From positions 1 to 64,000 of the forward strand of contig NZ_JAUNXI010000009.1 of NCBI RefSeq assembly GCF_030539875.1: a stretch of DNA of 64,000 bases, written 5' to 3'. This document shows, one piece after another, positions 1 through 64,000 of this stretch. The position numbers and the translations under genes were made by a program. How positions within the stretch are numbered: the first letter of the stretch is position 1; the number at the start of each line of letters is the position of its first letter. The notes beneath the pieces are model-generated. The model was given only the letters and a program-made list of their open reading frames with translations. It was not told where the DNA came from and made no database searches. The DNA is from Methanobrevibacter sp. (lineage in GTDB: Archaea > Methanobacteriota > Methanobacteria > Methanobacteriales > Methanobacteriaceae).

Positions 1-244
1 AAAATAATTTATTTTAAAAATATAGGGTAAAAAAAATATTTTAAAGCTGCATTAAAGCAGACCCATATTTAAAAATAAAAACAATTATAACAACATGATT
101 GAAAAATTAAAACCCAATCATATTAATTGAATTAGATAAAAATAACAGTTATTAACCATTAAATACAAATATATCTAAAAGCAATACGAAATAAAAGATA
201 ACATTAATAAGAAATAATATAAAAAGTAATACTAGAGTTTGAAT
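1..244. other. AT-rich spacer upstream of the first gene
   Basis: No coding region or RNA gene is visible. The stretch is almost pure A/T. An archaeal TATA-like stretch (acaaatatatct, about 165-176) could be the promoter of the phospholipid synthase gene that starts at 245. The left neighbour lies outside the window. Confidence 0.5.
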
Positions 245-940
245 ATGAAAATTGAAAACACAAAAATGAAAAGTTTCGTTGCAATATCAGATATCATATC
301 CTTATTGAACATGGCATCAGGATTTTTATCTATTATCTGTTCAATAAATCAGAATTTTGATATAGCTGCAATTCTTATGATAATTGCAATCATATTCGAC
401 TCAACAGATGGTTGGGTAGCGCGCAAAATAAATAGGCAAGATGAATTAGGTTTTGGGAAAAATATTGATTCATTGTCCGATATTGTTTCATTTGGAGTTG
501 CACCAGCAATATTTATTTACACATGTATTAACACCACCCCAGGCATTTTTCAACTAATAGTAATCCTTGTTAGCTTATTGATTGTTATTTGCGGAATTTT
601 AAGATTAACAAGATATAATGTAATTGCAGGTAAAATCGATACTCAGGATTTTATTGGATTTCCAATTCCCGGAATGTCCTTAATTATCGGATCATTTTAC
701 TTAAGCGGATTGTTTAACCCATATATTGCACTTTTATTAAGCGCCATAGTTTCATTAATTATGATAAGCAATATCAGATATCCGAAATTCGACAATATAC
801 CTATAATCGCAATATCTTGCATATTAATCCTAATATTGATTCTTCCAATTGATATTATTTTATTCAATATCAATATTCCTGCAACAATATTACTGTTATT
901 CTGCTTATACTACCTAATAGTTAATTTAATTAAAAAATAA
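245..940 (+). CDS. pssA: CDP-alcohol phosphatidyltransferase, probable archaetidylserine synthase
   Basis: Membrane enzyme of about 231 residues that moves an alcohol headgroup, probably L-serine, onto a CDP-activated archaeal lipid. The family signature is visible near residues 55-80: DSTDGWVAR, then GKNIDSLSDIVSFG. This has the Asp and Gly residues that bind the CDP diphosphate and metal, although the spacing after AR is two residues longer than the common bacterial pattern. Several hydrophobic segments follow, as expected for a six-helix protein. A TTG lies six bases upstream, but the ATG at 245 is preferred. The gene is followed after 63 bases by the membrane protein at 1004. Serine rather than another alcohol is inferred from the SLSD..SFG wording typical of PssA proteins. 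Confidence 0.8.
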   Translation: MKIENTKMKSFVAISDIISLLNMASGFLSIICSINQNFDIAAILMIIAIIFDSTDGWVARKINRQDELGFGKNIDSLSDIVSFGVAPAIFIYTCINTTPGIFQLIVILVSLLIVICGILRLTRYNVIAGKIDTQDFIGFPIPGMSLIIGSFYLSGLFNPYIALLLSAIVSLIMISNIRYPKFDNIPIIAISCILILILILPIDIILFNINIPATILLLFCLYYLIVNLIKK

Positions 941-1003
941 GCAATATTGCAATATAATTAACTTATCCATCTAAATTTATTCAGAAAATTAGGAGTATGA
1001 ATA

Positions 1004-2170
1004 ATGAATAATAAAAAACCAAGAGATCCATTAAATCCAAAAGGGTTTGATACAAAAGAATTAAAGAATCAGCTTTTAAAAGATTATCCTAAACCCAATA
1101 AGAAAAATGATGAACTAACCCCTCTTAAAAAATTGAATCATAAAATCGGAGTTTATTTAAGCCCAAATTCTGTTGAAATATCTGAGGATGAAAAAAAGAA
1201 AAAAATAGGTATAATAATCACAACACTGATTTTGATAACATTGATTACCTCATCTTACTATTTTCTAATTTATGAACCTGCACAACAAGAATTAACACTT
1301 GCAAAAACAGCAAAGCTCAATGAATTGCATGAACTATATTCAGGTGCGTTAACTACCTCCCCAAACTCCTTTTTATTGGAAAATCAAATTAATGATGCTA
1401 AAAGTCCTGAAGAAATCAATCAGATAAACATAATGTCGCCGGCAACAAAAGACTGGCAATCATTTCATAAGAAATCCATTTATACAAACCAAGACAAATA
1501 CAACAGAACCATGGCCACATACTCCAATGAAAGTAAAAACATTATTCTGCCAACAGCAAAAGCCATAAAAATTGTAAATGAAAATAATGCAGAAGTTTTA
1601 TCAAAAATCAGATTCGAAGAACCAAACACCGTTTCTGTTCCTATTTTAATTTCAAGACTTCAGGCGGGAGCAGGGCTTGTTAATGTTGGCAGCATTGTGG
1701 ATATCTACACAAACAACAATCAAACAAACGAAAGTTATAATCCTAATAATACCAGTCCGGATATAAGCGGATGTACTGTTTTAGCCATAATGAGATATGA
1801 AGATAATGGAGAAATCGAATCAGAATATTCTAAATCAAATACTGTTGTTAAAGGAAATATAACTAATCCAAAGGAAAATACAAAAACGTTTTCATCAGAC
1901 GTGCTCGAACTGATTAAAGGATCAATCATTAACGGTTATGATGAAGAAGAAACATTCGAAATGCTTAAAAATTATGGAGTGAAATTGTCAAATTATGAAA
2001 GGCAGATAAATCTGGGGGATTTAAACGCCCAATATATGCTTTTAATTGAAACACCGCAAGATAAAGTAAATTATGTCATAAATAATATGGAAAATATTGT
2101 CTTAACCATTCCAACAGCAAAAGCACCAGATTGGATGATAAACGAAATAAGTTCAACATACCAAAATTAA
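1004..2170 (+). CDS. Membrane protein with CpaB/SAF-like extracellular part (DUF515-like)
   Basis: A 388-residue protein with a charged cytoplasmic N-terminus, a single membrane helix at about residues 68-90, and a long outer part. It resembles the methanogen DUF515 proteins, as far as I can tell by eye. The stretch around residues 210-240 (PILISRLQAGAGLVNVGSIV followed by DIY) resembles the SAF/RcpC part of CpaB-type pilus assembly proteins, which typically read V-x-G-x-x-x-P-G-D-x-V-D-V. The C-terminal YMLLIETPQDKVNYVINN also resembles the end of CpaB. GGAG at 992-995 lies eight bases before the ATG. A sortase gene follows after 36 bases, so the pair may act together at the surface. Function is unknown. 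Confidence 0.6.
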   Translation: MNNKKPRDPLNPKGFDTKELKNQLLKDYPKPNKKNDELTPLKKLNHKIGVYLSPNSVEISEDEKKKKIGIIITTLILITLITSSYYFLIYEPAQQELTLAKTAKLNELHELYSGALTTSPNSFLLENQINDAKSPEEINQINIMSPATKDWQSFHKKSIYTNQDKYNRTMATYSNESKNIILPTAKAIKIVNENNAEVLSKIRFEEPNTVSVPILISRLQAGAGLVNVGSIVDIYTNNNQTNESYNPNNTSPDISGCTVLAIMRYEDNGEIESEYSKSNTVVKGNITNPKENTKTFSSDVLELIKGSIINGYDEEETFEMLKNYGVKLSNYERQINLGDLNAQYMLLIETPQDKVNYVINNMENIVLTIPTAKAPDWMINEISSTYQN

Positions 2171-2206
2171 GAAAAGTATAATAATAGATTTGACAAAAGT
2201 GATACT

Positions 2207-2923
2207 ATGAACAAACCGAGTATTTCAACTATAATCGTTATTATTTGCATAATAATAATCGGATTATATGCAATGGGAGAAGTGAATTATTTTTCATCGA
2301 AAATAGTAGTGGAAAGAAATATGGACTCCCCAGTTATTGCAATACCTAATATTGGAGTAAATGAAAAAATTAATAACATATCTCTAAATCAGGGCGTTTT
2401 AATCGACCCAGGAGATAGTGTTCCAACAGACCCTATTGTATTATTTGGACATAGAACTCTTCAAGGATCGCCGTTTTTAAGATTAAATGAACTTTCAATT
2501 GGAGATACGATGCTATTAGAATGGCCAGGCGTTGGGGAATTCAATTACACAGTTACAAACACGACTATTGTTCCCGCTACTTATTCAGGAGCATTAAATA
2601 AAAGCAATACATTGTATCTAATAACCTGTGATCCAATCGGCTCAACAGAAAATAGACTAATCGTTGAAGGAGATTTGACAAGCCAAAATGACATAAATAC
2701 TAAAATTATTAAAGACAATCCTCAAGAATCAAATGCGATTTTAATATCATTAGGATTTTTAATAATCGGAATAATATTTGGTATTTTTTATCCTAAAGAA
2801 AATAGGATATACATATTAGCTACTGTTTTAATAATCTCAGCAATACTGTTCTACTTCTGCATCAATCCGATTCCATCAGAATTAATTTATGAAAAAATAA
2901 TATTTTTAAATGGAGGGATTTAA
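2207..2923 (+). CDS. Archaeal sortase (class E/D-like transpeptidase) with extra C-terminal membrane helices
   Basis: Sortases are surface cysteine transpeptidases that cut a sorting signal and join the protein to another molecule. This 238-residue protein has an N-terminal membrane helix (about 5-24) and the full catalytic set: His82 in LFGHRTLQG, Cys141 in LITCDP and Arg150 in NRLIVEG. Two further hydrophobic segments at about 178-196 and 202-220 would anchor the C-terminus. The stop overlaps the mptD start by one base (2923). No LPxTG-like motif was found in the three adhesin-like proteins of the window, so the substrate is unknown. The adjoining CpaB-like gene is a candidate partner. Confidence 0.82.
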   Translation: MNKPSISTIIVIICIIIIGLYAMGEVNYFSSKIVVERNMDSPVIAIPNIGVNEKINNISLNQGVLIDPGDSVPTDPIVLFGHRTLQGSPFLRLNELSIGDTMLLEWPGVGEFNYTVTNTTIVPATYSGALNKSNTLYLITCDPIGSTENRLIVEGDLTSQNDINTKIIKDNPQESNAILISLGFLIIGIIFGIFYPKENRIYILATVLIISAILFYFCINPIPSELIYEKIIFLNGGI

Positions 2924-3297
2924 TGGACGTGGATAAAAAGTATTTTTCAAACATAACCACAAGGGAAAGAGCAATATTTGAAGGTGCAATTAGCATGGGC
3001 GCTTTATTCCACCAGTTTGTAGGAACTCCCGTCAATAAACATACAAAAGATAGTTTAGAGAAATGTATGGAAGAATCTTTAAATCTGCAACCTGCGATTG
3101 AAGATGTTGATGTTAAAATCAGATTTGACAAACTTGAAGAATCAATGAGCGAATTTGATTATACCTCACTTACCGGAGACATGTTAGATGTTAGAATATA
3201 TACAAAATTAGAAAATGTTGAAGCGGTAATCAGAATTGAATTTGTTGAACAGCTCAATTATCCTTTAATGTATGTTGAAAACATAAAAGAAGATTGA
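2923..3297 (+). CDS. mptD: Archaeal dihydroneopterin aldolase MptD
   Basis: This 124-residue protein matches the archaeal dihydroneopterin aldolase family (PF04038), which splits 7,8-dihydroneopterin to 6-hydroxymethyl-dihydropterin on the way to tetrahydromethanopterin. The typical start with RERAIFEGAISMGALFHQFV near residues 14-33, then GTPV, is present, and the length fits. The family has no sequence similarity to bacterial FolB. A strong GGAGGG lies just before the start, and translation is probably coupled to the sortase gene by the shared base. MptA, which acts earlier in the same pathway, is at 50.9 kb. The mfnA gene converges from the right with only three bases between the stops. 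Confidence 0.85.
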   Translation: MDVDKKYFSNITTRERAIFEGAISMGALFHQFVGTPVNKHTKDSLEKCMEESLNLQPAIEDVDVKIRFDKLEESMSEFDYTSLTGDMLDVRIYTKLENVEAVIRIEFVEQLNYPLMYVENIKED

Positions 3298-3300
3298 AAG

Positions 3301-4458
3301 TTAATATATTTCTTTTAAATCTTCTAATAATTCTTTTAAATGATTTAATTTTAAATGATTCATCAATACAACCCTGATGGCCACTGGGCATTTGGCAACA
3401 GAAACTTTCCAACCTAAATTTTCCAGTTTATCTGCAAGTTCATTGGTTTTCATATCAGGATGATTAAATGCGACAATGTTTAATTCAGGTTCACAAATTA
3501 CATCATAACCTATTTTTTCCAGATTCTCTTTGAAAAATTTGGTATTTTCCATTATGTTTTTAATTAAATTACAATATCCTTTTTTTCCATAATATTTCAT
3601 GATTGCATAAGTGGCAGCAGAAGATGCACCCAAGCGTGTTCCGACAATAGTTGACTGAGTTTTAACAGTTAAATAAGGAGAATCAATAGCCATAACATCC
3701 AAATATTCCTTTTCTCTAAAAAGAATTCCGCCGGCAGGTATTGGAGCCAATCCCATTTTATGAGGATCAACAGTGATAGAACAAACACCCGGTAATGAAA
3801 AATCGAAAACAGGCAACTCATGACCCATTTCTCTTAAAAATGGAATTGAAAACCCTCCAAAAGCAGCATCAACATGGAAATATATGTTATTATCAAGAGC
3901 AATCTTTGAAATTTCCCCAATAGGATCTACCAAGCCCAATTCAGTAGTTCCAGCAATAGCCACAATAGCAACAGTCTTATCCGAAATTAAATTTTTTACA
4001 GAATCCACATCAGTTTTATAATTATCATCAAGATTTGCTTCAACAATTTTTAAATTTAACATGTCTGCAGCTTTTTTAAAAGAAAAATGAGCAGAGGACG
4101 GAATAATAATTTCACCATCAACAATTCCCTTATATTTTCTTGCATGGTTTCTTGCAGCCCTTATTGCCATAATATTGGCTTCAGTACCTCCAGTTACAAT
4201 ATGTCCGTATGGCTTTTTGATAGATAAGAATTCGCCTATAGATTCTATAACTTTATCTTCAATTATTTTTGTTCCTTCAAAAAGACCCGGATCGCCCAGA
4301 TTTGTATCTAAAAAGTTACAGTAAACTTCTTTTGAAAAAGGATGAGCTTCAGTACACATTGACCCTAGAATTCTACCGTCTGAATAGTCATGGTCTAATT
4401 TGTGAAACTCCTCCAACTCTTTTAAAATATCCTCTTTATCTATCGGTTTTTCATCCAT
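3301..4458 (-). CDS. mfnA: L-tyrosine/L-aspartate decarboxylase MfnA
   Basis: PLP-dependent group II decarboxylase of 385 residues. In methanogens it makes tyramine for methanofuran, and the same family can make beta-alanine from aspartate for coenzyme A. The PLP lysine sits in ITVDPHKMG. Other family marks are [16 protein letters not shown] for cofactor phosphate binding, and HVDAAFGGF with the Asp that pairs with the pyridine nitrogen. Length is typical for archaeal MfnA. The start is preceded by AGGTC. The gene lies 62 bases downstream of ppsA on the same strand, with an A/T tract between them that looks like a ppsA terminator, so it may be transcribed partly separately. Confidence 0.9.
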
Positions 4459-4484
4459 AAAATGACCTGATTTAAAATTATTAA

Positions 4485-4515
4485 TAAAAATAAAAAAAAA
4501 AGAAAAAAAGAAAAT
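4485..4515 (-). terminator. Poly-T tract after ppsA
   Basis: Read on the minus strand, the end of ppsA runs at once into about 30 bases that are almost all T, with scattered C and A. A T-rich tract is the basic archaeal termination signal. No strong hairpin precedes it. Confidence 0.5.
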
Positions 4516-4520
4516 TATTC

Positions 4521-6791
4521 TTAACGTTTACGTGCAGCGTCGAGAATAATCTTTTGTTCGGCTCTGGCAACAGTTTTTCTAACTTCTGCAATTGCATCAG
4601 TATTTGAAGATACACTTGTAATTCCGAATTCAACAAGTTTTTCAACAATGTGAGGTACACTGCCCGCTTGACCACAAATACTGCATGTAACTCCTGCTTC
4701 AGCACATTTTCTGATTGTTCTTTCAATCAATTTCATTACTGCAGGATGTTCTTCAGTATAGTGCTTTGCAACATACTCATTGTTTCTGTCAACTGCAAGA
4801 GTATATTGAGTCAAATCATTGGTTCCTAAACTTACAAAGTCTATTCCCACATCAATATAATCTTCAATAGTTAATGCAGCTGCCGGAATTTCAACCATCA
4901 TACCAAAGTCCACATCTTTGTGAGGTTCAAATCCTACTTCAGAACAAAGTTCTTTTGCCTGTTTGAGTTCTTCAGGGCTTTGTGATAATGGAATCATAAT
5001 TCCAATGTTGGTATATCCCTGTTCATGTAATTTTTTAATAGCTCTAAATTCACATTTGAGAATTTCAGGTTGATCAAGTTCTCTTCTGATTCCCCTCCAA
5101 CCAAGCATAGGATTGTGCTCTTCAGGTTCGTTGTCTCCACCATCTAATGTGATAAATTCATCAGTAGGAGCGTCTAAAGTTCTGTACCATACAGGTTTTG
5201 GATAGAATTCATCTGCTACAATTTTAACATTATCTGCAATAGTGTCAATTAGTTCATCTTCTCTTCCATCAGCAACGAATTTGCCAGGGTGAATACCTGT
5301 AGTTAACATTAAGTGTTCAGTTCTAAGTAAACCTACACCATCTGCACCGGTTGCAGCTGCTTTTGCCGCTGCTTCAGGCATACTTACATTAGCCTTAACT
5401 TCAGTAACAGTAATAATTGGAGCTGCTTCAACATTAGCAACAGCTTGAGGTGCTTCTTCTTTAATTTGAGAAATTCCTTCAAATACCAATCCTTTTTTAC
5501 CGTCAACAGTTACACCAGCATTTTCTTCTAAAACAGATGTAGCATCACCGGTACCTACAACACATGGAATTCCAAGTTCACGGGAAATAATGGATGCATG
5601 ACAAGTAACTCCCCCTTCATCAGTAACAATTCCGCTTGCTCTTTTCATAGCAGGGACCATATCCGGAGTTGTCATAGTGGTAACCATGATGTCGCCGTCT
5701 TTAATTTTATCTAGTTCGTCAACATCCAAGATAACTTTAACATTGCCTGATGCCATACCAGGACTTGCGCCAAGACCTCTTACTAAAACTTCACCAGCTT
5801 CAGAATTAGAATCAGCACCATCTTCTGTTACATCTCCCAGGGTAGTGATAGGTCTTGCTTGTAACAAGAATAACACATCTTTTTCAAATGCCCATTCAGT
5901 ATCCATTGGTTCACCGTAATGTGCTTGAATTTTTTTACCCATTTCTGTTAATTCAATGAGCTCATCATCAGATAAAACTCTTTCATTCCTCATATCTTCA
6001 GGAACATCAACTTTAACACTGGTTTCATTCTCATCATTGATATACATGACTTTTTTATCACTTACAGTGGCATTGATGATTTCATTATTTTTCTTATCGA
6101 CCTGATAATTATCCGGAGTTACATCACCAGACACAACAGCTTCTCCAAGACCCCATGATCCTTCGATTAAAGCTATTTCTTCACCAGTGGACGGATTTAC
6201 AGTAAACATTACCCCTGCCTTATCTGCATTAGCCATTTTTTGAACAACCACTGCAATTAAAACTTTAGAATGTTCAAAATCGTTTTCTTCTCTGTAAAAT
6301 ATAGCTCTTGCTTCAAATAATGATGCCCAACACTTTCTTACATATTCCAATACTGAATCAGTACCTGAAACATATAAATAAGTGTCCTGTTGACCTGCAA
6401 ATGAAGCTTCAGGCAAATCTTCTGCAGTAGCTGAAGATCTAATGGCCACTTCAACATCATCTTCACCAAATCTTTGACAAAGCTGATTATAAGCTTCAGT
6501 GATGACTAAAACCATATCATCTGGAATAGGAACTTCATTAATAATAGCTTTAATCTCTTCAGATGCGGCTTGAAGAGCTTTAGTATCATTAATATCAATT
6601 TCATCAAGAATACTTAAAACTTTATCATTAGTTCCAGTTTCAACCATGAATTTTTCGTAAGTTTGTGCAGTTACTACAAAACCTGGAGGTACTGGAATAC
6701 CTGCTTGAGTTAATTCACCCAAATTTGCGCCCTTTCCGCCTGCGATTGGAATATCGGACTTGTTTAAATCCTCAAATTTTTTAACATACAT
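4521..6791 (-). CDS. ppsA: Phosphoenolpyruvate synthase
   Basis: Makes PEP from pyruvate and ATP, giving AMP and phosphate, and so feeds gluconeogenesis in autotrophs. The 756-residue length is normal. The domain order is standard: an N-terminal ATP-grasp domain ([20 protein letters not shown] near residue 19, later [20 protein letters not shown]), the swivelling phosphohistidine domain with the catalytic His in [20 protein letters not shown], and the C-terminal PEP/pyruvate barrel with [16 protein letters not shown] and [11 protein letters not shown]. The ATG at 6791 is chosen because it begins the conserved MYVKKFEDL and is preceded by GAGGTT. An ATG 14 codons upstream is unlikely. No missing catalytic residue was noticed. 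Confidence 0.95.
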
Positions 6792-7237
6792 GAAATATAA
6801 CCTCTTGGCTTTAAATATTAATACATTGACCAATATGGAATAAAAAACCTATAGCCAATATTATATAATAATATAAAATTTAAAGTTTAAATATTTAATC
6901 ATAATTAGAAAAACTCCTTAAAAAAACAGCAAAACATATAAAAAAAAGTAATAAAAACACCACAAACTGCCCTCCAAAATAAGCGCCAAAAACACGTATA
7001 TGCTCTTAAAATAAAATATAAGTTATATATTAAACCATATACCCATAATAATTATTGAATTTATAAAATACACTTTAAAATACCTTAAAAGAATAAATAA
7101 AGCAATAATTAAGTAATAATTTACAAAGATTTAAATAAGTAATAAAACTAACATTAAATGTGTATTAACTATTTTTTTTATCATATTATTTTAAATAATA
7201 TGATTAATTAAAAAAATAATACTTTTGGAGAATTAAA
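6792..7237. other. Divergent spacer between ppsA and the first adhesin gene
   Basis: About 450 bases without a gene. It must hold the ppsA promoter (minus strand, within about 6845-6890, where ttatataataatataa occurs) and the adhesin promoter. On the plus strand a TATA-like tttaaataa at about 7130-7138 would put the start of transcription near 7160. A short less AT-rich patch at about 6960-7000 has no recognised meaning. The adhesin leader carries a near-perfect palindrome at 7180-7204, annotated separately. Confidence 0.55.
7180..7204 (+). promoter_or_regulatory. 25-base palindrome in the leader of the first adhesin gene
   Basis: Arms ATCATATTATT (7180-7190) and AATAATATGAT (7194-7204) are perfect inverted repeats around a three-base centre. 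It lies 33 bases before the adhesin start, probably within the transcribed leader, and is preceded by a run of T. It could be an operator, an RNA hairpin that attenuates expression, or chance symmetry in A/T DNA. The two C:G-type positions at the ends match, which slightly favours a real site. Confidence 0.45.
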
Positions 7238-10200
7238 ATGAATACGAAACTTAAAAAATCAATAATTGTACTGATGGTTTTTTTTGTTCTAATCATATCA
7301 ATAGGACCAATATCCGCAACTGCCGACCTTTCAACAAAGGAAATGTTGGCAAGTAATGACAATATTGGCCTTAATGATAATCTAAAAGAATCATCAACAG
7401 ACACACTTTCTTCAAATGAAAAAACATTTACAGATTTAAATACTGAAATAAATAATAATAATGAAGTCAATTTAGAAGCTGATTATGTTTATTCTTCAGG
7501 AGATAGTTTTAACAACGGAATTCAGATTAATAAAGAAGTAACAATAAACGGACATGGACATACAGTAAATCCAAATGGAAATCTATTGTTTGATATAGGA
7601 ACTGATGGATTATTAACCTTAAATGACATGACCATTGTGAACACATATTCTAGTCCAAACCCCATGATTAAAAATGGAGGAACATTAATATTAAATAATG
7701 TAACATTTACTGTTGAAAGACGCATATTATCATCATTTACAAGTGGTTCCAAATACATCACAATTGAAAATGATGGAATAATGAATGTGGAAAATTGTAC
7801 ATTTAAAGATTCATATATCCACAGTGATGCAATAACAAGTACCACAAAACAACTTTCAATATATGGATTAATTTACAATACAAACACAATAACTATAAAA
7901 AATACAATTTTTGAAAATAATAAACTTTACAACCCTTCAACCGACAAGATGGGAAAAACAATCGACATCTGTGCAATATTACATAACAAAAATAATATGT
8001 CATTAGACAATATAACCATAAAAAATACAAATGTAAGTTATGTGGCAGCATCAGGTAACCATTTTGAAGGAATTATTTTTAATGAAAAAGGCACATTAAC
8101 AATTAATAGGAGTACAATTGTAAATAATTCAATAATTTTCCCAAATACCAAGAATATCTATCTAAAAGGAATAATTTACAGTGAATCTTCTGACAGTATC
8201 CTAAATGTATCCAATACAATTATTGCTGACAATACCAATTTGCAAATGACCGATTCAAAACCAATGGTTGAATATAAAGGCACAGCTAATTTAAATAGCA
8301 ATTATTGGGGTACGAATACTCCAAATTTCAAAAATTTAATTACAGGTACTGAACCAACAAACTACATCAACATTACATTCAATCCTTCAGAAGTAACTGC
8401 AGGTGAAGAAAAAGTGTTTGATATTACTTTTAGTTTGAATGATGAGATTGTGACCGCAATACCAACATACAACATTACAATAAGGTCAGATAAAACCGGA
8501 ACCAAAATTGTTAAAATTGAAAACGGAATCGGACACTATAATTACATTTCAAATACACCAGGTAACGATACAATACATATTCAAGATAATGAATATACTA
8601 TCACAACCACAATGAGTCAATCCGGAACATTTACCGATTTAAATGAATTAATCAGTAAAAACAGTGAAATTGAATTAACAAAAGATTATACATTTGATGA
8701 AACTACAGATTCCGCATTACAAACTGGAATTCAAATCGATAAAGAAGTAACAATTAACGGTAACGGATACACTATCAACAGTACTGATCTTGCCAGATTA
8801 TTCAATATTGGAACTGCTGGAAAATTAACTTTAAAAAATATTACATTAATAACCAACAATGTAGTCACCAGCAGTGCAACAAGCAATGCGAATATTTTAA
8901 ATAAAGGTGAACTCAATTTTGATGGAGTCATATTTACAAGCCAAAGAATTTGGACCACTGGAACAGTTATTGCTTCTGCAATATTCAACTATGATGATAA
9001 TTCAAAAATGAGCATTAACAATAGTATTTTTAAGGATTCACTTGTTAACTACACTTCAACAACTGAAACTTTAAACCCTTATGGATTAATATACAATAAA
9101 GGAAGTTTATCTATAAATAATACCATATTCAGAAATAACGGAATTTATTCAACTGGAAAAGCCCTGAGTAGTCAAAATGGTGGATTAATCTATGATGCAG
9201 GTAATTCATTAGTAATAGAAAATACCCAAATCGAAAAGAACTTTGTAAAACATAACACAACTGGAAATGCAATATCTGTATTATACGGTTTAATTTATGT
9301 TCAAGGAAAAACTGTTACAATAAACAACTGTAACTTTAAAGAAAACAATATATCAACCATCTCAGAAAATGCTAATGCAAATGCATTTGGTGTTATTTGT
9401 ATGAAAGGCGGAGAGCTAAATATTGCCAATTCCAAATTTATTAAAAATAATGCAAAAACCGGATCTGCAATAAGCACATATTTAACTGCAACTACAATCA
9501 ACTCAAACAATAACATATTTGAAGAGAACACCGCAACAAATGGAGGATCAATTTATATTTATCATAATTCTATTTTAAACAGCGAAAATGATATTTATAA
9601 AAAGAATGCTGCGGAAAATGGTGGAGCTATCTATGTTAAAACATCAAACTCAAACATTGGAGAAATATCTGTTAAAAACTCTATTTTTGAAGAAAATGGT
9701 GCAAATATAGGTTCTGCGATTTACAGTTCAAACAAGACAAATGTAAATAATAACTACTGGGGAAATAATAACCCTAAATTTGAAATTTTAATTACAAATG
9801 GAATTAATAGTCAAACACCAAACAATCATGCCATACTTGTAATTGAAGGAGATTCAGAAATCATTCCAGAATATACAAAAACATATTCTGTTAGATTTAA
9901 AACAAATGATACAAATGACCTTTCTAAATTGCCAGATTACAAGGTTAACTTAACTGCAACCAATAAATTATCTGATGAAAATATTACCATCAAAGGAGCA
10001 TCTGCTTCATTCAATTATACTTCAACATTAGATGAAATTACAGACATCATCAAAGTTTCTGTTAATTCAAATGAATTAGCTACTTTTGAAGTTACTGTTA
10101 AAGAAGATGCAAATGCAAAAGGAACATTTAAAGAATTAGATAGAATTATTAGAAAATCAACAGATGAAATTAATTTAATTAAAGATTATTCATTTGATGC

Positions 10201-12628
10201 AACTATTGATTCTGGTTTAGAAAATGGAATTGTCATCGATAAACAAGTAATTATTAACGGACATGGATTTAAAATAAACAGCACTAATTTAGCTAAATTA
10301 TTCAGCGTAACAAAAACTGGTAATTTAACTTTAAAAGATGTTATTGTTTTAACTGATTATGCAACTACAGGAAATCCGGTTAAAGATAAAGCTAGCTTAA
10401 AAAATAATGGAATTGTAACTTTAGACAATGTCACATTTACAAGTAAACAAACATTAACCACAGCTACCACCTATTTATCCAGTCCAATATACAATAACGG
10501 AATTTTAAACATTGCTAACAGTAAATTTATTAATTCAACAATTGAAACCAGCGCTCAAACTTGTTATGGATTAATTGATAACGATGGAGAATTAAAAATT
10601 TCAAATACCCTTTTTGATAAAAACTCAATGATTGAATCCTCAAAATACAGTGCAATCTATGCAAATGGATTAATACACAACAAAGGCAATTTAACCTTAA
10701 ATCTAGTTAATGTTACTAACAACTATATTAAAACACCATATAATAGCTATGGACTTATAAGAGGAGATACAAACGGAGCAATAACCATCAACAATAGTAT
10801 TTTTGAAAACAATGTGTTAGATTCTAAAGACGACAATGCACAAGGTACTGTATTATACTTAGAATCAGGAACTGCAAAAATTTCAAACTCCAAATTTATT
10901 AAAAATATTGGAGCTAGAAGCGGTGGTGCCATATACACTATAATCCCTACTACATTCATTAACAACACATTCGAAAAAAATACTGCTACAGATTCAGGTG
11001 GAGCAATATACACCGGCAATGCAAAAACATTATTTGCAAACAATACATTTAAGGATAATGAAGCAAATACCGGCGGAGCAATATATTCCAGTGAATTAAC
11101 CTCAGCAAATGGAAACCAGTTTATCAGCAACCGTGCAACTAAACATGGAGGAGCAATTTACTCCAATACTATTGGAACAATGGAAAAACCAATTGAAAAT
11201 AACATATTCATAAACAATGAAGCACTTGAAAATGGTGGGGCAATCTACTCTAAAAATGGAGTAAGAGTAAATAAAAGCACAATACAAGGAAATAAAGCTG
11301 GAAACGGTGCTGCAATTTATTCTGCTGCAACTGGAGGAAGCGAATCAGTGAAAACTTCTTCCATCAAAAATACAATTTTTGACAGCAATGTCATTAAATC
11401 ATCCTCTGGAAAATTAGTGTATTTCTATGGAAAATCCATTGCAGAAAACAACTATTGGGGAAACAATAATATTAACTTCACCGAATTAATTGGAGTTAAC
11501 GGAGGAACATTCACTGCACCAGAAAACATTACAATAATAATCATTGAAGGAAATACCACATTATCTTCTTCAGATACATACACTGTTAAATTTGTAAACA
11601 ACAATACAGGAATAACTGTTGCATTGAATGATTATGAAGCGGAAGTTTCATCCAATTTAAATCCAGTTACTCCTACAATAATCAGCATTAAAAATGGTGT
11701 TGGAAGTTTCCGGTATAATGCTGAAAACAATGGTCAGGACACCATAAAAATTAGTAAAAATAATGTTGAAATAACCAATGCCACAGTAACTGTAATCCTT
11801 CCTAAAAAACCAGTTAATATTGATGATGCTTTAGTGATTGTCAATGACAAAAACTTAACATTCACATTCACCTTCAAATTACCTGAAAATGCAATGGGAA
11901 CATTTACCGTTAAAATTGGTGAAACAACAAAAACTGCATCATTAGTAAATGGATCTGCAACCATCAAGTTATCTGGATTGCCTGCAGGATTACAAACTGC
12001 AAATATCACATATAGCGGTGATGAAAATTACGAATCCACAGCTAAACAGACCAATATTACAGTAGCAAAACAAGAAGTTAAATCAAGCACCATAACAACT
12101 GTAACTGCACCAAAATATGGCAAAACTGCATCTTATGCCATTAAATTACCAGCTACAGCAACAGGAACTTTAACAGTGACTGTTGACGGTAAAAAATATA
12201 CTAAAACTATTGTAAATGGTGAAGCTACAGTAACAATACCGAAATTAGCAGTGGGAAAACATACCATAAAAATCGCATATTCAGGCGATAATAACTACAA
12301 AGGTGTTAGCAAAACTTCAACAGCAACTATTGTTAAACCGAAAGTAACTCCTACAATATATGCTAAAAATAAAGTCTTCAAAGTTAAAACTAAAGTTAAA
12401 AAATATTCTATAACTTTAAAGCATGGTAAAAAAGCACTTAAAAAAGTAAAAGTGTATTTAAAAGTTAAAGGTAAAACTTACACTGCTAAAACTAATAGTA
12501 AAGGAGAAGCAACCTTTAAAATTACCAAATTAACCAAAAAAGGAATTTACAAAAGTAGCATCACATACAAAGGAAGTGCAACATACAAAAAAGTTACAAA
12601 ATATGTAAAAATTACTGCCAAAAGATAG
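7238..12628 (+). CDS. Large secreted adhesin-like protein with three beta-helix modules and Ig-like tail
   Basis: A 1796-residue exported protein. The signal peptide (MNTKLKKSIIVLMVFFVLII, cleaved near ISATA, about residue 28) follows an SD at 7227-7230. Three homologous modules begin near residues 62, 461 and 961 with TFTDLN/TFKELD, then INKEVTINGHG-type and LTLKNIT-type motifs. Each has parallel beta-helix rungs with GGAIY and NNTF phrases, and an NNYWG motif followed by an Ig-like domain. After about residue 1520 come two Big_3-like Ig domains (ITYSGDENY, IAYSGDNNY) and a very Lys-rich final domain of about 95 residues. There is no C-terminal membrane helix, LPxTG motif or recognised pseudomurein-binding repeat, so attachment may be ionic. 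This type is common in Methanobrevibacter; the binding partner is unknown. Confidence 0.88.
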   Translation: MNTKLKKSIIVLMVFFVLIISIGPISATADLSTKEMLASNDNIGLNDNLKESSTDTLSSNEKTFTDLNTEINNNNEVNLEADYVYSSGDSFNNGIQINKEVTINGHGHTVNPNGNLLFDIGTDGLLTLNDMTIVNTYSSPNPMIKNGGTLILNNVTFTVERRILSSFTSGSKYITIENDGIMNVENCTFKDSYIHSDAITSTTKQLSIYGLIYNTNTITIKNTIFENNKLYNPSTDKMGKTIDICAILHNKNNMSLDNITIKNTNVSYVAASGNHFEGIIFNEKGTLTINRSTIVNNSIIFPNTKNIYLKGIIYSESSDSILNVSNTIIADNTNLQMTDSKPMVEYKGTANLNSNYWGTNTPNFKNLITGTEPTNYINITFNPSEVTAGEEKVFDITFSLNDEIVTAIPTYNITIRSDKTGTKIVKIENGIGHYNYISNTPGNDTIHIQDNEYTITTTMSQSGTFTDLNELISKNSEIELTKDYTFDETTDSALQTGIQIDKEVTINGNGYTINSTDLARLFNIGTAGKLTLKNITLITNNVVTSSATSNANILNKGELNFDGVIFTSQRIWTTGTVIASAIFNYDDNSKMSINNSIFKDSLVNYTSTTETLNPYGLIYNKGSLSINNTIFRNNGIYSTGKALSSQNGGLIYDAGNSLVIENTQIEKNFVKHNTTGNAISVLYGLIYVQGKTVTINNCNFKENNISTISENANANAFGVICMKGGELNIANSKFIKNNAKTGSAISTYLTATTINSNNNIFEENTATNGGSIYIYHNSILNSENDIYKKNAAENGGAIYVKTSNSNIGEISVKNSIFEENGANIGSAIYSSNKTNVNNNYWGNNNPKFEILITNGINSQTPNNHAILVIEGDSEIIPEYTKTYSVRFKTNDTNDLSKLPDYKVNLTATNKLSDENITIKGASASFNYTSTLDEITDIIKVSVNSNELATFEVTVKEDANAKGTFKELDRIIRKSTDEINLIKDYSFDATIDSGLENGIVIDKQVIINGHGFKINSTNLAKLFSVTKTGNLTLKDVIVLTDYATTGNPVKDKASLKNNGIVTLDNVTFTSKQTLTTATTYLSSPIYNNGILNIANSKFINSTIETSAQTCYGLIDNDGELKISNTLFDKNSMIESSKYSAIYANGLIHNKGNLTLNLVNVTNNYIKTPYNSYGLIRGDTNGAITINNSIFENNVLDSKDDNAQGTVLYLESGTAKISNSKFIKNIGARSGGAIYTIIPTTFINNTFEKNTATDSGGAIYTGNAKTLFANNTFKDNEANTGGAIYSSELTSANGNQFISNRATKHGGAIYSNTIGTMEKPIENNIFINNEALENGGAIYSKNGVRVNKSTIQGNKAGNGAAIYSAATGGSESVKTSSIKNTIFDSNVIKSSSGKLVYFYGKSIAENNYWGNNNINFTELIGVNGGTFTAPENITIIIIEGNTTLSSSDTYTVKFVNNNTGITVALNDYEAEVSSNLNPVTPTIISIKNGVGSFRYNAENNGQDTIKISKNNVEITNATVTVILPKKPVNIDDALVIVNDKNLTFTFTFKLPENAMGTFTVKIGETTKTASLVNGSATIKLSGLPAGLQTANITYSGDENYESTAKQTNITVAKQEVKSSTITTVTAPKYGKTASYAIKLPATATGTLTVTVDGKKYTKTIVNGEATVTIPKLAVGKHTIKIAYSGDNNYKGVSKTSTATIVKPKVTPTIYAKNKVFKVKTKVKKYSITLKHGKKALKKVKVYLKVKGKTYTAKTNSKGEATFKITKLTKKGIYKSSITYKGSATYKKVTKYVKITAKR

Positions 12629-12662
12629 AGACAAACCATCTCTATCACTTTTTTCATTTTTT
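12624..12662 (+). terminator. Hairpin and T-tract terminator after the first adhesin gene
   Basis: Stem GATAGAGA (12624-12631) pairs with TCTCTATC (12639-12646) around a seven-base loop, followed by acttttttcattttttt. The stem begins within the stop codon region. This is a bacterial-type intrinsic terminator shape. Confidence 0.75.
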
Positions 12663-12778
12663 TATTACTTATTTGAAATACATTAAAAGAACTATCAACC
12701 GTTTAATTATACTAAAACAATGTAAATAACATTATTTTTAGAAAATAAGCAATTATCCTAAGTAATACAAAGATAATC

Positions 12779-12787
12779 TTTATATAA
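12779..12787 (+). promoter_or_regulatory. TATA box of the second adhesin gene
   Basis: The sequence tttatataa is a good archaeal TATA box. Transcription would begin about 25 bases further on, near 12810, leaving a leader of roughly 50 bases that includes the strong ribosome site at 12848-12855. The rest of the 12629-12848 spacer shows nothing else. Confidence 0.5.
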
Positions 12788-12849
12788 TAACTATTTCAAA
12801 TGCAATAATGTATTAATAGTTTTTATAAAATTAATACAAACACGCAAAA

Positions 12850-12866
12850 GGAGGATTGAAAAAATA
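12850..12866 (+). promoter_or_regulatory. Perfect Shine-Dalgarno sequence spaced for an AUA codon
   Basis: GGAGGA (12850-12855) is followed, after eight bases, by ATA (12864-12866), in frame with the second adhesin gene. In the third adhesin gene the same GGAGGA is followed after eight bases by ATG (59270). The first ATG of the second adhesin gene (12891) is 35 bases away, too far for this site. The ATA therefore sits where a start codon is expected. Confidence 0.65.
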
Positions 12867-12890
12867 AACAAAACCCTTAAAATATCCATT

Positions 12891-14651
12891 ATGATATTTA
12901 CTATGATTTTTTTAGTAATGGTTTGTACTTCAACTACCACAGCGGCAAGTGACTTAAACTCAATGAGTGAAACACTGACTGCAAACCACAATGATGTTTT
13001 ATCTGACATAAATGAAGCAGATGAATCGGATATTGAATATACTGAAATTCATGTAAAGAATAATGTTGAAACTTCTGGAAATGGAAGTGAAAGCAGTCCA
13101 TTTAAAACAATAAATGAAGCAATCAATTACGGGAACAACAATACAAAACCAGTAATTGTCCATATTCATTCAGGAACATATGATGATATAAATATGACCA
13201 TCACAAACAATATGATTATAAAATCATACGATGGTGGCGTAACATTAAATGCAAACAATAATGGATGGTTCTTTTATTCTACAAATTCCAGTAATAACTT
13301 ATCATTAATTGGTTTAACATTCATAAATGGAATTAGATATGATTACTATGATTCTAGTGAAGGTGGAGTTGTAAAAACTGCAGGCCACATTGACGTTATC
13401 AATTGTACTTTTGAACATAATTTCGGAGGTACAGGCGGAGGAATAAATTCAAACAATGGTGCCAACATCATTAATTCAACATTCAACCACAATAAAGCAG
13501 AATACAATGGTGCCGGAATCTACAGTATTTATGGTCAGACCAATATCATCAACTGTAACTTCAACAACAATACTGCAAAAAGACAAGGTGGTGCTGTAAG
13601 AGTTCAAGGAAGCACATATATTGAAAACTCCACATTTAACAATAATTTAGCAGGCCATGGTCCTTCAATGGGTATTGCAAATTATGCTGGAAATGGAGGT
13701 GCTGTAAGAGTAACCGAAGGTGATTTAAACATTGAATCATCAATATTCAATAATAACACCGCAAAATTTGAGGGTGGAGCGGTTTCCGCTGGAGATGACA
13801 GTCAATACTCACAAACACACTATCAATTAAACATCCGCAATTCAACATTTACCAATAATAAAGCACGTAATGGTGCGGGAATTGTTGCAAATGATGGAAT
13901 AAATATCACAAACAGTACTATCGCAAACAATACTGTACCATACACAGTAAGTGCAAAATATGGTTCAGGAACTGCAGTTTACATACTAAATGGAGATAGT
14001 TCATTTGTTGGAAATGTCATCAAAAACAATACAAATCCGTATGCTATTTTATATAAAGAAGGAATTTATTCATATAGCGGAAATGTAGCTGAAAAAGACA
14101 ATATTTGGGGAAATGAAACTACATCCCATATTAAAACAAACAATGGGAAAACAACCCAAAATGTGGCTACAATTCCCAAAATAAACAAACCTCAAATTAC
14201 AATAAAAACAGGTGCAAATATTAAAAAGATTAATAATAACCCAATTAATCCGCCTAAAGATGATGCACCAACCAAAACTACTGAAAACTCCACAAAACAA
14301 GAAAATACAAAAAATCAAAATATAATTGATAAAATTATAACAGAAATTACAGATGGTCTCAAATCAATTACCAATCAAGAATCATCTAATGAAAACATAA
14401 ATTCAGAAAATGGAATCATAGTTAACGGAACAACCAATCCTGCAAGCAGCAATGTAGGTGAAAATTCAAATGAACCAGTTTCACAAGACAATAGTGGAAA
14501 TGGCGAAAATGGAGATTCGGCAATTGCTCATGAAATATCTAAAATAACCAAAGCTATTACTAAAGACTATTTAATGCACTCCATTGCATTAATAATAATC
14601 GTAGCATTAGCATTTATAATTGGATATAAAAGAAAACAAAAAGAAAAATAA
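12891..14651 (+). CDS. Adhesin-like beta-helix surface protein with C-terminal membrane anchor; start uncertain
   Basis: 586 residues from the first ATG, giving a hydrophobic leader (MIFTMIFLVMVC) with no preceding basic residues. Reading upstream in frame from the ATA at 12864 adds x-NKTLKISI, which restores a normal signal peptide. The true start is therefore probably 12864, or the gene has lost its start codon. The mature part begins with a pectate-lyase-like pattern (SPFKTINEAINYG), then right-handed beta-helix rungs with repeated NNTAK and GGAV phrases to about residue 400. Next is a low-complexity Asn/Thr/Glu-rich stalk, and finally a membrane helix with a basic tail (about 560-586, YKRKQKEK). 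No LPxTG motif precedes the helix. Probable role: cell-surface adhesion; ligand unknown. Confidence 0.8.
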   Translation: MIFTMIFLVMVCTSTTTAASDLNSMSETLTANHNDVLSDINEADESDIEYTEIHVKNNVETSGNGSESSPFKTINEAINYGNNNTKPVIVHIHSGTYDDINMTITNNMIIKSYDGGVTLNANNNGWFFYSTNSSNNLSLIGLTFINGIRYDYYDSSEGGVVKTAGHIDVINCTFEHNFGGTGGGINSNNGANIINSTFNHNKAEYNGAGIYSIYGQTNIINCNFNNNTAKRQGGAVRVQGSTYIENSTFNNNLAGHGPSMGIANYAGNGGAVRVTEGDLNIESSIFNNNTAKFEGGAVSAGDDSQYSQTHYQLNIRNSTFTNNKARNGAGIVANDGINITNSTIANNTVPYTVSAKYGSGTAVYILNGDSSFVGNVIKNNTNPYAILYKEGIYSYSGNVAEKDNIWGNETTSHIKTNNGKTTQNVATIPKINKPQITIKTGANIKKINNNPINPPKDDAPTKTTENSTKQENTKNQNIIDKIITEITDGLKSITNQESSNENINSENGIIVNGTTNPASSNVGENSNEPVSQDNSGNGENGDSAIAHEISKITKAITKDYLMHSIALIIIVALAFIIGYKRKQKEK

Positions 14652-14675
14652 CCAATAAAAAAACCATCACCCAAT

Positions 14676-14696
14676 CATTTTTAATAATTAAAAATG
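14676..14696. terminator. Hairpin between convergent adhesin and L10e genes
   Basis: CATTTTTAA (14676-14684) pairs with TTAAAAATG (14688-14696) around TAA. On the minus strand it is followed by a T-rich run (about 14654-14664), so it suits the L10e transcript better; it may stop both converging transcripts. Confidence 0.45.
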
Positions 14697-14742
14697 ACAC
14701 TATAAAAAATTTTAAAAAAAGTAAAAAATTTAGTTAAAAAAT

Positions 14743-15225
14743 CTATTTAACTAAATCTGCGCCTTTGTCAACAACTATTTTACATGGAACTGGTATTTTC
14801 ATACCTGCTCTTTTTAATGCAACTTTAGCTTGTTCAAAGTTTTTAGCGTGACAATCAATAGTAACAATTCTTTGATCTTTTTTAACAATAGCTTCAACAC
14901 TAACAGGTTTACCAAAAGCATTTCTCATACCACTTTGTACCCTATCTGCACCTGCACCAGTTGCCATCGGGTTTTCCCTTACAATTTGGTGAGGGTAAAC
15001 TCTTAATTTTAAGTGGTAACCCATTCTACCAGCAGCCCTTTGCATTAATCTGTTAGAAGCAATCCTTGCAGCTTCCAAAGAGTTGTGTCTAATTTGAGTT
15101 GGTTTTTTAACAGCTAAACTTACAGATACTGGGAATTCATCTTTTAAATTACCCATATCATATTGTACAATTCTTGAATTTGGGGTTTTTCTAATATAAT
15201 CTCTTCTTGTATAAGCACGAACCAT
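14743..15225 (-). CDS. rpl10e: 50S ribosomal protein L10e (uL16 family)
   Basis: A 160-residue protein of the archaeal/eukaryotic L10e (uL16) family, part of the large ribosomal subunit near the tRNA-binding sites. It begins [20 protein letters not shown] and has the conserved [13 protein letters not shown] and [20 protein letters not shown] near the middle. The loop sequence [16 protein letters not shown] is typical. The ATG at 15225 is chosen because it gives this conserved start and is preceded by GGAGGAAT. The gene is transcribed alone, with A/T-rich DNA upstream (15250-15400) holding its promoter. Confidence 0.96.
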
Positions 15226-15430
15226 TATAATTCCTCCGAAATAAAACATAACATGATAAACATGTTTTAATTAAAAATAGCTATGATATATTCAAATCCA
15301 TAATAGCTATATAAAATTATATATCGTGATAGATAGAATACTTAAATATATTAATTAAGTTATTAATAAATGTTACCATAATATAAAAAAAATCTTTTAA
15401 AAAAAAGATTAATAAAAATAAAGTGAAAAA

Positions 15431-15658
15431 ATGAAAATAAAAGGAAAAATACATTTAAATTATAAAGACAGCGAATCTGCAAAATTAGTGTTTGATTCCT
15501 TAGAAATAGATAATGAAAATTATTTAAAATCCGAATTAAAAGAAAATGAAATAATTTATAAAATCAATAGCAAAACCTTAGGTAGTTTCTTATCAACTGC
15601 TGATGATCTTATTGCATCTGAAATTGTTGTTGAAAAAATATTGGGCGAAACACAATAA
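15431..15658 (+). CDS. KEOPS complex subunit Pcc1
   Basis: A 75-residue protein resembling Pcc1, the small dimer-forming subunit of the KEOPS complex that makes the universal t6A base in ANN-decoding tRNAs. The pattern is the expected one: an N-terminal beta strand with small acidic helix (GKIHLNYKDSESAKLVFDSL), a central strand, and a C-terminal TADDLIASEIVVEKIL helix. Only about 75 residues are needed for the fold. No good SD precedes the ATG (taaagtgaaaaATG). It is not beside other KEOPS genes. The family is short and diverged, so confidence is moderate. Confidence 0.75.
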   Translation: MKIKGKIHLNYKDSESAKLVFDSLEIDNENYLKSELKENEIIYKINSKTLGSFLSTADDLIASEIVVEKILGETQ

Positions 15659-15894
15659 ACTTCCAAATAATCAATATGCCACCAAATACCATCAAACCAG
15701 AAACAAAACAGCCAATACTCCATTTTTATAATGCCTATGACTTTAACAGGCACGCATCCTAATTTTATTATAATTCTGGTCAAAGAAGTTGACTGTTAGA
15801 TAATTATGATATAAAAAGTTTTATATAAATAAAAAAAAATATATTAATTATTAGATTAGTTCAATTTAATAATTCATTTATGAGAGTGTAATTT

Positions 15895-16935
15895 ATGGAA
15901 TGTTATTATCATCCTGGAGAAGAAAGTGAATGGAATTGTGCCATATGTAACAAATCCGTTTGTAAAGAATGCGGTTTAGAGATTGCGGGAAAAGTCTATT
16001 GTAAAGACTGTTTGGAAAAAATCATTGGATTGAATATTGAAAACAAAACAGAAGACAGTAAAGAAAATGCAATTGTAACAGAACCTCAAGAAGTAAATGC
16101 ACAGACAGATGATTTAATATATCAACCAGCAGATGAGAAAGAAGATTTCGAAATACCTTACTCCCATCAGGAAGAGGTTTCCTCAATCGAATATGAGGGA
16201 ATTAATGACAACTCACCATACAACATAAAAAACATTGATACAAGCAGTCTGGAATCCTCCTATTTAAATGACATGGACCAGCCAATTGTCGCTCAAGATG
16301 AATTAAATAAATTACCGGAACAAGAATTATATCAAAAAATGGAAAATGATAATGACTTCATTTACCCTGACCATTCCTATGAACCGCAAAAAACAAGTGC
16401 AAGATTAGAATTGGAAGACAAATATGAAAAATATCTTGAAGACTTGTATTTTGATGAAAATGAGGTTCCATTAGGAGAGCAACTAGCGAAAGATGAAGCC
16501 CAATACGGATCTTTAACCAGGAAAGAATATGCTCCTAGAGAAAAGATGCCGCATGATGAAATAACATCCATCCCAAAAGGACTGGAATCCGAGACTCCTG
16601 AAGAAATGGAAGCTAGAATCCGTGCTGAACTCTTAAAAGAACAGGAATTAATGACAAGTGATGACAGCAGCAATAAAAGCCTCCTCAATTTAAAAGGCAG
16701 GAAGCCTAAAAAAGAGAACAGGAACATTCACAATATAAATTATAAAGATGAAAAAGAACAGATGGGCATTGTGGACATTATATTAACAATAATACTTGTT
16801 ATTGTAATTTTGATTGTTGTATACTACATAATATACTTGTTTTTATTAAATTCAAGTTACCCTACATTTATGGATGCAATCTTTGCACTTAGAAATCCGC
16901 AAAATGTTATTAATGCTCTTTTAACCCCTAAATAA
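15895..16935 (+). CDS. Zinc-finger (B-box-like) membrane protein of unknown function
   Basis: 346 residues. The N-terminus carries a dense zinc-binding pattern: Cys3, His6, Cys15, Cys18, Cys23, Cys26, Cys36 and Cys39, like a B-box or double zinc ribbon. A long acidic, probably unstructured middle (about 45-285) rich in Glu, Asp, Ser and Pro follows. A strong membrane helix lies at about 290-313 (IVDIILTIILVIVILIVVYY), then a short tail. A topology with a cytoplasmic zinc domain tethered to the membrane is inferred. I do not recognise a function. Its 3' end overlaps the convergent nucleotidyltransferase gene by 15 bases. The preceding 236-base spacer holds a TATA-like tttatataaa at about 15820. 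Confidence 0.7.
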   Translation: MECYYHPGEESEWNCAICNKSVCKECGLEIAGKVYCKDCLEKIIGLNIENKTEDSKENAIVTEPQEVNAQTDDLIYQPADEKEDFEIPYSHQEEVSSIEYEGINDNSPYNIKNIDTSSLESSYLNDMDQPIVAQDELNKLPEQELYQKMENDNDFIYPDHSYEPQKTSARLELEDKYEKYLEDLYFDENEVPLGEQLAKDEAQYGSLTRKEYAPREKMPHDEITSIPKGLESETPEEMEARIRAELLKEQELMTSDDSSNKSLLNLKGRKPKKENRNIHNINYKDEKEQMGIVDIILTIILVIVILIVVYYIIYLFLLNSSYPTFMDAIFALRNPQNVINALLTPK

Positions 16936-18009
16936 TGAAATATTTTCATTATTTACTTTTTTTATAAATTTTTCCAATACTTCATTATTTTTATATCCCA
17001 ATATTCTGATATTTGATGGGTATTTATCAATATATCGGGAAATATCTTTTTTCGAAATAGAATTTTCCAGAATACTCAATATTCTTTGACGAAAGTGTGA
17101 TGAAAATCCATGCAGTATGAATTTTTCCAATTCTTCCAGATTATCATACGGCCCATTGTCAAGGATATTTTTAGCCAGTTTATCATTAAATAGATTCAAA
17201 TCAGACAGTTCTTTAAAATCAAATGCATTAGCAGTGTTTAAAATAGAATCCTCATCCCTAATCCCATAAATTATAGAATCATTTTTGATTTCTCTTTTTA
17301 AAACTTCAATTGTTTTTGAAGGCATCATGTCTAAAACATTATCAAAATCATCATTTAATATGCTTTCACGAATTAAAGTTCCGCTTACCCCTTCAATTCG
17401 CTTAACGAAAATGAATTTATTTGAATAATCAAAACCTATTTTGCTTAAAGAATTGGCAAATGAAGTTATCACATAATTATCCTCTTCAAGTTTATCTTTG
17501 AGAACAATTTCATTTGTTGTCTTATCGACAATTTTATAGGGTTTTGGAGCAATATGATGACCCAAATTTATTCTTTTCAATATTTCATCAAACCCTTCTT
17601 TTGGTTTGTATCCTCGGGGAATATAATCAGTGTTTAATGCTTTAAACATCTTACAAAGACATAAAGAATATTGGCCAGACCCCATGATTCCCATAGGAGG
17701 ACCCTCCACAACAACATCTGCCCCAACAGAAATTGCAATTTCCGCCCTATTTTCTCTTGGCAATATATATGGAATTCCCCTACCACTTCTTTCAAATAAT
17801 CCTGGCACAATAGCTACAAATAATGAATCAGGAAACATGTGTTTTGCAGTTTTCATGCAATGAAAATGACCATTATGCAAAGGATTATACTCGGTAAAAT
17901 CTGCTATCAAATTAATATCTGAAGTAGTATCCGAAACTTCAAAATCCATATTCAAATCATTGAAAAATAATTCCTTATCTCTTTTGAGAATATCTAAAAC
18001 TTGGGACAT
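16921..18009 (-). CDS. HIGH-motif nucleotidyltransferase, TmcAL-like
   Basis: A 362-residue protein with an N-terminal HIGH-superfamily nucleotidyltransferase domain: EYNPLHNGHFHCMKTAK near residues 38-54, followed by PRENRAEIAISVGADVVVEG and an SGTLIRESI phrase near residue 205. This layout matches the TmcAL/YlbM family, whose bacterial members activate acetate to acetylate the wobble cytidine of elongator tRNA-Met. Whether the archaeal relatives do this is not known to me; the family link is the only claim. The C-terminal half (about 230-362) is helical without obvious motifs. The gene is convergent with, and overlaps by 15 bases, the zinc-finger membrane protein gene. The upstream gene pyrC diverges from it. 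Confidence 0.72.
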   Translation of the reverse strand: MSQVLDILKRDKELFFNDLNMDFEVSDTTSDINLIADFTEYNPLHNGHFHCMKTAKHMFPDSLFVAIVPGLFERSGRGIPYILPRENRAEIAISVGADVVVEGPPMGIMGSGQYSLCLCKMFKALNTDYIPRGYKPKEGFDEILKRINLGHHIAPKPYKIVDKTTNEIVLKDKLEEDNYVITSFANSLSKIGFDYSNKFIFVKRIEGVSGTLIRESILNDDFDNVLDMMPSKTIEVLKREIKNDSIIYGIRDEDSILNTANAFDFKELSDLNLFNDKLAKNILDNGPYDNLEELEKFILHGFSSHFRQRILSILENSISKKDISRYIDKYPSNIRILGYKNNEVLEKFIKKVNNENISLFRG

Positions 18010-18098
18010 AATCTTAAATATAATTTTAAAATTAAAAAAAGTTATGATTTAAAAATATTAACAAACAAACATTAAAGTATAGGAATAGGTGATTGAAA

Positions 18099-19352
18099 AT
18101 GGATTTTGTAATTAAAAATTGCAGGTTAGTCAATAAGTTTGGAGAATATCACATTAAGGTGGAAAATGGTAAAATAACCAAAATATCAAAAACACCCATT
18201 AAATCTGATGAAATAATTGACATTGAAGACAATTATATAATGCCCGGCTTTATTGACCCTCATGTTCATTTTAGAGATCCGGGACTAACACAAAAGGAAG
18301 ATTTTAAAACAGGAAGTTTAAGTGCTGCAAATGGAGGATTTGCAACTGTAATAGACATGCCCAATACACTTCCAAAAACAAACACCTATAAAACACTTAA
18401 AGAAAAAATTGAAATTGCAAAAAAGAAATCCTTTGTTAATTTTGAACTTCAGGCCGGAACAAACAACCTCGAGGAAATGGAAAAAATGATGGAACTGCAT
18501 CCGATTGCATTTAAAGTATTTATGGATTTGCAAAGCGATGAAAGTTTAGAAAAAATATTCAGTGATTTGTCAACTCTAAGAACAACAACCGAATATAACG
18601 GCCTTGTTGCTGTACATTGTGAAAAGAAAGATATCGTTGAAAGTAAAACCACAAAATTAAAAGAAAAATCTGAAAACAAGCCAATTGACTATTCTTATGC
18701 AAGACCATCTGAAAGTGAAGATGAATCTGTCAGACAGGCAATAGAACTTGCAAGAAAAAATAATTTAAGACTGCACGTCTGCCATTTAAGTTCAGTCAGA
18801 TCATTAGAAATGGTAAAAAATACAGGCAATATGGAAATATCATGGGAATTTACACCTCACCATTTACTGCTCGACAATTCATCATACAACACATATGGAA
18901 CGTTTATAAAAACCAATCCGCCTCTAAGGCCTGAAAATGAAAGTGTGAGGATAAAAGATTTGGATGAAAATTCGATTATTGGTACTGACCATGCTCCTCA
19001 TACCCTTGAAGATAAAACAAAAGGAGTTTGGAACTCATCACCAGGAATACCTAATTTAGAAACAGTTGTTCCATTGATTTTAACTGAAGTGAACAAAGGA
19101 AACGTTAATTTAAACATGTTGCCCCACATCTTTTCATCAAACATCGCCAAAATCTTCGGCCTTAAGAATAAAGGCGAAATAGCTATTGGAAAAGATGCTG
19201 ATTTTACAGTAATAAACCTAAAACAGGAAGGTCAATTTAACATTGATGAATTTAAAACAAAAGCAGAATATTCTCCATTTGATGGTTGGACTTATACAGG
19301 ACAGCCAGTAATGACAATAGCCAATGGAAAAGTAGTAATGAACAAATTATAA
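18099..19352 (+). CDS. pyrC: Dihydroorotase
   Basis: Cyclises carbamoyl-aspartate to dihydroorotate in pyrimidine synthesis. The 417-residue protein is a metal-dependent amidohydrolase with the classic DPHVHFRDPGLTQKEDF near residues 52-68, HVCHLSS for metal binding, and GTDHAPHTLEDK with the catalytic Asp. This is the class I type (archaeal and Bacillus-like). ATG at 18099 is chosen over a TTG six bases upstream because AGGTGA ends at the ideal distance. It is transcribed alone and ends at a bidirectional terminator shared with mvhB. Confidence 0.93.
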   Translation: MDFVIKNCRLVNKFGEYHIKVENGKITKISKTPIKSDEIIDIEDNYIMPGFIDPHVHFRDPGLTQKEDFKTGSLSAANGGFATVIDMPNTLPKTNTYKTLKEKIEIAKKKSFVNFELQAGTNNLEEMEKMMELHPIAFKVFMDLQSDESLEKIFSDLSTLRTTTEYNGLVAVHCEKKDIVESKTTKLKEKSENKPIDYSYARPSESEDESVRQAIELARKNNLRLHVCHLSSVRSLEMVKNTGNMEISWEFTPHHLLLDNSSYNTYGTFIKTNPPLRPENESVRIKDLDENSIIGTDHAPHTLEDKTKGVWNSSPGIPNLETVVPLILTEVNKGNVNLNMLPHIFSSNIAKIFGLKNKGEIAIGKDADFTVINLKQEGQFNIDEFKTKAEYSPFDGWTYTGQPVMTIANGKVVMNKL

Positions 19353-19361
19353 ACTAATTTT

Positions 19362-19402
19362 AAAAAAAAGAAAAAAAATAAGGTGTGCGTGTTATCACAC
19401 CT
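19362..19402. terminator. Hairpin/T-tract terminator for mvhB (and pyrC)
   Basis: AGGTGTG (19381-19387) pairs with CACACCT (19396-19402). On the minus strand the hairpin is followed by ttattttttttcttttttttt, a clear intrinsic terminator shape at the end of the mvh operon. It touches the mvhB stop codon. Confidence 0.72.
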
Positions 19403-20636
19403 ATTTATAGCATAACGCATCTTCAGGACATGCTTCAAGACATTGACCACATAAGGTACAGAATCCTGCAATAGGTAATTTAGGATTTTCTGTTTTATGA
19501 ATCATGTCGTAAGGACATGCCTCGATACAGTCACCACATTGATCACATTTAGATGGGTTGAAAGCAATCCTATCTCTAGCAACAGGTGTGCCATCAATCA
19601 TTACTTCATATTGTTCGACTTTTAATGAGTCGTTAGGACAAACAGAAGCACAGGCACCACATCTAATACAGCTAGTGAAAGATGGTTCGGCATCGGTTTC
19701 GACTAAAGATGGGCAAGACATACCAGTTTTGGTAACTACGCGAATTGCTTCAGTAGGACATTTGTTAGCACATGCACCAATGAAGTCACATTTTTCCACA
19801 TCTCTGCCAATACCTTCAGCATCTACAGGTGAACCTTCACCCCATTCAATATCAATATCTAATGCATCAACAGGACAAAGTTTTACACACAAACCACATG
19901 CAGCACATACACTAGGAATAGCTACAGTTAAAGTAGCATTATTGGCGACAATGAAGTCACCAGGACATGCTTCTACACAAGTGTTACATCCAATACATTT
20001 AGCTGAATCAAAAGTGAATGATTTAATTTCTTTTGAACGTTTGATAGGTTTTTTCTCAGAAATGAAAATTGCATTCCATGGACATGTTTGTGAACATAAT
20101 CCGCATTTAATACAATCGTCACTTACAGTAACAGGACTTCCTATTTCATCAAGAGTGATAGCGCCTACAGGACAAGGTTCTACACAAGATCCACATCCTA
20201 CACAATCAGCGATATAAACTGGACCTTTACCTTTGAGGTCAAGGTCATATTCAGCAGGTTCTTTAACGCCAGGAATACCAATTACATCAACAGGGCAAAT
20301 GTCAACACATTTTTGACACATTACACAAAAACCTTCAACTTCTTTTAATTTTGCACCAGTGACTTTAATAGTTTCTTGTGGGCAAACTTCTTCACATTTG
20401 CCACAGGAATCACATAATACAGAGTTAAATATTAATCTTGCTTGGGAAATGCCATCAGCAATTTCGTATTCTTCTACTTTCAATGCTCCGTTAGGGCAAA
20501 CATCTGCACATTTAGGTTCTTCACCACAAGTGTCACAATGCACAATAGCGTTAGGTGTTACTTCAATAGCTGAAGTAGGACAAGTACCTTCACAAGCCCC
20601 ACATTTGATACAGCCATCTTCGTTAAATACAATCAT
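19401..20636 (-). CDS. mvhB: Polyferredoxin MvhB
   Basis: A 411-residue chain of twelve ferredoxin-type Cys motifs, enough for about twelve [4Fe-4S] clusters, forming six tandem two-cluster ferredoxin units. It is co-transcribed with the F420-non-reducing hydrogenase and is thought to carry electrons from it. Most motifs have the C-x2-C-x2-C-x3-C-P form. Two depart from it: the second has three extra residues (CDTCGEEPKCADVCP), and the ninth (CDFIGACANKCP) has Ile in place of the second Cys. The rest of the pattern is regular, so this is not decay of the whole gene. It starts 18 bases after mvhA and ends at a hairpin terminator. Confidence 0.93.
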   Translation of the reverse strand: MIVFNEDGCIKCGACEGTCPTSAIEVTPNAIVHCDTCGEEPKCADVCPNGALKVEEYEIADGISQARLIFNSVLCDSCGKCEEVCPQETIKVTGAKLKEVEGFCVMCQKCVDICPVDVIGIPGVKEPAEYDLDLKGKGPVYIADCVGCGSCVEPCPVGAITLDEIGSPVTVSDDCIKCGLCSQTCPWNAIFISEKKPIKRSKEIKSFTFDSAKCIGCNTCVEACPGDFIVANNATLTVAIPSVCAACGLCVKLCPVDALDIDIEWGEGSPVDAEGIGRDVEKCDFIGACANKCPTEAIRVVTKTGMSCPSLVETDAEPSFTSCIRCGACASVCPNDSLKVEQYEVMIDGTPVARDRIAFNPSKCDQCGDCIEACPYDMIHKTENPKLPIAGFCTLCGQCLEACPEDALCYK

Positions 20637-20654
20637 TTATGAACCCCCTTAAAC

Positions 20655-22082
20655 TTAGAATTTTTTAATGAGGTTTCCTTCACTGTCTACAATATCTACT
20701 TCAGCTAATCTCATTTGACTATCCATTGAGTGAGTAGCACAAGATAAACATGGGTCGTAAGCTCTGATAACCATTTCCATTAAGTTAAAGATTTTATCAT
20801 CAACTTCTACGCCAGGTTTGATGTAATCTTTAGCAACTTGATGAATACCCATTTCCATAGCTGGGTTGTTTTGAATAGTAGCAACAACAATGTTAGCTTT
20901 AGTGGTTAAACCATTGTCATCAGATTCATAATGGTGGATTAAAGTACCACGAGGAGCTTCAACAATACCTACACCGCTACCTTCAGTTCTTTCCAATTCA
21001 TCTGGGAATTTTTGACCGGATAAATCTTCTTCTAATGCAGCAGCAGCACATTCAGCAGATGCTAATAATTCAATGAGTCTAGCATAGTTGAATAATAATG
21101 GTGCTTGAGCATATCCAAATGCGTCACGGAAAGCTTTAAGAGCTTCTTGAGCAAGAGGTGCTTCTTTAGGCATTTGATCACAAACGTTAATCCTGGATAA
21201 TGGAGCTACTCTGTAGATACCTTCAGGGTAACCTAATTCTTTAATGTATGGGAATTTTAACCAGGAGTAAGGTTTTACGTGTTCAGCAACAATGTCAGTG
21301 TACTCTTCATTTCTGTATTCTAAAAGGTCACTTCCGTCTTTGTCTCTGAATCTTACATTACCGTTATATACATCCCAAGTTCCGTCAGGTTTTACAATAC
21401 CACAGTGTCTGGTATCACCAAAGTTACCTAAGGATGAGATTAAGTCAATGTTTTCTTCAAATACTGGAATAGCTAAATCTAAAGTAGCTTGAGCTAATTC
21501 AACATTTTCTTTTGCTCTGTTGAGTAAATCTTTTTGAGTGTCATCATCTAATTCGGTAGAAATACCACCAGGAGTGGAAGAAGTTGGGTGAATTGGACGA
21601 CCACCAATTTTTCTAACAATTTCTAAACCGTTTCTTCTGATGTTAATAGCTTGAAGAGCTAATTCAGGCATATCTTTAATAACTTGGAAAACATTTCTAG
21701 TTTTTCTGGTTCCGTTAGGAATAATTAAATCCGGTGCAGCTAAGAAGTAGAAATGAAGTGCGTGGGAGTGCATGTATGAACCCCAGTTCATTATTTCTCT
21801 CATTCTGTATGCAGCAGGTAAAATTTCGTAATCATCAAAACCGAAAATTTGGTCAACTGCTTTTGCTGCTGCTAAGTGGTGTTGTACATCACAGATACCA
21901 CAGATTCTTGGTACGATTCTTGCTAATTCTTCTACAGGACGACCTTGTAAGAACTTTTCGAATCCTCTGAATTCCATAACGTGTAATCTTGTTTCTTCAA
22001 CGTTACCAGCATCATCGAGATGCACAGTAATTTTAGCGTGTCCTTCAATACGAGTAACAGGCTCCATAGTAAGTTTAACCAT
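20655..22082 (-). CDS. mvhA: F420-non-reducing [NiFe]-hydrogenase large subunit MvhA
   Basis: Catalytic subunit (475 residues) that oxidises H2 and, with MvhG and MvhD, feeds electrons into heterodisulfide reductase for flavin-based bifurcation. Both nickel-binding motifs are present: [11 protein letters not shown] near residue 60 and DPCLSCATH near residue 445. After the second motif there remain about 20 residues ([20 protein letters not shown] and six more), somewhat more than the short tail removed from many hydrogenases during maturation. The gene begins one base after the mvhG stop, so translation is coupled. Length and start fit the family. A maturation protease gene is not in the window. 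Confidence 0.95.
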
Positions 22083-22083
22083 A

Positions 22084-23010
<927 letters not shown>

Positions 23011-23025
23011 ATTCATTCCTCCAAT

Positions 23026-23451
23026 TTATCCTTCAGCATTTAATTGTTTATTCAATGGAGCTGGACCTAATTCTTTGATTCTGTTAACCATCATTTTAAC
23101 AGATTCTGAGAATTTTTCACCTTCGGATGCAGAAATCCAGTCGTGGTGAAGTCTTTCTTTTCCAATTCCCATATCATCAACTAATTTATAAATTAATCTC
23201 ATTCTACGATCTAATTTGTAATTACCAGCATCATAGTGGCAGTCACCCATGTGACATCCAGCTACAAATACACCGTCAGCACCTTCTTTAAATGCTTTTA
23301 AAACAAATTGTGGGTCAATTCTTCCAGAACACATTACACGAATAACTCTAATATTCGGTGGGTATTGCATCCTTGCAGTACCTGCTGTGTCTGCTCCTCC
23401 ATAGGAACACCAGTTGCAACAAAACATTACAATTTTTATATCATCAGCCAT
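23026..23451 (-). CDS. mvhD: F420-non-reducing hydrogenase iron-sulfur subunit MvhD
   Basis: A 141-residue [2Fe-2S] protein that links MvhAG to HdrA in the heterodisulfide reductase complex. The conserved cysteines appear as [11 protein letters not shown] near residues 10-20, MCSGRIDP and [16 protein letters not shown]. It is the first gene of the operon mvhDGAB, preceded by GGAGGAGAAA. The operon lies on the minus strand with a roughly 180- to 250-base leader. The reading frame agrees in length with the family, and no selenocysteine UGA was noticed. Confidence 0.93.
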
Positions 23452-23765
23452 AGAGTTTCTCCTCCTCTATAAATATTTCTCCAATTTAGAAAAACTTTCA
23501 TCTTCCCAAATCAATTTTAAACTTTTTTAAAAAATTTTAAAATCTTTTTTTAAGGAATACCATTTACGCATACCTTAAAAACACAAATTCTGTACGTAAT
23601 GAGCTAGCTCAGCAATACATTATGTACTGATTAATATATTACATTTATAATTAATATAAAGGTTACTTAGAAAATAAAGTCAAAAAGTTTATATACTATA
23701 AAACGAGATTTTAGGAAAGTAAATTTTACCCGATAAAACAAAAAAAGAAAAAAAAATAGATGGAA
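23452..23765 (-). promoter_or_regulatory. mvhD: Promoter and leader region of mvhDGAB
   Basis: About 314 bases without a gene. Two minus-strand TATA candidates occur: tatagtatataaac (plus-strand 23688-23702) and cctttatattaa (23651-23662). From the second, transcription would begin near 23630, right before the inverted repeat at 23592-23627, leaving a leader of about 180 bases. The stretch nearest the mvhD start is A/T-rich and holds the GGAGGAG ribosome site. Confidence 0.5.
23592..23627 (-). promoter_or_regulatory. Inverted repeat in the mvh leader
   Basis: GTACGTAATG (23592-23601) and CATTATGTAC (23618-23627) form an inverted repeat with one mismatch, and the loop holds a second palindrome, GAGCTAGCTC (23601-23610). 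The GC content here is higher than the surrounding DNA. It could be an operator or a leader hairpin that responds to hydrogen or metal supply; only the symmetry is observed. Confidence 0.5.
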
Positions 23766-23777
23766 TTACATTCCATC
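23740..23777 (-). terminator. Terminator of the suf genes
   Basis: GATGGAA (23759-23765) pairs with TTCCATC (23771-23777); on the minus strand it is followed by tatttttttttctttttttg-like T-rich DNA. The sufB stop lies in the loop. Confidence 0.7.
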
Positions 23778-25025
23778 AAGACTCATATCAATCATTGCTT
23801 GAGTTTGAGCGGCCAATTCGTCAGGAAGACCGGAAATATCAATGTTTAAAAATCCTCTAACAATCATGGATTCAGCTTCTTCCTCAGGAATTCCACGGGA
23901 AGTTAAATAATTAATTTCCTCTTCAGAAATTTTACCAACAGCCGCTTCGTGAGATAAATCCAGGTTAGTGGAACTTGCTTCCAATTCTGGAACAGCATAA
24001 ATCAGGCTGTCATCAGATAAAACTAACCCGTGACATTCCAAGTGTCCTTTAACATTAGGAACTGAACCTGAGAGATGTCCTCTGGAATATATTTTGGATT
24101 CATCCTGGGCAACAGCTCTTGAGATAACCTCTCCTCTGGAACCTTCACCATTCAATAAAACCCGAGATCCAACATCAATAATGGAATCCTTCTTACCTCC
24201 TTGGATACTTTGGAAAATAGCACGGGAATTTTTACCATCACAATAAGCTGTAGGATAAGATTGAATAGTGCTTACAGGACTTGTTAAAATATAGTTATTA
24301 ATATAAGTTGAATTATCGGCTAATTTAATACCTGTTCTTGGACGTACTTCCACCTGTTCTGCCCAGTTGTGAACCATTGTAAAAGTAATTTTAGAACCCG
24401 GTTTTAGATACATCTCAGAAACACCAACATGCATTGCTGATGAGATATCATCACCGGTAGCGCAACCGGTAATCAAATGCAGTTCTGAATTTTCCTCTGC
24501 AATAATTACATTATGGGCAGTTTGCATAATATCAGCATCGCTAATAAACATGCATGCCTGAACAGGCATTACTTCTTTAGTGCCCGGAAGTGATCTGACA
24601 AAATAACCGCTAGTTACACCGTCTTCTTTTTCCCTTAATGCAGTTTGAGCAGTGTATTTATCTGCATCAGGTTTAACAACCTTCCAAAGATAATCTTCCA
24701 ACCAGTTATATTTTTCTAATGCAACACCCATATTCATTACTTCAATTGAATCAGAAATTGAGTTGTTAGTAAAAATGTTGCTCTGATCGACTTGTAAAAA
24801 TGAGCCTGACCTGTTTTTTTCTTCAGAGTCCACACCAACTTTCAATAAATCTTTTTTTGTCTGATTATTCAAATCATCCAAATCGTCAATCATATCTAAA
24901 GCGTTAACAGTTTCATTAGTGAAATTTTCAATAGTGATATCTGCTCCAAGAGCTGCTTTTTTATTTACTGCCCTTTCAGCATCTTCATAAACATTGCGCA
25001 CATTCAACACATCCATTAAAACCAT
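23766..25025 (-). CDS. sufB: SufB/SufD-type Fe-S assembly scaffold
   Basis: A protein of about 419 residues of the SufBD family, which with the SufC ATPase forms the Fe-S cluster assembly complex. The C-terminal right-handed helix domain is recognisable (SYPTAYCDGKNSRAIFQSIQ, SRAVAQDESKIYSRGHLSG, VKGHLECHGLVLSDDS and LSHEAAVGKISEEEINYLTS). The EEEAESMIVRGF tail is characteristic. A glutamate/cysteine set as in bacterial SufB was not checked in detail. Archaea often have a single SufBD paralogue, so B or D is uncertain. The start overlaps sufC by about 40 bases; ATG 25025 is preferred over TTG 25043, but no clear SD decides it. Confidence 0.85.
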   Translation of the reverse strand: MVLMDVLNVRNVYEDAERAVNKKAALGADITIENFTNETVNALDMIDDLDDLNNQTKKDLLKVGVDSEEKNRSGSFLQVDQSNIFTNNSISDSIEVMNMGVALEKYNWLEDYLWKVVKPDADKYTAQTALREKEDGVTSGYFVRSLPGTKEVMPVQACMFISDADIMQTAHNVIIAEENSELHLITGCATGDDISSAMHVGVSEMYLKPGSKITFTMVHNWAEQVEVRPRTGIKLADNSTYINNYILTSPVSTIQSYPTAYCDGKNSRAIFQSIQGGKKDSIIDVGSRVLLNGEGSRGEVISRAVAQDESKIYSRGHLSGSVPNVKGHLECHGLVLSDDSLIYAVPELEASSTNLDLSHEAAVGKISEEEINYLTSRGIPEEEAESMIVRGFLNIDISGLPDELAAQTQAMIDMSLDGM

Positions 25026-25740
25026 TTTTTCTAATATCTTCAAGAATTTCGTTAGGATTTCCAGAACAGGAAATTATCCCATCTATTAAAACATGCGCCT
25101 TATCTGCACTAACGAAATTTAAAATATAACCTAAATGAGTAATTAAAAGTCCACTTCTTTTTCTCATACGTTGTGGTTTATCTTTATCTAATAAAGTTCC
25201 GATTTCTGAAGCCAATAACTCCACATTCTCAATATCCACACCGGAATCCGGTTCATCAAACATGGTAAAGTCAGGCATTTGAGCAAGCAACTGTAAAATT
25301 TCAGAACGTTTTACTTCACCACCGGAAAATCCTAAATTAACATCTCTGCTTAAAAATTTATCATTAAACTTGAGCTGATCAGCGTATTTTCTCATTCTTG
25401 GATTCAAATCCTCTTTAACATCCTGATTAGATATAATTTTCAATAAATCTCCAACAGAAACCCCTCTGATAGATGGAGGAGTCTGAAAACTAACACCAAT
25501 ACCTAATTTAACTCTTTCAGCAGTGGTTAATTCGGTTATGTCCTGACCTTTAAATTTAATAGAACCTTCAACAACATCATATTGCGGAAAACCTAAAATA
25601 GTTAAGAACAGTGTACTTTTACCGGCCCCATTTGGACCTAAAAGAACATGAGTTTCGCCTTCGGGGATAGAAAGATTAACTCCTTTTAAAACTCTATTCC
25701 CAGCTACTTCAACAGCCAAATTTTCTATTTCAAGTAACAT
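24985..25740 (-). CDS. sufC: SufC ATPase for Fe-S cluster assembly
   Basis: A 251-residue ABC-type ATPase that drives the SufBC scaffold. Walker A (LLGPNGAGKSTLFLTILG), the signature region (LGFSGGEVKRSEILQLLAQ) and Walker B followed by the catalytic Asp/Glu (FTMFDEPDSGVDIENVELL) are complete, and the H-loop His follows (ITHLGYI). The ATG at 25740 is chosen: it follows AGGTGA at eight-base spacing, and the upstream MFTEGDY is not conserved-looking. The protein ends with an unusual CVECAQCL tail containing three cysteines. Overlap with sufB suggests translational coupling. Confidence 0.95.
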   Translation of the reverse strand: MLLEIENLAVEVAGNRVLKGVNLSIPEGETHVLLGPNGAGKSTLFLTILGFPQYDVVEGSIKFKGQDITELTTAERVKLGIGVSFQTPPSIRGVSVGDLLKIISNQDVKEDLNPRMRKYADQLKFNDKFLSRDVNLGFSGGEVKRSEILQLLAQMPDFTMFDEPDSGVDIENVELLASEIGTLLDKDKPQRMRKRSGLLITHLGYILNFVSADKAHVLIDGIISCSGNPNEILEDIRKNGFNGCVECAQCL

Positions 25741-25794
25741 ATAATCACCTTCAGTAAACAAAATTATTTCCTTTATAACAATATAAGTTTAATT

Positions 25795-25808
25795 TATTAT
25801 ATATAAAT
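25795..25808 (-). promoter_or_regulatory. TATA box of the suf operon
   Basis: On the minus strand atttatatataat lies about 60 bases before the sufC start, so transcription would begin near 25776 with a short leader of about 35 bases holding the AGGTGA ribosome site. Confidence 0.5.
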
Positions 25809-25857
25809 AGTTAACACATGACATATAATAGTACATCGAAAAAAGAAAAATAAGAAT

Positions 25858-25893
25858 AAAAATAAAAAAAGAATAACTGAAATTATTCAGTTA
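25858..25893 (-). terminator. Terminator after the PRC-barrel gene
   Basis: TAACTGAA (25874-25881) pairs with TTCAGTTA (25886-25893) around four bases; the minus strand then runs ttctttttttatttttattc. A typical hairpin/T-tract terminator. Confidence 0.68.
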
Positions 25894-26149
25894 CAATAAT
25901 AAATTCACCAACTTTTTCAACTTTAGCGAAAGGAACTAACAATATATCACCATTTCTTTTAGCTCCTTTAACATGAATATTACGGTCACTTTCAACTCTG
26001 ATTGCAATATCCACGATTTTACCAGTTTTTTCATTAATAATCAATTCATCAAGAACACCAAGAATACGGGCATTGTTAGTAGCCACCTGATAGTTTTTGA
26101 TTTCACTCCATAATTTTTCTTCTCTTCTAGGAATTTGTTTATTTTCCAT
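25883..26149 (-). CDS. PRC-barrel domain protein
   Basis: An 88-residue protein with a PRC-barrel fold, small beta-barrels found in RNA-processing and photosynthetic reaction-centre proteins. The core is RILGVLDELIINEKTGKIVD followed by IAIRVESDR and ILLVPFAKVEKVGEFIIVTE. Archaeal single-domain versions are common and largely uncharacterised. ATG at 26149 is preferred because AGGTGA precedes it by four bases; a TTG directly upstream is the alternative. It stands alone between sufC and cobY on the same strand. The role is unknown. Confidence 0.75.
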   Translation of the reverse strand: MENKQIPRREEKLWSEIKNYQVATNNARILGVLDELIINEKTGKIVDIAIRVESDRNIHVKGAKRNGDILLVPFAKVEKVGEFIIVTE

Positions 26150-26204
26150 CAAATCACCTGATAAAAATTAAATTCAAATATATAAATATATAATTTCATT
26201 ATAT

Positions 26205-26813
26205 TTAAATATAATATTCATTGTATAATTTTTCAGCTATTTTACCATCAAACAGAGTATTAATATTTAACGCCAATTCTACTTTTGAAAGAACAATTTG
26301 ATTTTCGTCCTGAATTGTATTAACGCTTCTCAGCACATTTAAACCAGATGGAACATTGCCGTCAAACTCATAAGAATAATCAAGACCCAAATTTTCAAAA
26401 ATTTCAACAGGAACTAAAACCGATAAAGCATCTTTATCAGAATTCAAATAGTAATCCAAAACATAATCAATAGTCTCAGCAGAAATGAATGGCAAATCAG
26501 CATTAATAAAAAGCAAAATGTCTTTTTTGGATTTCTTTTCAAAAAAATCTAAAATATAGGACAAATCCGTGAGATAATCTTTGCCTGACGTATCTAAAAT
26601 TTGAAAATCACCATTTAAGGATTCCAAATAATCCGAAGTTTTGGGAGTATTTGGACTAACAGAAATAACTACTTTATCGATTAATTTAGAATCACTTAAA
26701 TTGTCGAGCACGTATTTAATCAAAGGTTTATCATGTAATTTGAAAAGAGGTTTTTCGCAGGAAACATCAAGTCTAGTTCCCCTACCTCCAGCCATCAAAA
26801 TTGCATAAATCAT
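26205..26813 (-). CDS. cobY: Adenosylcobinamide-phosphate guanylyltransferase CobY
   Basis: A 202-residue nucleotidyltransferase with the GTP-binding start MIYAILMAGGRGTRLDVSCE then KPL, as in archaeal CobY, which makes adenosylcobinamide-GDP in cobamide (B12) synthesis. Cobamide is needed by Mtr, whose genes lie a few kilobases upstream. The family is distinguished from sugar nucleotidyltransferases by its size and its lack of a C-terminal extension; other small NTP transferases (MobA-like) remain possible. ATG 26813 gives the conserved start; ATG 26825 is an alternative with no better ribosome site. It begins just after the methanogenesis marker 14 gene and is probably co-transcribed with it. 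Confidence 0.82.
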   Translation of the reverse strand: MIYAILMAGGRGTRLDVSCEKPLFKLHDKPLIKYVLDNLSDSKLIDKVVISVSPNTPKTSDYLESLNGDFQILDTSGKDYLTDLSYILDFFEKKSKKDILLFINADLPFISAETIDYVLDYYLNSDKDALSVLVPVEIFENLGLDYSYEFDGNVPSGLNVLRSVNTIQDENQIVLSKVELALNINTLFDGKIAEKLYNEYYI

Positions 26814-26829
26814 GACAAACCACATTAAT

Positions 26830-28299
26830 TTAAGCGAATTTACCGCCAGCCATTTTCATACGGTCTTTAAGAATGCATCTGGAACCCTGTTTACCGCCAA
26901 TAGGAACTTTTGGAGTGCCCATTGAATTCATACAACGAGCCATGATTGCAGAACCTAAAGCAAGACCGTCTTCAACAAAAACAACATTTTCAAATTTATC
27001 CTGAACAGCCTCTAAAATAAGTTGAGGTTTGCGTCCGGTAATACCTGCCCTTCCGGTAATTCCCAATGCAGAACCTGGAATAATAACATTTTCTTCAAAT
27101 GCAACATCCAATAATCTTGAAACAATATTGGCACTTACATAATCCAAAGTGGAAAGTAAAGTTGGAAGACCATCCTCATCATAAAACTGCGCACCCAATT
27201 CTGTTAACTCATCTAACTTATCTCCATTAACTCCAACATCACATCCAATTAACACTGTACCTGCTTTTTCTGCAGCTTCTGAATTTAATGGAACGGTTCC
27301 GAACCTGTCAACACCTTTAGGAACTTTAGAAATATTAATCAATTTATGCGCTTCCAATGCATTAGCTTGAGCTTTTTTATGTTTGGCTTTTTTGATAGCT
27401 TTATCTGAATATAAATCTAAGGCAGCACCGTTTTTCTTATCAATCAGACCTGTTCCCTTAGCTATTGAATCACTAACAACACCTGCCAAACCTAAGAAAT
27501 TACCAATAGTTTTAGCATAAGGTTCATTATCATTAACAATACGTCCTGCCAATGTGGAACCAAAATCAAGGGAAACACAAGGATTTCTATAATCCACATC
27601 AGTCCATTTAGCTCCCAATTTAATACCTGCAGTAACCAATTCCCCTTCCATTTCATTTGCAACAGCTTCTTTACCTTCTGGAGGAACTACACTTACAACA
27701 GCCCCATCAAACAGAATATTTTCCAGAAGAGAATGCTTTTGAAGTCTTTCAGGAAGCTGTGAAATACTCATTGCAGGTGACATTTTACGAGGAGGAATAT
27801 CCGCTTCAAGACATCCATCAGCTAAAGCAATGATAAGCTGACCTGCTTCTTCGGCAGTAGCAAAACCTGCAGTAACACCAGTTGATCTTACAACAAAATC
27901 CAAATCTTCATCTTTATCAACATTACATTTTCTTAAAGATTCTAAAACAGTATCCTTAACTAATTCTGTTACAGCTTCTTTAGAAAGTTCAATACCCCAA
28001 ACAGTTTTACCAAATACTTCTTCTGAAGGCTTAGGCGGTCTGATATCCCTTGTCATTTTAACCGTTTTATTAAGCAAATAAGATTCGCTGGTATTTAAAT
28101 TTGTTGCCATGACAATACATTTAGTGGTAGTGTTACCTAATTCAACAGAAGCAGTGACATAAAAAGTATCAGGTTTTTTAACAGTGCCCGGACTTGCAGG
28201 ACCTGCGAGCTGAGCAGTTAATGTGCCTAAATTACCCTCTCTTGACTTAGCAATAACAGGTTTAGGACCTTTGTTAAAAATTTTACTTAAAAAAGACAT
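26830..28299 (-). CDS. Methanogenesis marker protein 14
   Basis: A 489-residue protein that matches methanogenesis marker 14 (TIGR03285), one of the proteins found only in methanogens. By sequence it resembles an ASKHA-type ATPase: an N-terminal phosphate-type loop (ASVELGNTTTKCIVMATNLN), VRSTGVTAGFATAEEAGQL, and a glycine-rich C-terminal GSALGITGRAGITGRKPQL. This fold is like the reactivating ATPases for corrinoid proteins, but no function is proven. Its place between cobY and the mtr operon is suggestive of a link to cobamide or methyl transfer, but this is inference. A TTG-free, ATG start with no overlap is used; the mtr terminator lies upstream. Confidence 0.88.
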   Translation of the reverse strand: MSFLSKIFNKGPKPVIAKSREGNLGTLTAQLAGPASPGTVKKPDTFYVTASVELGNTTTKCIVMATNLNTSESYLLNKTVKMTRDIRPPKPSEEVFGKTVWGIELSKEAVTELVKDTVLESLRKCNVDKDEDLDFVVRSTGVTAGFATAEEAGQLIIALADGCLEADIPPRKMSPAMSISQLPERLQKHSLLENILFDGAVVSVVPPEGKEAVANEMEGELVTAGIKLGAKWTDVDYRNPCVSLDFGSTLAGRIVNDNEPYAKTIGNFLGLAGVVSDSIAKGTGLIDKKNGAALDLYSDKAIKKAKHKKAQANALEAHKLINISKVPKGVDRFGTVPLNSEAAEKAGTVLIGCDVGVNGDKLDELTELGAQFYDEDGLPTLLSTLDYVSANIVSRLLDVAFEENVIIPGSALGITGRAGITGRKPQLILEAVQDKFENVVFVEDGLALGSAIMARCMNSMGTPKVPIGGKQGSRCILKDRMKMAGGKFA

Positions 28300-28418
28300 T
28301 TTATAACCTCAATAATAATTAAGTAATAATATCTTTTTATAATAATATAAATTTTTTTAAAATAAGTTAGAATAAAAGTTTATTTTTTAAAAAAAATGTT
28401 CTCAAAAATAGTTAGAAT

Positions 28419-28464
28419 AATAAAAAAATAGAAAAATGGATTAGATGAAATTAATCATCTAATC
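28419..28464 (-). terminator. Terminator of the mtr operon
   Basis: GATTAGATGA (28439-28448) pairs perfectly with TCATCTAATC (28455-28464) around six bases. On the minus strand it is followed by catttttctatttttttattattc. This ends the mtrEDCBAFGH transcript about 15 bases after the mtrH stop. Confidence 0.8.
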
Positions 28465-28478
28465 AGACCCTTTTAGTT

Positions 28479-29411
28479 CTATAATAAATTGTTAATAGGG
28501 TGTTCTTCGATAGGTTCAGTACCAATTTCTTTTGCTGCTTCAGCAATCATGATGTCTGCCATACCACAAGCAGGGAAAGCAAGTCTTGAGTTTTCAATTG
28601 GTCCGAAAAGTACGAAGTCTCCACCAGCCATTTGTTGAACAATGTTAGAACCGATATCACAAACAGGCCATGCTTCTTTGTGATCTTTTTTGTATGCTCT
28701 TAACCAGTCCCATGCAGATGGAACGTTGTGAATACCAGATCCTACTGGGTAACCCCATTTGGATTTAACAGCAAAGGAAGTTCTTACAGCAGGTCCTGCA
28801 CCTTGACCTAATGGAGTAACTGCTACATCCATGAACGGTTTAGTAATTCCACATTCATCAGCCATTTCGAGAATACCTTGGTCGATTACATCTCCACCAT
28901 TTTCCCAAATTTCGATTTTACCAGCTACACCAGGTTTCATTGGGTTGAAACCTAAGAGAATAGATGCATCAATGTCGGAGTTTTTAACAGCTTCAATTTC
29001 AGCAGGTTCTGCTGCCATACTTAAAGAGTTGTAAACAGCTCTTTCAGTTAATCCAACTTCTTGCACATATTCTACACCTGCAATTTTAGCAGCAGCCGCA
29101 GTTGAATCTATAAGGAAAGGTTTGTCACAGATGTCACCAACAAATTCTAAGTATTTTACCATAGCTTCTGGAGTAGCACCGAATGTTTGTACAACACAAG
29201 GGTTTCCAGTTACATCGGACATTTCTTCCATTACTTTAATTCTATCTTCAGCAGCATCTTTATCAAAGATACCAGCTTTTTCATCACTAATAATATTGTG
29301 TCCACCGTAGAAAATAGTTCCTGCTAAAACTGTAGGGTATTCACCTGGTTGGCCCCCCATTTTCATACCAGCAATATCAACTACGAGTTGTTCTTTATCA
29401 AATCTAAACAT
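28479..29411 (-). CDS. mtrH: Tetrahydromethanopterin S-methyltransferase subunit H
   Basis: MtrH moves the methyl group from methyl-tetrahydromethanopterin to the cobamide of MtrA, the energy-conserving step before methane release. It is the cytoplasmic catalytic subunit, 310 residues here, and has a TIM-barrel pterin-binding-like fold. Recognised phrases are VDIAGMKMGGQPGEYPTVLA, FLIDSTAAAAKIAGVEYVQE and LGQGAGPAVRTSFAVKSKWG. No transmembrane helix. It is the last gene of the operon; start has GGAGGATT upstream. The remaining seven subunits precede it in order. Confidence 0.97.
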   Translation of the reverse strand: MFRFDKEQLVVDIAGMKMGGQPGEYPTVLAGTIFYGGHNIISDEKAGIFDKDAAEDRIKVMEEMSDVTGNPCVVQTFGATPEAMVKYLEFVGDICDKPFLIDSTAAAAKIAGVEYVQEVGLTERAVYNSLSMAAEPAEIEAVKNSDIDASILLGFNPMKPGVAGKIEIWENGGDVIDQGILEMADECGITKPFMDVAVTPLGQGAGPAVRTSFAVKSKWGYPVGSGIHNVPSAWDWLRAYKKDHKEAWPVCDIGSNIVQQMAGGDFVLFGPIENSRLAFPACGMADIMIAEAAKEIGTEPIEEHPINNLL

Positions 29412-29424
29412 AAGTATAATCCTC

Positions 29425-29664
29425 CTATAATAAGGTAGATAACATTGCAGCTACGCCAAATTTAATAGCTACAACCAAAATAATTAATCCAAGTATAATA
29501 CCGTATAAAATACCAACATCCCTACCGGTTTGCTGGCCTAAACGTTGATAGTATTCCCCAACAGTGAAATCAACTTTTTCTTCTGCATCATCTAATTTAG
29601 CAACGACACTATTGAATTCCTCTGAGGTAACCATTACTTGAGGTATTGAATTTTCTTCACTCAT
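29425..29664 (-). CDS. mtrG: Tetrahydromethanopterin S-methyltransferase subunit G
   Basis: A 79-residue subunit with a soluble coiled N-terminus ([20 protein letters not shown]) and one membrane helix at the C-terminus ([20 protein letters not shown]). It is a structural subunit of the Mtr complex. ATG 29664 gives MSEENSIPQ; it follows a GAGGTG ribosome site and does not overlap mtrF, whereas an in-frame ATG 33 bases upstream would overlap mtrF. The gap to mtrH is 13 bases. Confidence 0.94.
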
Positions 29665-29674
29665 AATAACACCT

Positions 29675-29881
29675 CTATAATCCTGCTGCTTTTGCAATGA
29701 AAGGAATAATTACGATTAAAAGTAATGCTATGCAAGTACCGATAGCAAATCCTTTAAATCTGGTTGCGAGTAAACCAGCGAATAATTTACCTTCTCTTGC
29801 AAGGAGTTTTGAACTGTATTCAGCATCATCAGCTGCAGTTTTCATTCCGCCTATATTTGGTTTATTTGAAATTTGTACCAT
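29675..29881 (-). CDS. mtrF: Tetrahydromethanopterin S-methyltransferase subunit F
   Basis: A 68-residue subunit with the motif [20 protein letters not shown] and one C-terminal membrane helix. It resembles the N-terminal part of MtrA-adjacent membrane sequences and forms part of the Mtr core. GGAGGATT precedes the ATG by an ideal distance. It lies between mtrA (13 bases away) and mtrG. Confidence 0.94.
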
Positions 29882-29893
29882 AATTAATCCTCC

Positions 29894-30610
29894 TTAGAAC
29901 ATCAAGAATAAAACTCCAATGATTAAAGTAAAAGCCAACCCGATCATTATACCTTGAACTTTACCAGCATAATTACCAGCCATATTTCTTTGAATAGCTC
30001 CAACCATATCAATTTTGGTGTTGATATCTCTGATTCTTGCTTCGATGAGACCAGTTTCAGCGGAAACAACTCTAATTGCTTCTCCTTCATCTTCATCCCC
30101 GTCGTCATCGTCAACAGAAATAATCATAGCTTCTTCTTCAAAAGCACCTGGATCTTTTTCTACACATTCATTAATTTTTGATTGAATTGCTCCGATATCT
30201 TCAGTGTCGATTAAATCGATGATTTCTAATTGTTGTTGGAATCTTTCAACACCCTCGAGTGGAACATTTTCTACGAAAGGAATAGCACCGGTTGCTCCGA
30301 TGATTTTCTTTTTATCAGGGTCAGCACCGTTTTCATATAAAGCCTGGAAACTTTGACCAGTGATGTGACCTTGCACTTCAGCACCAGCTAATATTAAGAA
30401 ACGAATATTAGGATTTGAAATAATATTTGCAACAACTTTTTCTATTCCTAAGTTTTCTGTTTTACATGGACCTGCAATAGCTGCTCCAGAAAGGTCAGCT
30501 TCAATGTGAGAAGCCAATGTTGTTACTGCAACAGGACTTTCAGGATCACCTACAATGTAATCCCCACTAATAACCGGCCAGCCATCTGCAGGAGCTTTTT
30601 TATCAGCCAT
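29894..30610 (-). CDS. mtrA: Tetrahydromethanopterin S-methyltransferase subunit A
   Basis: The corrinoid-carrying subunit, 238 residues: it takes the methyl group from MtrH and passes it to coenzyme M, with Na+ export. A soluble cobamide domain comes first ([20 protein letters not shown], then [20 protein letters not shown] and [16 protein letters not shown], which holds the His that ligates cobalt in the family). An acidic linker ([12 protein letters not shown]) and one C-terminal membrane helix follow. The start has GGGGGTTTT upstream and lies directly after mtrB. Confidence 0.97.
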
Positions 30611-30940
30611 CTATAAAACCCCCATTGCGGTTAAGATTGGTAATGCAGCAAATATAATGAATGATGCTAATAAGAAACCATACACAATGTTTGTAAGTAA
30701 TCCGGCAACGACAAAAGAACCTTCCCTTCCAGGGTAAGATCCCACAGGACTTGTGTAAGGGTCTAAAGAAGCCATTAATTCATCAGCAGCCAATTCGACT
30801 TTTGCCACTTGTTCGTTTACTTCATCCATAGATAGGAGAACAACTCCTGAACCTAAAGATGATCCGATAACCCCAGTTATAGGGTCATATGCGAAATTCA
30901 TTTCAGGTACGACTTGTACCATAGGTAACATTTGAGCCAT
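30611..30940 (-). CDS. mtrB: Tetrahydromethanopterin S-methyltransferase subunit B
   Basis: 109 residues with a soluble N-terminal part and one C-terminal membrane helix (TNIVYGFLLASFIIFAALPI). The recognisable start MAQMLPMVQVVPEMNFAYDP and the SYPGREGSF phrase fit MtrB. Function within the complex is structural. GGAGGAATAAAA precedes the ATG. It ends immediately before mtrA. Confidence 0.95.
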   Translation of the reverse strand: MAQMLPMVQVVPEMNFAYDPITGVIGSSLGSGVVLLSMDEVNEQVAKVELAADELMASLDPYTSPVGSYPGREGSFVVAGLLTNIVYGFLLASFIIFAALPILTAMGVL

Positions 30941-30957
30941 ATTTTATTCCTCCAAAT

Positions 30958-31773
30958 CTAATTTTCAACTTTAGGCCATAATCCAGCCCATTTGGTTGAT
31001 GCTGCGTCATTCATTGAAGCTAATACAAATGCTCTAAATGAAATAATCCAACCTATTAAACCAACGATGAATACAACAAACCAACCTAATCCACCAGTAG
31101 TGATAGACATAAGACCAGTAACAGTCATTGCTAAAAATGCAGTGGATACTGCACATTTAAGAGTTCTTACTTGATCTTCGTTAGGTCCTAAACATGCGTT
31201 GAATGGGTGTTGGATAGCCATAGTACACATAATAAATAATACAGCAATAAAACCAGTTGCAACAACATTTTCATAAATAGCAGCCATTTCGTAACTACCA
31301 GTAATTGCAGCAGAGAAACCTAAAACAGATAAAGCAGCAGCACCAGCAATTTCAATGGTACACTGAAGCATAATAGGGATTTTCATACCTACAATTTTAG
31401 TAGCAATAATAGCAATAATAGCACCAATAATAACAGCAACTAATAAAGTTGCGATAGGTCCGATTAAAGCAATGTTTAAAATAGTAGCTAAACTAATACC
31501 TGCAAGAGCTGCAATAACCCCAACAGATAAAGACATATAACCGATAGATGGCACACCAGTACCTAAACCGTAACTTGCTACTCTACGAATAGCATCTGCT
31601 CCCCAGACGATAGCACATACAGCACCAAGACCACCAAATAATGATCCGAGAACATCACCTAAGAAACCGGTTAAATAAATACCGAGTAATCCACCAACAA
31701 CACCTAAAATTAATAAATGCACTGAGCTAACTGCACCTGCAGCTGCACCATCTGCACTTCCACCAGCAGACAT
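30958..31773 (-). CDS. mtrC: Tetrahydromethanopterin S-methyltransferase subunit C
   Basis: A polytopic membrane subunit (271 residues, about eight hydrophobic segments), part of the Na+-translocating module formed with MtrD and MtrE. The C-terminal FRAFVLASMNDAASTKWAGL is a good family mark, as is HPFNACLGPNEDQVRTLKCA. The start is one base after mtrD's stop with GGAGGTAT before it. Confidence 0.95.
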   Translation of the reverse strand: MSAGGSADGAAAGAVSSVHLLILGVVGGLLGIYLTGFLGDVLGSLFGGLGAVCAIVWGADAIRRVASYGLGTGVPSIGYMSLSVGVIAALAGISLATILNIALIGPIATLLVAVIIGAIIAIIATKIVGMKIPIMLQCTIEIAGAAALSVLGFSAAITGSYEMAAIYENVVATGFIAVLFIMCTMAIQHPFNACLGPNEDQVRTLKCAVSTAFLAMTVTGLMSITTGGLGWFVVFIVGLIGWIISFRAFVLASMNDAASTKWAGLWPKVEN

Positions 31774-32475
31774 TTAGATACCTCCAGTTAAAATAATACA
31801 AAAGATTGCTACAACGATAGATGCGATTGCACATGCAAGAGCACCAGTTCCAATTCTTTTGAATTTCGGATCGTGCATACCTTCAATAGTACCTCCGATG
31901 TTATAGGAAGCAATTACCGCGTTGATGAAGAAAACACCTACACCAATAATAGCTGCTAAACCGACACTGATAGCAGGGTCAGTTACGAAAGTACTTTCAG
32001 TAATAGCAGTGTTGATACCATAGTATACTAATCCACCACCAAAACCACCAAGAAGTCCACCAATAAGACCACTTATGAATGAAGTAACTGGTACACCGTG
32101 ACCTTCAGTACCAGGGGTTTTGTATGCTTCTTGATTACGTTTAGTAATCCAGTCAACAGGCACTTTGGATGCTGCAGGAACTACACCTACACCAAATATG
32201 TAGATTAAGTTAGCAATGAACATGGTAATACCCATCATAATCATAGCACCTATTGCTCCACCAATACCAATTATATAGAATGGTTGACCGGTCATAGTTG
32301 CAGCAGTAATAAGACCTGTCAAACCTGCACCAGCAGCTAACATAGCAGTACCGGTACCTACACCAGTAGCTGTAGCCATAGCTGCAGGAGCTCCTCCTAC
32401 AGGAATAAAGTGCACACCTGCACCAATCATAATACCGCCTATTGCGATGAATAAAATTAAACTAATTGGATCCAT
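31774..32475 (-). CDS. mtrD: Tetrahydromethanopterin S-methyltransferase subunit D
   Basis: A 233-residue polytopic membrane subunit beginning MDPISLILFIAIGGIMIGAG. Six or so hydrophobic segments and the soluble loop NQEAYKTPGTEGHGVPVTSF are characteristic. The start at 32475 is decided by GGAGGTTTCGATT; an in-frame ATG 51 bases upstream would run into mtrE. It belongs to the Na+ channel-like module. Confidence 0.95.
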   Translation of the reverse strand: MDPISLILFIAIGGIMIGAGVHFIPVGGAPAAMATATGVGTGTAMLAAGAGLTGLITAATMTGQPFYIIGIGGAIGAMIMMGITMFIANLIYIFGVGVVPAASKVPVDWITKRNQEAYKTPGTEGHGVPVTSFISGLIGGLLGGFGGGLVYYGINTAITESTFVTDPAISVGLAAIIGVGVFFINAVIASYNIGGTIEGMHDPKFKRIGTGALACAIASIVVAIFCIILTGGI

Positions 32476-32488
32476 AATCGAAACCTCC

Positions 32489-33367
32489 TTATTCTTCCTC
32501 ATATGGCCCAAATTGGTTTCTTGCAAATACTTCTAAATAGTTATCCATAATAACTAATAAGATAACAATGATAATACCTACAACAATACCACCATATATT
32601 CCGAAAACAACTGTATTCCAGAAACTAAAGAATACAACAAGACCGAAACAGAAACCAGTAATTGGTCCACCAAATTTAGCACAGAAGTTTACAACATCCA
32701 TAGAGTTTTTAGCACCCATTGGAGCTTTAGTAACAATATCTCCTTGAATAGCTACAGGAGTTCCTCCACCAAATTCGAATTTTTGATATTCGCTTTCTGC
32801 ACCATAGTGAACATCCCCGGTTGAAGAACCGATAGCACCAAGAGCAATACCCCAGAGCATTGCTAAGAGAGGTAATGGGAATACATGTAATGCAGCACCA
32901 TTAATTGGAATAGTCATTAAATAAGAAATTCCAACAATACAAAAACTAGTTATAAATCCGTGACCTACGATAGGTCCTAAAGATTGAGTTAATACATCCA
33001 TAAATAATGGTTGTTCAAATTGAGATTGTCCAACAATCCTTCCCATGTGGGATGTAACAGTATAAATAGCGTGAACAAAAGCAGCGACACAAGCACCCAT
33101 TGCGATAGCTACGATAGGCAACATACCTAAAGACATTACTATGTATGCAATAGCACCAGCAACACCACACCAAACACCATAAGCGACTGGTTCACCAGAA
33201 GCCGCCTTGTTTATCATACGATGTAAATGTCCCATTTGTGGAGCAAGTTGAACTTGGGAGTTAGGGTTACTTTGAGAACCGATATCAGATTCTAAGTCCT
33301 CTGCAGCCCCTCCGATAGTAGCAACTGCACCCATTAATGCAACTACACCTAATGTTACAGGGTCCAT
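32489..33367 (-). CDS. mtrE: Tetrahydromethanopterin S-methyltransferase subunit E
   Basis: First gene of the mtr operon, encoding a 292-residue polytopic membrane subunit (MDPVTLGVVALMGAVATIGG). The phrases PNSQVQLAPQMGHLHRMINK and GSSTGDVHYGAESEYQKFEF are typical. Its ATG at 33367 follows GGAGGAAAAAAATT. An upstream in-frame extension (MINLIKIWRKKI) overlaps the ribosome site and is not used. The leader upstream holds a hairpin with an AAGGA loop. Confidence 0.95.
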   Translation of the reverse strand: MDPVTLGVVALMGAVATIGGAAEDLESDIGSQSNPNSQVQLAPQMGHLHRMINKAASGEPVAYGVWCGVAGAIAYIVMSLGMLPIVAIAMGACVAAFVHAIYTVTSHMGRIVGQSQFEQPLFMDVLTQSLGPIVGHGFITSFCIVGISYLMTIPINGAALHVFPLPLLAMLWGIALGAIGSSTGDVHYGAESEYQKFEFGGGTPVAIQGDIVTKAPMGAKNSMDVVNFCAKFGGPITGFCFGLVVFFSFWNTVVFGIYGGIVVGIIIVILLVIMDNYLEVFARNQFGPYEEE

Positions 33368-33423
33368 AATTTTTTTCCTCCATATTTTTATTAAATTGAT
33401 CATTTAATAAACGTGAAATAATT

Positions 33424-33446
33424 GATTTTTGTTCCTTACAAAAATC
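33424..33446 (-). promoter_or_regulatory. Hairpin in the mtr leader
   Basis: GATTTTTGT (33424-33432) pairs perfectly with ACAAAAATC (33438-33446). On the transcript (minus strand) the loop reads AAGGA, resembling a Shine-Dalgarno core. It lies 57-79 bases before the mtrE start. It may block or mark translation initiation, but only the sequence is seen. Confidence 0.5.
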
Positions 33447-33490
33447 GCGTCAAACTTATAATTTTACTAATATGATATATTCTTAAATCA

Positions 33491-33502
33491 TTAATATAAA
33501 TG
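33491..33502 (-). promoter_or_regulatory. Candidate promoter of the mtr operon
   Basis: On the minus strand, catttatattaa is a good TATA-type element; transcription would begin near 33470, giving a leader of about 100 bases before mtrE. A second TATA-like stretch lies nearer the mcrA terminator (33534-33545). Read-through from mcr into mtr is also possible. Confidence 0.45.
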
Positions 33503-33546
33503 TTTTTGGGAATTTTAATTCAAGAATAGAAATTTATATAAAATAA

Positions 33547-33572
33547 TAGATAGGTGAAAAGACACCTATCTA
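33547..33572 (-). terminator. Terminator of the mcr operon
   Basis: TAGATAGGTG (33547-33556) pairs perfectly with CACCTATCTA (33563-33572) around six bases, about 15 bases beyond the mcrA stop. The minus strand continues with ttattttatataaatttc, only moderately T-rich, so some read-through to mtr may occur. Confidence 0.68.
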
Positions 33573-33585
33573 CGTGTTTATCTAT

Positions 33586-35241
<1,656 letters not shown>

Positions 35242-35246
35242 GTTAA

Positions 35247-36005
35247 TTACCATCCTGCGTTTGGATCATATGCACCGAATGATCTAGAAACGTGAATTCT
35301 TTGACATACTTCAACAGCGTCTACATCATCTCTGTATGCTTCACCATCTATTCTATAAATAGTGGTTTTTTGTTTTAATGTTTCTTCGTCTAATGGTTCA
35401 CCTAAGACTACTGGTTCATCTAATTCTTTACCAATTTGGTCTTTTACCATTTCAACATTACCAGTTTCTTTATTGAATACTTGTCTTCTGAGCATATCAA
35501 ACATTAAACCGTTTTCGTCTAATCTTAAAGAGTGACCGTGTACACCTGCACCTCTAATACCGGTTCTTGCAGTATCGAAGTATTCGGTTTCTAAGAGGTA
35601 TTTGGATAATCTTTCGATATCTCTTTCTCTTGCTTCGATTACTTGTCTTCCGGATAATGTACCAGTATCGATTCCTCTAAATCTACATAAGTAAGATCTT
35701 GCTCTTAAGAAAGGTTGAGCTGGAGCGAAGTACATAGAGTCTACAAATTGGATGTATCTAATCCTGTCCCCTGCTTTTGCACCGTCAATAGGGGTTACTA
35801 ATTCTCTTACAACATCATCAGGCTCATCCATTTCGTCTAATGGTGGGTGAACAGACTTATATTCTTCACCTGGAGCTCTGTGACCTAATATTTTTACTAC
35901 GTCTTCATCAGAGATTTCTCTTAACTTTTCTAATTCATATTCTGGATCACAAAAGTTTCTTCTGTTTTGAGCAACCTGAGAAGTACCTGGATAAATTTGT
36001 GCCAT
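35247..36005 (-). CDS. mcrG: Methyl-coenzyme M reductase gamma subunit
   Basis: McrG, 252 residues, smallest structural subunit of the reductase. [20 protein letters not shown] is the expected start, followed by [18 protein letters not shown] and the C-terminal [17 protein letters not shown]. The gene ends five bases before mcrA and starts two bases after mcrC, with GGAGATGC in front. No deviation is seen. Confidence 0.97.
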
Positions 36006-36007
36006 AA

Positions 36008-36607
36008 TTATGCATCTCCTAATGCTAATTTAACTTTTCTAATAATTTCATCTAATTTTTCCTGTGAAACTGTTTCTCCGCGGATAACTCCTGTTACTAT
36101 ATCTTGGATAGTGCCCTGAGTTTTAATATCTTCATCTGAAGGCATGACTTTGGAAGTTTTTACTCCAATTTTAGCAAAATCTTCACAATCAACTGGTGAT
36201 TCACATATGATTACACAAGGTTTGTTAACATTCCTTAAAATTAATCTTGCTTTGTAAATAATGTGATTTGCAACCCCTCCTAAATGAATAACAATTAACT
36301 TGAAATTACTTAATTGTTCGATTTCTTTATCAGTAATTCCAAATAAAGTTCCTCCAGTAACTGGAGCGTCATGAGGAACACCAGCACCTGCATTCAATAC
36401 AAGAGTGCTTGTTAAAACATTTGCTTCACGTAAACCGAAAGTGATTTCGCAAACTGGTTTAGTAATGTGTCTGCGTCCAGGAGACATAGCTACTGCACAT
36501 ACGTCATCACCACATTCAGCAAAAGTCCCTCTTTGAGCAAGACTTCCGCCTTTTCCCATACCGCTTGCTTCTCTACAATCAACTACGTGTGTACATCTGC
36601 CTATCAT
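36008..36607 (-). CDS. mcrC: Methyl-coenzyme M reductase operon protein C
   Basis: McrC, 199 residues, is encoded in the operon but is not a subunit of the final enzyme; it belongs to the ATP-dependent reductase activation complex (component A3a). The family phrases [20 protein letters not shown] and [20 protein letters not shown] are present. Conserved Cys and Gly residues at the N-terminus fit. A clear SD is not obvious; it begins one base after mcrD's stop, so translation is likely coupled. Confidence 0.95.
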
Positions 36608-36608
36608 A

Positions 36609-37064
36609 TTACTCTAAGTTATCCTTTTTAATAATGTTCACATGGTCATCAAACTTGGAATATTGATCTGTCATTCCAACTAAATCATCTGGCAAATCAT
36701 CTCCCCCATATTTAATTCTATCAGAAACTGTTCTTTCTTTTCTAATATAATTAATTCTATCCTGATTAATATCAAAGCCATAAGGGATGTGTTTTTTACA
36801 GATTTCTTCAATTTCTTTAATAGTAGATTCCATAGTCAATTCTATGAAAATTCTAGCAGTTTTAACTTGTAAAACTACGTCCTCACCATTTATGGTAATA
36901 ACTCTACGCTCTTTATACTTATCAGGCAGAGTAGCTTCACCTTTTGGAAATCTTGGACCATGAATAACAGTTCTTCTTACATCATCGAGTGCCTCTAAAT
37001 CGTTTAACAACAATTCTGTTGTGTCACTTCCAAGAACTCTATGAGGAAATATTTCAATATCCAT
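36609..37064 (-). CDS. mcrD: Methyl-coenzyme M reductase operon protein D
   Basis: McrD, 151 residues, is an accessory protein proposed to help assemble or load F430 into the reductase. It starts [20 protein letters not shown] and has [12 protein letters not shown] and [14 protein letters not shown], all family-like. The start follows AAGGTTACAAA. A 34-base gap separates it from mcrB. Confidence 0.95.
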
Positions 37065-37098
37065 TTTGTAACCTTCAAATTAGATTTGCTTAAATTAA

Positions 37099-38430
<1,332 letters not shown>

Positions 38431-38472
38431 TTTTTCCCTCCTAAATAAATAGAGTTTAACTAATATACCACC

Positions 38473-38502
38473 CTCAATGGTAAACTTTTTCACCAAATTG
38501 AG
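38473..38502 (-). promoter_or_regulatory. Hairpin in the mcr leader
   Basis: CTCAATGGT (38473-38481) can pair with ACCAAATTGAG (38492-38502) with a two-base bulge, giving a stem of six plus three pairs around ten bases. It lies about 43-72 bases upstream of the mcrB start, in the untranslated leader. Function is not known. Confidence 0.4.
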
Positions 38503-38566
38503 TTGAGCCATATAGCAAATTATTGCAATAGCCCGCCATATGGTATACAAATTTTATTTTATAAGA

Positions 38567-38580
38567 GATATAATATAAAG
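38567..38580 (-). promoter_or_regulatory. TATA box of the mcr operon
   Basis: Minus-strand ctttatattatatc, a near-ideal archaeal TATA box, about 140 bases from the mcrB start. Transcription would begin near 38548 and give a leader of about 115 bases. Confidence 0.55.
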
Positions 38581-38879
38581 ATTACCTATAAAATCTTTTA
38601 GAAAAATATATAAAGTATAATAAAACATGTTTTTTTTAAGAAAAATACATCTGGAAGTAATACTTTTTAATTTTCATTAAAAATAATATTATCAAAAAAA
38701 TTAAGATATTTACTAATTAATTTTAAAAATTATAAATTAAAATTAAAATCTAATTAGAATATTAAAAATTAGGCAGTTTTATCCAAAATAAAGCCAAAAT
38801 TAAAATTATTACTTTAAGGCCTATAAGTAATAAATAATACTGAAAGTAATACAAAAATCCCTCCAAAAAATTACAGTTA

Positions 38880-38889
38880 ATTTATAAAT
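38880..38889 (+). promoter_or_regulatory. TATA box of mmp10 (probably leaderless transcript)
   Basis: The tttataaata element is centred about 31 bases before the mmp10 start, so transcription should begin within a few bases of the ATG at 38915. No Shine-Dalgarno sequence lies between, which supports a leaderless mRNA. Confidence 0.5.
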
Positions 38890-38914
38890 AAAATGAAAAT
38901 AAAAATAATTAATT

Positions 38915-40162
38915 ATGCAAATTGTAGCAGATGTTGGAGGGACACCCGGAAGGGATTGTAACGGGTATTGTAAATACTGTTACTTTAGAAAGGTAAAGGA
39001 AATTAAAAGTTTTGGCTGTGCACATTGTCTGCCAAATAAAGTCGGATGTGAAAGATGCAGTAAAGGAGTTGCTGAATCAGAAGGAGGATTCAAAACACCT
39101 TTTGAAGTAATAAACAATGTTCAGACATTTTTAATGATGAATTCCGGAATAAGTGGAGAGATTACTGCAAACATCAGCGGAGGAGGAGATATTAGCTGTT
39201 ATCCTCATCTTGAAACTGTCACTGCCAATTTAAACCAATTTTCGATTTCATCACATTTAGGATATACAAGCGGAAAAGGCATAACCGACAGCGAAATTGC
39301 TACAAGACTAATTGACAATGGAGTTAATGAAGTATCATTTACAGTTTTTTCAACAGACCCCCAACTTAGAAAAGAATGGGTTAAAGATACAAACCCTGAA
39401 GAGGCACTTAAGGCATGTAAAACATTTTGTGAAAATGTGAAATTATTCGGTGCTAGCGTCATTATTCCAGGAGTTAATGACGGAGAAGTATTGCGAGAAA
39501 CCTGCAATTCTCTTGAATCATGGGGAGCAAAAGGAATATTGTTGATGAGATTTGCAAATACCTTCAATGAAGGATTGATTTTAGGAAACGAACCAATCAT
39601 TAAAGGAATTGAATCACAACCTGTCGAAGACTTTGCAGAACTTGTTAAAGAAATCAATAAAGAATATAAATTCAGGGTAAGCGGCACCCCATTATGCGAT
39701 CCTGAAACTGGCGGCCCATTTGCAATATCTAAAAGTGAAAATGAAGTATTTCTACAGTTTATTAAACCTGTAACAGGTGATGCAACAATAATTACGTCCA
39801 AAACAGCAGAGCCATTTATTACCAAAATATTTGACAAATTAGAAGCAGACAGCGTTAATGTTGTGGCTGTTGAAAAGGAAATAGCCTGTTTGATTACAAA
39901 AGAGGATTTAGAAAAACTTGATTTAAGCGAAATAAAACAGGCAGTGATTTTGCCCGGACGGTCATTTGTTCATCAGCTCGATGCTGAAAGAATTTTAAGC
40001 GCTGACGGCGTTGAAAGAATTGTTGGCCGCGGCCCCGATACTTTAAGTGTTGACGGTGAAATGAGTATCGATTTAACTGATGAAAACGTTATAGAAAGAG
40101 AACTGGAACAGTTTAATGATTTGGTAGATGCAATAAACTTCTTTGGAATGAGATTGATTTAA
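38915..40162 (+). CDS. mmp10: Mmp10, B12-dependent radical SAM arginine methylase of McrA (marker 10)
   Basis: Methanogenesis marker 10 (TIGR03278), 415 residues. In the family it places the 5-methyl group on a conserved arginine next to the McrA active site, using a radical SAM [4Fe-4S] cluster and a cobalamin. The radical SAM motif is CNGYCKYCYF at residues about 17-26 (C-x3-C-x2-C), preceded by VADVGGTPGRD. A second Cys cluster follows (CAHCLPNKVGCERC), near residue 36-49, of the type seen in this family. It diverges from mcr on the opposite strand, 484 bases away. No SD is visible, so the message may be leaderless. Convergent marker 7 follows after eight bases. Confidence 0.93.
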   Translation: MQIVADVGGTPGRDCNGYCKYCYFRKVKEIKSFGCAHCLPNKVGCERCSKGVAESEGGFKTPFEVINNVQTFLMMNSGISGEITANISGGGDISCYPHLETVTANLNQFSISSHLGYTSGKGITDSEIATRLIDNGVNEVSFTVFSTDPQLRKEWVKDTNPEEALKACKTFCENVKLFGASVIIPGVNDGEVLRETCNSLESWGAKGILLMRFANTFNEGLILGNEPIIKGIESQPVEDFAELVKEINKEYKFRVSGTPLCDPETGGPFAISKSENEVFLQFIKPVTGDATIITSKTAEPFITKIFDKLEADSVNVVAVEKEIACLITKEDLEKLDLSEIKQAVILPGRSFVHQLDAERILSADGVERIVGRGPDTLSVDGEMSIDLTDENVIERELEQFNDLVDAINFFGMRLI

Positions 40163-40170
40163 AAAAAGAA

Positions 40171-41094
40171 TTAGTTTGAATCCTCAACAAGAGAACTCTC
40201 ACTGTTAATCTTAACTAAAATATAATCATACATAAATGATTTTTTTATTTCGGCTATTTCAGATAATTTTTTGCCATCAACAACAACATTTGCTATTACA
40301 TCAGCGTATTCGTCGTAATTTAATTTTACGCGAACACCGTCTAATTGTGAAGTTACAGGATATGGAGAAAAAATGTCTTTAACTTCCCTAACCTGATTTT
40401 CAATTGCATTTTTAACAACGATGGACGGTACCAATGGAGGGTCAAGAATCATTTCATGTTTCTTATCAGTCAGAATCTTTTCAACAGTTTCAACCAGTTT
40501 ATCAAGTGCACGGATATCAGGACCTCTTCTCAATCTTCTAGGAATCCTTCCTAAACCTCCAACATATGCATCTGCACCAGGAAGCTCATCAACAGGAATA
40601 TCTGGAGCCCCAGTTACAATAACTGGAATGTTGATATCATCATATAAAAAAGATTTTTCTTTAATACAGTTTTCAAAACTGCCTAAAGCAAAAATGGCAA
40701 TATCATGTTCTTCAATTAGTCTTTTTTCCTCCTCGGTAATGCCTGAAGTTCCCTTACCATCACCTCTGGCAAGACCAACCATATTATCTTTTGCACCATA
40801 TTCGCGCAAATATTCGGAAATGTCACATGCTGCATGAGGCAAATGATGCCTTGCAAGTGTTGGTGAGACAATAGCTATTTCAGAACCTGCCATTGGAGCA
40901 ACTGAAATTTTTGCTAAAAGTTCGTCTGCTTTCCTTTCAATTTTATCAACATCTTCTAAAGGAACTGCAATACTTAAAACCAATTCCATTTGTAAAATAT
41001 TATCCTGAAGAATGAATCCTCCCAAATCTTCAACTAATTCCTTGAATTCTTCACTTTTGTGAACTCCGCCGGTAAATGTTAATGTTTCATACAT
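40171..41094 (-). CDS. Methanogenesis marker protein 7
   Basis: A 307-residue protein that resembles methanogenesis marker 7 (TIGR03274), by my memory of the family wording: [40 protein letters not shown] and [19 protein letters not shown]. Marker 7 co-purifies with the Mcr activation complex in Methanothermobacter. No known catalytic motif was seen. The ATG at 41094 is used; the longer TTG start adds three residues. It lies in a Mcr-related group with mmp10 and mcr. Confidence 0.82.
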
Positions 41095-41157
41095 TATTAA
41101 CAACTCTCAAAATGCACTTAAATACAAATATATAATATTAATTATATTCGCCATATG

Positions 41158-41676
41158 TTATATTAAATTTTCTAAAAGGGAATATCTGATTTCGATTTTT
41201 TCAAATGGATTTTTAGAAATGCCGTTGTGGGAAGGAATTTCAACCAGATTCTCACTTTCAGTGACTTTATTTTTTAAATAATCAGGATAAATTACATAAT
41301 CAAAATCTCTTAAGACAATATTAAATCCCATATCCAAAACTATGTCTTTTAAAAAATTAGAATATACCTTAACATCAACATCTCTTTTGAAATTAGAATT
41401 CAAGTATTTTCTGCACAGTTCATAATCATCAAAAAATGCAATTATATCCTCGTCAGACAGTTCATTTTGACCTATTTTAGAAACTTTTTTTATGCTTTCA
41501 AAAACCTGTGAAGGAGTATTGATTTTAATGGCAAAACTATTCATTTCAACTTTACTTTCTGATAATAAAATAGCCAAATCCCCTTTTTCTTCATCAGGAT
41601 GTTTATTTACAATATAATCAGAAATACCTGCCAATTTAACAATTTCTTCACACATGGGTGTTGTGATTATTTTCAT
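41158..41676 (-). CDS. Conserved hypothetical protein near the marker genes
   Basis: 172 residues, not recognised. It is predicted to be soluble and mixed alpha/beta: KIITTPMCEEIVKLAG start, then an acidic body and a C-terminal FDYVIYPDYLKNKV. No signal peptide or membrane helix and no metal-binding motif. It lies 63 bases upstream of marker 7 on the same strand, so the two could be one transcript. It shares a 39-base divergent promoter with comB and has no Shine-Dalgarno sequence. The context suggests a role in methanogenesis or its cofactors, but this is only inference. Confidence 0.6.
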   Translation of the reverse strand: MKIITTPMCEEIVKLAGISDYIVNKHPDEEKGDLAILLSESKVEMNSFAIKINTPSQVFESIKKVSKIGQNELSDEDIIAFFDDYELCRKYLNSNFKRDVDVKVYSNFLKDIVLDMGFNIVLRDFDYVIYPDYLKNKVTESENLVEIPSHNGISKNPFEKIEIRYSLLENLI

Positions 41677-41715
41677 GATATAAATTATATATTAATCCTT
41701 AATATAAATTAATTC
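41677..41715. promoter_or_regulatory. Compact divergent promoter between comB and the marker-group gene
   Basis: Only 39 bases separate the two start codons. The sequence holds TATA-like elements in both directions (tataaattatatatta toward the right, and aattaatttatattaa toward the left) and no ribosome site on either side. Both genes probably give leaderless messages, and the polymerases would compete for the same DNA. Confidence 0.55.
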
Positions 41716-42402
41716 ATGAAAGTTACATTGAGTTTTGAAGAAAGTGAAAGTGATGATGTTTCTATAATGGTTGATGCGCTAAGAGCCAGTTCCACAATTG
41801 TGCTGGCTTTAGATATCTTTGAAAAAGTAATACCATGTTTTACAAAAGAAGATGCCTTTAAACTAAAAGATAAACTTGATGGCGTTGTTGCAGGAGAAAG
41901 AGGAGGTAAAAAAATTGATGGATTTGACATTGGAAACTCCCCAAGCAGAATAAAAGATTACAAAACCGATAAAAATACCCTTATTTTAACAACAAGCAAC
42001 GGCACCAGAATACTTGAAAATATGCATTCCACAGTCCTTGTGGGATCTCTTATTAATGCAAAATATGTGGCGGGACAAAGTGTTAAAATAGCCAAAGACC
42101 ATATCGACGTAGTAATGGCAGGAGTTAAAGGAAAATTTGCAATAGAAGATTTTTTAGCTTCAGGAGAAATATTATACTGGATAACACAAGAACTTCCCGA
42201 CTGCGAATTAAGTGAATATGCCCAATCTGCAATATTGGCCAGCAGACCCTCCGAATCCTTAAAATCATTTATAAATTCAAGGTCAGGTAAAAGATTAATT
42301 GAATTGGGTTATGAAAATGATGTTGAATTATGCAGCCTGAAAAATATCACATCAAATGTTGCGATTTATAAAAATCAAGAGTTGACATTGTTAAAAGATT
42401 AA
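41716..42402 (+). CDS. comB: 2-phosphosulfolactate phosphatase ComB
   Basis: ComB removes phosphate from phosphosulfolactate in coenzyme M synthesis. The 228-residue length and the phrases IMVDALRASSTIVLALDIFE, GERGGKKIDGFDIGNSP and TTSNGTRIL match the ComB family, which uses Mg2+ and conserved Asp residues. ComC, for the next step, lies at 58.0 kb. The start is ATG 41716 in a 39-base divergent region with no SD. The gene is followed after 61 bases by a TraB-family gene. Confidence 0.9.
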   Translation: MKVTLSFEESESDDVSIMVDALRASSTIVLALDIFEKVIPCFTKEDAFKLKDKLDGVVAGERGGKKIDGFDIGNSPSRIKDYKTDKNTLILTTSNGTRILENMHSTVLVGSLINAKYVAGQSVKIAKDHIDVVMAGVKGKFAIEDFLASGEILYWITQELPDCELSEYAQSAILASRPSESLKSFINSRSGKRLIELGYENDVELCSLKNITSNVAIYKNQELTLLKD

Positions 42403-42463
42403 GTTTATATATTTCTATCTATATAGTATATGAAAATATAATTATACAAAGAGTGTTTATTTA

Positions 42464-43639
42464 ATGAAAAGAGAATTATTAACAATAATTGGTACTGCCC
42501 ACGTATCTGAAGAAAGTGTTAATGAAGTAAAAGATGCCATTTATGAACAGCATCCTGATATTGTTGCTATCGAACTTGATAGAGGAAGATACGAAAAACT
42601 GAAAAAACAGATGATGGGCATTGAAGAAGATGAGCACGTACCTATTACTCAAATAATAAAAGAAAATAAAGTAGGGTTATTTTTAGTAAGTACTCTTCTC
42701 GGATATTTTCAATCAAAAATTGGAGCTGAAGTTGATGTTGCACCAGGTTCTGAAATGATTGGTGCAATAGAAGCGAGTCAGGATTTAAAAATTCCAATCG
42801 CCCTAATTGACAGAGAAATAAATACCACATTGCAAAGAGCTTTAAATAAAATGAGCTTTAAAGAAAAAGCCAAATTTGGATATGGATTAATTGCTTCTGT
42901 TTTGGGTTTTGATGATGATGAAGAAGATGAGATTGACATAGAAGAGTTGAAAAATTCCGAAAACATTGACGATATGATGGAAATGTTTAAAGACGAAGCT
43001 CCAAGTGTTTATGAAGTTTTAGTTCATGAAAGAGATGCATATCTTGCAGGGAAAATAATGCAGATACCTTATGATAAAATCATTGCAGTCGTTGGAGCAG
43101 GACATAAACCCGGAATTGAAAACTATCTTGATAATCCTGAAACTTTACCTGACTTAGAACAATTAGAAGTTATTAGTGAAAAAAAAGGCATTCCATGGCT
43201 TAAAATAATATTGGCATTAATCCCCATTTCATTTGTCGTGATATTTTTTCTGGCATTTTTTAATGGGATAAACATTGCCGGAAACATATATGAATTTATA
43301 ATAATCAGCGTTGCAATGGGTTTTATCGGATCAATTCTTTCCGGTTCAAAAATTCAATCTGCAATTGTTGGGGGATTGATGGCACCTTTGACAATTATAC
43401 ATCCTCTGCTTGCAGCAGGATGGTTTTCAGGTTTGGTAGAAGCCAAATTTAGAAAAGTAAGGCAAAAAGATGTTCATAATTTAGCCCATATTGAAAATCT
43501 TAGAGATTTGTGGAGCAATAATATATTTAGAATATTGCTTGTGGTTATTGGAACAAATTTAGGTGTCAGCATAGCCACATTAGTAATTTTGCCTTCAAAA
43601 GTTTTCATCCCATTATTTATGAAAATATTTGGCGGATGA
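42464..43639 (+). CDS. TraB family membrane protein
   Basis: 391 residues with an N-terminal TraB/PrgY domain: IGTAHVSEESVNEVKDAIYE, DIVAIELDRGRYEKL, then RDAYLAGKIMQI and AVVGAGHKPGIE, which carry the conserved Gly-His-Glu residues of a proposed metalloprotease-like fold. In bacteria a homologue shuts down peptide pheromone, but in archaea the function is unknown. Three or four C-terminal membrane helices follow residue 245. A weak SD is seen. Alone on its strand between comB and the DUF1922 gene. Confidence 0.88.
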   Translation: MKRELLTIIGTAHVSEESVNEVKDAIYEQHPDIVAIELDRGRYEKLKKQMMGIEEDEHVPITQIIKENKVGLFLVSTLLGYFQSKIGAEVDVAPGSEMIGAIEASQDLKIPIALIDREINTTLQRALNKMSFKEKAKFGYGLIASVLGFDDDEEDEIDIEELKNSENIDDMMEMFKDEAPSVYEVLVHERDAYLAGKIMQIPYDKIIAVVGAGHKPGIENYLDNPETLPDLEQLEVISEKKGIPWLKIILALIPISFVVIFFLAFFNGINIAGNIYEFIIISVAMGFIGSILSGSKIQSAIVGGLMAPLTIIHPLLAAGWFSGLVEAKFRKVRQKDVHNLAHIENLRDLWSNNIFRILLVVIGTNLGVSIATLVILPSKVFIPLFMKIFGG

Positions 43640-43704
43640 ATAAAAATTTTTATATAAAAATATTACATATAATTTATTAATTATTAATTTTAAATGGAAG
43701 AAAA

Positions 43705-43917
43705 ATGTATTTAATATTTCGTTGTGACTGTGGACGGGCACTATATTCAAAAGAAGGAATAGCTACACGCAAATGTGTGTGCGGAAAGACATTAAAAGTT
43801 AAATCCCGACGTATATTTAAAAAAGTAGCCACTAGAGAAGAGGCATCAAAAGCAGTCCAGGAAATGCAAGATAAAATATATGGAAACACTGACTTTATGT
43901 TAGCTAGTGATTTATAG
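43705..43917 (+). CDS. DUF1922 zinc-ribbon protein
   Basis: A 70-residue protein with two CxC/CxCG motifs (FRCDCGRAL and RKCVCGKTLKV) that form a rubredoxin-like zinc ribbon. It matches the DUF1922 family (the Methanothermobacter MTH1184 structure family). Biological role unknown. The next gene starts inside or just after its stop codon, so the two are probably one operon. Confidence 0.85.
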   Translation: MYLIFRCDCGRALYSKEGIATRKCVCGKTLKVKSRRIFKKVATREEASKAVQEMQDKIYGNTDFMLASDL

Positions 43918-43936
43918 TAAATATGGTTTGTTAAAA

Positions 43937-45256
43937 ATGATTACAATAACAATCGAAATAATTATAATATTAATTCTAATGTTTCTTAACGGATATTTAT
44001 CAATGGCGGAACTTGCCGTTGTATCCATAAGAAAATCGAAAATGCAAAAATATTTAGACGAAGGAAATAAAAAAGCGCAAATTGTAATGAATTTAAATGA
44101 AAATCCAAATGAATTTTTATCAACAGTTCAGATTGGAATTTCACTTATCGGTATTCTAACCGGGGCATTTGGTGGAGTAACCTTAGCAGAACCTCTTTCC
44201 GAATTAATCTACTTTATCCCATATAATGACATTATTAGTGTGACACTAGTTGTTATTATAACCACATACCTCACACTTGTTCTCGGGGAAATCGTGCCTA
44301 AAGTTATTGCTTTAAATGACCCTGAAAAAGTTGCTCTTAAAGTTGTCAAAAGTATAATCATACTTTCAAAAATTTCAAAGCCCATCAGTTATGTTCTTGC
44401 AAAATCCAGCAGTTTCGTTTTGTGGTTAATGAGAATCGAAGATAAAAGTGACGAAGTAGTTACAGAAGAAGAAATCGAATTAATGATTAAGGAAGGAAGA
44501 AAAGACGGAACAATTGAGAAAGAGGAAGAAGACATTATCAAAAGAGTATTTAAGCTTGATGACCAAAAAGTCGGAAGCATAATGACTCCAAGAAATGAAA
44601 TTATTTGGATTGACCTTGAAGATGACGATGATGTAAACAAAATCAAAATTATTGAAAGCAGAAGATCAATTTTCCCAATAGCTAAAGGAGAACTTGACGA
44701 ATTTATTGGAGTTGTGCAGGCAAAAGATATTCTCTCAACAATATTCCGCGGAGAAGAGGTTGACGTTGAAAAAATCGTAAAAGAGCCTTTAGTTGTATCT
44801 GAACACATGGAAACATTGGAATTGCTTAAAGAATTTAAAGAAAATCAGGAATATGTACACATGTCTCTTGTTGTTGATGAATTTGGAAGTGTTGAAGGCT
44901 TAATTACATTAAACGATTTACTTGAAGGCATTGTAGGACACATTCCAGGAATTGACGAGGAAGATGAACCTGAAGCTACATTAAGAGACGATGGAACATG
45001 GTTAATTGACGGAAGATATCATATTGATAAATTTAAAAGATTATTCGAATTTGAAAATCCGTTGCCTGATGAAGAAGCGGACAAATATACTACATTAGCA
45101 GGATTTGTTCTCAGTATCAGTGGAACAATACCTGATGAAGGAGATAAATACGAATGCGGAAGATTTATCTTTGAAATTATAGATATTGACGGTCGCCAGA
45201 TTGATAAGGTTCTTGTAACAGATTTGGGACCTGAAACTGATATTGCAGAGGAATAA
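43937..45256 (+). CDS. DUF21/CBS-domain membrane protein (CorB/HlyC type)
   Basis: 439 residues in the standard order: DUF21 membrane domain with four hydrophobic helices (about 1-190), then two CBS domains (RNEIIWIDL and VVDEFGSVEGLITLNDLLEG), then a CorC_HlyC domain at the C-terminus (RYHIDKFKRLFEFENPLP). The family includes Mg2+/Co2+ transport-linked proteins. ATG 43937 is used in preference to a GTG at 43907 that overlaps DUF1922. The cation exchanger gene follows after one base. Confidence 0.88.
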   Translation: MITITIEIIIILILMFLNGYLSMAELAVVSIRKSKMQKYLDEGNKKAQIVMNLNENPNEFLSTVQIGISLIGILTGAFGGVTLAEPLSELIYFIPYNDIISVTLVVIITTYLTLVLGEIVPKVIALNDPEKVALKVVKSIIILSKISKPISYVLAKSSSFVLWLMRIEDKSDEVVTEEEIELMIKEGRKDGTIEKEEEDIIKRVFKLDDQKVGSIMTPRNEIIWIDLEDDDDVNKIKIIESRRSIFPIAKGELDEFIGVVQAKDILSTIFRGEEVDVEKIVKEPLVVSEHMETLELLKEFKENQEYVHMSLVVDEFGSVEGLITLNDLLEGIVGHIPGIDEEDEPEATLRDDGTWLIDGRYHIDKFKRLFEFENPLPDEEADKYTTLAGFVLSISGTIPDEGDKYECGRFIFEIIDIDGRQIDKVLVTDLGPETDIAEE

Positions 45257-45257
45257 A

Positions 45258-46199
45258 ATGGATTTCGGAATAATTATCCAATTTGTTTTATTAATTGCAG
45301 GGTTTGTATTTTTAATTAAGGGATCAGACCTTTTCGTTGATGGTTCAAGCAGTGTTGCATCACTTTTAAAAATACCTGCAATCATCATTGGTTTAACAAT
45401 TGTAGCATTTGGAACAAGTGCTCCTGAAGCTGCTGTATCCATAACATCATCCCTTAGCGGAAACAACGGACTTGCAGTAGGTAATGTTATCGGAAGTAAC
45501 TTATTCAATATATTATTCGTTATTGGAGTTGCTGCATTGCTTGGCAATCTACTGATGGAAAAAAGCGTGCTGAAAAAAGATTTGCCAATCCTATTAGGCA
45601 TTACACTTCTATTAACAATATTCATCATAACTGACTGGAACATATCTGCTATAGAAGGAATAATTTTATTAGTTATTCTAATCCTATATGTATTTTCACT
45701 TATTCGAACTGCAAAAAAAGATAATGATGTAAAAACAGATAAACCGAAATTAACTCCTCAAAAGAGCATAATATTTATTGTCATAGGGCTTGCAGGAATT
45801 ATACTTGGTGGGGATTTGGTTGTAAAGAGTGCTTCAGCAATAGCAATAGCATTCGGAATGAGCGAAACACTAGTGGGATTGACTATTGTGGCAATAGGCA
45901 CATCTTTACCGGAATTTGTAACTTCACTTAATGCTTTAAAGAAAGGTGAAAATCAATTAGTTATAGGTAATGTTGTCGGGTCAAACATCTTCAATATATT
46001 ATTCGTACTGGGCGCAAGTAGTGCAATAAGTCCAATACCTGTTGATTCAAGTTTAATTACAGATATTGTCTTTATGATAATAGTTACAATAATATGTTTC
46101 ATATTTGGTAAAACACAGGAAAAATATGATAAAAAGGAAGGAATTATTTTAATCGCATTATTTATTGCATATATGGCCTTCGCAATTTTGAGAAATTAA
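45258..46199 (+). CDS. Sodium/calcium exchanger family transporter (YrbG-like)
   Basis: A 313-residue membrane protein with the two inverted alpha repeats of the cation/Ca2+ exchanger superfamily: GTSAPEAAVS..GNVIGSNLFN near residue 45 and GTSLPEFVTS..GNVVGSNIFN near residue 215, with about ten helices. It probably exchanges Ca2+ for Na+ or H+; the ion is not determined. It lies directly after the CorB-like gene, and both may deal with divalent cations. AGAGGA precedes the ATG at 45258. Its 3' end overlaps the opposite-strand gene by 42 bases. Confidence 0.9.
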   Translation: MDFGIIIQFVLLIAGFVFLIKGSDLFVDGSSSVASLLKIPAIIIGLTIVAFGTSAPEAAVSITSSLSGNNGLAVGNVIGSNLFNILFVIGVAALLGNLLMEKSVLKKDLPILLGITLLLTIFIITDWNISAIEGIILLVILILYVFSLIRTAKKDNDVKTDKPKLTPQKSIIFIVIGLAGIILGGDLVVKSASAIAIAFGMSETLVGLTIVAIGTSLPEFVTSLNALKKGENQLVIGNVVGSNIFNILFVLGASSAISPIPVDSSLITDIVFMIIVTIICFIFGKTQEKYDKKEGIILIALFIAYMAFAILRN

Positions 46200-47033
46200 A
46201 TTTTTTAACTCGCAAGCCTTGCATATGTCAGAAGAGGTTGGCTGACCACACACTTCACATTCGTTAAGGCTTGTATTTATATCATTTTCAAAAGTCAGCA
46301 TCTTTTGAAAAGACCCCATCACATTATTTTTAACACCCGGACACTTATCCTCGCTTGTATTCAGGAATTCTTTAATTTTAGCCCTTAGTGACAAATGAGA
46401 ATATGGGCATTCATCTAAATGGATATCAATATTATTAATCACTGCCCACATTCCAACTTCTTTTTCGGGAGTGTTCCACAACGGTTTTATTCTAGGAACC
46501 AATTTCGGATGTATGACGTCGAGCTCCGGCCCGAATTTTGAGAACTTAATGGTGTCTCCACGGGCAAAACTCATTAGGAAAGATTGAATTTCATCATCTA
46601 AATTGTGTCCGGTAGCTATCTTGGATGCACCAAGCTCATAAGCTGTTTTATTTAAAATATTTCTTCTAAACACTCCGCAGGGAATGCATGCACTTTTAAA
46701 ATCAGAGTAGATATCATCTAATGTGAATCCTTCTTCGGCATTAAATGATTTCTGAACCAGTTCAATATCCAGATTTTTGGCATTGTTAATTGCCGAGTCA
46801 ATACCATGTTGCCTGTAACCTTCAATCCCTTCATCAACACTAATAGCCACTAAATCAAAATTCAATAGCTTTTGATAATTTTTTAATGCGTGAAGAGTCA
46901 ATATACTGTCTTTACCACCGGATAATGCTACAGCTATCAATTCGCCTTCTTTAATCAGTTTATAATCCTGAATTAGATTATTGATTCTTGTAAAAATATG
47001 TTCATTGAAATCGTCTTTGTTTAACTTAACCAT
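46158..47033 (-). CDS. TtuA/Ncs6-type tRNA thiolation ATPase lacking the N-terminal zinc finger
   Basis: 291 residues of the PP-loop ATPase family that thiolates tRNA uridine 34 or 54. The ATP loop ALSGGKDSILTLHAL, the Cys pair SACIPCGVFRR and the Cys of DECPYSHLS, which hold the [4Fe-4S] cluster in TtuA, are present. The C-terminal zinc ribbon is CEVCGQPTSSDICKACEL. Most archaeal members begin with a Cys/His zinc finger of about 25 residues; here the protein begins MVKLNKDDFNEHIF, and an in-frame stop lies five codons upstream. So the finger is really missing, not mis-called. The gene overlaps the exchanger gene by 42 bases. Confidence 0.85.
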   Translation of the reverse strand: MVKLNKDDFNEHIFTRINNLIQDYKLIKEGELIAVALSGGKDSILTLHALKNYQKLLNFDLVAISVDEGIEGYRQHGIDSAINNAKNLDIELVQKSFNAEEGFTLDDIYSDFKSACIPCGVFRRNILNKTAYELGASKIATGHNLDDEIQSFLMSFARGDTIKFSKFGPELDVIHPKLVPRIKPLWNTPEKEVGMWAVINNIDIHLDECPYSHLSLRAKIKEFLNTSEDKCPGVKNNVMGSFQKMLTFENDINTSLNECEVCGQPTSSDICKACELKNLISQNCEGHICNK

Positions 47034-47086
47034 TACTAAACTAATTTATAGAAAGATAAATAAATAATTTTAGCAGGTGAAAAAAA

Positions 47087-47392
47087 ATGATTACATGTGA
47101 TTTTGCAATATTGCCTGTTGGAAGTGAAACTACAGAATGTAAAGATTATGTAACTGCTGCAGTTCAATCAATTAAAGATTCAGGCCTCAACTATCAGTTG
47201 ACCGGAATGGGAACCCAAATAGAAGCTGATAATTTAGAAGAATTATACCGTGCAATAGCCAACGCACAAGAAGCTATTTTTGAACTTGGAATCGGCAGAG
47301 TATATACAGTTATAAAAGTAGATGACAGAAGAGATCTTGAAAATAGAACTCTGGATGCCAAAGTAAAAACCGTAAATGATATGTTAAAATAA
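47087..47392 (+). CDS. MTH1187-family thiamine-binding protein
   Basis: A 101-residue protein of the MTH1187/YkoF family, small ferredoxin-like-fold proteins that bind thiamine or related molecules. Typical features are the start CDFAILPVGSETTECKDYV and VYTVIKVDDRRD. Lone archaeal members have unknown physiology. The opposite-strand thiolase gene starts 53 bases away, so the two promoters diverge. The aminotransferase gene converges on its end. Confidence 0.85.
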   Translation: MITCDFAILPVGSETTECKDYVTAAVQSIKDSGLNYQLTGMGTQIEADNLEELYRAIANAQEAIFELGIGRVYTVIKVDDRRDLENRTLDAKVKTVNDMLK

Positions 47393-47412
47393 ATAGAAAA
47401 AGAAGTTAGAAA

Positions 47413-48519
47413 TTAATCTAATTCTTCTGAAGCTTTTTTAACAGCTTCAATAACCAAATCCAAATCTTCTTTTGTTAATGAAGGATGAACTGGAAGAGAA
47501 ATAACATTGTCCGCCGCCAATTCGGCTTTTGGACAGTTGCCGTCGATTCCTAATGATTTATAAATCGGTTGATTATATAATGGAATCGGATAGTGAATCC
47601 CTGTTCCAACACCGCATTCATTAATGATATTAACCCAATCATCCCTATTTCCTTTTTCAACCCTGATAGTGTACTGGTGATATACATGTTTTGAACCATA
47701 TGCGCAATAAGGAGTAACAATTCCGTCAACATCTTTTAATCCTTTATTTAAGTATGAGGCATTTTCAATTCTTTTATCATTAAATTCATCAATCTTATTT
47801 AATTGAGCAAGACCAATAGCAGCAGAAATATCAGTCATTCTAAAGTTATAACCAATTTCATCGTGATGATATCTTACACTTGCACCATGTGCCCTGAATA
47901 CTTTAGCATTTTCGGCCAAATCCTCATCGTCAGTGGTGATTATTCCTCCTTCAGAAGTTGTCATGTTTTTAGTAGGGTAAAAACTGAAACATGCCATATC
48001 TCCCAAAACACCAACTTTTTCTCCATTGCAGGTTGCTCCGTGAGCCTGTGCAGCATCTTCAATGACAATCAAACCATGTTTTTCGGCAATTTCATTTATC
48101 CTGTCCATATTTGCAGATTGACCATACAAATGAACCGGCAGAATAGCTTTAGTATTTTCTGTTATTAATGCTTCGATTGAATCCGGATTAATAGTGTATG
48201 TTTTTAAATCAATATCTGCAAAAACAGGTTTTGCACCAGTGTATATAATTGAATTTCCGCTTGCAATAAATGTAAAAGGAGTTGTAATTACTTCATCACC
48301 TTCACCAATACCGCAGGAGAGTAACGCAACATGTAACGCAGCAGTCCCTGAGTTAACAGCAATACCATATTTTGCTCCGACCCATTCAGCAAACTTTTGC
48401 TCAAATTCTTCCACTTTTGGTCCTTGAGCAATCATGCCTGATTTTAAAACTTCGACTACATTTTCTATTTCTTCTTCTCCAATTATTGGTTTTGCAATAG
48501 GAACCTTAATATTTGACAC
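47413..48519 (-). CDS. DegT/DnrJ/EryC1/StrS-family aminotransferase
   Basis: PLP-dependent sugar aminotransferase family, 368 residues. Family marks: [11 protein letters not shown] for cofactor binding, [16 protein letters not shown] (Asp for the pyridine nitrogen) and [15 protein letters not shown], with the Lys that binds PLP. Members make amino sugars for surface polysaccharides or glycans. GTG at 48519 is chosen because GGTGAT lies five bases upstream; a TTG and GTG further upstream are alternatives. No sugar-pathway genes lie nearby in the window. Confidence 0.88.
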
Positions 48520-48624
48520 AATAATCACCAATTAAATAATAAAATTAAATATTCTATACTAATGTTTAAATCTAATAATATTTAAAACATTACTTAACAA
48601 TAAAACAATTTAAAGTGAGATTTA

Positions 48625-49791
48625 ATGGAAGAATATAAAACCAATACTATTGAAGAAGGATTAACTAAAATTGAATTTCCGGAATTTGATAAAATATCCT
48701 CTGACGCACCAGTTTTTTACAACCCCAACATGGAATTAAATAGGGATTTGTCCATACTTGCAATACAGGTATTTCAAAAAGAACAGGACAGAGAAATAAA
48801 CATTTGCGATTTATTCGGAGGTAGTGGAATTCGGGGCATTCGTTATAAAAATGAAATTGATGGTATTGGAAAAGTTTCCATTAACGACATAAGTGAAGTG
48901 GCAAATCATTATGAAAGACACAATATCCAATTAAACAATTTAAATGATATTGAAGTATACCAGCATGACGCAAGTATGTTTTTAAGATTGAAACGCGGCG
49001 AATTTGACGTGATAGATATAGATCCGTTTGGAACACCTTCACCGTTCCTTGATTCAGCAGGCTATTGTGCTAAAAGAAACTCATTATTATGCGTTACAGC
49101 AACAGACACATCAGCACTGTGCGGAACATATAAAGAGCCATGCATACGAAAATACAATGCCAAACCATATAAAAGCGAATACTGTCATGAAACAGGTATT
49201 AGAATATTGGCGGGTTTTGTTGCACTTACTCTTTCCAAATATGCCAAATGCATTGAAGTGAAAATGTCCCACAGCACAGAGCATTACATGAGGATGTACC
49301 TTGAAGTTAAAAAAGGTTCTAAAAAAACAGACGAATCCTTAAAAAATATCGGATATATCAGTCATTGCAAACATTGCCTCCATAGACAAACAAGCAATGG
49401 TTTAGCCGCTCCGATTGAAGAGGTCTGTCCGGTTTGCGGTGAAAAATTAATTCATGCAGGGCCATTATGGTTAGGAAATATCCAGAATAATGAATTCATT
49501 ACCAAAATGATTGATGAGACTGAAAATAAAAAAATTAATAAAGAAAAAGAAGCTTTGAAACTATTAAATAAATGTATTGTTGAATCTGGCGCGCCGGCAA
49601 CATTTTATGATGTTCACACAATTTCCAAATCTTTAAAAGTAAGTGCTCCGAAATTTGATTTGATTTTAGACGAACTGAAAAAAGAAGGATTTGTCGCAAA
49701 AAAAACACATTTCAATCCATTAGGCATAAAAACAAATGCCGATGTTGAAAGTATAAAAAATATAATTGTCAAATTACAAAACAAAATTTGA
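48625..49791 (+). CDS. trm1: tRNA (guanine26-N2)-dimethyltransferase
   Basis: Trm1 methylates G26 of tRNA twice using SAM. The 388-residue protein has the Rossmann-type motif ICDLFGGSGIRGIRYKNEI near residue 61, DIDPFGTPSPFLDSAGYCAK (catalytic D-PFG), and a C-terminal zinc-like CKHC..CPVCG pair. A phrase common in archaeal Trm1, TDTSALCGTYKEPCIRKY, is also present. The start ATG 48625 follows a weak GTGAGAT. The gene stands alone. Confidence 0.94.
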   Translation: MEEYKTNTIEEGLTKIEFPEFDKISSDAPVFYNPNMELNRDLSILAIQVFQKEQDREINICDLFGGSGIRGIRYKNEIDGIGKVSINDISEVANHYERHNIQLNNLNDIEVYQHDASMFLRLKRGEFDVIDIDPFGTPSPFLDSAGYCAKRNSLLCVTATDTSALCGTYKEPCIRKYNAKPYKSEYCHETGIRILAGFVALTLSKYAKCIEVKMSHSTEHYMRMYLEVKKGSKKTDESLKNIGYISHCKHCLHRQTSNGLAAPIEEVCPVCGEKLIHAGPLWLGNIQNNEFITKMIDETENKKINKEKEALKLLNKCIVESGAPATFYDVHTISKSLKVSAPKFDLILDELKKEGFVAKKTHFNPLGIKTNADVESIKNIIVKLQNKI

Positions 49792-50022
49792 ATGAAATAT
49801 CAGGCAATTATAAAAAAAATGAAAATGAATACTGGTTTTTTAATAAATATTTGATAAACTAAAAAAAATATTTCTGAAATTTAAAGTGAAACATAAATTT
49901 TGTAAAAAAAAATTGAATAAACAAAAATGAAAATCATTATTTTTAAGATAAAATTCAAAAAAATTAAAAAAAATAGGTAAAGTTTTAAATATAATTAGAA
50001 AGATACAACAAGATGACGATAG

Positions 50023-50043
50023 TATAATCTACAGATGATTATA
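50023..50043 (+). promoter_or_regulatory. Inverted repeat before the Lrp-family gene
   Basis: TATAATC (50023-50029) and GATTATA (50037-50043) are perfect arms around seven bases. It lies about 30-50 bases before the regulator's start and just after a likely TATA (ttttaaata, about 49983). Lrp/AsnC regulators often bind such dyads in their own promoters, so autoregulation is possible. The 275-base gap upstream holds nothing else. Confidence 0.45.
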
Positions 50044-50072
50044 TTAAAATAGAATGAAGGGGGATATTGTTC

Positions 50073-50549
50073 ATGGTAAAGACAAAAAATAATGTTATCA
50101 AGTTAGATGATATTGATATCAAGATTCTAAAAATAATCAATGAGGATGTAAGAACATCTTACAGGCAAATTTCACGTAGTTTGGATGTGTCCGTGGGAAC
50201 TGTACACAACCGTATTGACAAAATGGTAAAAATAGGAGTTATCAAGAAATTTTCACCAGTTCTCGACCATGAAAAGTTAGGTTTTGTTTTAACCACCATC
50301 ATTGGTGTGAGAGTTAAAGGAGAAAAGCTCAAAAGCTGGGAAGAAAAAACCATGTATAATAAAAATATAGTTGGAATATATGACGTTACCGGCGAATATG
50401 ATGCTATTTTGATTGCTAAATTCAGAAACACAAATGAATTAAATGGTTTTATTAAAGAGCTATTAAAAAATCCGATTATAGAAAGAACTTACACTCAAAC
50501 CGTTCTTGAAGTTATTAAAGAGGATATGGGATCTTCAAATATTTTATAA
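50073..50549 (+). CDS. Lrp/AsnC-family transcriptional regulator
   Basis: 158 residues: an N-terminal winged helix (IDIKILKIINEDVRTSYRQI with the recognition part ISRSLDVSVGTVHNRIDKMV) and a C-terminal RAM ligand-binding domain (TGEYDAILIAKFRNTNELNG). The ligand, usually an amino acid, is unknown. ATG 50073 is chosen because GGGGGAT lies seven bases before it; a TTG at 50067 is the alternative. The gene ends at a hairpin terminator. Confidence 0.92.
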   Translation: MVKTKNNVIKLDDIDIKILKIINEDVRTSYRQISRSLDVSVGTVHNRIDKMVKIGVIKKFSPVLDHEKLGFVLTTIIGVRVKGEKLKSWEEKTMYNKNIVGIYDVTGEYDAILIAKFRNTNELNGFIKELLKNPIIERTYTQTVLEVIKEDMGSSNIL

Positions 50550-50851
50550 GTTGTTTTTAATAAAAGTGATTTGAATCAATCACTTATTTTATTTTCATTC
50601 TCTTTTAATTAGAAATTGTCCTGCAAAAGCAGATTCATCTATAAAAAAAAATTTTATTTATTTTAAATTTGAATCATTTTTCGAAAATCGGCTTTTGAGA
50701 TTTGGTGGGACAGTAAAAGACTATTTTTATAAAATTTCTGAAATAAAAATATTGCAGTAATAAAAATATTACCTGAATGGCTAAAATTCATTTAACTATA
50801 TAAATAAAAAGAAACAATAGATTTAATATTAGAATTAAAAAATCAGAGGTT
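50550..50851 (+). other. Spacer between the Lrp gene and mptA
   Basis: About 300 bases without a gene: a terminator at 50564-50606, an unexplained less AT-rich stretch (about 50680-50720), and the mptA promoter (ctatataaat, 50796-50805) with a short leader of roughly 25 bases. Nothing else is recognised. Confidence 0.5.
50564..50606 (+). terminator. Terminator of the Lrp-family gene
   Basis: AAGTGAT (50564-50570) pairs with ATCACTT (50579-50585) around eight bases, followed by attttattttcattctctttt. Confidence 0.7.
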
Positions 50852-51799
50852 ATGAAATTGGCAGTTTGCTTACCCGATACTCAAGACGATACTCCGTCAA
50901 TACCTATAAAATTAACCAGAGTCGGTGTTACTGGAGTTAAAAAATTATTACAATTAGAAAGAACAAATAAAAGACCAATAATTTTATTACCTACTTTTGA
51001 TGCATTTGTAGACTTACCTAATAATCAAAAAGGGGTCCACATGTCTAGAAACCCGGAAGCAATCAGTGAAGTTGTTGAAACTGTTGCTATGGATTCCACA
51101 GTTGACATTGAATCATTATGTGCAAAAATTGTTGATAAAATGATGACCAAGCATGAATATGCTAAACGTGTTGAAATTAGTATGAAAACCGACTATATGT
51201 TCATGAAAGAGTCACCAGTAACTCAAAATAAAACCCAGGAAATGGCTACTTTAAAAGCAAAAGCCGTTGGATTAAGAGACGATGACGGCAATGTAAAAAT
51301 CAGAAAAAGCATTGGTGCGGAAGTTGTTGGAATGACTGTATGTCCATGTGCACAAGAATCTGTAAGGGAATCAGATAAAAACAAATTATTAGAATTTTTA
51401 GACGAAGAAACAACACAAAAAGTCTTAGACACTGTCACTTTCGCTTCACACAACCAAAGAGGTGTGGGGACATTACTGATTGAAGTTCCGCATGACCAGA
51501 AAGTTGAAGCTGAAGATCTCATCGAAATTATTGAAAGTTCAATGAGTTCTCCGGTGTGTGAATTACTCAAGAGACCTGATGAAAATGCAACTGTTATGAA
51601 TGCTCACAGAAAACCTGTTTTCGTTGAAGACTGCGTTAGAAATATGATGGAAAAAATTGCTAACAAATATTCAGATTTACCTGACAATACATTAATTACC
51701 GCACGTCAAGAAAACCATGAAAGTATTCACAGACACAACGCATTTGCAGAAAAAGAGACCACATTAGGTGAATTGAAAGCAGAATTGAATATTGAATAG
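50852..51799 (+). CDS. mptA: GTP cyclohydrolase MptA
   Basis: MptA (315 residues) opens the tetrahydromethanopterin pathway by turning GTP into dihydroneopterin 2',3'-cyclic phosphate; it is an Fe(II) enzyme of the GTP cyclohydrolase IB (FolE2) group. Characteristic phrases are PDTQDDTPSIPIKLTRVGVT, GVHMSRNPEAISEVVE, GMTVCPCAQE with the metal Cys, and SHNQRGVGTLLIE. Two starts are possible: ATG 50852 and TTG 50858. The AGAGGT site ends two bases before the ATG but seven before the TTG, so the TTG is plausible. It heads the set mptA, DUF2120-like gene, cofG. Confidence 0.93.
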   Translation: MKLAVCLPDTQDDTPSIPIKLTRVGVTGVKKLLQLERTNKRPIILLPTFDAFVDLPNNQKGVHMSRNPEAISEVVETVAMDSTVDIESLCAKIVDKMMTKHEYAKRVEISMKTDYMFMKESPVTQNKTQEMATLKAKAVGLRDDDGNVKIRKSIGAEVVGMTVCPCAQESVRESDKNKLLEFLDEETTQKVLDTVTFASHNQRGVGTLLIEVPHDQKVEAEDLIEIIESSMSSPVCELLKRPDENATVMNAHRKPVFVEDCVRNMMEKIANKYSDLPDNTLITARQENHESIHRHNAFAEKETTLGELKAELNIE

Positions 51800-51810
51800 G
51801 ATCTGATTTA

Positions 51811-52251
51811 ATGAAAAAGACTTATGAAATTGCCGGAAAAGTGATGGGTTTTTTTGATTCATTTAAAGGGTCAAAACCTGCAATCGATAACGATAAGATA
51901 CTCATTGTTAGAGGAAGATCAAGAACAGTAATCCCCTTAGACGAATTTGACTCAAAACTTAGTGAAATTGGTGAACTTCTCGAAGGAACTGAATTAGATG
52001 CAACCTCAGAAAAAATTTCTGAAATTTTAAAATCCGGAGACAAACATATTCAAGAAAGTGAAGGAACAACAGATTATGTCGATGAAAGCGGATTTATGAG
52101 AATGAAAGACGAGCTTGAATATATGGGTCTCGTGGTCGACTATAAAGTATTTGAAGTTCCGGGTTTTGATGTGGTAATTGCCATATGGGAAGATAAAAAT
52201 GAACTTCCACCATTATATGTAGAAGTGACTGTTTCAGAACACGAAGATTAA
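51811..52251 (+). CDS. DUF2120-like methanogen protein
   Basis: A 146-residue protein resembling DUF2120, a family seen in methanogens, between mptA (11-base gap) and cofG (one-base gap). Soluble, acidic, mixed alpha/beta; no known motif (ILIVRGRSRTVIPLDEFDSK and DYKVFEVPGFDVVIAIW). The operon with two cofactor genes suggests a role in pterin or F420 metabolism, but no function is known to me. The identification with DUF2120 is by memory of the family only. Confidence 0.6.
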   Translation: MKKTYEIAGKVMGFFDSFKGSKPAIDNDKILIVRGRSRTVIPLDEFDSKLSEIGELLEGTELDATSEKISEILKSGDKHIQESEGTTDYVDESGFMRMKDELEYMGLVVDYKVFEVPGFDVVIAIWEDKNELPPLYVEVTVSEHED

Positions 52252-52252
52252 A

Positions 52253-53353
52253 ATGCATTCAAAATTAACTAAAAAAGATATTCTCCGTATTTTAAATGCT
52301 GCCGATAGTGAAATAATCGACTATATGTCACAAACATCGAAATACAGGGAGAATAATCTTATTACTTATTCTAAAAACGTATTCATACCATTGACTGAAA
52401 TCTGCAGAAATGATTGCGGATACTGCAATTTTAAAAAGAATCCTGATGATCCTGAAGCCATAATACTTAAAACAAAAGAAGAAGTTTTAGAAAGTTTAAA
52501 AGAGGCTGAACAATATGGCTGTAAAGAAGCTCTTTTTACTTTTGGCGAAAATGCTGATGAAGAAGAAGTCGTTCAGCATAAATTAGCCGAATATGGTTAT
52601 GAAGAGATGATTGACTATATAACCGACATATGTCAAATGACGTTAAATGAAACAAGTCTGCTACCTCACACTAACGGAGGAAACTTTACCTTTGATGAAC
52701 TGACAAAGTTAAAGGAAGTTAATGCATCATTAGGATTAATGCTTGAAAATTCATCAGACAGGTTAATGAAATTGCCTGCACATAATAAAAGTCCGGGGAA
52801 AGATCCTAAATTAAGACTAGAAACAATAGCAAATGCCGGAAAACTTAAAATTCCATATACCACAGGAATATTAATTGGAATTGGCGAGACAAAAGAAGAA
52901 ATTGCCGAATCCTTGATTGCAATTAAAGAATTATATGAGGAGTACGAACATATCCAAGAGGTAATCATTCAAAATTTCACACCGATTCCTGGAATTGAAA
53001 TGGAAAATTGGGCAGAACCAACATTTTTGGATATGGTCAGAACCGTAATTGCTGCAACACTTCTCTTTGCAGATACTGATGTCAGTATTCAGGTCCCGCC
53101 TAATTTGAATAATGAAACTGCTCAGATATTCTTATTGTGCGGTGCTGACGATTGGGGAGGAGTTTCGCCGGTAAGTCCAGATTATGTCAATATCACGTCC
53201 CCATGGCCGGGAATTGATGAACTTAAAAGATTAACTCAAGATGCAGGCTTTGAATTAAAAGAAAGATTATGCATTTATGAAAAATACATCAATACCGAAT
53301 GGCTAAACGGCAATTTATTAGAAAAAGTTTCTAATCTATCACCGCATCAATAA
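52253..53353 (+). CDS. cofG: F0 synthase subunit CofG (7,8-didemethyl-8-hydroxy-5-deazariboflavin synthase)
   Basis: A radical SAM enzyme of 366 residues that, with CofH, makes the deazaflavin F0 for coenzyme F420. The cluster motif is CRNDCGYC near residue 45 (C-x3-C-x2-C), followed by FKKNPDDP and later GILIGIGETKEEIAESL and the C-terminal PPNLNNETAQIFLLCGADDWG. CofH is not in the window. The stop overlaps the convergent Taw2-like gene by 23 bases. It begins one base after the DUF2120-like stop, so translation is probably coupled. Confidence 0.93.
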   Translation: MHSKLTKKDILRILNAADSEIIDYMSQTSKYRENNLITYSKNVFIPLTEICRNDCGYCNFKKNPDDPEAIILKTKEEVLESLKEAEQYGCKEALFTFGENADEEEVVQHKLAEYGYEEMIDYITDICQMTLNETSLLPHTNGGNFTFDELTKLKEVNASLGLMLENSSDRLMKLPAHNKSPGKDPKLRLETIANAGKLKIPYTTGILIGIGETKEEIAESLIAIKELYEEYEHIQEVIIQNFTPIPGIEMENWAEPTFLDMVRTVIAATLLFADTDVSIQVPPNLNNETAQIFLLCGADDWGGVSPVSPDYVNITSPWPGIDELKRLTQDAGFELKERLCIYEKYINTEWLNGNLLEKVSNLSPHQ

Positions 53354-54059
53354 CAACGTGCTCTACGCCAGGAGCATATTTTTTTATTTTATTTATTTTT
53401 AACAATTCCACATCACGATTTCCAGCCTGAGACATAATTCTTTCAAGAGGTCTTGTATTCATTAGTTTTTCGGGAACCGTCTCGTGATAGTGAAGAATGC
53501 CTCCTTTATTTAAACTGTCAATAGCTACTTTTAAATAATGATGAGTGGTTTTTACATAACCCATTATAATCCTATCTGCTTTGAATTTGGGAGTTTCATA
53601 TTTACAGTCACCTAAAATGGGATTTACATTATTTAATTTATTTAATTTTATATTTTCACATAAGAAATGATATGAATTTGGATTAATCTCAATAGAAATT
53701 ATTTCTTCTGCATTTGAATGAACACCAACCGGAATAGAAAAATACCCGATACCTGCAAACATGTCGATTACTGTTTCGCCATCCTCAACTAGCTTTGCTA
53801 TTCTTAATCTTTCATTATTGTTGCCTTTAGACCACATCACTTTACTTAAATCCAACTTGAACAGACAGCCGTTTTCCTTATGGACAGTTTCAGTTTCACT
53901 GCCATAAAGTATATTATAAACCGGCTCCCTTTTAGTTCCCTGAATATGATTGATTTTCATTACGGTTTTAACATTATGAGCTTTAGATAAATTCTCAAAA
54001 TCCTTTTTTGGGCAATTATTATCTAAAATTAAAATATCTCCAATTTTTTTATATTTCAT
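53331..54059 (-). CDS. taw2: tRNA wyosine aminocarboxypropyltransferase Taw2
   Basis: Class I SAM-dependent enzyme of 242 residues from the Trm5/TYW2 group. Taw2 moves the aminocarboxypropyl part of SAM onto the wyosine precursor at G37 of tRNA-Phe. SAM motif: VIDMFAGIGYFSIPVG near residue 97. TYW2-like features are IIMGYVKTTHHY in place of the Trm5 N-P-P-Y motif, and the C-terminal KKYAPGVEHVVIDA. Trm5-type G37 N1 methylase is the alternative, but these motifs point to Taw2. AAGGTGG precedes the start. Convergent overlap of 23 bases with cofG. Confidence 0.82.
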   Translation of the reverse strand: MKYKKIGDILILDNNCPKKDFENLSKAHNVKTVMKINHIQGTKREPVYNILYGSETETVHKENGCLFKLDLSKVMWSKGNNNERLRIAKLVEDGETVIDMFAGIGYFSIPVGVHSNAEEIISIEINPNSYHFLCENIKLNKLNNVNPILGDCKYETPKFKADRIIMGYVKTTHHYLKVAIDSLNKGGILHYHETVPEKLMNTRPLERIMSQAGNRDVELLKINKIKKYAPGVEHVVIDAVID

Positions 54060-54239
54060 TTATCCACCTTAATAAGAAAAGTTTATATACATAGATATAT
54101 CAATATTATAATTGTTAGTTTATACTAATTATTGATTCTGATTTTAAATAAAATTAATAGTGAAACATTAATTTATTTTGTTATATTAACCTATGAGTAG
54201 TTGAAATTATATTTTAAATACTTATATGAGGTGTATAGA

Positions 54240-54854
54240 ATGGATGATAAAATACTAAAAGGTACAACAACCGTTGGAATTGAATGTAAAGACGGTGTTG
54301 TATTTGCAAGTGAAAGAAGAGCTAGTATGGGAAACTTAGTAGCTCACAAAGTAGCAGAAAAAATATTTAAAATTGATGATAACATTGTAACTACCATTGC
54401 AGGTTCTGTTGGAGATGCTCAAAATTTAATGAAAGTTATTGAAGCGGAAGTCTCATTATATCAAATGAGAAACAATAATGCAATCAGTGTTAAAGCTGCT
54501 GCATCATTAACTGCAAATATATTACGTTCCGGACCGATGTATGTTCAAACATTACTTGGCGGTATGGATGAAGACAAACCATCTCTTTATTCATTAGACC
54601 CTGCCGGAGGTATGATTAAAGATACTTACATTTCAACTGGTTCAGGATCCATCGTAGCTTATGGAGTTCTTGAAGACAGATTTAGAGATGATTTAACTAT
54701 TGACGAAGGAATTGAAATAGCTATAAGAGCTATCAAAGCTGCTGCTGAACGTGACACTTATTCCGGAAACGGATATTTAGTCGCTAAAGTAGATAAAGAC
54801 GGTTTTGAAATGTTAGATAATGAAAAAATAAACAAAATTTTGGATAAAATTTAA
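54240..54854 (+). CDS. psmB: Proteasome beta subunit
   Basis: Catalytic subunit of the 20S proteasome, 204 residues. A propeptide of about eight residues (MDDKILKG) is removed so that the Thr of TTTVGIECKDG becomes the N-terminal nucleophile. Lys and Asp of the active site lie in ECKDGVVFASERRASMGNLV and SGNGYLVAKVDKDGF follows later. ATG 54240 is chosen because GAGGTG lies just upstream; 13 codons further upstream another ATG gives an unlikely long propeptide. The alpha subunit is elsewhere. Confidence 0.94.
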   Translation: MDDKILKGTTTVGIECKDGVVFASERRASMGNLVAHKVAEKIFKIDDNIVTTIAGSVGDAQNLMKVIEAEVSLYQMRNNNAISVKAAASLTANILRSGPMYVQTLLGGMDEDKPSLYSLDPAGGMIKDTYISTGSGSIVAYGVLEDRFRDDLTIDEGIEIAIRAIKAAAERDTYSGNGYLVAKVDKDGFEMLDNEKINKILDKI

Positions 54855-54984
54855 GCAAAACTGATTTTTCATAACTAACTATTTTTTTATATAAATGTGT
54901 ACATAGTTTATGGAATTTAACTAATTATGGCTTAAAGCTTTTCATAAACTATTCTAATACACAGGCTTTTTTTGAAGGGATTAT

Positions 54985-56898
54985 ATGACTTCAGATATTT
55001 TAGAGAATATTAAAAAAGAGATTTTGCAGAAACTACCAGATGAAATTCAGGTTTCAAAAGTAGAATTTGAAGGACCTGAAGTTGTAGTTTATACTAAAAA
55101 TCCGGAAATTATAACTGAAAATGGTGACCTTATACGGTCACTTGCAAAAGAATTGAGAAAAAGGATAATCATTCGCTCAGATAAAAGCGCATTGCTTGAG
55201 GCCGAAGATACAATAAACAAGATTCATGAAATTGTTCCTGAAGGAGCGGAAATCACAGATATTTATTTTGACACAGTAACTGCAGAAGTGGTTATTACCG
55301 CTAAAAAGCCTGGACTTGTTATCGGAAAATACGGTGTTACTTCAAGAAGCATTGTTAAAAATACCGGATGGGCACCTAAAATCCTAAGAACTCCACCAAT
55401 AAGTTCAGACATTATTGGAAAAATCAGAACTATTCAGAAAAATAGCAGTAAAGATAGGAAAAAATTATTACAGCGTCTTGGACGTCAGATTCACCAGGGA
55501 AGCAAATATCCAAATGATTGGGCAAGAGTCACTTCAATGGGAGGATTTAAAGAAGTGGGACGTTCATCTATGCTTTTGCAAACACCAAACAGTCGTGTTT
55601 TATTAGATTGTGGAGTTAATGTTGCTGCATCAGATAATAAAAATGCATTCCCATACTTGAACGCTCCGGAATTTTCAATTGAAGAATTGGATGCTGTTAT
55701 CATCTCTCACGCTCACTTGGACCATTGCGGATTTGTACCTTACCTATTCCATTACGGATATGACGGGCCAGTTTACTGTACAACCCCAACTAGAGACTTA
55801 ACCACCCTTTTACAATTTGATCATATTGATATTGCACACAGGGAAGGAAATCCTCTACCATTTACCTCAAAACATGTCCACCAAGCAATCAAAAATACAA
55901 TTACCTTAGACTACGGTGAGGTAACAGACATTTCACCAGACATAAGATTAACATTGCACAATGCAGGACACATTTTAGGTTCGGCAATATCCCATATGCA
56001 TATTGGAGACGGAGCTTACAATTTAGTATATACCGGAGACTTCAAATACGAACCTTCCAGATTACTGGAACCTGCAACCATTCGTTTCCCACGTGCTGAA
56101 ACAGTAATTATGGAAAGTACCTATGGTGGAAAAGAAGATATTCAGCCTTCAAGAAATAATGCTGAAAAGGAAATGATGAAAACAATCTATAAAACACTTA
56201 AACGTGGAGGAAAAGTATTGGTGCCAGTGTTTGCTGTGGGAAGGGCACAGGAGCTCATGGTTGTTTTAGAAGAGTATATGAGACATGGATTAATTGAAGA
56301 AGTTCCAATTCTCATTGACGGAATGATTTGGGAAGCTACTGCAATACACACTGCACGACCTGAATACTTAAGTAAAGATTTAAGAGACCAAATTTTCCAT
56401 ATGGGAAGAAACCCTTTCGTTTCAGACATGTTTGTTAAAGTTCAAAATCATGACCAAAGAAAGGAACTTGTTGAAAGCAGCGATCCTGCAATTATCCTGT
56501 CAACCTCAGGTATGTTAACCGGAGGTAACTCTGTTGAATACTTCAAATGGTTATGTGAAGATGAAAGAAATACTTTAATCTTTGTAGGATACCAGTCTGA
56601 AGGTTCAATGGGTAGAAGAGTTCAAAAAGGCTGGAAAGAAGTTCCTCTTGAAGATGATGAAGGAAAAACCAGAATATTCAATGTTAAAATGGAAGTTAAA
56701 ACCATTAATGGATTTAGTGGTCACTCCAACAGAAGACAATTGATGGAATACGTTAAAAGACTTAATCCTAGACCTGAAAGGGTCATTACCTGTCATGGAG
56801 ACCCGTACAAAACTGTGGACCTTGCATCTTCAATTCATAGAAGTTATAAAATTGAGACTAAAACTCCGATTAACTTAGATTGTGTAAGGATTCATTAA
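54985..56898 (+). CDS. fttA: FttA/aCPSF1 transcription termination ribonuclease
   Basis: 637 residues, the length of the archaeal factor that cleaves nascent RNA and ends transcription. Two N-terminal KH-type domains (about 1-180; second with [18 protein letters not shown]), then a metallo-beta-lactamase domain with the zinc motif [14 protein letters not shown] near residue 245, then a beta-CASP domain ([18 protein letters not shown]) and terminal [14 protein letters not shown] and CHGDPYKT motifs. All zinc ligands are present. This factor is predicted to recognise U-rich tracts like those at the ends of genes in the window. Confidence 0.95.
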
Positions 56899-56988
56899 TA
56901 ATTAAATACTAATTAAAACAAAGTAATACTATAATGAATGTTGTAAAAATTACAACATCAATTTATTTTTAAAACAATAGGTGTGAAA

Positions 56989-58008
56989 ATGGTTACTTAT
57001 TCAGAATCAGGTGTTGATATAGATTTAGAAGCTGTTACTGTTTCAAAACTAGCCGATAAACTTAAATCAACATTAGAATGTAGGGATATTATTACTGACA
57101 GCGGCCATTATGCTGCTTTAGTAAAATTGGGCGATAAAGCTATTGCAATGAGTACTGATGGTGTTGGAAGTAAAATTTTAATTGCTGAAATGATGAACAA
57201 ATACGATACAGTAGGTATTGACTGTATTGCTATGGTAGTTAACGACATTTTATGTGTCGGAGCAGAACCAATTGCTTTAGTAGACTACCTTGCTGTTGAA
57301 AAACCGGACCCTGAAAGAGCTGCAGAAATTGCAGAAGGTCTTGTTAAAGGTGCTAATGAATCTAAAATTGCAATTATCGGCGGTGAAACAGCATCCCTTC
57401 CAGGAATCATTAAAGATTTCGATTTGGCAGGTACAGGTATTGGATTTGTAGACATTGATAAAATTATTACCGGCGAAAATATCCAACCGGGAAATGTTTT
57501 GATTGGTATCGAAAGTAATGGAATTCATTCCAACGGATACAGTTTGGCCAGAAAAGCATTATTCGATGATGGCGGTTTTTCTGTTGAAGATATGATGCCT
57601 AACGGCAAAACAACCATTGGTGAAGAATTGATTAGACCAACCGAACTTTATGTTAAACCTATTGTTGCGCTATTTGAAAAAGAATACAATATCAATGGTC
57701 TTGCACATATTACCGGAGGAGGTTTTACTAACCTTAGACGTTTGAAAAAAGGCGTAGGTTATGATATTAACGACCTTCCTGAAGTTCCGGAAATATTTAA
57801 ACTCATTTACGAACAAAACGTAGACATCAAAGAAATGTATAAAGTTTTCAACATGGGTGTCGGTTTTGTTGTTATCTGTGGCGAAGAAGAGGCAGACAAG
57901 ATAATGGACACCTTAAAAGACTATTGCAACTGCCAGATTATAGGCAGCGTAACTGATGATGAAAAAATTACGGTTAAAGCTTTTGAAGGTAGTGAAATTG
58001 AATACTGA
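56989..58008 (+). CDS. purM: Phosphoribosylformylglycinamidine cyclo-ligase PurM
   Basis: AIR synthetase of purine synthesis, 339 residues. [15 protein letters not shown] at the start, then [40 protein letters not shown] and [20 protein letters not shown], as in the PurM family. ATG 56989 is used: AGGTG lies a few bases upstream of the preceding GTG and suits the ATG better. A poly-A/T spacer of 84 bases follows fttA. Next gene comC starts 25 bases later. Confidence 0.94.
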
Positions 58009-58032
58009 TTTAATTAACTGATAAGGATTGAT

Positions 58033-59064
58033 ATGATGAAGATAATGAAAGATAATGAAATGGCTCTTGTTAAAGAAATACTGAAAAAATTAGGGGCTAG
58101 TGAAGAAGACCAGAAATTAGTTGCGGAAGCTACCGTTGATGCAGATTTAAAAGGGTTTACATCACATGGGCTTGGCAGATTCCCGCAATACCTCATTAGT
58201 ATTAAATCAGGTACAATTAACTTAGAAGACAACATTACCATTGAAAAAGAAACACCTGCAATGGCATTAATTAACGGTAACAGCGGATTTGGACAAGCTG
58301 TATCCTACAAAGCCATGCAAATTGCAATTAAAAAAGCAAAAGAACTGGGTATTGGCTGTGTCGGTGTTCACAACACCAATCACTTTGGAGTTACCGGATT
58401 TTATTCTGATTTGGCCTTAAGAGAAAATTGTATCGGATTGGTAATTGCAAATACCGATCCGGCTATTGCTCCTTTAGGAGGCAGCAAAGCTTTAATCGGA
58501 ACCAACCCTATTGCATTAGGCATTCCATCTGACAGCTATATTACTGTAGATATGGCAACATCAGTTACTGCACGTGGAAAAATCATTGAATCAAAAAGAA
58601 AAGGAATTGAATTGCCTGATGGATGGGCATTAGATAAAGACGGAAAACCAACAAATGATCCTACAGAAGCATTAGAAGGGTCAATTTTACCATTTGGCGG
58701 ATTTAAAGGATATGCATTATCTTTATTAATTGAAATATTAACCGGACCATTAGTACAGGCAGAGTATGGTCTTGGTGTAACCGGTACAGCTTCACCTGAG
58801 AAGGATTGTACAAAAGGAGATTTGTACATTGTAATTGATCCTTCCAAATTCGGAGACTTTGATGAATTTAAAGCAAATACCGAAGAATTTATCTCACAAG
58901 TCAGAGCTACTGGTGAGAATGTTGCAGTTCCAGGTGATTTAGAAGTTAAAAGAATTGCTGATTCTGAAGCCAATGGAATTATCATCGATGAAAAATTATA
59001 TGAACAGTTAGAAAGAATCTGCGGCAATTTAGATATTGACCTTGATTCTTACCTTGAAGGATAA
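58033..59064 (+). CDS. comC: L-sulfolactate dehydrogenase ComC
   Basis: A NAD(P)-dependent dehydrogenase of the malate/lactate dehydrogenase type 2 family, 343 residues. In methanogens of this group it oxidises sulfolactate to sulfopyruvate for coenzyme M synthesis, after ComB. Family marks are SHGLGRFPQYL, NGNSGFGQAVSYKAM, VHNTNHFGVTGFYSDLALRE and FGGFKGYALSLLIEIL. It could also reduce oxaloacetate, as the family overlaps in specificity. ATG 58033 is used. It lies after purM and before a terminator hairpin. Confidence 0.86.
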   Translation: MMKIMKDNEMALVKEILKKLGASEEDQKLVAEATVDADLKGFTSHGLGRFPQYLISIKSGTINLEDNITIEKETPAMALINGNSGFGQAVSYKAMQIAIKKAKELGIGCVGVHNTNHFGVTGFYSDLALRENCIGLVIANTDPAIAPLGGSKALIGTNPIALGIPSDSYITVDMATSVTARGKIIESKRKGIELPDGWALDKDGKPTNDPTEALEGSILPFGGFKGYALSLLIEILTGPLVQAEYGLGVTGTASPEKDCTKGDLYIVIDPSKFGDFDEFKANTEEFISQVRATGENVAVPGDLEVKRIADSEANGIIIDEKLYEQLERICGNLDIDLDSYLEG

Positions 59065-59088
59065 TTTTATCCTCCATTCTTTTTTTTA
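59058..59088 (+). terminator. Terminator of the purM-comC transcript
   Basis: AGGATA (59058-59063) pairs with TATCCT (59068-59073) around four bases, followed by ccattctttttttta. It lies across the comC stop codon. Confidence 0.65.
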
Positions 59089-59269
59089 TTAACAAAACGA
59101 TTATGAACTATTTACATTTCGTTGGATTTCAATTAAAGTAAATTGGAGTTTACATTTATTAAAATAAAAATGATTATATAGTAAGCAATACATAAGATTA
59201 TAATACTAAAAATTATAATAACTTTTTATTGAGAAATATGATTTTTAAAAAAAAAGGAGGAAATAAGTA

Positions 59270-61528
59270 ATGAAACTTAAAAACTCTTACATCTTACTAA
59301 TAACAATAGCAGTATTCTTATTAGTAAGCATAGGATCTGTTTCTGCAAACGACATAGACACCAATGAAGATGTCAGTTTATCAGATGATGGATCAGACAT
59401 TGTTCTTGCAAATGAATCAGCAAACACAACAGTTAAAAAAAGTACCGAAGTTGTTTCTGAAGACGTTGCAATAAGAGATAATGAAACAAAGGTAATTGAT
59501 GTTACTGTAAAAGATAATGAAAGTAATTCTATCGGAATTACTGATAAAAATTTAACAGTCTATGAAGGAAACAAACAAATAAAATTCAGTTATAACAATT
59601 CAAAAATTATTATCCTTGATAAATTAAGCAAGGGCAATCATAAATTAAATATAACCTATTTAGGCAATGACATTTATAATAACTCTTCAAAAATTATTAA
59701 TTTATGTATTTTTGGAAACTATTCAATTGAAACAGACAGTTCCATTGATGTCAACAGTTCAAAAATTGTTGAAATTCCAATTAATGTTACAAATGGGAAG
59801 GACAGTGAAATTCTAAGTAAAAATGAGTTTAATATAAGCATAACCTATAAAGACGGAAATGAGACTAAAACAGTCAATATTTCTGACTTTAAAGTAGAAA
59901 ACAATAAAATCATATTTAATTATCCATTGGCAAATAACATTACCACATCAAATATTGCCATCGTCTACACTAACGGCAATAAAACACTTAACACCACTAT
60001 CAAATCAAATAGAATATACAATGTTAAGATTGATGTAATCAATGGTAAAAATCAATACCAAAATGGAAATTTCACATTTAAAGTAACTGATATTGATAAT
60101 GAAACCACCAATTTAACAGGTAAAAAAATAAGGTTAACTATTATCAGAAGTAACCTCAGAACATCATTCGATGGAGTAATAGATAAAAATGGCATTATAA
60201 CATTTAAAACAACTTCTTTAATTGTTTATACTCTAGATAATGGTAAATTAAGTCAAGATTACCTAAATGTTGGCAACAATACTGTTGAATTAAGTAAGGA
60301 TGAAAAAAGTGATTTGAGATTCAGCACCTTTAAAACTAATTTGACTATCGAACAAGCAACAATCAATATTGAAATTGAAAATATGAAAGAAGAATATGGA
60401 ACTGCTAAAAAATTCAACATTGAAGTTACAAATGCTGTTGACGGCAGTCCAGTACCTGGTATTCTTCTTCACTTATATATGCCTGAAACCAAAGATAAGC
60501 ATTATTACATTCTAACTAATGTAAACGGAACTGGAGTAATCAATATCAATACTTTAACCAGTGGAATTTATAATATTAATGTTAGTAATAATGATACCAA
60601 AAACATGAAATATAAACAGGTCAGCGGAAAAATAACTATTGTTGCAAAACCTGTAACTATAGCGATAACATCCGGTTCAACTATAAGCTACAATACCGGA
60701 ACTACAGCAATTATTAAAATTACAGACAAAAAAACCGGTAAAGCAGTGCCTAATGCAATCGTATATGTTCAAATATACACAGGTTCAAAATCAAAGGCGT
60801 ATCTTTTCCAGGCAGATAAAAACGGATTTGTTAAATTTTCAGCATCCTTAGCTGTTGGAAAACACAAGATAGTTGTAAAATCTGCAGATACAAGATATAG
60901 CAGCAATACAGTTACCAAATATATTACAGTTAAAAAGGCATCTGCAAAGATTGTTGCACCAAAAGTGACTGCATACTACAAACAAGGCAAATACTTTACT
61001 ATAAAATTAGTCAACACACAAAAGAAAAATGCACCTATTTATGATGGAAAACTTAACATTAGAATATACATATCCCCTTACAAATACTACAATTACAATG
61101 GAAATACCGGAGGTAATGGTCAGTTAAAATTATTAATTGATTTAAACCCTGGAACTTACAAGGTTGAAGTCAGAGGCGCTGATGCAAAAGACTTTAGTGT
61201 TAAAAAAGTTTCATCAAAAATCGTAGTGCTTAAAGCTCCAACTAAATTAACTCCTGCAAAAATAACTGCTAAAAAAGGAACAAACAAAAACTTTAAAGTT
61301 ACTGTGAAAAATACAAAAACAAATAAAGTGATTCCTGGAGTTAAAGTAAAAGTTAAAGTTTACACAGGCAAATCCTACAAAACTTATACAATAAAAACTA
61401 ATTCAAAAGGAATTGCATATCTTAATGTGAAATCTTTAAGTGTTGGAAACCATAAAGTAGTAGTTAGTTCTGCAAACAAATATTGTGTTGGAAAAACCGC
61501 AACATCATACATAAAAATAACTAAATAA
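59270..61528 (+). CDS. Secreted adhesin-like protein with Lys-rich Ig-like repeats
   Basis: 752 residues. Signal peptide MKLKNSYILLITIAVFLLVS with a cleavage site near SVSAND, preceded by GGAGGA eight bases before the ATG. Residues about 30-360 hold Asn/Ser/Lys-rich domains of Ig-like type. From about 460 on, four Ig-like repeats each carry G-x-A-x-x-x-V-x-L-x-V-G-x-H-K-V-V-V phrases (for example SLSVGNHKVVVSSANKY, LAVGKHKIVVKSADTRY, LNPGTYKVEVRGADAK). There is no C-terminal membrane helix, LPxTG motif or pseudomurein-binding repeat. The very basic last part resembles the tail of the first adhesin and may bind the cell wall by charge. The upstream 200 bases hold a TATA (about 59173) and no other feature. 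Confidence 0.84.
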   Translation: MKLKNSYILLITIAVFLLVSIGSVSANDIDTNEDVSLSDDGSDIVLANESANTTVKKSTEVVSEDVAIRDNETKVIDVTVKDNESNSIGITDKNLTVYEGNKQIKFSYNNSKIIILDKLSKGNHKLNITYLGNDIYNNSSKIINLCIFGNYSIETDSSIDVNSSKIVEIPINVTNGKDSEILSKNEFNISITYKDGNETKTVNISDFKVENNKIIFNYPLANNITTSNIAIVYTNGNKTLNTTIKSNRIYNVKIDVINGKNQYQNGNFTFKVTDIDNETTNLTGKKIRLTIIRSNLRTSFDGVIDKNGIITFKTTSLIVYTLDNGKLSQDYLNVGNNTVELSKDEKSDLRFSTFKTNLTIEQATINIEIENMKEEYGTAKKFNIEVTNAVDGSPVPGILLHLYMPETKDKHYYILTNVNGTGVININTLTSGIYNINVSNNDTKNMKYKQVSGKITIVAKPVTIAITSGSTISYNTGTTAIIKITDKKTGKAVPNAIVYVQIYTGSKSKAYLFQADKNGFVKFSASLAVGKHKIVVKSADTRYSSNTVTKYITVKKASAKIVAPKVTAYYKQGKYFTIKLVNTQKKNAPIYDGKLNIRIYISPYKYYNYNGNTGGNGQLKLLIDLNPGTYKVEVRGADAKDFSVKKVSSKIVVLKAPTKLTPAKITAKKGTNKNFKVTVKNTKTNKVIPGVKVKVKVYTGKSYKTYTIKTNSKGIAYLNVKSLSVGNHKVVVSSANKYCVGKTATSYIKITK

Positions 61529-61561
61529 GAGAATTAATTTCTCTTACTCTTTTTCTTTTTT
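61527..61561 (+). terminator. Bidirectional terminator after the third adhesin gene
   Basis: AAGAGAA (61527-61533) pairs with TTCTCTT (61539-61545), followed by actctttttctttttta on the plus strand. It overlaps the end of polB, which converges from the right; the T-tract encodes the Lys/Glu end of PolB. Confidence 0.65.
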
Positions 61562-63334
61562 ATATTTAGCATAAAAACCATCAGTATCAGCATATATCGC
61601 GTAAAAACCAAATTCTTCTGCTTTTTTAATTGATGATTTAATATATTCCCTTCCCCAGGAAGTAATGGCTTTAGCGCATTCAAAAGAATACCATCTAAAT
61701 CTGGGAAATCCATAAATTCCATACATTGTATTGGCAAGTCTTTTAATGGCCTGTTGTTGTACATTTAATGCTTTTCTTACTGTTTCATCCTCACATTCCC
61801 TCATTTCATTTTTAATTCTAAATCTTTCTTGTAGAATCTTATCAATAACTGAAGGGATAAAACCCTGAGGATCTTTTTTAAACTTGATGCCGTGCTCTGG
61901 AGAAATATTATACTCCTCTTTATTTTCAACATCCCCCAAATACATAACATCCGGAGAGATGTTTTTTGAAATAATAATACTTGGATACAGGCTTCTAAAA
62001 TCGAATTGGACAAGATTTTCATGTAAGCCTTTTTCAGGTTCTTTTACATATCCCCCTTCATTATCCTCAGCAGCAGCTCTATTGGCAAAGTTTGCTCCTT
62101 GTTTATTTGGAACTACCTCCTCATCAAAATATGCCTGCTTTACTAAAAACCATTCTGCCTGCTGGCCTGTTGCCATACGGGAAACATCAAATAAAGGCTG
62201 GCCAATAATACGGGTGAGCTCTAAGTTAAGAGGAAGGGTTTGTTCTGCAATCCTCAATGTTGAGACAACGTCATCCAGCGAATAATCAAACAGATTATCC
62301 AATTCCTCACCGCCATTATCCCAGAATTCCCAAATCCTATCTCCTGCAACATCAATCTTTTCCTCGCCAAATAATTCATAATAAACCCTCTCAAGAGTAT
62401 ATCTCTCAAGAGTCATGTATCTTCTCATGACCAGATACAAATCAACATGAATCAAACCTTTAAAAGAAGCTGCATTTGCAAAGCCCCTCCTAATAAACCG
62501 GATATCTGATCCATCCATTCCAATGTCTAAATCAACACCCAATAATTTAGCCCTGTCTTTTAGGTATGGAAAATCAAAGTTATCAGAATTATAACCTACA
62601 AGAATGTCAACATTGTTATCTTTAATAATCTGCACAAATTCCTCAATCATTTCCTTTTCAGAATTGACCTGATTTACAAAATCGTTTCTGTTTTTAGAAT
62701 TTGTCTTAGTTGAGATGACCTGATTAATGCCGAAATTGCTTGAAACACCAATCATAATAATTTCATCAACTTCTGGATTAGGCATTCCGTGAGGGTTTCT
62801 AACCTCCAAGTCAAAGCTTAAAATACGGAAATTGTGAGGATATTCCGGAACACGTTTCAGTTTTTCTGTGAGTTTGATAATTTCAACATCTTGCTTATCT
62901 GAATCCAAATCCATAAATGAATCGATTTTATCTCCAACAGCTACAACTTCAGTCATTGGAATTACATCACGGTCCATTAAATATCGCCTGTAAAATGGAA
63001 TATCGAATTCCCTTATTTGGATTACGCTTTCCAAATCTCTTAAAGCGTCTCTATTTTTAGCAAGTTCCTGAGGATGTTTAAATGTGACTTTTAAAAACTC
63101 AGTTTTTATTTGAAAATCTTTTTTAAGAACTTTTTCTACACGCACAACGTCCAAATTATCCTGGATCTCTTTTAAACATCCGTCCAAATCATCAGACGCA
63201 ACATATAAATAAGGTTCAAAAGTATCATCCAATAGGACTACATTTTTATCCCCATCTTTTGAAAACAACCTGATTACAGGTTTTTCATCGAATGTGACAT
63301 AATCAATATCCAAAATAACAACGTTCTTTTGCAT
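61544..63334 (-). CDS. polB1: DNA polymerase family B, large part (split PolB1)
   Basis: 596 residues. It has the 3'-5' exonuclease ([36 protein letters not shown]) and polymerase motifs A ([14 protein letters not shown]), B ([14 protein letters not shown]) and C (YADTDGFYA). The reading frame stops only about 10 residues after motif C, where a normal family B polymerase continues for about 200 residues of palm and thumb. In Methanobacteriales the gene is naturally split in two, the small part lying elsewhere (in Methanothermobacter the parts are MTH1208 and MTH208), so this is probably the intact large part and not a truncation. A start at 63334 is normal. Confidence 0.93.
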
Positions 63335-64000
63335 CTATCCATCTCCAAGGTATTCTTTTCTATAACTGTCCAAAACAGTAAACGTTATTCCCAAAATCAA
63401 AGGACCTACAATAAAACCTACAAGTCCGTAAACTAAAGGTCCGGACAGGAATCCTACAAGTAAAATTAAGGGATGAATATCCACATAACGGCTTGAGAGA
63501 GCTGGACGAATATACATATCGATTGTGCTTAAGAAAAACCCGAATAGTAAAACAATGACTGATCTTGGATAATTTCCGCCCAGTATATCAATAAAGAATA
63601 ATGTCCAGTAAATCGGCCAAGGTCCGAATATTGGAATCAATTGAAAAATTCCTGTTAAAACACCTAAAAATATTCCATAGGGATATCCTAAAAGAGAATA
63701 TCCTATACATCCAAAAATACCGATTATTACAGAAGTCAGGAAGTGCCCGTAAAATATGCTTTTTAATACATCCTTTACAGATTCAACAGTATTATCAAAG
63801 AAATTTATGGAATCGCGAGGAACAAAACTTCTAATGAAATTGAAGCATTTATCTCCGTCCCTAACAAAATAAAAAACTGAACAAACAAGTATAAATAACT
63901 CTAAAGTAATATTGGCAAATTTTCCTAAAAAACTTACTCCATAATTTAAAACGAATCCTGCTACATTCTCAAATGTTGAATTTAACTGTGCAGAAATCGT
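63335..64000 (-). CDS. AI-2E family transporter (PerM-like), N-terminal part beyond the window
   Basis: The open frame reads through to the right edge, so the start is beyond 64000. Membrane-rich sequence with the family's LIPIFGPWPIYWTLFFIDIL and YIRPALSSRYVDIHPLI then VGFLSGPLVYGLVGFIVGPL near its C-terminus. The deduced start of the visible part reads FCAQLNSTFENVAGFVLNYG-like text, with a helix LGYPYGIFLGVLTGIFQ. The family includes autoinducer exporters and Na+/H+ antiporters, so substrate is open. The stop is one base before polB1's start. Confidence 0.78.
   Translation of the reverse strand, partial: TISAQLNSTFENVAGFVLNYGVSFLGKFANITLELFILVCSVFYFVRDGDKCFNFIRSFVPRDSINFFDNTVESVKDVLKSIFYGHFLTSVIIGIFGCIGYSLLGYPYGIFLGVLTGIFQLIPIFGPWPIYWTLFFIDILGGNYPRSVIVLLFGFFLSTIDMYIRPALSSRYVDIHPLILLVGFLSGPLVYGLVGFIVGPLILGITFTVLDSYRKEYLGDG

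Follow-up and report, generated by a model that had tools for sequence, protein, structure and literature searches.

An adhesin-like gene of a Methanobrevibacter sp. with a probable AUA start, and apparent conservation of AUU, AUA and AUC starts in its genus and family

The locus described here raises the question of which codon begins an adhesin-like gene of a Methanobrevibacter sp. that carries ATA where its ribosome-binding site would place the start. The window, the whole stretch of DNA that was analysed, comprises 64,000 nucleotides (positions 1 to 64,000 of contig NZ_JAUNXI010000009.1, assembly GCF_030539875.1). The Shine-Dalgarno (SD) sequence GGAGGA (12850-12855, + strand) is followed by ttgaaaaa and then by ATA (12864-12866, +), from which the product would begin with INKTLKISIMIFTMIFLVMVCTSTTTAA. 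The open frame begins at 12777 and holds no in-frame ATG, GTG or TTG upstream of the ATA. The earliest such codon is the ATG at 12891-12893 (+), an unlikely start, as it is separated from the SD by 35 bases and falls within the hydrophobic core of the signal peptide. The initial annotation had proposed either a rare AUA start or a G-to-A change that removed the start codon, and had suggested that a silent state able to revert could serve as a switch. By analogy with near-cognate starts of Staphylococcus aureus, low-level production from the AUA is the most likely state of the adhesin.

The GGAGGA-8-ATA layout at 12850-12866 is present in the sequence as annotated, and its likeness to the third adhesin gene of the window (59270-61528, +) is exact, with GGAGGA, 8 bases and ATG at 59256-59272. 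Counted from GGAGG, the spacer at the ATA is 9; in a sample of 360 ORFs from the genome, the distance from GGAGG to AUG has its mode at 7, with 18 of 268 at 9, and the spacing at 12864 is within the range of AUG genes. At 33% GC, chance alone will quite often put an ATA in frame at an allowed spacing, and this one rises above chance because the ATG of an ortholog aligns gaplessly with residue 1. The ortholog, from RUG593 (G036), is the single full-length one among 67 genomes of the genus and 151 genomes of the order (one genome per species) and is 52% identical. A search of genome contigs for close strains gave RUG593 as the only full-length match, and one of viral contigs gave none. Its N-terminus MDTKPKKLIVILAIVFLALISINMISA begins at an ATG after GGAG, and a MAFFT alignment of the DNA sets this ATG opposite the ATA at 12864. 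Since the ortholog aligns without gaps from residue 1, the start position is placed at 12864 and the ATG at 12891 is read as an internal methionine; initiation at 12864 is what we infer from the SD spacing, the aligned ATG and the AUA and AUU starts of other families in the genus. The ortholog also carries the full n-region, in agreement with the earlier assignment of the upstream lysines to the signal peptide. It speaks against an AUA start that the codon is not kept in the sole ortholog and that the spacer of 9 exceeds the mode of 7.

Other explanations of the leader were tried and rejected. The TTG at 12856 is out of frame (TTG AAA AAA TAA) and sits directly on the SD. Masking of the SD, or a fold that brings the ATG at 12891 near to it, was set aside in view of the weak RNA fold (z -1.4). 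A loss of 5 bases around the start in comparison with RUG593 (AAAAAATAA[TGGAT]ACAAAACCC) fits locally and is less probable, as it needs a second, compensating indel; the gapless protein alignment is simpler.

Read from 12864, the gene (12864-14651, +) encodes an adhesin-like protein of 595 residues, an assignment based on the translation, a POMP repeat and a structure model. The signal peptide INKTLKISIMIFTMIFLVMVCTSTTTAA (12864-12947, +), delimited by translation and by comparison with the ortholog, has two lysines ahead of its hydrophobic core on inspection, and inspection and model both place a hydrophobic membrane helix with a basic tail at the C-terminus; the secretion signal and membrane anchor of adhesin-like proteins thus both appear to be present in this reading. 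The body is modelled as a right-handed beta-helix (about residues 60-430), with mostly beta-strand coils between helices at 3-40 and 553-594, a mean pLDDT of 63, and an alignment of only two sequences behind the model. The POMP-type repeat is matched by TIGR01376 (22.1 bits; NCBIfam cut-off 15), and Chlam_PMP reaches 20.5, just below its cut-off of 20.6. Adhesin-like proteins of Methanobrevibacter have been described with a beta-helix body and an N- and/or C-terminal membrane anchor (PMC11532034), and the predicted protein of the window shares this body and anchor. The same study (PMC11532034) is silent on start codons and signal peptides; AUH starts (AUA, AUU or AUC) would shorten annotated N-termini. 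Upstream of the gene lie a putative archaeal promoter, the TATA-like element TTTATATAAT (12779-12788, +), and an inverted repeat with 8 bp of perfect match, GTATTAAT-12 nt-ATTAATAC (12810-12837, +), which folds as a 9-bp stem and is a possible 5'-UTR hairpin or operator. This repeat is kept in the ortholog (L045 2929-2951), with a spacer of 7 nt versus 12, and other copies of it were not found in the searched stretches of the present genome, G001 and G089. The preceding gene (7238-12628, +) is also adhesin-like and has a normal ATG; an adhesin-like gene lies directly upstream of the RUG593 ortholog too.

AUH starts were surveyed in 1.25 Mb of the 1.82 Mb draft genome, in ORFs that have an SD and no ATG, GTG or TTG at the SD. 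An in-frame ATT, ATA or ATC stands at an SD spacing of 6-9 in 18 of 50 cases versus 9 of 111 control positions (Fisher p=4e-5), the control being codons further into the ORF and imperfect, as N-terminal codons are not random; the homologs are given more weight for that reason. The corresponding counts are 6/11 versus 3/33 in G001 and 6/13 versus 1/33 in G089. All six cases of G001 are orthologous to cases or candidates of the present genome. An AUH start with no usable canonical codon was called in 7 of 33 secreted-type ORFs versus about 6 of 1,045 others (p about 2e-8), a soft figure because the secreted set follows from a simple rule on hydrophobicity and the starts were called by eye. Taken together with the homologs described below, the comparison shows AUU, AUA and AUC starts to be apparently conserved in Methanobrevibacter and in its family, with enrichment in adhesins. 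A GTG inside the SD (AGGAGGTGA) was rejected as the start of other AUH genes: it has no upstream SD and is out of frame in orthologs L181 and L182, and a TAA cuts it off in five tiaS homologs. A special AUA-reading tRNA was likewise rejected, as the tRNAs in about 1.2 Mb of the genome include only CAU (Met) and GAU (Ile) at this box and no UAU. The exact anti-SD pattern, the 16S 3' end GGATCACCTCCT, was not found in the assembly (G000), where the 16S rRNA is probably missing, split or collapsed. The genome also holds a 1,599-residue CobN/Mg-chelatase-like protein (L061:5874-10682, -) that carries a signal peptide and apparently starts at AUC, and further AUH candidates were noted in G089 (L281-L300), among them an ABC-transporter ATPase-like ORF (L297:18879-19736, -) and L290:18055-19446.

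Several genes that do not encode surface proteins appear to have such starts. The tiaS gene (L055:18501; G000:C1:58501; homologs L123-L152 and L261-L280) is assigned to TiaS by Pfam, its best NCBIfam match of 456 bits being below the cut-off of 600. Five codons ahead of its GIDDTDS motif, 30 of 30 homologs covered in the genus have ATT. The preceding codon is variable and in five species is TAA, so that no upstream start is possible there; in the present genome the next canonical codon comes only after the motif. Elsewhere in the order this position holds ATA in seven genera (g3, g5, g6, g7, g10, g11, g13), ATT in g8 and ATG in g9, g15, g16, g17, g18 and g19, while the sequence of g12 suggests an upstream TTG start. 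The AUG start of tiaS belongs to the more distant genera of the order. In gatB (L060:1377; G000:C2:1377) the codon is ATT in 29 of 30 genus homologs, with a spacer of 7, and the stretch of five codons up to the first ATG shows only synonymous changes in the 29, save one S-to-N. A MetX-like hydrolase has ATT in 12 of 13 homologs, and the homologs of the small zinc-ribbon-like protein 17110 have ATT, once ATC and once ATG. TiaS makes agmatidine, the tRNA modification that allows decoding of AUA. An AUU or AUA start of tiaS could couple its own synthesis to the stringency of start selection or of AUA decoding, a possible autoregulation.

The adhesin families vary more within the AUH class. In the L059+ family, whose member in the present genome starts with ATA, the 25 readable orthologs from 25 species comprise 12 with ATA and 13 with ATT, and ATG was found at the start position in none of them. 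A TAA stands directly before the start codon in L237 and L250 (ATA) and in L241 and L244 (ATT). The family tree, built from proteins without their N-termini, needs at least 5 changes between ATA and ATT. In L251 an ATG two codons downstream could serve, and the start of L233 is less clear. The L059- family has ATT, ATC, ATA and one ATG across species, with two members not clearly readable, and another surface protein has ATT both in the present genome and in G001. A start codon that moves among ATA, ATT and ATC but does not become fixed as ATG suggests that these adhesins retain weak initiation as such. The AUC- and AUA-start adhesins of G001 form a head-to-head divergent pair (L230:9717-11330, -, and 11707-14640, +); the same pair is about 2.4 kb apart in the present genome.

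The gene at 12864 differs from these families in that its near-cognate codon is not conserved, the sole ortholog having ATG. This AUG may be ancestral or may have been gained in RUG593, a choice that one ortholog cannot decide; the AUA at 12864 is probably derived from an AUG in the lineage of the present genome, which would make the AUG the ancestral state. The earlier idea of a G-to-A change is to that extent in line with the ortholog, and its corollary of silencing found no support, the ORF being intact. A recent change from ATG to ATA that in practice silenced the gene, making it an incipient pseudogene that could possibly revert, would agree with the AUG of the ortholog and the lineage-specific AUA, and is nevertheless unlikely: 595 codons are open, signal peptide and anchor are intact, and further adhesins, both of this genome and of the genus, have long kept AUA and AUU starts. 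The likeness to phase-variable surface proteins, as drawn in the initial annotation, is that of a surface protein with possible on and off states. Unlike them, the gene shows in its leader sequence neither a repeat tract nor an invertible element nor a hypermutable site that could flip the third base of the start codon; the A6 run beside the ATA could alter the SD spacing and not the codon or the frame. With near-cognate starts evidently working in the clade, the revertible switch was not borne out. Of the two states between which the annotation had left the choice, a genuine AUA start has become clearly preferable, given the AUA, AUU and AUC starts conserved in at least six families of the genus.

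Two further readings appear very improbable. Translation from the ATG at 12891, with a short leader lacking basic residues, would use the first canonical codon, the one that a gene finder limited to ATG, GTG and TTG would call; against it stand the distance of 35 bases from the SD, the position within the hydrophobic core and the full n-region of the ortholog. Slightly less credit still is given to an error of sequencing or assembly at 12864, or a minority allele, in place of a true ATG. The assembly is a draft of 40 contigs and the ortholog has ATG, but a single-base error exactly at a start codon is improbable a priori, and comparison with other species confirms the genome's other AUH starts.

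We therefore hold it likely, with good though not full confidence, that the adhesin is translated from a weak AUA at 12864, set by GGAGGA, under a clade-wide use of AUH starts. The GGAGGA site would set initiation at the AUA, with which the initiator tRNA (anticodon CAU) would pair imperfectly, so that initiation would be slower than at AUG and the adhesin held at a presumably low level, the whole signal peptide still being made. Since the ortholog has AUG, the gene may have joined the AUH class only recently, or may be a recently weakened or decaying copy. In the Methanobrevibacter group such starts would stand behind strong SD sequences in tiaS, gatB, the MetX-like hydrolase and several adhesin families. 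That they form a maintained class of weak starts tuning adhesins and TiaS-like enzymes, with self-coupling of tiaS a possibility, is judged somewhat probable.

In Escherichia coli the AUU starts of infC and pcnB hold expression low, and infC is autoregulated. The starts described here resemble these in being AUH codons, used there to keep expression low. Discrimination of starts by IF3 is bacterial, and archaea use aIF1, aIF1A and aIF2. The aIF1 of Sulfolobus is stated to promote the rejection of non-canonical start codons (PMC6237735). Near-cognate starts are reported in Staphylococcus aureus for infC (AUA), ccpN (AUA), cvfC1 (AUU) and citZ (AUA), with the AUA start of ccpN conserved in B. 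subtilis, and AUA or AUU behind a strong SD gives roughly 10-30% of the AUG yield (PMC13009471). The present cases are like these in that AUA or AUU follows a strong SD at a suitable distance and is kept across species. The S. aureus cases are bacterial and mostly single regulators, whereas here an archaeal clade and many genes would be concerned, with core tRNA-modification enzymes included and a strong bias to secreted adhesins. An earlier report of clade-wide AUH starts was not found in the open-licence literature.

The strongest new result is that near-cognate starts are apparently in use across the clade, with enrichment in adhesins. If true, the rules for annotating start codons are incomplete for a main group of methanogens of animals and people, and gene finders limited to AUG, GUG and UUG would misread AUH-start genes. 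The tiaS gene would then be annotated without its catalytic N-terminus, and about a fifth of the secreted adhesin-like proteins of the genome without part of their signal peptide. The clade would offer an archaeal system, kept in dozens of species, in which to ask what allows aIF1 and the initiator tRNA to accept a mismatch at the third position, and it would raise the question of whether weak starts are selected to limit the dose of surface proteins.
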